Position numbers and translations under genes: made by a program. The notes below the pieces were generated by a model that saw only the letters and a list, made by a program, of their open reading frames with translations, had not been told where the DNA came from and did not search any database. Shown here in pieces: positions 1-37,617 of a stretch of 37,617 nucleotides of DNA. The stretch comes from an uncultured Bacteroidales bacterium. GTDB taxonomy: Bacteria > Bacteroidota > Bacteroidia > Bacteroidales > UBA932. The DNA is taken from assembly GCA_900320365.1 (NCBI GenBank), contig ONSC01000006.1, positions 23,913-61,529 of the forward strand, read 5' to 3'. Each line of letters opens with the position of its first letter. Position 1 is the stretch's first letter.

Positions 1-2535
1 TTCATGAAAAGACAATCAGCCTCCAACGCCGAATATGACACTTCACTTTTCCTGGAACCCATTGACACCGTACCGCTTGTCACGGCAAGGGATTCCATCT
101 TCCCTCCTGACTCACTTAAAGACATCGACCCTTTCCGGTACAAATATTATGTCGCCATCATTGACTCGCTGGTTCACAGCATAGTGAGCGACTCTTTGAA
201 ACAAGCCGGAGACTCCATTGACTGGCCTATCCTCGATTCTTTGTATAACCTGGAGTATAAGGCAAGGAAGAAGGCGGAGTTTGACGCATGGTACGCAGGG
301 CTTTCAAAGACCGACCGGAAAAAATACGATATAGCTCAAAAAGAGAAGGTGAAAAGGCATCTGGCGGACAGCGTCCAAGCCATCAAGGATAGTATCGCAC
401 AGGTAAGGGACAGTATCCGGGAGAACACCCCGAGGATCTTGGAGACCTTCGCGCTGCCCGACTCCATGCTGTACAAGAGGATCGTGCAATGGACTCACGA
501 GAGGGAGTTCCATAAGATGAACGTGAAAATCCCGGACACGACGGCCAATTTCCGGTTCCACGACTATCCATTCTACAGGAAGGACGTCAACGCCTCCTGG
601 CTGGGCGTGGCCGGCTCTGCCCTTCAGTACTATAACTATTTCAACAGGACGAGTGAGAACGGGGTCTCTTTCTATCAGCCGTATGAGTCATGGACCTACT
701 CGGCCAAGACTTTGCCGTTCTACAACACCAAGACCGCCTACACCGAATTGTCATATACCGGAACATTATTCGCCAACTCGCAGAAGGAATCTGACAACCT
801 CCATATTCTCACCAGCCAGAACCTTTTCCCGGCTCTCAATTACACGTTGGAATATAACAGGTTTGGCGGCAAGGGTATAGTGCAGAATGAGGCCACCGCC
901 AACAAGACCCTGTCGCTGTCGTTGAACTATACGGGGAAGAAATACCTCATGCACGCCGGTTACATCAACAACAGGATAACCAGAAGCGAGAACGGAGGAA
1001 TCACTGACAACACCATGGTAAGGGACACGACCTTGGACGCCAGGGAGTATTCCGTCCACCTCACCAACGCTTCCAGCAATATCCTCAGGAAGACATTCTT
1101 CCTCGACCAGCAGTACAGGATCCCGTTCACGTTCATAACGAGAATCCAGGAGAACAAAAGAAACAAGGCCTATAAAGAGAGGATACTAGCGTCCGGGGAC
1201 TCCGCCATGATAGCGGTGGTAGACAGCCTTGTCGAGCTCGCGGCGGCGGAGCGTGCTGCGGCTGACACTTTCGACACGGACAACATCACGACCGCATTCG
1301 TCGGGCACAGCTCCGAGTATTCGGTGTTCCGCAAGAGATACAACGACCAGATATCCCCCACCGACAAGATCGGGAGACAATTCTATAACAACGCCTTCCT
1401 TTACAATCCGACCAACTCCTACGATTCCGTGAGAGTGTCGAAATTGGAGAACCGGCTGTTCATCCGTCTCCAGCCATGGTCAGAAGATGCCATAGTGTCG
1501 AAATTGAACGGAGGTATCGGGAACAGGATCACCAACTGGTACGACTTCGACCCCACCTTCCTGAAAGGCAACACCAACACCATCTGGAATTCCACATTCG
1601 TCTATGCCGGAGTGGAAGGGCAACTAAGGGATTATATTCACTGGGATGCCACAGGAGACTACGTGTTCCTCGGAAGCGAGATGAACGACCTGTCATTGAG
1701 GGGCAATGTGTTGTTCTCCTTACATCCTTTCCGCAGGGCACGCAAGAGCCCGGTCAACCTCAACTTGAGGTTCGAGACATCGATAAAGGAGCCCGAGCAC
1801 TACCACAACCATTTCTTCTCCAACCACTTCAAGTGGGATAATGATTTCGGCAAAACCTCCACGACCAAGCTCCAGGCGAAGTTGGACATCCCCAGATGGA
1901 AAGTCTCCGCCGAGGTGGGATACGCCCTCCTTGACGGTAATATCTATTTCGACTCACTGGCGGTTGTCAGGCAGAACACCAAACCGATGAGCGTGCTCAG
2001 CGCCGCCCTTAACAAGGATTTCGCATTCGGTCCCCTCCACTTGGACAACAGGGTACTTTTCCAGGTGTCTTCCAACCAGGATGTGGTTCCTGTCCCGACT
2101 CTCGCCGCCAACTCCCGGCTTTACCTGCAATTCGACATCTCAGGCGGCACTATGAGGATGCAGCTCGGAGGTGATGTCTGGTATAACACCAAGTATTTCT
2201 CCGCCGCTTGGAACCCTGCCGTGGGTGTCTTCTACAACCAAAAGAAGGAACAGTACACCAATGGTCCCGTCATTGACGCTTTCGTGAACGTGCAATGGAA
2301 ACGGGCATGCGTGTTCGTGAAAGTGGAGAATGTCGGTCAGGGATGGCCTATGGAGAAATTCGATTACTTCAGCGCCCACACCTACATCAGGACCCAGAGG
2401 GCATTGAAATTCGGCGTGTATTGGCCGTTCTATCTACAGCCAACGGAGAACCACAAAGTCTCGGCAAGCTCCGGCCTGTCATCAGGTGGAGGGTCACGAG
2501 GTGGATCCAGAGGAGGTTCCAGAAGACGCCGATGA
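1..2535 (+). CDS. Putative outer-membrane porin (Porin_10-like), 5' end cut by window edge
   Basis: The frame is open to the left edge. The first ATG (base 4) gives 843 residues with no signal peptide, so the true start lies upstream. Residues about 1-150 are Asp/Ser/Lys-rich and partly helical. From about 180 onward the protein has alternating aromatic/polar strands typical of a large outer-membrane beta-barrel, and length and composition fit the Bacteroidetes putative porin family. That family assignment is from recognition, not a search. It would act in the outer membrane as a channel; the substrate is unknown. Oddly, the barrel is followed by a Gly/Ser/Arg tail (SRGGSRGGSRRRR) instead of ending in an aromatic residue. 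The stop codon overlaps the next gene's ATG (ATGA), so the two are probably translationally coupled. Confidence 0.75.
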   Translation, partial: FMKRQSASNAEYDTSLFLEPIDTVPLVTARDSIFPPDSLKDIDPFRYKYYVAIIDSLVHSIVSDSLKQAGDSIDWPILDSLYNLEYKARKKAEFDAWYAGLSKTDRKKYDIAQKEKVKRHLADSVQAIKDSIAQVRDSIRENTPRILETFALPDSMLYKRIVQWTHEREFHKMNVKIPDTTANFRFHDYPFYRKDVNASWLGVAGSALQYYNYFNRTSENGVSFYQPYESWTYSAKTLPFYNTKTAYTELSYTGTLFANSQKESDNLHILTSQNLFPALNYTLEYNRFGGKGIVQNEATANKTLSLSLNYTGKKYLMHAGYINNRITRSENGGITDNTMVRDTTLDAREYSVHLTNASSNILRKTFFLDQQYRIPFTFITRIQENKRNKAYKERILASGDSAMIAVVDSLVELAAAERAAADTFDTDNITTAFVGHSSEYSVFRKRYNDQISPTDKIGRQFYNNAFLYNPTNSYDSVRVSKLENRLFIRLQPWSEDAIVSKLNGGIGNRITNWYDFDPTFLKGNTNTIWNSTFVYAGVEGQLRDYIHWDATGDYVFLGSEMNDLSLRGNVLFSLHPFRRARKSPVNLNLRFETSIKEPEHYHNHFFSNHFKWDNDFGKTSTTKLQAKLDIPRWKVSAEVGYALLDGNIYFDSLAVVRQNTKPMSVLSAALNKDFAFGPLHLDNRVLFQVSSNQDVVPVPTLAANSRLYLQFDISGGTMRMQLGGDVWYNTKYFSAAWNPAVGVFYNQKKEQYTNGPVIDAFVNVQWKRACVFVKVENVGQGWPMEKFDYFSAHTYIRTQRALKFGVYWPFYLQPTENHKVSASSGLSSGGGSRGGSRGGSRRRR

Positions 2536-3584
2536 AAGGATTCCGGTATCTCCTGGCCAGCTTACTGCTGCTCGTGGTGTTTCCCGTCGCGGGAAACAAA
2601 ATCTTTCACAAAGACGACAAATACGCCTTCAGGGGCGACTTGGTACGATGCGCCATCAAGCTTGACGGCTATCAGACCGGATTCAATTATGAGCTCCTCA
2701 AAGCTTTCTGCAAAAGCCACTGTGACTCCTCATCGATAATTCCGGGAGAAGACATCGCCGGCCTCCTTGGAGAGCTCGCACGCGATAGCCTGGATATCCT
2801 GCTGATGCCTGCCAGCGAATTCAATGACACTTTAGGACTTGTGAATCTCGTTTTGGGAGACACATCCGTCGCCTGGGTCATGAGACATGGGAAAAGCTCC
2901 AACAGGGAGCTATTCAGATGGTACGCCGGATACCGCGGCACTCGAGAGTACTCGGACCTGGTCAGAAGATTCTCGGAGTGCTATGGTGCTGGTGACTGGC
3001 GTCCCTCCTCAGGTGTCATAAGTCCTTATGACAATTTATTCAAATCTAACGCGAAACTACTCGGATGGGACTGGAGGCTTCTCGCCGCCTTGGCATGGAG
3101 TGAGTCCAAATTCAAGATACAGGCCAAGTCTCCAAAAGGAGCTCTTGGAATAATGCAGATGATGCCTGTCACCGCCGGAAAGTTCGGAGTCACTAACTGC
3201 CTGGATCCTGAAGAGAACATATCCGCCGCCACGAACTACCTCGCATTTCTCCAGAAGACTCTCTCCAGATATGCCGAGGACCCCGAAATCCTTTCATGGT
3301 TGACTATAGCAGCCTACAACAGCGGAGGGGGCAGGGCTCTTCAAGACCTTGAAGGAAGAGAGAGGAGCTCAGCCACCGAAGCCTACACGGAAGCGGTTCT
3401 ACGTCAATACGATATATTCTCAGGACGAAAAAAGGAAGAAGGTCTATTGCGCCCTGACAGTCTGGGCGGGATCGACCCTGGAGATGAAGACGCAGGGGAT
3501 CAGAAGGAGGAGCATGATGACCAGGAAGGAGAGGACATCAGCCACCAAGACCATGGGAATGTCGATATGGATGGGGACGAATGA
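2532..3584 (+). CDS. MltF-like membrane-bound lytic murein transglycosylase with acidic tail
   Basis: 350 residues. An N-terminal hydrophobic signal or anchor (about residues 5-20) leads into a degenerate solute-binding-protein-like region (about 30-150). An SLT lysozyme-like domain follows (about 165-295). The probable catalytic Glu is E191 in ALAWSESKF, followed by the conserved GALGIMQMMP and AAYNSGGG motifs. It should cleave peptidoglycan glycan strands in the periplasm. The start is the ATG overlapping the porin stop. A longer frame begins inside the porin at 2295 but has no signal peptide at its start. The SLT homology ends near residue 300; residues about 304-350 are very rich in Asp, Glu, Gln and His and are encoded antisense to the end of the convergent permease gene. 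The tail looks like a consequence of a lost stop codon, not a family domain. Confidence 0.85.
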   Translation: MKGFRYLLASLLLLVVFPVAGNKIFHKDDKYAFRGDLVRCAIKLDGYQTGFNYELLKAFCKSHCDSSSIIPGEDIAGLLGELARDSLDILLMPASEFNDTLGLVNLVLGDTSVAWVMRHGKSSNRELFRWYAGYRGTREYSDLVRRFSECYGAGDWRPSSGVISPYDNLFKSNAKLLGWDWRLLAALAWSESKFKIQAKSPKGALGIMQMMPVTAGKFGVTNCLDPEENISAATNYLAFLQKTLSRYAEDPEILSWLTIAAYNSGGGRALQDLEGRERSSATEAYTEAVLRQYDIFSGRKKEEGLLRPDSLGGIDPGDEDAGDQKEEHDDQEGEDISHQDHGNVDMDGDE

Positions 3585-4613
3585 GACGAAATAGTTCTCC
3601 GGATTCAGCTTAAGCAAATGGGTCCATTTCTGGATCCCGCAAAAAACCAGCGCCAGCACATTGCCTATAACCATTCCCTTAAGCACTATCACAGATGCAA
3701 CCTTAAGGAAGACCTTCGCTATCGAGCGGTCAGTCATGCCCATGGATTTGAGCGTGCCTATGGTGGAAATATTCCGGAATAGCATAATCAGAAGACCTGA
3801 GATCATGTTGAAGCCGGCGACTATGGTCATTAATATCAAGATGAATAGGACATTGAAGTCTATCAGGTCAAGCCAATCGAAGATCTGGGGATAACGACTC
3901 ATGACAGAAGTGGCGATCAATCGATCCCCTGATTCGCTCTCAAGGGCTTTCATCCCGACTTTATCAGTGGCGTCCCTCATCGCCTGGGAATTCCTGTAAG
4001 CAGGTGCCAAGCCTATCTCCAATGTAGAGACCTCGTCTGACTCCCAGCCGTTGAGCCTCTGCAGGTCTGCGATGTCACAAAGAACGACCATGTTGTCAGT
4101 CCCGTCCATAATCCCGTCGTATACACCGACTATATTGAAGGATCGCACCTTGACATTCTCCCCGATGAAATAGGAGAGCAACTTGCCGCCCACCTCAACT
4201 CCGATAAGGTCCCTCAACCGCGACGGTATCCGCACAGCGAGTTTGATCGAGTCCGCCTCGCCTTTCTCAACGGGAACCCCTTTGAACACAACTCCATGAA
4301 TATTCTCGCCGTTCTTTATGATGCCAGCCCTGTAGACAGCCGGCACGATCCGCCTTACCTCCGGCATAGCCTTGACCTCATCCAGGAAATCCGGAGAGGA
4401 AGACATCGGAGACGTGTCGTTGATATAATTCATGTCAGCCGGGACAAGCTGCACGTCTCCAGTAAGGTCGGAAATACCGTCACGGAGCTCCTCCCTGAAA
4501 CCGGATGAGACCGCCACGGAAATGATCATGATAAGGAAGGAGATCGCGATGGACACCACCGCGATCTTTCCTCCGAAACGAAGGCGTCGGGCTATGAAGC
4601 CGGTCGCTTCCAC
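3444..4613 (-). CDS. ABC transporter permease, FtsX/LolC-LolE family
   Basis: 389 residues with the MacB/LolC layout. There is a short cytoplasmic N-terminus (FIARRLRF), TM1 at about 18-38, and a large periplasmic domain at about 40-255. Three C-terminal helices (about 265-290, 310-340 and 355-380) form the FtsX-like permease domain. By family it would form the membrane part of a lipoprotein-releasing or related ABC transporter; no ATPase gene is adjacent. The start is GTG (complement of 4611-4613). The codon before it is GAC and the one before that is the TAA of the upstream peptidase gene in the same frame, so no earlier start is possible. The last 141 bp overlap the convergent transglycosylase gene. 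The end of the permease looks authentic because its hydrophobic final helix and closing VDPAQTVRAQ fit the family. Confidence 0.85.
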   Translation of the reverse strand: MEATGFIARRLRFGGKIAVVSIAISFLIMIISVAVSSGFREELRDGISDLTGDVQLVPADMNYINDTSPMSSSPDFLDEVKAMPEVRRIVPAVYRAGIIKNGENIHGVVFKGVPVEKGEADSIKLAVRIPSRLRDLIGVEVGGKLLSYFIGENVKVRSFNIVGVYDGIMDGTDNMVVLCDIADLQRLNGWESDEVSTLEIGLAPAYRNSQAMRDATDKVGMKALESESGDRLIATSVMSRYPQIFDWLDLIDFNVLFILILMTIVAGFNMISGLLIMLFRNISTIGTLKSMGMTDRSIAKVFLKVASVIVLKGMVIGNVLALVFCGIQKWTHLLKLNPENYFVSFVPIHIDIPMVLVADVLSFLVIMLLLLIPCVFISRVDPAQTVRAQ

Positions 4614-4616
4614 GTC

Positions 4617-6647
4617 TTACCAGATGTGAACCCTCTCGCTCTCAGGACGCCACATGGGATCACCCTCCTTGATGCCGAAAGCGTCGAAGAAGGACTGGAA
4701 ATTCTTCACGGACACATTGACCCTGTTGACAGCCAAAGAGTGGACATCTTGCCTGGTTCTGCGGGCTTTCTCCTGGTCAGTGATATTCTGGGCCCAGACA
4801 GCGGCATAACCCAGATAGAACCTCTGGTCAGGGGTGAATCCGTCAATCAGGCCGGGATCATTACCGGCGATGGCATTGTGCATCGCCGTATAGGCTATAC
4901 TCAGGCCGCCGTGGTCACCGATATTCTCACCAAGGGAAAGCTGTCCATTTGCCATGAGGGCGGGCTGACCGTCCTTGGCGGGAAGAACCTCGACAGCATC
5001 GAACTGCTCCGCGAGGATCTTGGCTTTAGCCTTGAACTTGGCGTCATCATCAGCTGTCCACCAACCGGACATGTTGCCCTTGCTGTCGAACAGACGGCCC
5101 TGGTCGTCAAACCCGTGGGACATCTCATGGCCGATCACGACACCAATGCCACCGTAGTTGACAGCGTCGTCAGCATCCGGGTTGAAGAACGGGGGCTGAA
5201 GAATGGCGGCGGGGAAGCAAATCTCGTTGGTGCTGGGATTGTAGTAGGCGTTGACCGTCTGAGGAGACATGCCCCACTCCGTCCTGTCGGTAGGCTTGCC
5301 GAGTTTCGAGAGATTATCGGCCACGCTCCATTTCCTGGCAGCCAATATGTTCTCATAATAACTCTTGTCAGGGTCGATGTCGAGGGTGGAATAATCCTTC
5401 CACTCATCAGGATAACCGATCTTCACGATGAAATTGTCAAGTTTCTCATGAGCCTTTGCCTTGGTCTCGTCACCCATCCAATCCAACTCATCAATATGCT
5501 GGCTGAAAGCTATTTTGAGATTCTCAACCAAAGTCTCCATCTTCTCTTTGGAAGAAGCGGGGAAATACTTCTCGACATACATCTTTCCTACAGCCTGGCC
5601 CAGGATGCCGTTAGGAACCTGCATGGCCCTCTTCCAACGAGGCTTCTGCTCCTTGATTCCGGACATCTGTGTGCTGAAGAAGTCAAAGGACGCTGCATAG
5701 AAGTCATCGCTCAGGGAGCTGGCGGCTCCGCTGATGACCCTGGCCGCAAGATAATCCTTGAGGATGGAGAGATCCTCATTGGCGAAGTAAACTCCGAACT
5801 TCTCGAAGAAGTCGGGCTCTCCGACAACAAGCTTCTTCTGCTCCGGGATGCCTCTGCGGGTCAGGTAAGCGTTCCAGTCAAATCCAGGGAAACTCTTCTG
5901 GAGAGTCTCTGAGCTGTAGACATTGTACTGCGCTTCCACATCCCTCTCCTTGATGCTGTCCCAGGAGTTCTCGGCCAGCACGTCCTCAACCGCGAGGGCG
6001 TTCATTGAGGCCTTCTTGGGCTCAGGGTTGCCTGCAAGAGCGAAAACCTTCTCAAGGAAAGCGCGATAACCTTCCTTCAAGGCAGCGTTCTCCGGCTTGA
6101 CATAATAATCCCTGTCGCCGATTCCAAGGCCACTCTGGCCGAAATTGAGGATTTGGCTGTCGCTATCGACCATATCGGATCCGACATAAGCGCCAAAGAA
6201 ACCACCCTGCCCGCTATTGTGCATATCGGCCACGAGCTCGACGAGACCGTTCTTATCCTTTATCGAATAAATCCTGTCAAGGATGCCTTTAAGAGGGGCT
6301 GCCCCATCTTGGTTAAGCTTCACGGAATCAAGTCCTTGCTTGTACAGGTCAGATATCTTCTGCTCCACGGTACCTTTCTCGGTCTTCATCGTTGTCATAC
6401 CGGCGAAAAGGTCGTTAAGCCTCTCGACATTGGTCTCTGAAAGCTGGTCGAAAGTCCCGAAACGGGCATATTCAGGCTTCAGGGGGTTCTTCTTCTGCCA
6501 TCCTCCGGTGGCATACTGATAGAAATCATCGCCGGGGGCGACTGATGTGTCTAAGTTAGTGAGATCTATCGCCGGCACCTTCGCCTGCTTGGGGCCACAC
6601 GCCGAGAGAACAATCGCCGCTGACATCATTATGATAAGCTTTTTCAT
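4617..6647 (-). CDS. M13 family zinc metallopeptidase (PepO/neprilysin-like) lipoprotein
   Basis: 676 residues from the chosen ATG. The first 20 residues form a lipoprotein signal ending in the lipobox LSAC (C17), so the mature enzyme is probably a cell-envelope lipoprotein. The large helical M13 N-terminal domain is followed by the catalytic domain. VNAYYNPSTNEICFPA (about 465-480) is the substrate-binding segment, HEMSH at 507-511 holds two zinc-ligand His and the catalytic Glu, and GENIGDHGG (E574) gives the third zinc ligand. The protein ends in Trp, as many M13 enzymes do. An in-frame ATG eight codons upstream would put a non-signal-like leader before MKK and was not chosen. It probably shares a transcript with the permease gene that follows. 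It should degrade oligopeptides. Confidence 0.93.
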   Translation of the reverse strand: MKKLIIMMSAAIVLSACGPKQAKVPAIDLTNLDTSVAPGDDFYQYATGGWQKKNPLKPEYARFGTFDQLSETNVERLNDLFAGMTTMKTEKGTVEQKISDLYKQGLDSVKLNQDGAAPLKGILDRIYSIKDKNGLVELVADMHNSGQGGFFGAYVGSDMVDSDSQILNFGQSGLGIGDRDYYVKPENAALKEGYRAFLEKVFALAGNPEPKKASMNALAVEDVLAENSWDSIKERDVEAQYNVYSSETLQKSFPGFDWNAYLTRRGIPEQKKLVVGEPDFFEKFGVYFANEDLSILKDYLAARVISGAASSLSDDFYAASFDFFSTQMSGIKEQKPRWKRAMQVPNGILGQAVGKMYVEKYFPASSKEKMETLVENLKIAFSQHIDELDWMGDETKAKAHEKLDNFIVKIGYPDEWKDYSTLDIDPDKSYYENILAARKWSVADNLSKLGKPTDRTEWGMSPQTVNAYYNPSTNEICFPAAILQPPFFNPDADDAVNYGGIGVVIGHEMSHGFDDQGRLFDSKGNMSGWWTADDDAKFKAKAKILAEQFDAVEVLPAKDGQPALMANGQLSLGENIGDHGGLSIAYTAMHNAIAGNDPGLIDGFTPDQRFYLGYAAVWAQNITDQEKARRTRQDVHSLAVNRVNVSVKNFQSFFDAFGIKEGDPMWRPESERVHIW

Positions 6648-6702
6648 TGTGATGAAATAATTAATATTCAATTGTAACTCGCGAATTTATCAATAATTTC
6701 AC

Positions 6703-6710
6703 GATATTTG
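6703..6710 (+). promoter_or_regulatory. Weak TAnnTTTG-like -7 box before the BASS transporter
   Basis: GATATTTG differs from the Bacteroidetes -7 consensus TAnnTTTG at the first base. It lies 19 bp before the ATG, in the divergent gap between the peptidase and transporter genes. No convincing -33 TTTG was found. Confidence 0.35.
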
Positions 6711-6729
6711 TCCCTTCAAAAGGGACTAT

Positions 6730-7734
6730 ATGTCAAGAATCGTCGAATTCATCAAGGACTGGATGCTACCTATCGCCATCGTGGCTGGAATCACACTTGG
6801 CTTGGCATTCCATTTCTGGGCTCCATTGAAGGGAGCGGAACCAACGTTTTCCAGCTTCGCCAAGGAAGTCCAACCCATATTCGTCGCCTTGATGCTCTTC
6901 CTTCAATTCACTAAGGTTTCCCCTCACGACCTCAAGCTCAGAAGATGGCACATCTGGCTCCTCGTTTTCCAGACAGTCCTTTTTGTCGGGCTCGCGTTAG
7001 TTGCCACTCTCATCCCTCACGGCAGTCATCGAATCCTTGTGGAGTGCGCCATGCTCTGCATTATTTGCCCCACCGCCGCAGCCGCCGGAGTGATTACCGA
7101 TAAACTCGGCGGAAACCTTTCAGACACAGTCACATACGTTGTATTAATCAATATCCTGGCAGCATTTGTGATCCCTGCTGTGATCCCCATTGTCCACCCC
7201 GTGGAAGGCACATCTTTCCTGGGCAGGTTCACCTCGATCTGCCTTCGGATATTTCCGCTGCTGGTCCTGCCGCTCCTGATCTCCTGGCTTGTACGCTACA
7301 CGATGAAGAAGCTGCACCACAAGCTTCTCAGAATAGTCGGCTGGGCATTCTACGTCTGGGGATTCACCCTCTGCCTATCCATCTATCTTGCCACTAAGGC
7401 TATGATCACCAGCGGGATATCAATATGGACCGGAATAATGATCGGTGTTGTGTCACTTCTTTGCACCGCGCTTCAGTTCGCCTCCGGACGCCTGCTCGGG
7501 AAAAAATCCCGGAAGATCGCGTCACCTTCTGAGAGGCGGGCAGACTCAATAACGGCAGGGCAAGCTCTGGGACAGAAAAACAACGGTTTCCTTATCTGGC
7601 TGGGTTATTCCTGGATGACACCCGTCACCTCTGTCGCCGGAGGACTTTACAGCATCTGGCAGAACATATTCAACTCCGGAGAGCTATATAGACATCGGAA
7701 AGAGGCTGGTACGGAAGCCGCTGATAATCATTAA
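6730..7734 (+). CDS. Bile acid:sodium symporter (BASS/SBF) family transporter
   Basis: 334 residues, about nine to ten predicted membrane helices starting at residues 12-30, and no signal peptide. The spacing of helices, the conserved segment CIICPTAAAAGVITDKLGG in the core helix, and the overall length match the SBF/BASS family of sodium-coupled organic-anion transporters. In bacteria many such proteins carry keto acids, pantothenate or sulfur compounds; the substrate here cannot be read from the sequence. The start is the first ATG after the divergent gap. The cytoplasmic C-terminus (from about 320) is charged. The gene ends 13 bp before the FGE/sialidase-like gene, so the two may share a transcript. 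Confidence is good for a BASS-like transporter and nil for a specific substrate. Confidence 0.8.
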   Translation: MSRIVEFIKDWMLPIAIVAGITLGLAFHFWAPLKGAEPTFSSFAKEVQPIFVALMLFLQFTKVSPHDLKLRRWHIWLLVFQTVLFVGLALVATLIPHGSHRILVECAMLCIICPTAAAAGVITDKLGGNLSDTVTYVVLINILAAFVIPAVIPIVHPVEGTSFLGRFTSICLRIFPLLVLPLLISWLVRYTMKKLHHKLLRIVGWAFYVWGFTLCLSIYLATKAMITSGISIWTGIMIGVVSLLCTALQFASGRLLGKKSRKIASPSERRADSITAGQALGQKNNGFLIWLGYSWMTPVTSVAGGLYSIWQNIFNSGELYRHRKEAGTEAADNH

Positions 7735-7747
7735 AAGAGCTAATCTG

Positions 7748-9586
7748 ATGGTCTCGTTGTTTTTAACAGCTCTTCTTGTTTCTGTTTTCATGACAGCCCA
7801 GGATATGCCCCGGATGGTGACTATTCCTCCCGGCACATTCACGATGGGAAGCGAGAGGGGTGGCTACGACCACGACGAGGCCCCAATCCATCAAGTGACA
7901 ATTTCCAGGGTATTCAGGATGAGCTCGACAGAGGTCACGAATATCCAATACGAGGAATTCAGGCCTGAACACAAAGCCCTGAGAGGAAAGGACGGTTTCT
8001 CAAAAGGCGACAATGAGGCTGTGGTGTTCGTCTCCTACGATGACGCCCTCGCCTACTGCGCCTGGCTATCAGAAAAGACCGGCAGGAATTATCGCCTTCC
8101 AACTGAGGCGGAGTGGGAATATGCCTGCAGGGCCGGGACCACGACTCCCTATTACACAGGCGAAGCTCTTCTTGGGGATATGCTCAAAAACCAAAAGACA
8201 GAAAGAGAACTGGTTCCGGTCTCTCTGGAAGTTGGGAAAGACACCCCCAACTCTTTCGGCCTGCACGGTATGCACGGAGGAGTCGAGGAATGGTGCCTGG
8301 ACTGGTACGGGGAGTATTCCCCCAAACCCGTCACTGATCCCGCAGGACCTTCAAAGGGTCTTTTCAGGGTCACAAGAGGAGGCAGCCACAACACTCCTGT
8401 TGAATATCTACGTAGCTCGTCAAGATCAGCGGCGATGCCTTCCGACAAGCACAGTCAGATTGGTTTCAGGGTCGTGGAAACCGACATTGTACCGAAAACA
8501 AGCAAAGTTGAGACTCCCAAATACCTCAACGAGAGCAAGGTAAGGCAAAGGGTGGCCAGATGGGCGAAACCATCTGAAGAGTCTGTGTGGGAAGACCCGA
8601 TTCCTTTCGTCATACCACCGACAGATGGCTCACCATTTTACAGCCACAACCACCAGCCTGCCATCACATGGTGCCGGAACGGGGACTTGCTGGCGATCTG
8701 GTTTTCCACGGACGCCGAGAGCGGCAGGGAGATGGTCGTTCTTGCCTCAAGGCTCCGCAAAGGAGCCCGGCAATGGGATCCGGCCTCTTTGTTCTTCAAA
8801 GTTCCTGACAGGAATATGACAGGAAGCGCCCTCCTCACTCTTGAGGACGGTACCATCATGCACGTCAATGGAGTCGCTGATTCCGGCGATTGGAAGAGGC
8901 TCGCTATGGTCGTCAGGCGAAGCTCCGACAACGGACGAAGCTGGTCCGAGCCTGTTTTAGCCGAATCGGAACACGCCGTCAGACATCAGGTTATAGCTGG
9001 GCCAATCATTCTTGCTGACAAAACCATCGTACAATGCTGCGACGCAGGTCCCGGCGGTGACGACGGCACGTCCATCCACCTCAGTCGGGACAATGGGAAG
9101 ACATGGAAAGACACTGGCGCCACAATTCCGGGAATACACGCCGGTATCGTGGAGCTTAAAGACGGAAGACTTATGGCTTTCGGAAGAGGCAACTCCATCG
9201 ACGGAAAGATGCCGGTGAGTTTCTCTTCCGACAAAGGATATACCTGGACCAGCGAAGCGAGTGGTTTCCCTCCAATCGGAAGCGGCCAAAGGCTCGTTCT
9301 GAAACGGCTTCAGGAGGGACCTATAATGCTCGCGACTTTCACGGAAGGAGGCATGACCATCTTTCTCTCCAACGATGAGGGACAGACCTGGACAAAGGGG
9401 AAACTTCTCTCTGACGGTTCGGGAAAAACCATCGCCGGCGGAGCCTGGACAGGCGATTTCAAAATGGATGACACCCATGCCGAGCCTAAGGGATATTTCG
9501 CTTGTGTCCAGACCCCGGACGGAATCATCCACCTCATATCCAGCCGTCTTCACTACCGATTCAACCTGCCTTGGCTCGAGAATTGA
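7748..9586 (+). CDS. Secreted fusion: FGE/SUMF1-like domain plus sialidase-like beta-propeller
   Basis: 612 residues. An uncleaved or Sec-type signal spans residues 1-18. Residues about 22-245 form an FGE-sulfatase/SUMF1 domain (IPPGTFTMGS, YRLPTEAEWEYACRAG, GGVEEWCLDWY, closing IGFRVV). Residues about 285-605 form a BNR/sialidase-like six-bladed propeller with four Asp boxes at 392-399, 446-453, 493-500 and 541-548. Active formylglycine-generating enzymes have paired Cys near the end of the domain. The equivalent stretch here is LRSSSRSAAM with no Cys, so the first half is probably non-catalytic and may bind ligand. The propeller may be a glycosidase or exo-sialidase-like enzyme; catalytic Arg triad assignment was not possible by eye. 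Its likely place is the periplasm or cell surface. Confidence 0.82.
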   Translation: MVSLFLTALLVSVFMTAQDMPRMVTIPPGTFTMGSERGGYDHDEAPIHQVTISRVFRMSSTEVTNIQYEEFRPEHKALRGKDGFSKGDNEAVVFVSYDDALAYCAWLSEKTGRNYRLPTEAEWEYACRAGTTTPYYTGEALLGDMLKNQKTERELVPVSLEVGKDTPNSFGLHGMHGGVEEWCLDWYGEYSPKPVTDPAGPSKGLFRVTRGGSHNTPVEYLRSSSRSAAMPSDKHSQIGFRVVETDIVPKTSKVETPKYLNESKVRQRVARWAKPSEESVWEDPIPFVIPPTDGSPFYSHNHQPAITWCRNGDLLAIWFSTDAESGREMVVLASRLRKGARQWDPASLFFKVPDRNMTGSALLTLEDGTIMHVNGVADSGDWKRLAMVVRRSSDNGRSWSEPVLAESEHAVRHQVIAGPIILADKTIVQCCDAGPGGDDGTSIHLSRDNGKTWKDTGATIPGIHAGIVELKDGRLMAFGRGNSIDGKMPVSFSSDKGYTWTSEASGFPPIGSGQRLVLKRLQEGPIMLATFTEGGMTIFLSNDEGQTWTKGKLLSDGSGKTIAGGAWTGDFKMDDTHAEPKGYFACVQTPDGIIHLISSRLHYRFNLPWLEN

Positions 9587-9602
9587 TTGTGGTATCCATT
9601 AA

Positions 9603-10013
9603 TTGAATGTATCTCATAACATCACATGGCGCGACAAGGACACCGAGTGGGATTACGATGTCGTCAAAAACGAGATTGTGATAAAGAGGATAGACCCGAA
9701 AAAGGAATCCAAGAATGAAGGTGATGTCGAGCTGTTCAAAGGCATCACTGAAGGATACGACGTCACCATCGCCAAAGAGACAGAGAAGCTCTGGTATCTC
9801 AAATGCAAGAAATCAAGGGCCAACAAAAACGATGACGATCCCAAGAATATGGATCTCGTTGTCGAGAAAGGCACCTATAATCCTAGAAGCTTGAGCGCCA
9901 AAATGAAATGTGTCACGGTAACGATGAGGGATCTCACCTACGGTGTGAGTGAGAAGCAAGTCACCTTCAACGCGGCCGATCACCCCGGCGCCAATATCAT
10001 CGATAAGCGTTAA
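9603..10013 (+). CDS. Small protein of unknown function
   Basis: 136 residues if the TTG at 9603 is used. An in-frame TAA directly precedes it and there is no in-frame ATG for about 80 codons, so the start is unusual and uncertain. The product is soluble-looking, without a signal peptide or membrane helix, highly charged, and rich in beta-prone stretches (DYDVVKNEIVIKRI, CVTVTMRDLTYGV). Codon use resembles the neighbours, which supports it being a real gene. It follows the FGE/sialidase-like gene by 16 bp and may be cotranscribed with it, and it ends in a convergent arrangement with the TPR gene. I do not recognise the family. Confidence 0.5.
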   Translation: MNVSHNITWRDKDTEWDYDVVKNEIVIKRIDPKKESKNEGDVELFKGITEGYDVTIAKETEKLWYLKCKKSRANKNDDDPKNMDLVVEKGTYNPRSLSAKMKCVTVTMRDLTYGVSEKQVTFNAADHPGANIIDKR

Positions 10014-10024
10014 AAAAAACGCCG

Positions 10025-10951
10025 CTACAAAGCTGAGAGCCTCGCCTGTGCCGAGGCTTTTTCCATTTCGTCCGGAGTCACCTTGATCAGCATCGGAAGG
10101 TACTTCTTCTCGAGCTTTGCGTTTTTGTCGTTACGAGCCAGGAGAACACAATTCTTGATGGTGGCATAGTCATCTGGATGCTTTTTCAGGACCTTGTTGT
10201 ACATCTTTAGGGCGTTCTTGCTGTCCTTTTTGTAGACAAGGTAGTAGGAGCCGATGTTAGTCATGTACTGTATGGCGTCCGGATAGTACGAGAGCATCCT
10301 CTCGGAGAGTTCCTTGAAAGCCTCATAAGAGGTAGGAGTTCCGATCTTGTAAAACGCGAAGCAGCAATCCTGCATCACCGCTGGGAAGAGATCCTTGTCA
10401 GAAACGAGCCCGGGATACTCCCATGTCGGATGACCATGGCCGTCGTAATCTATCAATGACCTGAGGGTCTCCAGAGCCATGTCTGGGCTGTCTTTCTCAT
10501 AATCGAGCAGAGCGGAGATTTTGAACGCCCTCAGGTCCAAACGGTTCTGGTTCAGCTCAATAGCCTTATCAATCGCCTGGGTGGCCTTACCGAAAAGCTC
10601 GTCATCGAAACTTGAGATAATGAAGTAGTTCACATCATTTCCGAGCGAATCCTTCAAAGACAGTGAAGGGGCCTCTCCAAGATAACGGTTCCCTTCCTTC
10701 TGCTCAATACTCTCGGAGCGGCTCTTAGTATAATAATATGTGAACTTCCCCAGAAGCATGTCCAAATCGTCGGGATAATCCTTCTCCCACTTCTGAAGAT
10801 GGGTCTCAATGCCCACACCCGCGACTCCCAGTTTGGAGACCAAAAGGTTATAACGATCGAGATAATCCTTCTGGGAAGGTTTCACCTGGGCGGCCAAAGG
10901 AAGGGCGAAGACGACCGTGACTAAGGCCAAAAGTAATTTCCTCATATTCAT
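10025..10951 (-). CDS. Exported tetratricopeptide-repeat protein
   Basis: 308 residues from the ATG whose first bases overlap the rsmF stop (ATGA). The frame extends 15 codons upstream, but the chosen start puts the signal peptide (MNMRKLLLALVTVVFALPLAAQ) at the N-terminus. The mature part is helical, with TPR-like units near 100-200 and a clear one around 210-270 (YYLVYKKDSKNALKMYNKVLKKHP). TPR proteins are scaffolds for protein contacts; this one probably works in the periplasm. It is the last gene of the pyrE-SRPBCC-rsmF-TPR unit. Its coding end carries a terminator hairpin serving the opposite strand. No enzymatic motif was seen. Confidence 0.8.
   Translation of the reverse strand: MNMRKLLLALVTVVFALPLAAQVKPSQKDYLDRYNLLVSKLGVAGVGIETHLQKWEKDYPDDLDMLLGKFTYYYTKSRSESIEQKEGNRYLGEAPSLSLKDSLGNDVNYFIISSFDDELFGKATQAIDKAIELNQNRLDLRAFKISALLDYEKDSPDMALETLRSLIDYDGHGHPTWEYPGLVSDKDLFPAVMQDCCFAFYKIGTPTSYEAFKELSERMLSYYPDAIQYMTNIGSYYLVYKKDSKNALKMYNKVLKKHPDDYATIKNCVLLARNDKNAKLEKKYLPMLIKVTPDEMEKASAQARLSAL
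10038..10062 (+). terminator. Intrinsic terminator lying within the end of the convergent TPR gene
   Basis: A 7-bp perfect stem (AGCCTCG / CGAGGCT, 10038-10044 and 10052-10058) with a 7-base loop is followed by a run of T. It would end plus-strand transcription 25 bp past the small unknown gene, while also encoding the C-terminus of the minus-strand TPR protein. Confidence 0.5.
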
Positions 10952-12297
10952 AAATCTATTCTTATTCTTCTTTCTAGTGGGTGTAGATTGTTCCACCTTC
11001 TACCAATATTCTTAACAAAGCCGAGGGGATGCCCCTCATGGCAAACTATCAAGTAACCTTCAGGTTGTCCTTCAATGAATATGCCGTCCCGGTGGAGATA
11101 CCTCAATGAGGTCTCCTTGTCCAGCTCCACCGCCGGATATTTGTCAAGCGGCGGTTCGATGCTGAGGGCCCAGTCGGACGAAGGCACGAAATCCCGTCCC
11201 TTGGCGATTCCCTTCTCAAGGCCGTTCCGCAAAGGCTTGAGAATGTCAATTCCTTGGCGGGTAGTCCCGGCCGGAGAAGTCTTCTCAAGAATAGATACGA
11301 ACTGTCCCTCCCCTTTCACGAATCCCGGAACAAGCTGGCCACCAGTCCTTGTCTTAATCACTCCCGGAAGGCTTGAATATTCATAATCAATTATTTCCGC
11401 TCCAAGTTCCTCAGCAGTCCACTCGACATTGGAGTCATTTTCGGCCTCCTCGAAAGTGCAGGTTGAGTAGATCAGCAGGCCTCCCTTCTTGAGGCTAGGC
11501 CACGCGTCAGCGAGAATCCTTTTCTGGCGGGCGGCGCATAGGTCAACCGCCTCCGGGGACCAGTCTTCAACCGCCTTGGGATCTTTACGGAACATCCCTT
11601 CGCCTGAGCAAGGGACATCGGCTACTATTATGTCGAAATACCCTTCCAATACGGCGAAGGCTTTAGGGTCACGGGAAGTCACGACCACATTGGGATCACC
11701 CCATATCGCCACATTGTCGGCCAGAATGGATGCCCTGTTTCTCATGACTTCATTCGCTACCAGCTGGAATGAGTCGCCGAATCGTTCCCGCAGTGAGGTT
11801 GAGATATCTGTCGTCTTGCCTCCGGGGGCGGCGCATAGATCCAGCACCCGGATAGGCCTTCCAAGGGCCTCGAAACGGGTTAAATGCTCCCTGAGGATGT
11901 GGCCGACGATCATGGCTGATGAGTCCTGGACATAATAGCATCCAGCGTGGAACAAAGGGTCCATCACGAACCTCGGCCGCTCCGCCAACATCACCCCATA
12001 CTGGTTCCACGGCACCTTCTCGCAGGTCTCGTCTTCCCAGAAGGGCCTTAGGGGCTCGACCGCCTCGCTTCGCTCGGCCCCACCGTTCGCTTCGCTCACG
12101 GTCCCCCCTCTTAACGTGCCGAGGGTGGCAGTGGTCTCGTCCCCTAAGCCCTTCTGGAAAGACAAAAGCTTGAAGGGGTTAAGGCGGATGGATACTGAGG
12201 GGGGAAGGGAAAAGGCTTCGAAGGCGACACGGGCTTTCTCCGGCCCGACCGCCCTGGAAAGGATGTCCATCAAGACCCTGTCCTCGATTCCCTCCAT
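10948..12297 (-). CDS. rsmF: RsmF/YebU-like rRNA (cytosine-C5) methyltransferase with in-frame repeat insertion
   Basis: 449 residues. It is a SAM-dependent methyltransferase of the NOL1/NOP2/Sun type, with SAM motif DLCAAPGGKT at 153-162, motif IV DVPCSGEGMF, and motif VI STCTF with the catalytic Cys. A C-terminal RNA-binding (PUA/FAU-like) segment ends in GFVKNIGRRWNNLHP. It should methylate a 16S or 23S rRNA cytosine; whether it acts as RsmF or a related enzyme is inferred. Between SIRLNPFK and the conserved VPWN segment lie about 45 extra residues. Residues 53-82 of these are encoded by an 87-bp repeat that also occurs in ispH, here read in the opposite direction. The ATG is six bases after the SRPBCC stop. 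The insertion sits before the catalytic domain, so activity is probably kept. Confidence 0.88.
   Translation of the reverse strand: MEGIEDRVLMDILSRAVGPEKARVAFEAFSLPPSVSIRLNPFKLLSFQKGLGDETTATLGTLRGGTVSEANGGAERSEAVEPLRPFWEDETCEKVPWNQYGVMLAERPRFVMDPLFHAGCYYVQDSSAMIVGHILREHLTRFEALGRPIRVLDLCAAPGGKTTDISTSLRERFGDSFQLVANEVMRNRASILADNVAIWGDPNVVVTSRDPKAFAVLEGYFDIIVADVPCSGEGMFRKDPKAVEDWSPEAVDLCAARQKRILADAWPSLKKGGLLIYSTCTFEEAENDSNVEWTAEELGAEIIDYEYSSLPGVIKTRTGGQLVPGFVKGEGQFVSILEKTSPAGTTRQGIDILKPLRNGLEKGIAKGRDFVPSSDWALSIEPPLDKYPAVELDKETSLRYLHRDGIFIEGQPEGYLIVCHEGHPLGFVKNIGRRWNNLHPLERRIRIDL
12031..12163. repeat. In-frame palindromic element copy 1 (inside rsmF)
   Basis: The core 12053-12139 (87 bp) matches 34395-34490 in ispH at about 83 of 87 aligned bases. 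The one length difference is a 9-bp gap. The core lies between inverted arms 12031-12054 and 12141-12163, which match for about 22 bases with one gap (CCCCTAAG, CCCTTCTGG and AAGAC in each arm). The element is free of stops in the reading frame used and encodes rsmF residues about 46-89. Relative to the host gene it has the opposite orientation to the ispH copy. Confidence 0.8.
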
Positions 12298-12303
12298 CTG
12301 CCT

Positions 12304-12789
12304 CTATGCCTGACCCTGCCTCTTGGCGAGTTCCTCCTGCATCTTCCGCATGGTCTCCTCGTCAATCCCCTCCGGCATCCTGCCCTCGGAGACAGACACC
12401 AAGCCATCCACGACCTTGTCGAGAGCCTCCTTGATCTTTCCGGAAAGCATCATTTTCATCATGAGATTGAGGTCGGCGTGAAACTCTATGTGGAAGTCAG
12501 TCCTTTGGGAGCCGTCCGGGACAGCGTCAAAATGAAGTGAGCCACCGAAACTGAACGGGGCCCCGTTATCGACGAACTGAATCAGCGAATAAGGGACACG
12601 ATCCCTGACCATGATTCCGATCTTGAAGCCCTGGACTGTGGCCGTGATCGTGTCATAGTCCGCCTCCACTCCCTGACGCTTGTCCTCAGGGAGCATCTGG
12701 AGGAAGTTCCTCATGTCCACGAATGCCATGTAAAGCTCAAATGGAGACTTCGCGACTATCCCATGTTTGCTGCTTATCTCTGTATTCAT
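12304..12789 (-). CDS. SRPBCC (START-like) family protein
   Basis: 161 residues, no signal peptide. The length, the N-terminal pattern (a strand, then SPFELYMAFVDMRNFLQMLP) and a closing amphipathic helix (MLSGKIKEALDKVVDGLV) fit an SRPBCC/polyketide-cyclase-like helix-grip fold. These proteins bind hydrophobic ligands in a central pocket; the ligand here is unknown. The last 25 residues are a Glu/Gln/Met-rich tail. It lies 12 bp after pyrE and 6 bp before rsmF, so it is almost certainly cotranscribed with them. The ATG is at the complement of 12787-12789. The fold assignment is from sequence pattern only. Confidence 0.7.
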   Translation of the reverse strand: MNTEISSKHGIVAKSPFELYMAFVDMRNFLQMLPEDKRQGVEADYDTITATVQGFKIGIMVRDRVPYSLIQFVDNGAPFSFGGSLHFDAVPDGSQRTDFHIEFHADLNLMMKMMLSGKIKEALDKVVDGLVSVSEGRMPEGIDEETMRKMQEELAKRQGQA

Positions 12790-12801
12790 ATTCCTATTTT
12801 A

Positions 12802-13440
12802 TTATCTATTCCAATTCGCGGGATCCCGACGCCACTCCTGGAGCAACTCTGTCTCTGACTGGCCGACAATGCCCTCGGCCGTGGCCTCCTCAATAAGCGC
12901 GCCATAGTTCGAAAGGGTCACGAGAGGCACCCCGGCCTCCTTGAACCTCTCAGCGGCGAGGTCAAATCCGTATGTGAATATCGCCACCATCCCGAGCACC
13001 TCAGCTCCAGCCTTCCGCAAGGCATCAACAGCCGCGAGGCTACTCATCCCTGTAGAGATAAGGTCCTCTATCACAACGACTTTCGCTCCTTCTGGAAGCT
13101 TACCCTCAATCTGGGAGCCTGTACCATGATCCTTCGGCTTAGGACGGACATAGACAAATGGCTTGCCGAGCCTGTCAGCGGCCAGGACACCGTGAGCGAT
13201 AGCGCCGGTGGCAACTCCAGCCACCACCTCAGCCTCAGGGTAAAGCTCATTGACCTTCGCGGCGAAAGCCTCAGCCACCATCGAGCGCAAAGAGGGGTCG
13301 GATAGAATACGGCGGTTGTCGCAATAAATCGGCGAGTGCCACCCGGAGGCCCAGGTGAACGGCTGATCCGGCTTCAATAGGACGGCGCCGATCCGGAGCA
13401 GCCCCTCCGCCAGTTTTCTATCTATATGTTCCATATTCAT
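12802..13440 (-). CDS. pyrE: Orotate phosphoribosyltransferase
   Basis: 212 residues. It converts orotate and PRPP to OMP in pyrimidine synthesis, in the cytoplasm. Visible are FTWASGWHSPIYCDNR in the N-terminal part, RPKPKDHGTGSQIEG (the flexible catalytic loop), and the PRPP-binding motif VVVIEDLISTGMS. The length is normal for the family. The start chosen is MNMEHIDRK. The frame extends 50 codons further upstream but would overlap the divergent Nudix gene and lacks homology-like sequence. It heads a four-gene minus-strand unit. A consensus -7 box lies 35 bp upstream of its start. Confidence 0.95.
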   Translation of the reverse strand: MNMEHIDRKLAEGLLRIGAVLLKPDQPFTWASGWHSPIYCDNRRILSDPSLRSMVAEAFAAKVNELYPEAEVVAGVATGAIAHGVLAADRLGKPFVYVRPKPKDHGTGSQIEGKLPEGAKVVVIEDLISTGMSSLAAVDALRKAGAEVLGMVAIFTYGFDLAAERFKEAGVPLVTLSNYGALIEEATAEGIVGQSETELLQEWRRDPANWNR

Positions 13441-13474
13441 TTCAAATGATTTTATAAATTCGCGTCGTAGCTTA

Positions 13475-13482
13475 CAAATATA
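13475..13482 (-). promoter_or_regulatory. Bacteroidetes-type -7 box for pyrE
   Basis: Read on the minus strand the bases are TATATTTG, an exact TAnnTTTG match, 35 bp upstream of the pyrE ATG in the 60-bp divergent gap with the Nudix gene. A TTG lies about 17 bp further upstream as a poor -33 element. Confidence 0.6.
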
Positions 13483-13491
13483 GCGATTTAA

Positions 13492-14133
<642 letters not shown>

Positions 14134-14157
14134 AAAGTATCGGAATAATAGATATTT

Positions 14158-15207
14158 ATGAAACTCTCCCAATTCCAGTTCCTCCTTCCCAAGGAGCGCG
14201 TGGCCCAGGAACCCACAAGATGGCGTGATGAATGCAAACTCATGGTTGTCCATAAGGACACCGGCGAGATCGAGCATAGGATTTTCAAAGACATCATCGA
14301 TTATTTCGGGAAAGGTGACACCTTTGTCCTGAACGACACGAAAGTATTTCCCGCGAGGCTTTACGGAAAGAAAGAGAAGACTGGAGCGGACATCATGGTG
14401 TTCCTGCTCAGGGAGCTCAACCGAGAGCAGCATCTTTGGGATGTGATCGTGGATCCGGCCAGGAAGATAAGGATTGGCAATAAGCTTTATTTCGGTGAGG
14501 ACCAGAGCCTAGTTGCCGAGGTGATCGACAACACAACTTCCAGGGGACGCACATTGCGTTTCCTCTACGATGGCTCTTACGAGGATTTCAAGCAGTCACT
14601 GTTCAGCCTCGGCGAGCTTCCTGTCCCCAAATGGGTCAAGAGCAAAGTCACAGCTGAGGACAAGGAGAATTACCAGACCATATTCGCTGACAAAGAGGGA
14701 GCCGTGGCTGTTCCCGCCGCCGGAACCCACTTCAGCAGGGAGCTGTTCAACAGGATGATCCTCAAGGATATTGATAAAGCTTTCATCACCGTCCACATGG
14801 GCATCGGGCAGTTCCGCAGGGTCGATGTGGAGGATCTGTCGAAGCACAGGATGGACTCAGAGCGCCTGATTGTCGGAGAGGATGCATGCCGTATCATCAA
14901 CAAGGCCAAGAACGGCGGCCATAAAGTGGTCGCCATAGGCACCACAGTGATGCGGGGACTGGAGACCTACGTCACCACCACCCATGAGGTCAAGCCTTAC
15001 GACGGATGGACGAACAAGTTCATATTCCCGCCCTACGAGTTCTCGATTCCAGACGCTATCGTGTCAGGTTTCCATCTCCCGGAATCGACGATGCTCATGG
15101 CCGTGGCTGCTTTCGGAGGCTTCGACAACGTCATGAACGCCTACAAGGTCGCCCTTGAGCAAGACTATCGCTTCGGCCCTTACGGCGATGCGATGCTCGT
15201 TCTCTAG
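14158..15207 (+). CDS. queA: S-adenosylmethionine:tRNA ribosyltransferase-isomerase
   Basis: 349 residues, the usual length for QueA. It transfers and isomerises the ribosyl part of SAM onto 7-aminomethyl-7-deazaguanine in tRNA, giving epoxyqueuosine at the wobble position of Asp, Asn, His and Tyr tRNAs. Supporting segments are the N-terminal LPKERVAQEPTRWRDECKL, FVLNDTKVFPARLYG, AVAVPAAGTHFSRELF, TVHMGIGQFRRV and FHLPESTMLMAVAAF. Bacteroidetes QueA starts like this one. It precedes dprA by 26 bp, with a small 7-bp-stem hairpin (15203-15221) at the junction. Confidence 0.95.
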   Translation: MKLSQFQFLLPKERVAQEPTRWRDECKLMVVHKDTGEIEHRIFKDIIDYFGKGDTFVLNDTKVFPARLYGKKEKTGADIMVFLLRELNREQHLWDVIVDPARKIRIGNKLYFGEDQSLVAEVIDNTTSRGRTLRFLYDGSYEDFKQSLFSLGELPVPKWVKSKVTAEDKENYQTIFADKEGAVAVPAAGTHFSRELFNRMILKDIDKAFITVHMGIGQFRRVDVEDLSKHRMDSERLIVGEDACRIINKAKNGGHKVVAIGTTVMRGLETYVTTTHEVKPYDGWTNKFIFPPYEFSIPDAIVSGFHLPESTMLMAVAAFGGFDNVMNAYKVALEQDYRFGPYGDAMLVL

Positions 15208-15233
15208 GGAGACCCCCTAGATATTAATAAACT

Positions 15234-16406
15234 ATGGAAAATTTCAATGAGGAAAGAGCGTGCCTATGCGCGCTCAACCGGGTTTTCGGATTCGAGCCGA
15301 AAATCGGGAGAGGCCTGGTGGAGGCCTTCGGCGGCGCCGCTGCCGTGTTCAAAGTTCCACAAAATGAGGTTATAGAGTTTCTGGGTCGATTCGCCAGGAC
15401 GAGATACGCTTCCATGATCACCGGAAGCGCATTCGAATCCGCATCAATCGAGTTGGAGAGGCTGGCGGCCAAAGGTTGCCGCTTCATAGGTATTGGCGAG
15501 CCCGGATACCCGAAGGCGCTGATCGAATGCGATGACCCGCCATTGGGGCTATATTACAAAGGTGTCCTTCCGCCCGAGGATGTTTTTGACAAAAGACCGC
15601 AAATCGCCGTGATCGGCACAAGGAATCTATCCTATTATGGCAGGGACTGGTGTCGGAATATCGTGGAAGCCCTTTCTAAGGCGAAGATCAAACCAATGAT
15701 TGTCAGTGGGTTGGCACTCGGTGTGGATGTGACCGCACACAAAGCCGCCCTGGACTTCGGGCTTCCGACCATCGGAGTCATGGCGACAGGGATCGACGGT
15801 TTATATCCACCTCAAAACGAGAAGGTGGGAAAAGTGATGTCCGAGACACCTGGAAGCGCCTTGATCACAGATTATCCCCCCGGCACCGAGGCGGTCAGGA
15901 TTAATTTCCTGCGACGGAACAGGATCATCGCAGGGATGTGCTCGGCAACTATCCTGGTTGAGTCCAAGATCAAAGGTGGCGGAATGATGACCGCCCGGCT
16001 GGCGAATTCTTATGACAGGGAGGTCTATGCTCTTCCCGGCAGGATTGACGACCCTTTGTCTCAGGGATGTAACATGCTGATAAGGGAGAATATAGCCGCA
16101 CCGATAGGTGATCTGGCTGAACTGGTCGAGAGACTTGGGCTTGGCAGGACAGGCATATCCCTGAAATCTGATTTCAAGGCTGAGGTTGAGGATTGCTATT
16201 CTTCTCTGGATGAGAACACAAGGAAAGACATCCTCAAAATCGCCATGGCGGTTAAAGCCAGGCGTGGAATCGGCGTCGATGAGCTTTGCTCCCTGCTCGG
16301 ATGGACTTTCAGCAAGGTCAGCAGGATAGTCAATACCCTTGAGTGTGACGGCCTCATTTCTGTCGACCTGCTTCAGCATTGCTTCCCAAGAGTCGCGAAA
16401 GCGTGA
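15234..16406 (+). CDS. dprA: DNA-processing protein DprA
   Basis: 390 residues. DprA loads RecA on incoming single-stranded DNA during natural transformation. An N-terminal SAM/HhH-like region (1-70) is followed by the Rossmann domain at about 75-300, with IGTRNLSYYGRDWC, SGLALGVDVTAHKAAL and GTGSA-like loops (METPGSALITDYPPGTE). A winged-helix domain lies at about 320-385. Motifs and length fit full DprA. Its stop is followed one base later by the tatD ATG. Whether this organism is competent cannot be told from one gene, because DprA is widespread in non-competent species. Confidence 0.93.
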   Translation: MENFNEERACLCALNRVFGFEPKIGRGLVEAFGGAAAVFKVPQNEVIEFLGRFARTRYASMITGSAFESASIELERLAAKGCRFIGIGEPGYPKALIECDDPPLGLYYKGVLPPEDVFDKRPQIAVIGTRNLSYYGRDWCRNIVEALSKAKIKPMIVSGLALGVDVTAHKAALDFGLPTIGVMATGIDGLYPPQNEKVGKVMSETPGSALITDYPPGTEAVRINFLRRNRIIAGMCSATILVESKIKGGGMMTARLANSYDREVYALPGRIDDPLSQGCNMLIRENIAAPIGDLAELVERLGLGRTGISLKSDFKAEVEDCYSSLDENTRKDILKIAMAVKARRGIGVDELCSLLGWTFSKVSRIVNTLECDGLISVDLLQHCFPRVAKA

Positions 16407-16407
16407 A

Positions 16408-17199
16408 ATGAAAGAAATAATGAGTATCTTTGGGGATATGTTTCTCATCGACACTCATTGCCATATCTCCGACGAGGCTTTCGCCGGAGATGAGGATGGA
16501 TACATCTCCAGAGCCATGGAGGCCGGAGTCGGCATCATGCTTCAGCCGGACGTGGACAGCAGGGACAGGAAGGCGATGTTCGATCTTGTGGACCGCCATC
16601 CTGGGGTCTTGTTCCCTATGCTCGGGCTTTACCCCGGCTCCGTTGACCAGGACTGGAGGAAAGAGATAGACCTCATGCTGGAATATTCAGAAAAGGATAT
16701 CGTGGCGATCGGTGAGATAGGGCTGGACTACTATTATGGGAAGGAGCATGCCAAAGAGCAGAAAGAAGCCCTCCACTGGCAGCTGGATTACGCCTCAGAG
16801 CGAGGGAAACCCGTGAATATCCATCTCAGGGACGCGATGGGAGACTTCCTCGAGATCCTCAGCGCTCACAAGGGCCTCAAGGGTAATATGCACGCTTACA
16901 GCGGCAGTTACGAGAGTTTCCTGGAGCTCCAGAAGTTGGGCGACTGGTACATTGGGGTCGGAGGTGTGGTGACTTTTAAGAACGCCTCCCTGGCCGAGGT
17001 GGTCAGAAAAGTCCCGCTTGAGAGGATTGTCCTCGAGACAGACGCCCCGTACCTCACTCCCGTCCCTTACCGCGGCAGGAGGAACGAGAGCTCCTACATT
17101 CCTTTCATCGCGGCCAAAGTCGCTGAGTTGAAAGGAATCCCGGTCGAAGAGGTGGCCGAGGTGACGACAACGAACGCCAGAAATCTATTCGGAATATGA
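16408..17199 (+). CDS. tatD: TatD family metal-dependent hydrolase
   Basis: 263 residues from the ATG one base after the dprA stop. An alternative ATG at 16438 (MFLIDTHCH) would match the usual TatD start more closely. The TIM-barrel metal motifs are present: DTHCHISD, GEIGLDYYYG, NIHLRDA, NMHAYSG and LETDAPYLTP. TatD enzymes are 3'-5' DNA exonucleases or hydrolases using divalent metals. The stop overlaps the ansA start (ATGA). The frame also runs further upstream inside dprA, but nothing supports a start there. Confidence 0.93.
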   Translation: MKEIMSIFGDMFLIDTHCHISDEAFAGDEDGYISRAMEAGVGIMLQPDVDSRDRKAMFDLVDRHPGVLFPMLGLYPGSVDQDWRKEIDLMLEYSEKDIVAIGEIGLDYYYGKEHAKEQKEALHWQLDYASERGKPVNIHLRDAMGDFLEILSAHKGLKGNMHAYSGSYESFLELQKLGDWYIGVGGVVTFKNASLAEVVRKVPLERIVLETDAPYLTPVPYRGRRNESSYIPFIAAKVAELKGIPVEEVAEVTTTNARNLFGI

Positions 17200-18233
17200 A
17201 AGGTTCCTCATCAATACTCCTGATCTACACCGGTGGCACCATCGGTATGCGCCAAGACCCTATCGACGGGACGCTGAAACCATTCGATTTCAGCCAGATC
17301 CTTGAAGAGGTCCCGGAGCTCGGGAAATTCGCCGTGCGGATTGACTCCCACACTTTCGACCCTCTTATCGACTCGTCCGACGTGGAGCCGTCGCTATGGC
17401 AATCTATCGCCAACCTGATAAAAGACAGATACGACGAATACGACGGTTTCGTGGTGCTCCACGGGACAGACACGATGGCGTATTCGGCCTCGGCTCTGAG
17501 TTTCATGCTGGAGAATCTCTCCAAGCCTGTGATATTCACCGGAAGCCAGCTTCCGATCGGAGTGCCTCGCACAGATGGCAAGGAGAACCTGATCTCGTCA
17601 GTGGAGATAGCCTCCGCGAAAGACAAGACAGGCCATCCCAGGGTGCCGGAAGTCAGTGTCCTCTTTGACTCGAGGCTCATGCGCGGAAACCGCTCCACGA
17701 AGATGAACTCGGAGAATTTCAACGCTTTCGCTTCCCCTAATCACCCTCTTCTCGCCGAGGCTGGAATAAACATCAGGTATAATGACAGTTTCATCCGCAG
17801 GCCGGATTCCTGGAATGTGCCGCTCCAGACAAGTGTATCGCTAGACACCAGGGTCTCAATCCTGAAGATCCACCCCGGAATCACTCCCCAAGTGGTCAGG
17901 AACATTCTCTGCGGATCAGAGACCAGAGCTGTCATACTAGAGACATACGGTTCAGGAAACGCCCCCTCAAAGGGGTGGTTCCTGAATATCGTAGCCGAGG
18001 CGTCAAAGATGGGTAAAATCCTGGTTAACGTCACACAGTGCCTCTCCGGCACCGTTAACATGGATCTCTACGCCACCGGGAAGGCCCTTGAAAACGAGGG
18101 AGTCGTGTCCGGACTTGACATCACGACAGAGGGCGCGCTGTCGAAGCTTTTCTATCTGATGGGCAAGAGCGGAGACAACGAATGGGTCAAGGCGAGACTG
18201 GGGGAGAATCTTAGGGGAGAAATTTCAAAGTAA
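17196..18233 (+). CDS. ansA: Type I (cytoplasmic) L-asparaginase
   Basis: 345 residues. It hydrolyses asparagine to aspartate and ammonia. The first catalytic Thr lies in YTGGTIGM near the N-terminus, and the second Thr is in the HGTDTMAYSASAL block, both diagnostic of bacterial asparaginases. The absence of a signal peptide and the C-terminal helix-rich region (residues about 210-340) fit the cytoplasmic type I form. The start overlaps the tatD stop by four bases, so translation is probably coupled. It is the last gene of the Nudix-queA-dprA-tatD-ansA series. No clear hairpin follows it, and the next gene starts 125 bp on in AT-rich DNA. Confidence 0.94.
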   Translation: MKGSSSILLIYTGGTIGMRQDPIDGTLKPFDFSQILEEVPELGKFAVRIDSHTFDPLIDSSDVEPSLWQSIANLIKDRYDEYDGFVVLHGTDTMAYSASALSFMLENLSKPVIFTGSQLPIGVPRTDGKENLISSVEIASAKDKTGHPRVPEVSVLFDSRLMRGNRSTKMNSENFNAFASPNHPLLAEAGINIRYNDSFIRRPDSWNVPLQTSVSLDTRVSILKIHPGITPQVVRNILCGSETRAVILETYGSGNAPSKGWFLNIVAEASKMGKILVNVTQCLSGTVNMDLYATGKALENEGVVSGLDITTEGALSKLFYLMGKSGDNEWVKARLGENLRGEISK

Positions 18234-18357
18234 CTCTTGCCTTTTGAAAATAAATTAGTAAATTGCAACGGTTTTTTGTGAGGTTTTTTGTCCAGGAAAT
18301 CAAGAAGAAAGATATAACTATTTAATACTTTATTAATTAAAACACACGAAAACGGTT

Positions 18358-19134
18358 ATGAAAAAGTTTTTCATGTTCTTGGCTGTAGCAGGTGCTCTCA
18401 CCTTCTGCGCCAGCGTCGCGTCCGCTCAGGATCAGACCGCCCCTACCGAGCAGGCCACCCAGCTCACCGCTGAGGACCTCCTCAAGGGTACTGGTGAGGA
18501 TGTTCCTTTCCACCAGCAGATCAAGTCCTACTTCATCCAGGGAGGTCCCGCCTTCATGTCCGCGATCATCCTCTGCTTGATCCTCGGTCTTGCTCTCGCT
18601 ATCGAGAGGATCCTTTATCTGTCGTTCGCGAAGACTAACACCAAGAAGCTCATCAAGAAGGTCGAGGACGCTCTCGCCGAGGGTGGTGTCGAGAAGGCTA
18701 AGGATGTCTGCCGTGACACCAAGGGCCCCGTCGCCAGCATCTTCTATGACGGTCTGCTTCACTATGACGAGGGTCTTGATGTTGTTGAGAAGAGGATCGC
18801 CTCCGCCGGTGGCGTCCAGATGAGCCTTATGGAGAACAACCTCTCCTGGATCTCCCTCTTCATCGCCATCGCTCCTTCACTCGGATTCTTGGGAACTGTT
18901 ATCGGTATGGTCAAGGCTTTCGACGCCATCGAGGCCGCCGGAGACATCTCCCCGAACATCGTCGCTGGAGGTATGAAGGTCGCCCTTATCACCACCGTCG
19001 GCGGTCTTATCGTCGCTATGATTCTCCAGGTTTTCTACAACTATATTCTTTCCAGGATTGATGCTCTCTCCATCGACATGGAGGAGGCTTCGATCAACCT
19101 CGTCGACGCCCTCGCGAAGAACGAGAAGAAATAA
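18358..19134 (+). CDS. exbB: MotA/TolQ/ExbB proton channel family protein
   Basis: 258 residues. An N-terminal signal (1-23) is followed by a short linker and three membrane helices at about 60-85, 155-180 and 200-225. The conserved SLGFLGTVIGMV motif marks the last part of the core. ExbB/TolQ proteins form the proton-driven motor in the inner membrane that powers TonB-dependent outer-membrane uptake. With the two ExbD-type genes downstream this gene makes a complete motor set. Codon use is strongly biased and uniform, suggesting high expression. Upstream DNA (18234-18357) is AT-rich; TAAATTGC near 18260 is an imperfect -7 box. Confidence 0.92.
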   Translation: MKKFFMFLAVAGALTFCASVASAQDQTAPTEQATQLTAEDLLKGTGEDVPFHQQIKSYFIQGGPAFMSAIILCLILGLALAIERILYLSFAKTNTKKLIKKVEDALAEGGVEKAKDVCRDTKGPVASIFYDGLLHYDEGLDVVEKRIASAGGVQMSLMENNLSWISLFIAIAPSLGFLGTVIGMVKAFDAIEAAGDISPNIVAGGMKVALITTVGGLIVAMILQVFYNYILSRIDALSIDMEEASINLVDALAKNEKK

Positions 19135-19172
19135 TCATAATTAGTTGTAACAACCTTTAGAGTCTTATTGAA

Positions 19173-19592
19173 ATGAAGAATATTTCCAAATTAATCGGCT
19201 GGGTGCTGGGAATAGTTGGCATCGTGCTGGGAATTTGGTGTCTCGCCAAGGGTGAGGCGTCAAATGAAGGCCCTGTCAACCTCCTCCTCAGGTACAGCTA
19301 CTTCCTGCTCATAGCGGCGGTAGTTATCCTGTTGGGGCTCGCCATCATCCAGACCGCCAAGAACAATCCCAAGGGGCTTCTCAAAGCCCTGTGCGTGATT
19401 GTCGGAATAGCGGCGCTCGTGGCGGTCGCCTACGCGCTCGCTTCCGGCGACCCTATCGTCAGCCTCAAGAGCCAGCCTAGCGCTTCCACTCTGAAGTTGA
19501 CCGACACCATCATGGTTCTGGTGTACATCCTCGGAGGAGCGGCTATCCTCTCCATCATTTTCGGTGTAATCAGAAACGCTATCAACAAATAA
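19173..19592 (+). CDS. Small membrane protein of the ExbB-ExbD operon
   Basis: 139 residues. Four hydrophobic segments are visible at about 5-25, 38-60, 70-92 and 108-132. The N-terminal pair encloses a short polar loop with GEASNEGPVNLLLRYSY. I do not recognise a named family. Proteins of this type commonly sit between exbB and exbD in Bacteroidetes, and position plus tight spacing (38 bp after exbB, 9 bp before exbD) suggest a structural or assembly part of the motor complex in the inner membrane. That role is inference. Confidence 0.75.
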   Translation: MKNISKLIGWVLGIVGIVLGIWCLAKGEASNEGPVNLLLRYSYFLLIAAVVILLGLAIIQTAKNNPKGLLKALCVIVGIAALVAVAYALASGDPIVSLKSQPSASTLKLTDTIMVLVYILGGAAILSIIFGVIRNAINK

Positions 19593-19601
19593 TTTTCGGC
19601 T

Positions 19602-20180
19602 ATGGCTAAAAAGAAAACTCCGGGTCTGAACACCCAATCAACAGCCGACATCGCTTTCCTTCTGTTGTGCTACTTCCTTATGGTTTCCACCATGGACCAG
19701 CAGTCCGGTCTTGTGCGCCGTCTGCCCCAGATGCCGGATCCGAAGCAGAAGCAAGAGGACACGAAGGTCAACAAGCGTAATATCATCATCGTGAAGATCA
19801 ACTCTTCCGACAGGCTGTTCGCAGGTGACCAGCTCATGGATGTTAGCCAGCTCAAGGACAAGATCAAGGAGTTCATGACGAACCCCAACGACGATCCCAA
19901 CCTCCCGGAAAGGGAGCCTAAGAACATCGAGGGATTCGGTGAATATCCGGTCACCAAAGGAGTCATATCCCTCCAGAATGACCGTGGAACCAGTTATCAG
20001 GCCTACATCGCCGTTCAGAACGAGCTCGTGAAGGCCATTAACGAGATCCGCGACGATTTCTGCCGCCAGAACTTCGGCAGGGTTTACAGCCTTGTCACAG
20101 AGGACCAGCAGAAGATCGCCAGGGAAGCCATTCCACAGAACATTTCGGAGGCTGAGCCTAAGGATGTGACCAAAAAGTAA
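19602..20180 (+). CDS. exbD: ExbD/TolR family biopolymer transport protein (first copy)
   Basis: 192 residues. The layout is a short cytoplasmic N-terminus (MAKKKTPGLNTQSTADIAF), one membrane helix at about 16-36 and a periplasmic domain to the end. The polar residue needed for proton movement in this family is the Asp in ADIAFLLL. It pairs with ExbB in the inner membrane. The periplasmic region has a longer insertion than standard ExbD (about residues 85-115, with FMTNPNDDPNLPEREP). A second ExbD-type gene follows 17 bp later; two non-identical ExbD proteins per operon are common in Bacteroidetes. Confidence 0.9.
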   Translation: MAKKKTPGLNTQSTADIAFLLLCYFLMVSTMDQQSGLVRRLPQMPDPKQKQEDTKVNKRNIIIVKINSSDRLFAGDQLMDVSQLKDKIKEFMTNPNDDPNLPEREPKNIEGFGEYPVTKGVISLQNDRGTSYQAYIAVQNELVKAINEIRDDFCRQNFGRVYSLVTEDQQKIAREAIPQNISEAEPKDVTKK

Positions 20181-20197
20181 TTCAGGAGGACCAACAC

Positions 20198-20659
20198 ATG
20201 CCTATTTTCAAAAGAAGCGGTAAAAAAGACATGCCTGAGCTTGGAACAAGCTCCGACATCGTGTTCATGTTCCTGTTCTTCTTCATGGTGACAACGCAGA
20301 TGCGTTCGAGTGAGGTCAAGGTCAAGGTTCATCTTCCTGAGGCTACCGAGGTCGCGAAACTTGAGAGGAAAGACCTGGCTTCCTACATTTACATCGGCTC
20401 CCCTACCGCCCAGTATCAGGGCCAGTACGGAACCGAGGCTAGGATCCAGCTCAACGATTCCTTCAAGACCACCAACGACATCCGTGACTTCATCGCCGCC
20501 GAGCGCGACGCTATGAGCGAGGCCGACAGACAGTTGATGCAGGTCGACATTAAAGCTGACGAAGATGTCAGGATGGGTATTGTGACGGACGTGAAGCAGG
20601 AGCTAAGGCGCTGCTCCGCCCTTAAGATCATGTACGCTGCCCGTAAGAAAGGACAGTAA
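20198..20659 (+). CDS. exbD: ExbD/TolR family biopolymer transport protein (second copy)
   Basis: 153 residues. The N-terminal cytoplasmic stretch (to about residue 20) is followed by the membrane helix SSDIVFMFLFFFMVTTQM carrying the family Asp, then a periplasmic domain that ends near KIMYAARKKGQ. It is more compact than the first copy. The sequence AGGAGG, a rare good Shine-Dalgarno-like match, appears shortly before its start (TTCAGGAGGACC). It is the last gene of the motor operon and is followed by a strong terminator. Confidence 0.9.
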   Translation: MPIFKRSGKKDMPELGTSSDIVFMFLFFFMVTTQMRSSEVKVKVHLPEATEVAKLERKDLASYIYIGSPTAQYQGQYGTEARIQLNDSFKTTNDIRDFIAAERDAMSEADRQLMQVDIKADEDVRMGIVTDVKQELRRCSALKIMYAARKKGQ

Positions 20660-20682
20660 CCCGTCAAGACAAATCGCACATA

Positions 20683-20721
20683 AAAAGGAGGCTGGCTTTA
20701 AAGAAAGTCAGCCTCTTTTTT
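20683..20721 (+). terminator. Intrinsic terminator of the exbB-exbD operon
   Basis: Stem 20688-20699 with 20704-20715 (GAGGCTGGCTTT / AAAGTCAGCCTC, one G:T pair) and a 4-base loop, flanked by an A-run and a T-run. Confidence 0.85.
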
Positions 20722-20723
20722 GT

Positions 20724-20731
20724 TATATTTG
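20724..20731 (+). promoter_or_regulatory. Bacteroidetes-type -7 box before the TPR regulator
   Basis: TATATTTG, an exact TAnnTTTG match, 21 bp before the ATG. It directly follows the operon terminator, so the -33 region would overlap the hairpin; no good TTTG was seen at the expected distance. Confidence 0.6.
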
Positions 20732-20751
20732 TATAAGCAACCAATTTAATC

Positions 20752-22428
20752 ATGCCAAAGGGAATCATCAGATTTTTGATAACAGGGATGACTCTATTCT
20801 GCGGATTAATCCTCTGTGTATCCTGTGGCAAGGACTTATCACAAAAGCGGTTTTCGGACATCGAGTCCATCCTCGACAGCCGTCCCGACAGCGCCCTCAT
20901 CTTGCTGAGGCAGGTGGACACGACAGCGCTGAGAGGCAGGGCGGCCAAGGCCAGTTTCGCACTGCTCCACGCCGCGGCCCTTGACAAGGACTACATCGAC
21001 ACGGCCGACACGCGTGTCGTACAGCCAGCCGTGGACTGGTACGATCGCCACGGCACCCCCGAGCAGCGCCTCAAGGCGTGGATGTATTTAGGGATCGAGG
21101 AATTTAATGGCGGTATTTATAACCAGGCCATAGTCTCCTTTATCCGGGCAATGGAACAATCTTCTGGGATAAGAGACGGGAACCTCTTGGGAATCCTTTT
21201 CTCCAGAATGGCCGAAACATACATCAGAACCCAGGATTATAACATGGCTGACGTTTATATCGACAACGCCATAAAAAGCTTTCAAGAGTGCGGGAGAAAG
21301 GATCAAGAGAACAAGGAGATTGTCATTAAAGCGACAAATTTGATCAATCTCCAAGAATGGGAAAAGGGGGACTCTCTCTTTAATGTTCTAATAAATGATA
21401 CCACTTTCACAGTCATTCAAAAAGGGAAAATAGAGGCTCTATATGCCATAGCAATTCTATCATCCCCTAATAAGGAAGACTCCTGGGCATATCCGCATAT
21501 GTCCCAGGCCTTATCGCTCAACGGCCGACTGGATAATGTGGATCAGTATTGCGCTTATGCGTATTTGTTATCATTATCCGGGAAGCACGAGGAATCAGAT
21601 TCGGTATTAAAACAATGCTTAGACTCCAAGGCTAATAATCGTTACTCATATTATTACTGGAAGCACAGAATCCAACAGAGCAGAGGTGATTATGAGGGAG
21701 CTTATCGATCTTTATGGCTGGCTAAACAAACTTATGACTCACTTTATGCAGCTAATTTGGCCAGATCTGCAGCTAACGCACAGAGAGCATACATGGAGAC
21801 CAAAGCAATTGAGACCGAGCTACAGGACCAAAGACAACGCGGTATAATTCTTCTGATTATTCTGTTTTCAACAATAATGATATTTCTGATATCTGTGGCT
21901 GTTATTAGAGAGAGGAGGCGCCACATTGAAGATCAGGGAAGAATGTCTTTGATTATTGATTCGTTGAAGATGCAACTCAGCGAGGCGCAGGTAGAGAACA
22001 CACTGCTTGACAAGAAGAAAGCAAAGGCAAGATTCTCATATTTGTCGGACATATTTGAAGATATGTACCATCTCACGGAGGGAGGGAAGGAACCATCTCA
22101 AGAGAAGTTGTATCAGATGATCAACGAGCAGGTTAATATAGTCGGGAGGGACAGTGCGGCGAGAGATAAATTCGAGAAAGCCCTGGACAAGGAAACCGGC
22201 GGGATAATGAGCAGGTTCTCTCGTGATTTCCCCGGGTTGACTGAACAAGAAAGCAGGCTTGCGAGTTATGTGTTCGCCGGATTTGATAACACGACCATAA
22301 TGCTGCTAATGGGGACATCAACCCTTGAGCACGCAAGAGTCAAGAAAAACAGGCTGAAAAAGAAAATAGCGGAATCGGCGGTTGAGGCGAAAGACACCTA
22401 TCTTATCTATTTCGACACACTCAAATAA
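20752..22428 (+). CDS. Membrane-anchored TPR sensor/regulator with LuxR-like C-terminal helix-turn-helix
   Basis: 558 residues. An N-terminal hydrophobic signal ends in CVSC (lipoprotein-like, though Cys at -3 is unusual). The periplasmic TPR-rich region spans about 30-350, followed by a membrane helix at about 361-383 and a cytoplasmic coiled coil at about 385-435. The C-terminal stretch has the pattern of a LuxR-type HTH (LTEQESRLASYVFAG, then TIMLLMGTSTLEHARVKK). This layout is typical of a multi-copy Bacteroidetes regulator type, which senses outside the membrane and binds DNA or a partner inside. DNA encoding the first 110 residues is clearly GC-richer than the rest, a sharp mosaic break near 21090. 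Its target may be the lipoprotein downstream, but that is a guess. Confidence 0.75.
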   Translation: MPKGIIRFLITGMTLFCGLILCVSCGKDLSQKRFSDIESILDSRPDSALILLRQVDTTALRGRAAKASFALLHAAALDKDYIDTADTRVVQPAVDWYDRHGTPEQRLKAWMYLGIEEFNGGIYNQAIVSFIRAMEQSSGIRDGNLLGILFSRMAETYIRTQDYNMADVYIDNAIKSFQECGRKDQENKEIVIKATNLINLQEWEKGDSLFNVLINDTTFTVIQKGKIEALYAIAILSSPNKEDSWAYPHMSQALSLNGRLDNVDQYCAYAYLLSLSGKHEESDSVLKQCLDSKANNRYSYYYWKHRIQQSRGDYEGAYRSLWLAKQTYDSLYAANLARSAANAQRAYMETKAIETELQDQRQRGIILLIILFSTIMIFLISVAVIRERRRHIEDQGRMSLIIDSLKMQLSEAQVENTLLDKKKAKARFSYLSDIFEDMYHLTEGGKEPSQEKLYQMINEQVNIVGRDSAARDKFEKALDKETGGIMSRFSRDFPGLTEQESRLASYVFAGFDNTTIMLLMGTSTLEHARVKKNRLKKKIAESAVEAKDTYLIYFDTLK

Positions 22429-22508
22429 GCGTAACGGTACGGTGTGGTTTTGCCCAACGAAACTTATTTATAATAAGCGAGTTACGAGAGAAGTCGCATC
22501 CGCTGGGA

Positions 22509-22547
22509 TATAAAAGCGTAACAAAGGGCTTTTGTTACGCTTTTATA
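22509..22547. terminator. Perfect 17-bp hairpin in an AT-rich gap, probable bidirectional terminator
   Basis: Bases 22509-22525 are the exact reverse complement of 22531-22547, around the loop GGGCT. The stem contains AAAAGCGTAACAAA. The motif TAAGCGTAAC also occurs at 22426-22435, right at the regulator stop. The remaining gap (to 22719) is AT-rich; no consensus promoter was found in it. Confidence 0.6.
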
Positions 22548-22719
22548 CGCTTAATTATCGCTATGAAAAAACTATCTTAGCCACAGTAAACTTATGGAAT
22601 TATGAGCAATTTTCACACTTATTTACAATCTTCTCGTCTTTTTCGATGATTACGATGCAAGATTTATAAATAAATTGGATTTAGATAGTAGGTTGTAGGT
22701 TCAAAAAAAAACGCTAATT

Positions 22720-23385
22720 ATGAAAAAGTATTTTGTTTTATTCGCCACTATGGCCATCTTCATGACTTCATGCAACCTTGTTGAAGACATATTCGACTGG
22801 TCGAATGACAAAGAAGATAAGGAGTTCTCTTCAGACATCTGGACATCTGCCCAGCGGAATGTTGTCACGGCCGAGTTAAGTGAGTGGGGGGTTGAGACAG
22901 TGACACTTCCTGAGACAGGTGAGGTAGCGATACTCCCTGATTACGATAAAGGAACAGCATCTCTGTTGTTCAAGTCTTTCAAAATAGTGGATCCGGAGGA
23001 GAAGCCTGACGACTGGAGTTTTGAGAAGGGACCAACATGGATACATAAGGGTTTATATGTGTGTATGTGCATAGACAATGTCCCTTTCAAGGTGTCCGAT
23101 GACGGGATAATCCATTTCAGCAAGAAAACACGCAGTGGAACTCTGTCCTATGGAGACATGACCTGTGATACTGTTGACTTATATTTTAAGCAAAAGGATT
23201 GCAAATTCTCAATCTCCGGGGAAATGACCCAGGAGGGAGTTAAGGGTGGTTTCCGTTACGATGTTCCCATGAAGGGAAATCTCAGTATTAAGATTATCAC
23301 CCCGGACGGGGAATACCTTCTCATTGGCTATACCGAGCTTGAGACCAGTAGCACAGACGAACGATTTCTTGATTGGTTCCGTTAG
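22720..23385 (+). CDS. Lipoprotein of unknown function
   Basis: 221 residues. The signal MKKYFVLFATMAIFMTSC ends in a lipobox with C18, so the mature protein is probably an envelope lipoprotein. The rest is acidic and beta-rich with alternating hydrophobic residues and no membrane helix. Paired Cys occur at about 112 and 146. I do not recognise the family. The gene lies in an AT-rich patch downstream of the TPR regulator, separated by a 17-bp hairpin, so it is probably transcribed on its own. A clean terminator follows 20 bp after the stop. Confidence 0.7.
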   Translation: MKKYFVLFATMAIFMTSCNLVEDIFDWSNDKEDKEFSSDIWTSAQRNVVTAELSEWGVETVTLPETGEVAILPDYDKGTASLLFKSFKIVDPEEKPDDWSFEKGPTWIHKGLYVCMCIDNVPFKVSDDGIIHFSKKTRSGTLSYGDMTCDTVDLYFKQKDCKFSISGEMTQEGVKGGFRYDVPMKGNLSIKIITPDGEYLLIGYTELETSSTDERFLDWFR

Positions 23386-23405
23386 TGGATATTATTCATA
23401 AAAGG

Positions 23406-23440
23406 CCCGCCATCGCTTTCAATAAACGATGGCGGGTTTA
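23406..23440 (+). terminator. Intrinsic terminator after the lipoprotein gene
   Basis: A perfect 10-bp stem CCCGCCATCG / CGATGGCGGG (23406-23415 and 23427-23436) with an 11-base loop is followed by T-rich sequence. Confidence 0.85.
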
Positions 23441-23475
23441 TTTGTGTGACGAAAGATAATTTCTTAGTATATTTG
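23441..23475 (+). promoter_or_regulatory. Promoter for asnS (TTTG ... TATATTTG)
   Basis: TTTG at 23441-23444 is followed after 23 bp by TATATTTG at 23468-23475, an exact -7 consensus. Transcription would begin near 23482, which excludes a GTG start at 23475 and favours the ATG at 23493 or 23502. Confidence 0.6.
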
Positions 23476-23492
23476 TGGGATTATGTAAAGTA

Positions 23493-24917
23493 ATGAACGA
23501 AATGAGCGTTATCACAAGAAAAAAGGTGAAGGAGCTGCTGTTGGCGGCGCCAGGACAAGAGGTGCTTGCCAAAGGCTGGGTAAGGACAAAGAGAGGAAAC
23601 AAACAGATCAAGTTCATCGCCCTCAATGATGGCTCGACTGTCAATAATATCCAAGTCGTGGCGGATATGGCCAATTTTGACGAGAGTCTTATCACCAAAG
23701 TCACGACCGGAGCCAGCCTCGCGGTGAAAGGCGTCCTGGTGGAGTCTGTCGGCAGTGGACAGGCGGTGGAGATCCAGGCCAAAGAGATAGAGGTTCTCGG
23801 AGAGTGCGACCCGATGAGATATCCCCTCCAGAAGAAGGACACCTCCCTTGAATATCTCCGCACTGTGGCTCACATGCGTCCCAGGACCAATACTTTCGGA
23901 GCGATTCTGAGGATTCGTCACGCCATGGCCTTCGCTATTCATAAGTTCTTCAATGATAAGGGTTTCGTATATCTCAATACTCCCCTGATCACCGAGTCTG
24001 ACGCGGAGGGAGCTGGAGACATGTTCCAGGTCACTACGCTCAACCTTGAGAACGTCCCGAAGAAGGATAATGGGAAAGTTGACTTCAGCAAGGACTTCTT
24101 CGGAAAGAAGACCAGCCTGACTGTGAGCGGCCAGTTGGAAGGTGAGCTTGGAGCCACAGCCGTTGGCGAGATCTACACATTCGGCCCCACTTTCAGGGCG
24201 GAGAACTCCAATACACCGAGACATTTGGCCGAGTTCTGGATGATTGAGCCCGAGATGGCCTTCTACGACATCAATGACAACATGGTCCTCGCCGAGGAGT
24301 TTGTCAAGTACCTTGTCCAGTACGCCCTTGACAACTGCATGGACGACCTGACTTTCCTCAACAACAAATACGACGACGGTCTGATCGAGAGACTCCGTAG
24401 TGTCCTGGGCATCGAGTTCCAGAGGCTGACCTATACAGACGCCGTGGCCATCCTTGAGGAGGCCGTGAAGAACGGAACACAGTTCGAGTTCCCGGTCAGT
24501 TGGGGGACAGACTTCCAGAGCGAGCACGAGAGGTACCTGGTGGAGAAGCATTTCGGGAAACCAGTGATTCTCACCGACTTCCCTATGGCCATAAAAGCCT
24601 TCTACATGAAACAGAATGAAGGCTGCGCTCCCGGCAGGGAGACAGTCAGGGGAATGGATGTCCTCTTCCCTAAGATTGGCGAGATAATTGGAGGATCGGA
24701 GAGAGAGGCTTCTCTCGAGAAACTTGAGAGGAGGATAACTGAGCTTGGAATGAGCAGAAAGAACCTTGAATGGTACATTGACACACGCCGATTCGGGACA
24801 GTTCCCCACAGTGGGTTCGGTCTCGGTTTCGAGAGACTTCTCCTCTTCGTCACTGGAATGTCCAACATCCGTGACGTTATTCCTTTCCCGAGGACTCCCA
24901 AAAACGCTGAATTCTAA
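23493..24917 (+). CDS. asnS: Asparaginyl-tRNA synthetase
   Basis: 474 residues from the ATG at 23493; the ATG at 23502 is equally possible. It charges tRNA-Asn with asparagine. An N-terminal OB-fold anticodon-binding domain ([19 protein letters not shown], about 20-115) is followed by a class II catalytic core. Motif 2 is in [20 protein letters not shown], and motif 3 is [20 protein letters not shown] near the C-terminus. Length and motifs are normal. Eleven bases separate it from udk. The promoter at 23441-23475 supports the shortened start. Confidence 0.96.
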
Positions 24918-24928
24918 TAATCCACGAT

Positions 24929-25561
24929 ATGTTAGTCATAGGAATCGCCGGTGGTTCCGGCTCAGGAAAAACCACAGTGGTCAACGCGATCACAAGCAGG
25001 CTCAAGGAAAAGGTCGTGACCATTCCGCAGGACTCTTATTACAAGGATTCCAGCCATCTTCCGATGGAGGAGAGGCAGCAGATCAACTTCGACCATCCGG
25101 ACGCCATCGACTTCAAGCTTCTTTGCCAGCAACTCGCTGAGCTAAAGGCAGGCAAAACCATCGAGCAGCCGGTATATTCCTATATCACATGCTCCCGTTC
25201 AAAGACGGAGACCGTGAGAGTCGCTCCCGCTGACGTGATCATCATTGAGGGCATCCTCATTTTCTCATGCAAGGAGCTCCGTGACCAGATGGACATCAAG
25301 ATCTTTGTCGACGCCGACGATGATGACCGCCTGATGAGGGTCATGGCCAGGGATATCCTTGAGAGGGGCAAGACTGTGGAGACAGTTATCGAGCGTTACA
25401 CCAAGACCGTGAAGCCGATGTACCTCCAGTTCATCGAGCCCAGCAAGAGGTACGCCGACATAATCATCCCCCAGGGAGGCCATAACCAGGTCGCCATTAA
25501 CATGATCTCAGCCACGGTTGAGAAGTCGTTGAGGGAGAAGAAGAAAGAAGAGGGGAAATAG
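24929..25561 (+). CDS. udk: Uridine kinase
   Basis: 210 residues. It phosphorylates uridine and cytidine to UMP and CMP in pyrimidine salvage. The Walker A motif GGSGSGKTT lies at residues 8-16. DSYYKD, the NFDHPDAIDF block, the SYITCSRS substrate segment and the IIEGILIF strand match the family closely. It ends 6 bp before the TonB-like gene. Pyrimidine genes (pyrE, udk, dCMP deaminase, cmk) are scattered over this window but not in one unit. Confidence 0.95.
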   Translation: MLVIGIAGGSGSGKTTVVNAITSRLKEKVVTIPQDSYYKDSSHLPMEERQQINFDHPDAIDFKLLCQQLAELKAGKTIEQPVYSYITCSRSKTETVRVAPADVIIIEGILIFSCKELRDQMDIKIFVDADDDDRLMRVMARDILERGKTVETVIERYTKTVKPMYLQFIEPSKRYADIIIPQGGHNQVAINMISATVEKSLREKKKEEGK

Positions 25562-25567
25562 GGCATC

Positions 25568-26272
25568 ATGAAAAGCGAGGACAGGGCTGGACTTTACATC
25601 ACGGTGATCTTCCATTTGTTGATCATCATCGTGTTGCTGGCCTGTCAAATCGGTGCCGCGCTGAAGAGGGAAAACACCTTTGTCCTCGACTTCACCAAGC
25701 AGGAGGAGGTCGAGAAGAAAAAAGCCGAGGAGAATTTCAAGGAAGAGGTGAGCGACAGGCTTGACCAGCTCCTAGCTTCCGCCGCAGGTGTTCCGATCAG
25801 GAATATCGCCGTGGACAGGAGCTCCATCCTTAAGGACGACCGCAACACCAATGCAGAGCAGCTCTACAAAGACGCAGAGAGGCTGGCCCAAGAGCTGAAG
25901 GACGGATTCAAAGCCGACGAGCCTGATGATGACTATGTGGCCATCAACAAGCCGACAGTAAAAAAAGAGGAGCCAAAGAAAGAAGCCTACAGTGGTCCGT
26001 CCGTGGTCTCATACGCACTCGACGGGAGAAAGGCCAGCAGGCTCTCCATTCCCGCCTACAGGTGCCTGGGATCTGGTCATGTCACCGTGATTATCACAGT
26101 GGACCCCTCCGGCAATGTCCTTAACGCCAAAGTGCAGGAGGACGCCTCCTCGTCAGACAGGTGTCTGCGTGATTTCGCCATCAGGGCGGCGAGACTGTCC
26201 AAATTCTCAGCTTCGACATCCGCCCCGCCAAGGCAGATTGGAAATATAGTGTACATGTTCATAGCGCAATGA
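25568..26272 (+). CDS. TonB-like energy-transducer protein
   Basis: 234 residues. A single N-terminal membrane helix (about 10-30) leads into a Lys/Glu-rich helical stretch (35-75), a flexible acidic/Lys linker (80-150), and a C-terminal domain (about 155-234). That domain carries the TonB pattern of a GHVTVIITVDPSGNVLNAKV hairpin followed by a helix and a final strand. It would bridge inner and outer membranes and pass motor energy to TonB-dependent receptors, plausibly with the ExbB/ExbD set 5 kb away. The linker lacks the usual long Pro-Lys repeats. The stop overlaps the next start (ATGA), so the two genes are coupled. Confidence 0.75.
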   Translation: MKSEDRAGLYITVIFHLLIIIVLLACQIGAALKRENTFVLDFTKQEEVEKKKAEENFKEEVSDRLDQLLASAAGVPIRNIAVDRSSILKDDRNTNAEQLYKDAERLAQELKDGFKADEPDDDYVAINKPTVKKEEPKKEAYSGPSVVSYALDGRKASRLSIPAYRCLGSGHVTVIITVDPSGNVLNAKVQEDASSSDRCLRDFAIRAARLSKFSASTSAPPRQIGNIVYMFIAQ

Positions 26273-28452
26273 GCAAGAAAACCCTGTATATTCTGATAGC
26301 CGTTGCCGTGATCCTGGTTGGAGGGATCGCGGTGGCAGTGGCCTCGCTGTATTCAGACTCCAAGAAAAAAGCTCCGGCCGTTGATGCCGGACAGTTCATC
26401 GAGCGCCATGAGCTGATTGAGGCTGTCCCTTCGGACGCCGCCATCGTGTTCTGCGTCAAGAACTTCGGCAGGGCGATGGAACTGCTTGGAGACACAACGG
26501 CGGTGTTCAGGCAACTAACCTCACGCAAATTCGACAAGATCGCCCATGAGTCATTCGAGGGGCTCAAGAAAGATCCCGCGATCATATCCATCCACTACAG
26601 CAAGGATATGCCTCCGCTACTGGTGGTCAAATCCAGCAAGGAGATCTCGGATTCCACTTGGAACGATAGCTCCAAACTCAGGGCAATAGCTGATTCTTCA
26701 GGCTTGTTCTCAAGGGTTGCCGGGGACTTGATCATCATCTCATCATCCGAGACAATCGCCAATTCTTCGGCGAGACATCTCGCTGAGGGACATTCCGTGA
26801 TTGAGTCTAGTGGATTCGCCGAACTCGCCTCCCAGGTTCCCGGAAGCGACATAATGTTCGTGTCCAATTCCTATTCAGACAATATAATTGAGGCCTATTT
26901 CGCACGTAAGTATCGCAAATTCAGCGGTTTCTTCAAGGAGTTGGCAGGATGGACAGCCTTCAGTCTGACAAAGCATTCCGACTCAGGCGTATCCATGGAC
27001 GGCACCCTGTTGTACGGAAGTGATCCGGCATTCTACATGAATGTCCTGCGGCACGCCGGCACCGGGGCTGTAGGGATCCCTGACGTTGTACCTTCCAACA
27101 CCGACTTCATAATTGATATTCCTGTCGGCAATATAGGCTCCTACCTGAAGTCATACAGGAACTACCTTGACTCCAAAGCCAAGCTCGACAAATACGAAGC
27201 CACGTTGTCAAAGCAGAAAAAGGAATCGGGGCAGTCAGCCGAGGAATGGGCTAAATCATTGGATATAAAGGAAGTGGCTGTCGTCAACCTCCATTTTGGA
27301 GGCAGACTTCGCCAGATGCTCTTCGTAAAGCCGGGCGGAAAGCGCCAAGCTGAAGGGGTCAGCGATTTCACACGACTCGCCGGGTTCCCGAAGACCGTGT
27401 TCGGGGAAATATTCAACGGAGAAGAAGAGTCCGCGTCTGCGATAGTCAACGGATGGATGGTCATTGGCGAGAGAGATTGCCTGGACGAGTTCACCTTGAT
27501 GTCTTTCGAGACTTTGCGGGAAAGGCTTTCCGCGAGTGGGCTGTCCGATAAGATACCTCAAAAAGGCTGTGGATTCTGGATGTACCATTCTTTGACAGAG
27601 GATCCTAACCTTATAGGCACTTCATTCAGTCCGGTTATGGCTGAAGGTTTCAGAGAAGTGATCTCCGGAGTGTCCTATGTCCCGGCCATCCTCTCCGCAC
27701 TCTCCGGTGGGGAAAAGATGGGGCTCAAACTGGATGTGACCAGGACAGAGATTCCTGGAGGGAAGATTCCTGTACCTTCTGTCAGGGATACGACCGTGAC
27801 CGTGTCGAATGGCGAGTTCAAGGTCATGAACAGCGCAACAGGCAAGATCAACACCCTGTACCAGAATTCTCACCTCTCGATATGCCTTAAGGACGAGAAC
27901 GGGAAAGACATGTGGGGCATTCCGTTCAAGTTCCCGTTCCGGGGATATGTCAAGGAAGTGGACTTCTACAAGAATGGGAAGCTTCAGTATCTGTTCGCCG
28001 CCGACAGCAAATTATACATGATCGACAGGCTTGGACGCTTTGTGGGCGGTACCCCGATCGACTTGGGCAAGAAGATATCCCTCGGACCCGAGGCGTATGA
28101 TTTCTCCGGGAACAATGAGTACACGGCGATGGTCTTGTTCAAGGACAACACCGTGGGCTTGTATGATCTTAAGGGCAATCCTATGCCCTCATGGAAGGGT
28201 ATAACCTCAGAGGAGACAATAAAGAGCCTTCCGGAGCTTCTGGAAGGCGGAGGGAACAAGTACTGGATTGTACGTACCTCAAGACAAGCTTTCGTGTGCC
28301 CGTTCGAAGGCGGGGAGCCGATCCTCATTGGAGAAGGCAAGAAGATGATCCGCCTCGACAGTGAGATCACCATAAATGAAAAAGGCGCTTTTGTGGCCAA
28401 GTGCCATGACGGCAAGGAAAGAACTTTCAAGTTGGAAAAAAATAAACGATAA
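26269..28452 (+). CDS. Large membrane-anchored protein of unknown function
   Basis: 727 residues. An N-terminal membrane anchor (about 6-28, TLYILIAVAVILVGGIAVAVA) precedes a long extracytoplasmic part. The middle region (about 45-470) holds repeated beta-alpha units with segments such as VPSDAAIVFCVKNFGRAMELL and VPSNTDFIIDIPVGNIGSYL. The end (about 550-727) looks like a beta-propeller or WD-like set of short strands with VDFYKNGKLQYLFAADSKLY. I recognise it only as a Bacteroidetes hypothetical type. Overlap with the TonB-like gene suggests a joint role at the envelope. No catalytic motif was found. Confidence 0.7.
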   Translation: MSKKTLYILIAVAVILVGGIAVAVASLYSDSKKKAPAVDAGQFIERHELIEAVPSDAAIVFCVKNFGRAMELLGDTTAVFRQLTSRKFDKIAHESFEGLKKDPAIISIHYSKDMPPLLVVKSSKEISDSTWNDSSKLRAIADSSGLFSRVAGDLIIISSSETIANSSARHLAEGHSVIESSGFAELASQVPGSDIMFVSNSYSDNIIEAYFARKYRKFSGFFKELAGWTAFSLTKHSDSGVSMDGTLLYGSDPAFYMNVLRHAGTGAVGIPDVVPSNTDFIIDIPVGNIGSYLKSYRNYLDSKAKLDKYEATLSKQKKESGQSAEEWAKSLDIKEVAVVNLHFGGRLRQMLFVKPGGKRQAEGVSDFTRLAGFPKTVFGEIFNGEEESASAIVNGWMVIGERDCLDEFTLMSFETLRERLSASGLSDKIPQKGCGFWMYHSLTEDPNLIGTSFSPVMAEGFREVISGVSYVPAILSALSGGEKMGLKLDVTRTEIPGGKIPVPSVRDTTVTVSNGEFKVMNSATGKINTLYQNSHLSICLKDENGKDMWGIPFKFPFRGYVKEVDFYKNGKLQYLFAADSKLYMIDRLGRFVGGTPIDLGKKISLGPEAYDFSGNNEYTAMVLFKDNTVGLYDLKGNPMPSWKGITSEETIKSLPELLEGGGNKYWIVRTSRQAFVCPFEGGEPILIGEGKKMIRLDSEITINEKGAFVAKCHDGKERTFKLEKNKR

Positions 28453-28456
28453 TATC

Positions 28457-30130
28457 ATGGAAGAATTCAAGTTCCAATCAGTGAATAAACTGATTGAGCA
28501 GAGTTTCAGGGAGAATTGGGACAGGCTCGCTCTCTCGAATTACCAGGGAGTGAGTTTGTGCTACCGCGACGTCGCCAGGAGGATTGAGAAGTTGCATATC
28601 GCTTTCGAGAAGTGCTTCCTCCACAAGGGTGACAAGGTGGCTATCTGCGCCCGTAACCAAGTCAATTGGGCTGTGAGCTATCTCGCCGCCATGACCTACG
28701 GAGCCGTGGTGGTGCCTATCCTCCACGAGTTCAAGCCCGGTAATATCCACTATCTCGTCAACCACTCCGACGCGAAGGTCTTGTTCGTGGACGACGTGAT
28801 CTGGGAGGGTTTGAGCCCAGAGGAGATGCCCGGTGTCTATGCGGTGGTGAGAATCAACACTTTCCAGCTCCTTTATGCCAAGAACGACCGTATTGTCGAG
28901 GCTCGTGAGCACATGAACGAGTATTTCGGAAAGCGTCACCCTAACACATTCGGACCCGAGGACTTGAATTACTACAAGGATTCGCCCAATGAGCTGGCGA
29001 TGATCAACTACACCTCCGGTACCTCCGGGTTCTCGAAGGGTGTCATGATTCCCTACAGGGCCCTCTGCTCCAACATACAGTTCGCCAAGCATGTCCTTCC
29101 AGAGCTGAACAATAAATCAAACGTTGTCTCCATGCTTCCGACCGCTCACATGTATGGTATGATGTTCGAGTTCCTGTTCGAAATGTCCATTGGAATGCAT
29201 GTCCACTTCCTGACCAGGATTCCAAGCCCGAAAATCATCACCCAGGCTCTCCAGGAGGTCAAGCCGAACATCATCATCGCCGTTCCCCTCATCATCGAGA
29301 AGGTGTACAAGTCCAAGATCCAAAAGACTATTGAGAAGGGCAGCATAAAGACCATGCTCAGGATCCCTGTCTTGAACGAGATGGTACGCAAGAAGATCCG
29401 CACAGAGCTTGTGACCGCATTCGGAGGAAACTTCGTCGAGGTCATCATGGGAGGCGCCGCTTTCAACAAGGAGGTGGAGAAGTTCTTCTGGGACATTGAC
29501 TTCCCTTACACCGTCGGCTACGGCATGACCGAGTGCGCCCCTATCATCACCTACGCCCATTTCAATGACAAGAAGCTGTATTCTTGCGGAAAGGCGGCCT
29601 ATAATATGAAGATAAGGATTGATTCCGAGGATCCAGAGAGGATTGAGGGTGAGATACAGTGCAAGGGACCTAACATGGCCCTGGGATATTTCAAGAACGA
29701 TGAGGCCACCGCGAGCCTGTTCACCGAGGACGGTTGGATGAGGACCGGAGACATGGGTATTATCGATAAGGATGGCTACCTCTTCATCAGGGGGCGCAGC
29801 AAGTGCATGATCCTTGGTCCTAACGGTCAGAACATCTATCCTGAGGAGCTGGAATCCGTCATCAATGCCGTTTCTTATGTGGTTGATTCCCTGGTCATAG
29901 AGGATAATGGCGGGCTGACTGCCCTCATCTATCCGGACTACCATCAGGCTGAGCTGGACGGACTGACCCGTGACCAGCTTGAGAAGACTTTGAACGATCT
30001 CCTCCCCGACATCAACAAAGAGATTCCCGGCTACGCCCAGATCCGCAAGATTGAGTTCATGCCGGAAGATTTCGAGAGGACACCCAAGCGTTCCATCAAG
30101 AGATATCTTTACCAGAGAAACGCTAAATAA
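28457..30130 (+). CDS. AMP-binding long-chain acyl-CoA ligase-like protein
   Basis: 557 residues. The ATG at 28457 was chosen over one in the preceding gene's reading region because MEEFKFQSVNKLIEQSF matches the N-terminus of the family. The ATP/AMP signature YTSGTSGFSKGVM lies near residues 183-195, the GYGMTECAP block near 355-363, and GWMRTGDMG near 427. It should activate a fatty or other carboxylic acid as an acyl-adenylate and pass it to CoA or a carrier. Substrate is not deducible. The last base is shared with the next gene's start. Confidence 0.9.
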   Translation: MEEFKFQSVNKLIEQSFRENWDRLALSNYQGVSLCYRDVARRIEKLHIAFEKCFLHKGDKVAICARNQVNWAVSYLAAMTYGAVVVPILHEFKPGNIHYLVNHSDAKVLFVDDVIWEGLSPEEMPGVYAVVRINTFQLLYAKNDRIVEAREHMNEYFGKRHPNTFGPEDLNYYKDSPNELAMINYTSGTSGFSKGVMIPYRALCSNIQFAKHVLPELNNKSNVVSMLPTAHMYGMMFEFLFEMSIGMHVHFLTRIPSPKIITQALQEVKPNIIIAVPLIIEKVYKSKIQKTIEKGSIKTMLRIPVLNEMVRKKIRTELVTAFGGNFVEVIMGGAAFNKEVEKFFWDIDFPYTVGYGMTECAPIITYAHFNDKKLYSCGKAAYNMKIRIDSEDPERIEGEIQCKGPNMALGYFKNDEATASLFTEDGWMRTGDMGIIDKDGYLFIRGRSKCMILGPNGQNIYPEELESVINAVSYVVDSLVIEDNGGLTALIYPDYHQAELDGLTRDQLEKTLNDLLPDINKEIPGYAQIRKIEFMPEDFERTPKRSIKRYLYQRNAK

Positions 30131-30534
30131 TGGAGAAATTCGACCATAGGTACCTTGAGATGGCCGGAGTTTGGGCCAAGAACTCATATTGCAAGAGACG
30201 TCAGGTCGGAGCCTTGATAGTCAAGGACCGAATGATCATCTCAGACGGTTACAACGGCACTCCTTCCGGTTTTGAGAACATCTGCGAGGACGAGAACGGT
30301 GTGACAAAGCCATATGTCCTGCACGCTGAGGCAAACGCTATTACCAAAGTGGCAAAATCCGGCAACAGCAGTGAGGGGGCGACTCTTTATGTGACCGCGT
30401 CTCCCTGCCTGGAGTGCTCTAAATTGATCATCCAATCCGGCATCAAGAGAGTTGTGTATAAGGACGAATATCGCCTGACGGACGGTATAGACCTTTTGCG
30501 CCGGGCTGGGATTGAGGTCGAGAAGGTAGATTAA
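30130..30534 (+). CDS. dCMP deaminase family protein
   Basis: 134 residues. The zinc motifs are HAEAN (H65, catalytic E67) and PCLEC (C93, C96), typical of the cytidine/deoxycytidylate deaminase superfamily. The GYNGTPSGFEN block is characteristic of ComEB/dCMP deaminases. It converts dCMP to dUMP, feeding thymidylate synthesis. The start overlaps the ligase stop by one base (TAATG) and only two bases separate it from the protease gene, so these three are almost certainly one transcript. Confidence 0.93.
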   Translation: MEKFDHRYLEMAGVWAKNSYCKRRQVGALIVKDRMIISDGYNGTPSGFENICEDENGVTKPYVLHAEANAITKVAKSGNSSEGATLYVTASPCLECSKLIIQSGIKRVVYKDEYRLTDGIDLLRRAGIEVEKVD

Positions 30535-30536
30535 GA

Positions 30537-32111
30537 ATGAGAAAGATTTCCCCCATCCTGATCGCAGTCTTGGGCATCATTGTCGGTGCCCTGGCCGTCA
30601 CGACATATAACACTTACCGTCAAAAGAAGCACTATCTCAATGTCCAGTACGGGCAATGGCGCAAGCTCAATTTGATCCTGGACCAGATCGACAAGAACTA
30701 TGTCGACACAGTGGACAACGAGAGCGTGACCGAGGCCGCCATTGTGGCGGCTCTCTCAAGGCTTGACCCTCACTCAGTCTACATGCCACCCGTGGAACTA
30801 AATGAGGCTGAGACGGATTTGGCCGGCAATTTCGATGGGATAGGAATACAGTTCAATGTCCCTAATGACACGGCTACAGTGATCGAGGTCATCCAGGGTG
30901 GTCCTTCAGAGAAAGCTGGACTACAGCAGGGTGACAGGATCCTTAAGGTCGATGACAAGGTCATCGCCGGCGTTAAATTCCCGCAAGACAGCATGGTGAG
31001 AAGGATGAAGGGACCTGCCGGATCAAAGGTCAAGATAACCGTGGGCAGAGGTAAGGAGAACATCGTCTTCGACATCACCAGGGGGAAGATCCCGGTCCAC
31101 TGTGTGGACGCCGCTTTCATGGCGAACGACACGACAGGATACATAAAGCTCGCGAAGTTCTCCAAGACCACTTTCAACGAGATCAACCTCGCTTCCTTGA
31201 AACTCCTGTCAAAAGGAATGAAGAAGCTTATACTGGATCTCAGGGATAATTCCGGTGGGTATTTTGACCAGGCGCTGCTACTCAGCGACATGTTTCTTGA
31301 GAAGGGGGACGAGATAGTCTACATGCAGGGTCTCCACCGTAAGAAAGAAGAATACAAAGCTGATGGAAAGGGCATTCTGAAGAACGTATCGCTCGTCGTA
31401 CTTATCAATGAATCAACAGCTTCCTCAAGTGAGATTTTCGCCGGAGCCATCCAGGACAATGACCGGGGAACCATCATCGGAAGGCGTTCCTTCGGGAAGG
31501 GACTCGTCCAGGAGCCGCTCTATTTCAGCGACGGGTCTGGCGTCAGATTGACAGTGGCGAGATTCTACACTCCCTCCGGAAGATGCATCCAGAAGCCATA
31601 TTCTGATGACTACCGCTACGACATCTATAAACGTTACTCAGAAGGTGAGATGTACGACGCCGACAGCATCAAGGTTGACTCCACCGCCGCTTATAAGACT
31701 GTCGCCGGAAGGACCGTTTATGGTGGAGGTGGTATCATACCCGACATATTCGTCCCGGTGGACACGACCAGGGCGACGGATTTCTACATCGCCTGCAACA
31801 GGAAAGCAACGCAGATGAGATTCTCGTCCGCCATGTTCGACAAGTACAGAGGCACGATCTCCGGAATCGAGGACTTTGACGAGCTGAACCTCGCTCTTGA
31901 CAAGATGGATATTCCCACCAAGTTCCGTGAATATGCGTTGAGAGTGGACGGAATCCCTTGCTCCGCCCAGGAATGGGAACAGACAAAGGAGTACCTGCTC
32001 CCGCAGTTACGGGCGCTAATAGGTCGATATTCCAAACTTGGGGAAAACGCTTTCTACAAGATGTACCTCGGGGTGGACACCACGATACGCAAGGCTATTG
32101 AACAGGAATGA
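30537..32111 (+). CDS. S41 family C-terminal processing peptidase
   Basis: 524 residues. An N-terminal anchor or signal (residues 4-22) precedes the S41 helical region, a PDZ domain at about 95-175 and the protease core. The catalytic pair is S296 in STASSSEIFAGA and K321 in GRRSFGKGLVQ; DLRDNSGGYF precedes it. It degrades or trims proteins at their C-terminus in the periplasm. After residue about 360 there is an extended C-terminal region of 160 residues. The end overlaps the convergent regulator gene by 17 bp. Confidence 0.94.
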   Translation: MRKISPILIAVLGIIVGALAVTTYNTYRQKKHYLNVQYGQWRKLNLILDQIDKNYVDTVDNESVTEAAIVAALSRLDPHSVYMPPVELNEAETDLAGNFDGIGIQFNVPNDTATVIEVIQGGPSEKAGLQQGDRILKVDDKVIAGVKFPQDSMVRRMKGPAGSKVKITVGRGKENIVFDITRGKIPVHCVDAAFMANDTTGYIKLAKFSKTTFNEINLASLKLLSKGMKKLILDLRDNSGGYFDQALLLSDMFLEKGDEIVYMQGLHRKKEEYKADGKGILKNVSLVVLINESTASSSEIFAGAIQDNDRGTIIGRRSFGKGLVQEPLYFSDGSGVRLTVARFYTPSGRCIQKPYSDDYRYDIYKRYSEGEMYDADSIKVDSTAAYKTVAGRTVYGGGGIIPDIFVPVDTTRATDFYIACNRKATQMRFSSAMFDKYRGTISGIEDFDELNLALDKMDIPTKFREYALRVDGIPCSAQEWEQTKEYLLPQLRALIGRYSKLGENAFYKMYLGVDTTIRKAIEQE

Positions 32112-33252
32112 CGTACATTTTCACGTCTTCCGCGCTGATAGGATTGCCTCCGAAAATCAACAGCCTCTCAACGACATTGCAAAGCTCCCTTATGTTTCCT
32201 GGCCACGTCTTCTCTTGAAGAAGCTTGATGGCCTCAGGAGAGAATGGCCTGGATAGCAGGCCTTTCTCCGTGCTGAGTTGCTCCACGAAATAGTCCACCA
32301 ACAGCGGGATGTCATCTTTCCTCTCATCCAGAGAGGGCACTTTGATGACGATCACGCTGAGACGGTAATACAGGTCCTCCCTGAAATTACCTTTCTCAAT
32401 CTCCTTGCGAAGATCCTTGTTCGTGGCCGCCACAACCCTCACGTCGACAATTATATCCTTGTCACTTCCAACTCTGGACAGCTTCTTCTCCTGCAACACC
32501 CTCAGCACCTTAGCCTGGGCGGCGAGACTCATATCCCCTATCTCGTCGAGGAACAAGGTTCCTCCATCAGCCTGCTCGAACTTACCCTTATGCTGCTTAA
32601 TCGCTGAGGTGAACGATCCCTTCTCATGACCAAATAGCTCACTCTCAATTAGTTCTGAGGGAATAGCGGCGCAGTTGACCTCGATGTAAGGCATCGCGCT
32701 CCTTGCGCTCTGCTCGTAAAGGCTTCTCGCCACAAGCTCCTTTCCGGAACCGTTGGGACCCATAATCAGCACCCTGGAATCGGTAGGGGCGACCTTGGTG
32801 ATCATATCCCTGATATGACGAATAGGCTCTGACTCTCCCACCATCTTCTGGCCATAGACCTTTTTCTTGAGCTGACGGTTTTCCTTAACTATGCTCACCT
32901 TGTCGGTGGCGTTTTTGATGGTGATGAGTATTCTATTGAGATCCAACGGCTTCTGAATGAAGTCAAAGGCACCTTTCTTTATGCACTCGACAGCCGTGTC
33001 AATGTCTCCGTGACCGGAAATCATCACTATCGCGGAGTCAATCCCATCAGCGACAAGCTTTTCCAGGACTTCCGTACCGTCCATCCCTGGCATCTTGATG
33101 TCACAGAATATGACATCAAAACGCTCTTTGTCAACTATAGCGAGAGCGGAAGGCCCGTCCTCTGCGGTATCGACCTCATAACCCTCGTCAGAAAGGATCT
33201 CACCCAAAGAGTTCCTGATGGCTCTCTCGTCGTCTACAATAAGAATCTTCAT
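32095..33252 (-). CDS. NtrC-type sigma-54-dependent response regulator without DNA-binding domain
   Basis: 385 residues. The receiver domain spans 1-115, with acidic D8/D9, phospho-acceptor D51, S79 and K101. The AAA+ domain spans about 135-375. It has Walker A GPNGSGKE, the sigma-54 loop as GSFTSA (212-217, altered from the usual GAFTGA), Walker B GGTLFLDEIGD, and the arginine finger region. The protein ends right after ERLLIFGGN, with no Fis-type HTH, unlike the usual layout of about 450 residues. The start chosen (MKILIVDDE) is the receiver start; 24 extra upstream codons are not family-like. It may act from solution or through a partner. No sensor kinase gene is adjacent. Confidence 0.9.
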   Translation of the reverse strand: MKILIVDDERAIRNSLGEILSDEGYEVDTAEDGPSALAIVDKERFDVIFCDIKMPGMDGTEVLEKLVADGIDSAIVMISGHGDIDTAVECIKKGAFDFIQKPLDLNRILITIKNATDKVSIVKENRQLKKKVYGQKMVGESEPIRHIRDMITKVAPTDSRVLIMGPNGSGKELVARSLYEQSARSAMPYIEVNCAAIPSELIESELFGHEKGSFTSAIKQHKGKFEQADGGTLFLDEIGDMSLAAQAKVLRVLQEKKLSRVGSDKDIIVDVRVVAATNKDLRKEIEKGNFREDLYYRLSVIVIKVPSLDERKDDIPLLVDYFVEQLSTEKGLLSRPFSPEAIKLLQEKTWPGNIRELCNVVERLLIFGGNPISAEDVKMYVIPVQ

Positions 33253-33312
33253 AAAGGCTGTCTTTTCAATCACATCTTTACGCGAATATCGGACTTTTTC
33301 CCGGAATTTTGA

Positions 33313-33320
33313 TATTTTTG
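33313..33320 (+). promoter_or_regulatory. Bacteroidetes-type -7 box directly before cmk
   Basis: TATTTTTG fits TAnnTTTG exactly and ends only 4 bp before the cmk ATG. If used, the transcript would be leaderless or nearly so. Confidence 0.5.
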
Positions 33321-33324
33321 TCAT

Positions 33325-34011
33325 ATGAACATACCTGACATTATCATAGCCATTGACGGCTACTCCTCAACCGGAAAAAGCACGCTCGCGAAATTGATAG
33401 CCGAGCAATATTCATTCCTATATCTGGACTCCGGAGCGATGTATCGCGGAGTTACCCTCCACGCCCTCGAGAACGGGATCATTGACGGGTCCGGAACCAT
33501 CGATGAGGCTCGCCTCAAAACCGCCCTGGAAACCCTCGATCTCGATTTCCGGATTGACGGGACATACATCGGGGACCGCCGTGTCGAACAAGAGATCCGC
33601 ACGCTTGAGGTCTCCAGCCACGTCAGCCCGATCTCCGCTATTCCTTTTGTCAGAGTCTTTGTGGATGAGAAGCTCCACGCTTTCGGACAACGCAAAAGGG
33701 TTGTCATGGACGGCCGCGACATAGGCACCACGGTATTTCCAAACGCCGAAGTCAAGATATTCATGACCGCCACAGCTGAGGTCAGAGCACAAAGACGTTT
33801 CGATGAGATGAAAGCCAAGGGGCAGGAGCCGGTCATGGAAGAGGTCATGAAGAACCTCCTTGAGAGGGATTACATCGATTCCCACAGGGAAGTCTCTCCC
33901 CTTTCCCGTGCCGCCGATGCTTATGTCCTGGACAATTCTGACATGACACTCCACGAGGAGACCGTCTGGTTCCAGGGACTCTGCCAAGGCAAGTTCGGGA
34001 TTCTGGAATAA
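33325..34011 (+). CDS. cmk: (d)CMP kinase
   Basis: 228 residues. It phosphorylates CMP and dCMP. Walker A is GYSSTGKSTLAK (residues 12-23), here with Tyr-Ser-Ser in place of the common GPAGSGKS. YLDSGAMYRGVTLHALENG, VVMDGRDIGTTVFPNAEVK and the C-terminal ERDYIDSHREVSPLSRAADA are diagnostic. The length is normal. It shares one base with the ispH start (TAATG), so cmk and ispH form a pair. It is divergent from the response regulator. Confidence 0.95.
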   Translation: MNIPDIIIAIDGYSSTGKSTLAKLIAEQYSFLYLDSGAMYRGVTLHALENGIIDGSGTIDEARLKTALETLDLDFRIDGTYIGDRRVEQEIRTLEVSSHVSPISAIPFVRVFVDEKLHAFGQRKRVVMDGRDIGTTVFPNAEVKIFMTATAEVRAQRRFDEMKAKGQEPVMEEVMKNLLERDYIDSHREVSPLSRAADAYVLDNSDMTLHEETVWFQGLCQGKFGILE

Positions 34012-35045
34012 TGGCTCTCACTGTCGAGATAGACAAGCGTTCCGGTTTCTGTGGCGGGGTGATCCGCGCCATCAGCAAGGCCGAGGAGTTCCTGGACTCA
34101 CATCCCGGGAATAAGCTTTATTCCCTCGGTGCGATAGTCCACAATGAGGCCGAACTTGAAAGACTTGGCCGGAAGGGACTCGTGACAATCGGCCATGACG
34201 ACATTGGTAATATTCAATCACCTGATAATGAGACGGTTCTGATTCGGGCACATGGCGAGCCGCCATCCACTTATAAGCTCACCCGAGAGGCGGGGATCAA
34301 CCTCATAGATTGCACCTGCCCTGTCGTCCTGAAACTCCAGAAAGACATCCGGGAAGTTTATTCACGCCTCAATGGCGGCGTGGCCCGCACCAGCGGCTCG
34401 ACCGCCTCGCTTCGCTCGGCCCCACCGCTCGCTTCGCAAAGCGAAGCTCCGGTCCCCCCTCTTAACGTGCCGAGGGTGGCAGTGGTCTCGCCATCTGGAC
34501 AGGCCACGCCGCCGAGAGGGCAGATCATCATCTATGGGAAGATCGGTCATGCGGAGGTGCTGGGGCTGCTGGGACAGGTAGGCGGCGACGCAGTTGTGAT
34601 TGAGGACATGAAGATGCTGCTTTCAGCGCTGGAGTCCGGGACTATCAGGACGGATGTCCCGCTGGAGATATTCTCACAGACAACAAAGAGTCCGACCGAA
34701 TATTCCGAGATCTGCTCTGTCTTGTCCGAGAGAGCCAAGGCCAGACTGACCGTCCACAACACGATTTGCAAACAGGTCGCATCAAGACATGAGGAACTCG
34801 CCGAGTTCGCCTCATCACATGACATAATCATTTTTGTGTCAGGAGTTTCCAGCTCCAACGGAAAAGTCCTCTGCGACCTTTGCCGCTCCAGGAATCCCAG
34901 AACCTATCACATCTCAGACCCGAAGGAGATAGACCCCTCCTGGTTCGGTCCAGATGAAAGCGTTGGTGTGTGTGGCGCCACCTCCACCCCCCATTGGCTT
35001 CTAGAGGAAGTCGCCACCGCAGTAGCCGACCTCACTCTCAATTAA
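34011..35045 (+). CDS. ispH: 4-hydroxy-3-methylbut-2-enyl diphosphate reductase with in-frame repeat insertion
   Basis: 344 residues. It makes IPP and DMAPP in the last MEP-pathway step with a [4Fe-4S] cluster. Cluster and active-site motifs are GFCGGV (C14), AHGEPP (H81), DCTCPVV (C103), TVHNTICKQ and the C-terminal VCGATSTPHW. Between the CPVVLKLQ region and IIIYGKIGHAEVLG lie about 46 residues (124-169) with no counterpart in the family. Residues 129-160 are encoded by the repeat shared with rsmF. Without the insert the protein would be about 298 residues, the normal size. The insert falls in a loop between two strands, so the fold may tolerate it. Confidence 0.93.
   Translation: MALTVEIDKRSGFCGGVIRAISKAEEFLDSHPGNKLYSLGAIVHNEAELERLGRKGLVTIGHDDIGNIQSPDNETVLIRAHGEPPSTYKLTREAGINLIDCTCPVVLKLQKDIREVYSRLNGGVARTSGSTASLRSAPPLASQSEAPVPPLNVPRVAVVSPSGQATPPRGQIIIYGKIGHAEVLGLLGQVGGDAVVIEDMKMLLSALESGTIRTDVPLEIFSQTTKSPTEYSEICSVLSERAKARLTVHNTICKQVASRHEELAEFASSHDIIIFVSGVSSSNGKVLCDLCRSRNPRTYHISDPKEIDPSWFGPDESVGVCGATSTPHWLLEEVATAVADLTLN
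34374..34513. repeat. In-frame palindromic element copy 2 (inside ispH)
   Basis: A 140-bp segment bounded by perfect 12-bp inverted repeats GGCGGCGTGGCC (34374-34385) and GGCCACGCCGCC (34502-34513). The core 34395-34490 (96 bp) matches 12053-12139 in rsmF apart from a 9-bp insertion and a few mismatches. The extra bases complete an internal hairpin GCTTCGC-AAA-GCGAAGC (34431-34447). It is read without stops and both copies keep the host frame. Confidence 0.85.
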
Positions 35046-35078
35046 CCATCTTACATCATGGCCGACCAGCTTTCTTCT

Positions 35079-35252
35079 GTCATGGCCGACCTGATCGACC
35101 GTCTTTACAAACCGAAGCCTGACCGATTGACCTTCCATAGCATTGCAAGGCATATCCATCTGGCGAGCCCCCTATAAAAAGGGGAGGCTCATCATCCGAA
35201 TCGCCCTTCCAGCAGCCCACAAGACACACTCCCTTGTCCCCGGTTTGTAAAG
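35079..35252 (+). repeat. RAYT-island element, copy A (upstream)
   Basis: The 150-bp core 35103-35252 has perfect 12-bp terminal inverted repeats CTTTACAAACCG / CGGTTTGTAAAG. An internal inverted pair around 35165-35190 (GAGCCCCCT ... AGGGGAGGCTC) could form a cruciform or RNA hairpin. Homology with copy B (36327-36499) continues 24 bp left of the core (GTCATGGCCGACCTGATCG). The two copies are about 83% identical over about 174 bp with no gaps, and are in direct orientation. They read open for 32 codons, but the changes are not biased to silent positions, so this is not treated as a gene. Confidence 0.85.
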
Positions 35253-35353
35253 TATTCAATAGCCTTTTTGTCGTGGGTCTTTTTCTTTTCCCGTGTTTAT
35301 TGAGTCAAAACACCAACGTGATTGCCATTTGAGAGCCGTTCAACAGGAGTTTT

Positions 35354-35387
35354 GTAGATTATCCGTTGAATTTTTGGTTCAACGGAT
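35354..35387 (+). promoter_or_regulatory. REP-like site: GTAG plus perfect 10-bp hairpin before the RAYT-like gene
   Basis: GTAG at 35354-35357 is followed three bases later by ATCCGTTGAA / TTCAACGGAT (35361-35370 and 35378-35387) with a 7-base loop. A 10-bp palindrome TATCGCGATA follows at 35391-35400, then the ATG at 35420. A GTAG-type tetranucleotide at the foot of a hairpin is the site recognised by the studied enterobacterial RAYT. The hairpin could equally be an operator or attenuator. The rest of the gap 35253-35353 is AT-rich with no clear feature. Confidence 0.5.
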
Positions 35388-35419
35388 AAGTATCGCGATA
35401 ATCGCCGAAAAACTGAACT

Positions 35420-36313
35420 ATGGGATGGATAGACAAAACAATTAACGATTGCTCTCATATTTATTCTGACGGCAGGAACGTTTCCGCATTATTTGAGAGC
35501 GACGCTGACAAGATTGAAGGTCTGAACCTGATCGCTGTCACAGCGTTAGAGACGGATGTCATCATACTTATGGATGTAGTGATGACAACTCATTTCCACG
35601 GCATCGCGGCCGGGAGGGATGAAAACCGGTGGCGATTCAAGAAAGGGATGGAAAGAAAACTGGAAACACGGCGTTGCCGCTTGGGACTGAAGACACAGAT
35701 CCGGGTAAGCAAAGATGACATCAGCACAGAGAACGAGCTGAAAGACAAGATCATGTACGATTACCGGAATCCTATCGCCGCAGGCTATGGGAGGATGCCT
35801 TGGCACTATGTAGGAGGGGTTGGAGACATTTTCTTCTCCAACCATAAAGCGAGAATAGCAAGCGGATCGCCTATCAAAGACATGAGAGTGACAGACAGGC
35901 GAGCGATGTTCCACACTAAGACCATGCTTCCTCCCGGATGGACATATTGGTCTAACGGTCTGATTGTCCCGGATTGTTACATCGACTGGCAGAGACTAGA
36001 GAGACTCTTTCCATCGCCAAAAGCGGTTCTCGCATTCATGTACCAAAGTAAAGAAAAGGAGACGGCGGAAGATGCCCTCTGCGCCAGGGAGATCATTTTG
36101 GACATGAGTGAGAAAGAACTTAGGCATGAGGCGAAATGTCTCAGCCTTTCATTATTTGGCAAAGAATATGTCTCTCGTTTGTCCGATCAGGAAAGGATCA
36201 CTGTCGCGCGGCAAATGTGGGCCTCCCGTAAAACATATTCGATCTCCGCCCTAAGCAGAGCCACACATCTTGATAAACAACTGCTTCAGACTATTCTTCT
36301 CCCTCCTAAATAA
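35420..36313 (+). CDS. RAYT-like (REP-associated tyrosine transposase, Y1/IS200-related) protein
   Basis: 297 residues. The N-terminal part has the Y1 transposase layout. A metal-binding HUH motif lies in VVMTTHFHGIAAG (H58, H60) and is followed by a basic helix (RWRFKKGMERKL). The segment IMYDYRNPIAAGY then fits the RAYT consensus YIxxNPxxAG, with Y113 the likely nucleophile. HYVGGVGDIFF follows where RAYT proteins have a YxWSS block. The C-terminal 110 residues look like a helical DNA-binding region (LSDQERITVARQMWASRKTYSISALSRA). It should cut and join single-stranded DNA at hairpins. It stands alone between two direct 150-bp repeats and is not inside a normal IS200-type end pair. Assignment is by motif, without a search. 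Confidence 0.72.
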   Translation: MGWIDKTINDCSHIYSDGRNVSALFESDADKIEGLNLIAVTALETDVIILMDVVMTTHFHGIAAGRDENRWRFKKGMERKLETRRCRLGLKTQIRVSKDDISTENELKDKIMYDYRNPIAAGYGRMPWHYVGGVGDIFFSNHKARIASGSPIKDMRVTDRRAMFHTKTMLPPGWTYWSNGLIVPDCYIDWQRLERLFPSPKAVLAFMYQSKEKETAEDALCAREIILDMSEKELRHEAKCLSLSLFGKEYVSRLSDQERITVARQMWASRKTYSISALSRATHLDKQLLQTILLPPK

Positions 36314-36326
36314 CGAAGACTATCCG

Positions 36327-36499
36327 TCATGACCGACCTGATCGGCCATTTTTACATACCGAGGCCTAACCGATCTCCCTTCTACAGCGTTATAAGGAGT
36401 ATCCATCTGGCGAGCCCCCTATTAAAAGAGGAGGCTCACCATCCAAATAGCCTTCCCAACAGCCCACAAGGCACACTCCCCTGTCTCCGGTTTGTAAAA
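36327..36499 (+). repeat. RAYT-island element, copy B (downstream)
   Basis: Core 36350-36499 (150 bp), the same length as copy A. Terminal repeats TTTTACATACCG / CGGTTTGTAAAA match in 11 of 12 positions. The internal inverted pair GAGCCCCCTA ... GAGGAGGCTC is kept. It begins 13 bp after the transposase stop, so the gene is closely bracketed by the two copies. Confidence 0.85.
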
Positions 36500-36543
36500 G
36501 AAACCAGTGGATCATCAGCAATAGTCCTCAATGCTATGACTCT

Positions 36544-36570
36544 GTCATTCTGAACAAAGTGAAGAATCTT
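36544..36570 (+). repeat. Short dispersed-repeat-like sequence (TCATTCTGA...GAAGAATCTT)
   Basis: The 27-bp stretch resembles a short sequence I recall as recurring in many bacterial genomes and metagenomes, usually written with GCGAAGCGAAG in the middle; here the middle is AACAAAGTGAAG. It occurs once in this window, between copy B and efp. The identification is from memory. Confidence 0.4.
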
Positions 36571-36588
36571 AACGACGATTAAACATTA

Positions 36589-36620
36589 TTTGCATGAAAA
36601 AAGTCAATTAGTTAAATTTG
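36589..36620 (+). promoter_or_regulatory. Promoter for efp (TTTG-20-TAAATTTG)
   Basis: TTTG at 36589-36592 and TAAATTTG at 36613-36620 are separated by 20 bp and lie 38 bp before the ATG. Both elements match the Bacteroidetes consensus well. Confidence 0.65.
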
Positions 36621-36658
36621 CATGATTGATGGTTATTGATTTTTAATTCATTCAGTAT

Positions 36659-37225
36659 ATGGCAACAACAGCAGATTTCAAGAACGGACTGTTCATCAAC
36701 TACAACGGCAAGCCTTGCCAGGTAGTCTATTTCCAGCATGTCAAACCCGGAAAGGGCCCCGCTTTCGTCAAGACAAAGCTCCGCAACCTCGAGAACGGAA
36801 GGATCCTTGAGAACACTTTCACCGCTGGCATGAAGATCGACGTCATCACTGTTGAGAGACGTCCCTACCAGTTCCTCTATTCCGATGAGGACGGTTTCAA
36901 CTTCATGCATGAGGAGACCTTCGAGCAGATCCACCTGCCTCACGACGTGGTCGAGAATTCCGACCTCATGAAAGAGGGACAGCATGTGGAGATGATGTTC
37001 GTCGTCGAGCCTGAGGAGAAGTGCCTGACCTGCGAGCTTCCAACTTATGTGACTCTTGAGGTCACCTATGCCGAGCCCGCAGTGAAGGGTAACACCGCTT
37101 CAACAAGCGCCCTTAAGGAGGTCACTCTCGAGACCGGTGCGAAGGTGATGGTTCCCCTTTTCATCAACCAGGGTGAGAAGATCACTGTCAACACCACCGA
37201 CCGCAGCTACGGGCAGAGGGTGTAG
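36659..37225 (+). CDS. efp: Elongation factor P
   Basis: 188 residues, the standard length. EF-P relieves ribosome stalling at polyproline stretches. The start MATTADFKNGLFINYNGKP and HVKPGKGPAFVKTKLRN match the family; K32 in PGKGPAF occupies the position of the modified residue (lysylated in E. coli, K34). Domains II and III (OB folds) follow, with a normal C-terminus (TVNTTDRSYGQRV). It stands alone with its own promoter and terminator. The lysine-modifying genes are not in this window. Confidence 0.96.
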   Translation: MATTADFKNGLFINYNGKPCQVVYFQHVKPGKGPAFVKTKLRNLENGRILENTFTAGMKIDVITVERRPYQFLYSDEDGFNFMHEETFEQIHLPHDVVENSDLMKEGQHVEMMFVVEPEEKCLTCELPTYVTLEVTYAEPAVKGNTASTSALKEVTLETGAKVMVPLFINQGEKITVNTTDRSYGQRV

Positions 37226-37253
37226 TCTTATTGTCATCATTATCAAGTAAAGA

Positions 37254-37285
37254 AAAAACGGACAGTCATTCGGCTGTCCGTTTTT
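37254..37285. terminator. Strong bidirectional terminator after efp
   Basis: Perfect 12-bp stem AAAAACGGACAG / CTGTCCGTTTTT (37254-37265 and 37274-37285) around an 8-base loop, with T-runs on both strands. The integrase remnant ends at its right side. Confidence 0.9.
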
Positions 37286-37617
37286 CTTTCTGTGGGTGTT
37301 TATCCATTTCTTGCCACAGCTTTCAACTACGTCATCGTCCTTCAGGCGGCTGATCTCACAATAATACATGCCCGTATAGCATGCGAACACAAATACATCG
37401 CGCACCCGTTCAAGCCGCTTGGTGCCGAGCTTCTTAACTATGACGGCGTGCAGCTCACGGTCCGTAAGGTAAGTGCGCTTCACCGGGTCCAAGTGATGGA
37501 CAATACCAATATACGGATCACTGACTATCACGCCGAGCCTGATTCCGAACAAGATGATGCTCCTAAAAGTCTTGAGGGACTTGCAGGCTGTGTTGTTGTT
37601 CTGCCCCTTGAAGTTCT
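37283..37617 (-). pseudogene. Truncated tyrosine recombinase/integrase, running off the right edge
   Basis: About 111 codons are open from the right edge. NTACKSLKTFRSIILFGIRLG resembles the core-binding domain of Bacteroidetes tyrosine recombinases, and TDRELHAVIVKKL, VFACYTGMYYCEISRL and GKKWINTHRKK resemble the first half of their catalytic domain. Similarity ends at HRKK, exactly at the efp terminator, and the rest of the frame (to 37100) is antisense to efp, so the second half with the remaining catalytic Arg, His and Tyr is missing. This points to a broken integrase from an old mobile element. Whether its 5' part is intact is not visible. Confidence 0.7.

Follow-up and report, generated by a model that had tools for sequence, protein, structure and literature searches.

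How can one repeat sit in two unrelated genes of a single bacterium and keep an open frame in both, once on each strand? The question arises in a 37,617-nt stretch of DNA, called the window here, from an uncultured Bacteroidales bacterium of UBA932 (GCA_900320365.1, contig ONSC01000006.1, positions 23,913-61,529 of the forward strand). An initial annotation had proposed that an rsmF gene and an ispH gene in this window have in common a repeat of 87 and 96 bp, inserted in frame and in opposite coding orientations. NCBIfam and Pfam recognised the two products as RsmF and IspH, and the repeat was present where it had been placed (Table 1). The two copies align with 85 identical bases, against about 83 claimed, a single mismatch and gaps at 11 positions; an additional stretch in the middle hairpin of the ispH copy accounts for 10 of these gaps; a 36-nt segment was identical in both (mean of 0.00 matches in shuffles). 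As the annotation also held, rsmF and ispH read opposite strands of the element, both readings are stop-free, and the two strands encode unrelated peptides. Its borders were right in location and wrong in extent: the 87- and 96-bp stretches are only the centre of a larger insertion of 135 nt, closed by a locus-specific stem. The arms, the larger insert, the structure of the core and the changes of orientation reported below go beyond what had been described. From sequence comparison, we consider it probable (about 0.75) that the repeat forms the middle of a palindromic insertion of ~135 bp, likely a non-autonomous mobile element, which lies in frame in rsmF, ispH and many other Bacteroidales genes in either orientation.

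Table 1. Element-related features of the rsmF and ispH loci, in window coordinates.
Feature	Position	Strand	Remark
rsmF-like gene, element in N-terminal part	10948..12297	-	
rsmF whole predicted hairpin, arms and core	12031..12163	-	RNAfold; element strand is the coding strand
rsmF exact arm CCAGAAGGGC	12037..12046	.	pairs with 12148-12157
rsmF exact arm GCCCTTCTGG	12148..12157	.	pairs with 12037-12046
rsmF core as first noted	12053..12139	-	
rsmF conserved CCACCCTCGGCACGTTAAGAGGG, likely pseudoknot	12106..12128	-	
ispH gene, element-bearing	34011..35045	+	
ispH whole predicted hairpin	34374..34513	-	RNAfold; element strand opposite to the coding strand
ispH exact arm GGCGGCGTGGCC	34374..34385	.	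pairs with 34502-34513
ispH exact arm GGCCACGCCGCC	34502..34513	.	pairs with 34374-34385
ispH core as first noted	34395..34490	-	
ispH conserved CCACCCTCGGCACGTTAAGAGGG, likely pseudoknot	34457..34479	-	

The length of the insertion was read from empty orthologues in other genomes (one genome per species). The source ispH is 135 nt longer than the ispH genes of G033 and G020, and two relatives, G066 and G114 (copy L211), have rsmF genes 135 nt longer than that of G300. In ispH of G066, 24 extra nucleotides are an in-frame remnant of one arm. The empty-site scan scored two candidates per genome, and the empty sites are therefore a sample. In rsmF of L211, GTCGGACC flanks the insert on both sides and the empty G300 gene has a single GTCAGACC, which we read from these sequences as a clean 8-bp target duplication; the sides of the G066 rsmF insert are ATCAGACC and GTCTGACC. 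The duplication was clear at this one locus, and elsewhere the flanks of empty sites were too diverged for comparison. Nothing at rsmF supported an origin of the arms from a pre-existing palindrome or an inverted copy of the target: in G300, the empty site has no inner arms. More diverged relatives served for comparison at L006 and L014 and gave no support either.

When the window proteins were aligned with 35 IspH and 44 RsmF homologues, the site held the element in either orientation or nothing, and further states were a reading in the third frame (P0132, P0134), a partial deletion (P0020) and an arm scar (P0010 and others). Classified by peptide motif, the 120 RsmF proteins listed comprised 21 in the minus and 10 in the plus orientation, 2 in the third frame and 87 without the motif; of the 120 IspH proteins listed, 11 were minus and 4 plus, and the other 105 had no motif. 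Maintenance of the reading frame would fit peptides that belong to an old protein domain, yet the two strands yield unrelated peptides, one RsmF site uses a third frame and close homologues are without the insert. Relatives are empty, scarred or oppositely oriented, so the insert is not ancestral, and this explanation is almost certainly wrong. Assembly error, the other objection that the annotation had anticipated, is argued against by the recurrence of the copy at the same place in sequences from other species' genomes. Two RsmF homologues (P0136, P0141) have far longer, apparently compound insertions at the same site.

Copies of the element are dispersed. The core pattern matched 22 times in the source genome, and the reversed pattern not once. 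Of 61 genomes searched, 18 matched, comprising 18 of the 37 in the genus (source included) and none of the 24 outside it; in a larger draw from the genus, 164 of 300 genomes carried at least one copy. The pattern occurred in at least 119 GTDB contig stretches; 116 of the 119 matches listed were titled Bacteroidales or Bacteroidia, the other three being Gemmatimonadetes, Arthrobacter and Labilithrix, and many of the stretches listed came from ruminant stomachs. Of 393 genomes from the order, at least 6 matched a covariance model, a lower bound given that the search, with at most 11 candidates per genome and strict filters, returned 11 source-genome copies against 22 by pattern. Outside the genus, the core pattern was present in G424 (same family) and in G476 and G506 (two other families), and was not present in the covariance matches of G326 and G666. 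No match to the element was found in the plasmid sequences searched, none of three pattern matches in viral contigs had the remainder of the element, and at 10 loci Rfam gave no match above the gathering score (two had E up to 1, both far below that score).

We next consider the arms. In the source genome, exact inverted repeats of 9-23 bp enclose 21 of 22 copies, and their sequence differs from copy to copy. Across the 254 collected copies, 231 had an exact inverted repeat of at least 9 bp, compared with 144 of 2000 draws in which arms of different copies were paired, a control that may itself pair orthologous copies; the 23 copies without such a repeat include L011. This count left out copies lying <90 or <230 nt from a sequence end, while the three collected copies in other phyla (L134, L224, L237), which are chance matches, were kept; L211 and L289 (both G114), whose contigs are equal in length and sequence, were counted once. 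Where two copies in one genome had identical 23-nt cores (244 pairs), their 5' arms had a mean identity of 0.98 beside the core, falling through 0.55 and 0.36 to about 0.25 beyond 35 nt. Eight aligned copies of G476 at different places all have the core and arms of ~20 bp in common, which indicates that arms are able to travel, and three copies of G506 are alike in their inner arms and unlike in their outer arms.

When 14 copies were folded as RNA, the long closing stem formed in all of them; about half had three separate hairpins inside it, and the rest had other inner folds. In L019, L302, L307 and L328 the middle hairpin is bigger by an extra palindrome, like GAGACAACAAGTTGTCTC in three of them, as if the loop had been invaded. 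The opening part of the core is compatible with an H-type pseudoknot, [NNNRGCC]ACCCTC[GGCYNNN]TAAGAGGG. Its CCCTC/GAGGG loop helix was invariant in 50 diverse copies, and invariance by itself carries no information on pairing. At stem column pair 15-28, 22 of these copies had UA, 18 GC, 7 AU and 1 UG, and 2 were unpaired; pairs 12-31, 13-30 and 14-29 were unpaired in 13/50, 21/50 and 24/45, respectively. The covariation score of the stem (0.188 versus 0.076) and its share of paired cells (89.9% versus 82.8%) were each reached by none of 500 shuffles, and the 55 distinct stem types contained 123 paired positions (shuffled mean 93, maximum 120; 2000 shuffles). Double-change pairs and pair types in the stem were not above shuffles (500 and 410 of 500). 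RNAalifold, which is blind to pseudoknots, placed these CCCTC/GAGGG pairs in a nested helix. The invariant loop helix and a stem that covaries in part suggest a pseudoknot in the core, which we regard as likely, not proven. Invariant and covarying positions are also what a structured RNA serving a cellular function, held in place by selection and not mobile, would display; such a function seems very improbable for copies that occupy spacers as well as unrelated genes, lie on either strand relative to the host gene, and are present or absent between close species.

Orientation varied at orthologous sites. Copies at matching sites formed 145 pairs in 41 groups, 80 with the same orientation and 65 with the opposite one; these pairs are not events, and the paired sites may lie up to 40 bp apart. 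The core was inverted between identical arms in rsmF (source versus G017, G066, G073, G114 and L226), in L009/L149 and in L012/L344. At L005/L321, L012/L315 and L015/L336 the two sets of arms were unrelated, and some changes of orientation may accordingly be second insertions. L015, in the source genome, and L336, in G320, have flanks that are 98-99% identical, and their arms, core and orientation are all unlike. Six orthologous rsmF copies showed outermost arm bases that vary by species and are complementary in five of six, one of them with a mismatch; in the remaining copy, L211, a direct repeat takes the place of complementary outermost bases.

It is possible, though on balance unlikely, that the differences in orientation and arms arose by repeated independent insertion at preferred spots, and not by inversion and arm rewriting in place. 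The three pairs with unrelated arm sets, among them L015/L336 with its near-identical flanks, are what this account expects. The rsmF copies, L009/L149 and L012/L344 speak against it, as separate insertions would not have locus-specific arms in common around an inverted core. It has been previously reported that template switching homogenises arms and inverts spacers (PMC8604942) and that it creates and maintains stems (PMC8794818). By analogy, we infer that template switching may have caused the arm and orientation changes seen here.

What we observed comprises dispersed copies in open reading frames, with a conserved core and complementary arms specific to the locus, together with sites that are empty, sites that keep an in-frame scar and single sites occupied in both orientations. 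For the mobile insertion favoured here, we propose that an enzyme acting in trans would copy the core and inner arms into new sites; template switching during replication at each site would then make the outer arms match and invert the spacer; and selection would retain those in-frame insertions that are read as a harmless disordered loop. A more radical and rather doubtful proposal is a new class of mobile DNA in which only the pseudoknot core is conserved: it would move as a folded single strand, and fold-back copying would rebuild its terminal inverted repeats at each site, giving ends that differ, flips in place and removable 45-residue insertions in core enzymes.

A search of Y1 families for an enzyme yielded four Y1_Tnp matches in the source genome, divergent RAYT-like Y1 proteins of 306-345 residues (C173, C115, C32, C34). 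Mobilisation of the element, as a REP-like palindrome, by these RAYT-type Y1 transposases would agree with the greater frequency of RAYT-A in element-bearing than in element-free genomes (124/164 versus 52/136) and with the same trend for strong RAYT-B matches (98/164 versus 23/136), both counted with shared ancestry ignored. However, two Y1 families show a like association in counts uncorrected for kinship, 40 element-bearing genomes are without RAYT-A, and a copy lies within 1.5 kb at only 2 of 20 RAYT-A loci; one further source-genome copy is ~2.2 kb away. The target duplication at one rsmF copy also fits poorly, as Y1 enzymes are not known to produce one. We therefore did not accept RAYT as the mobilising enzyme, and hold this origin to be rather unlikely.

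The element was also compared with known systems. REP elements typically lie near a RAYT gene, and REP palindromes are reported to measure 20-40 bp. Like the present element, REP/REPIN systems consist of palindromes scattered over genomes in which RAYT-like Y1 proteins are also encoded; the insertions here, at 135 nt, are much longer, combine a conserved core with variable ends, often lie in genes and have the scant RAYT linkage given above. Prokaryotic MITEs are likewise small and gene-less, with terminal inverted repeats; of the target duplication that they also have, a clear 8 bp was seen here in one rsmF copy, the flanks at other empty sites being too diverged for a reading. Unlike MITEs, the element is GC-rich, often within genes, and without family-wide terminal inverted repeats, the 5' arm identity of genus copies dropping to chance while the eight G476 copies are alike. 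Mitochondrial byp elements are structured inserts in coding genes, as is this one, but here the frame is kept across the insert and nothing indicates ribosomal bypassing.

The closest likeness is to Rickettsia palindromic elements (RPE), which the initial annotation had invoked. According to a review, RPE are palindromic, about 150 bp long, present in many copies and often inserted in frame in unrelated genes (PMC10969869), and the palindromic, in-frame insertions into unrelated coding genes found here bear out that comparison. The present element differs in its phylum, in having both orientations at one site, in arms that vary by locus and in a likely pseudoknot core, and none of the matches listed among the at least 119 pattern stretches was from Rickettsia. 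Judged by description, it appears to work like an RPE, and we do not classify it as one. No description of this family was found in the literature searched, which took in few subscription papers, so that its absence from print is unproven. In-frame colonisation of coding genes by palindromic DNA would thereby have a second example, distant from Rickettsia and in a lineage for which hundreds of species have been sequenced. Because one gene can be found without the element, with it, with it inverted or with a scar, it becomes directly testable how a protein responds to an abrupt 45-residue insertion, how such elements choose their sites, and whether the ends of mobile DNA are built and renewed by template switching.

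Of the 237 copies tested (out of 254), 143 fell within frames that run for 250 codons or more with no stop, mostly one frame per strand; the 143 include the chance match L224, and some frames may be antisense or fortuitous. Copies with the standard core used the three frames of the element strand 50, 15 and 0 times and those of the other strand 47, 8 and 8 times, the third element-strand frame being closed by a conserved TAA. Pfam domains named the nine hosts tested: RsmF, LytB/IspH, 2-oxoacid dehydrogenase E2, MatE, a citrate lyase ligase-CitG fusion, GHMP kinase, RrnaAD, a Methyltransf_4 protein and a family 3 glycosidase. In an AlphaFold2 model of IspH, the insert falls between a helix that ends at residue 120 and a strand that begins at 171; residues 124-149 and 151-166 have pLDDT <50 in an otherwise confident model, which is weak evidence of disorder because few aligned homologues have the insert. 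The element is predicted to add a flexible loop of ~45 amino acids to its host proteins. In addition, the rsmA orthologue of G066 (L254) has a different short palindrome-like stretch, GATTCTTCGCTTCGCTCAGAATGACA, where the rsmA element sits, and the citrate lyase ligase-CitG fusion gene at L010 (an 803-codon frame) contains two elements in opposite orientations.
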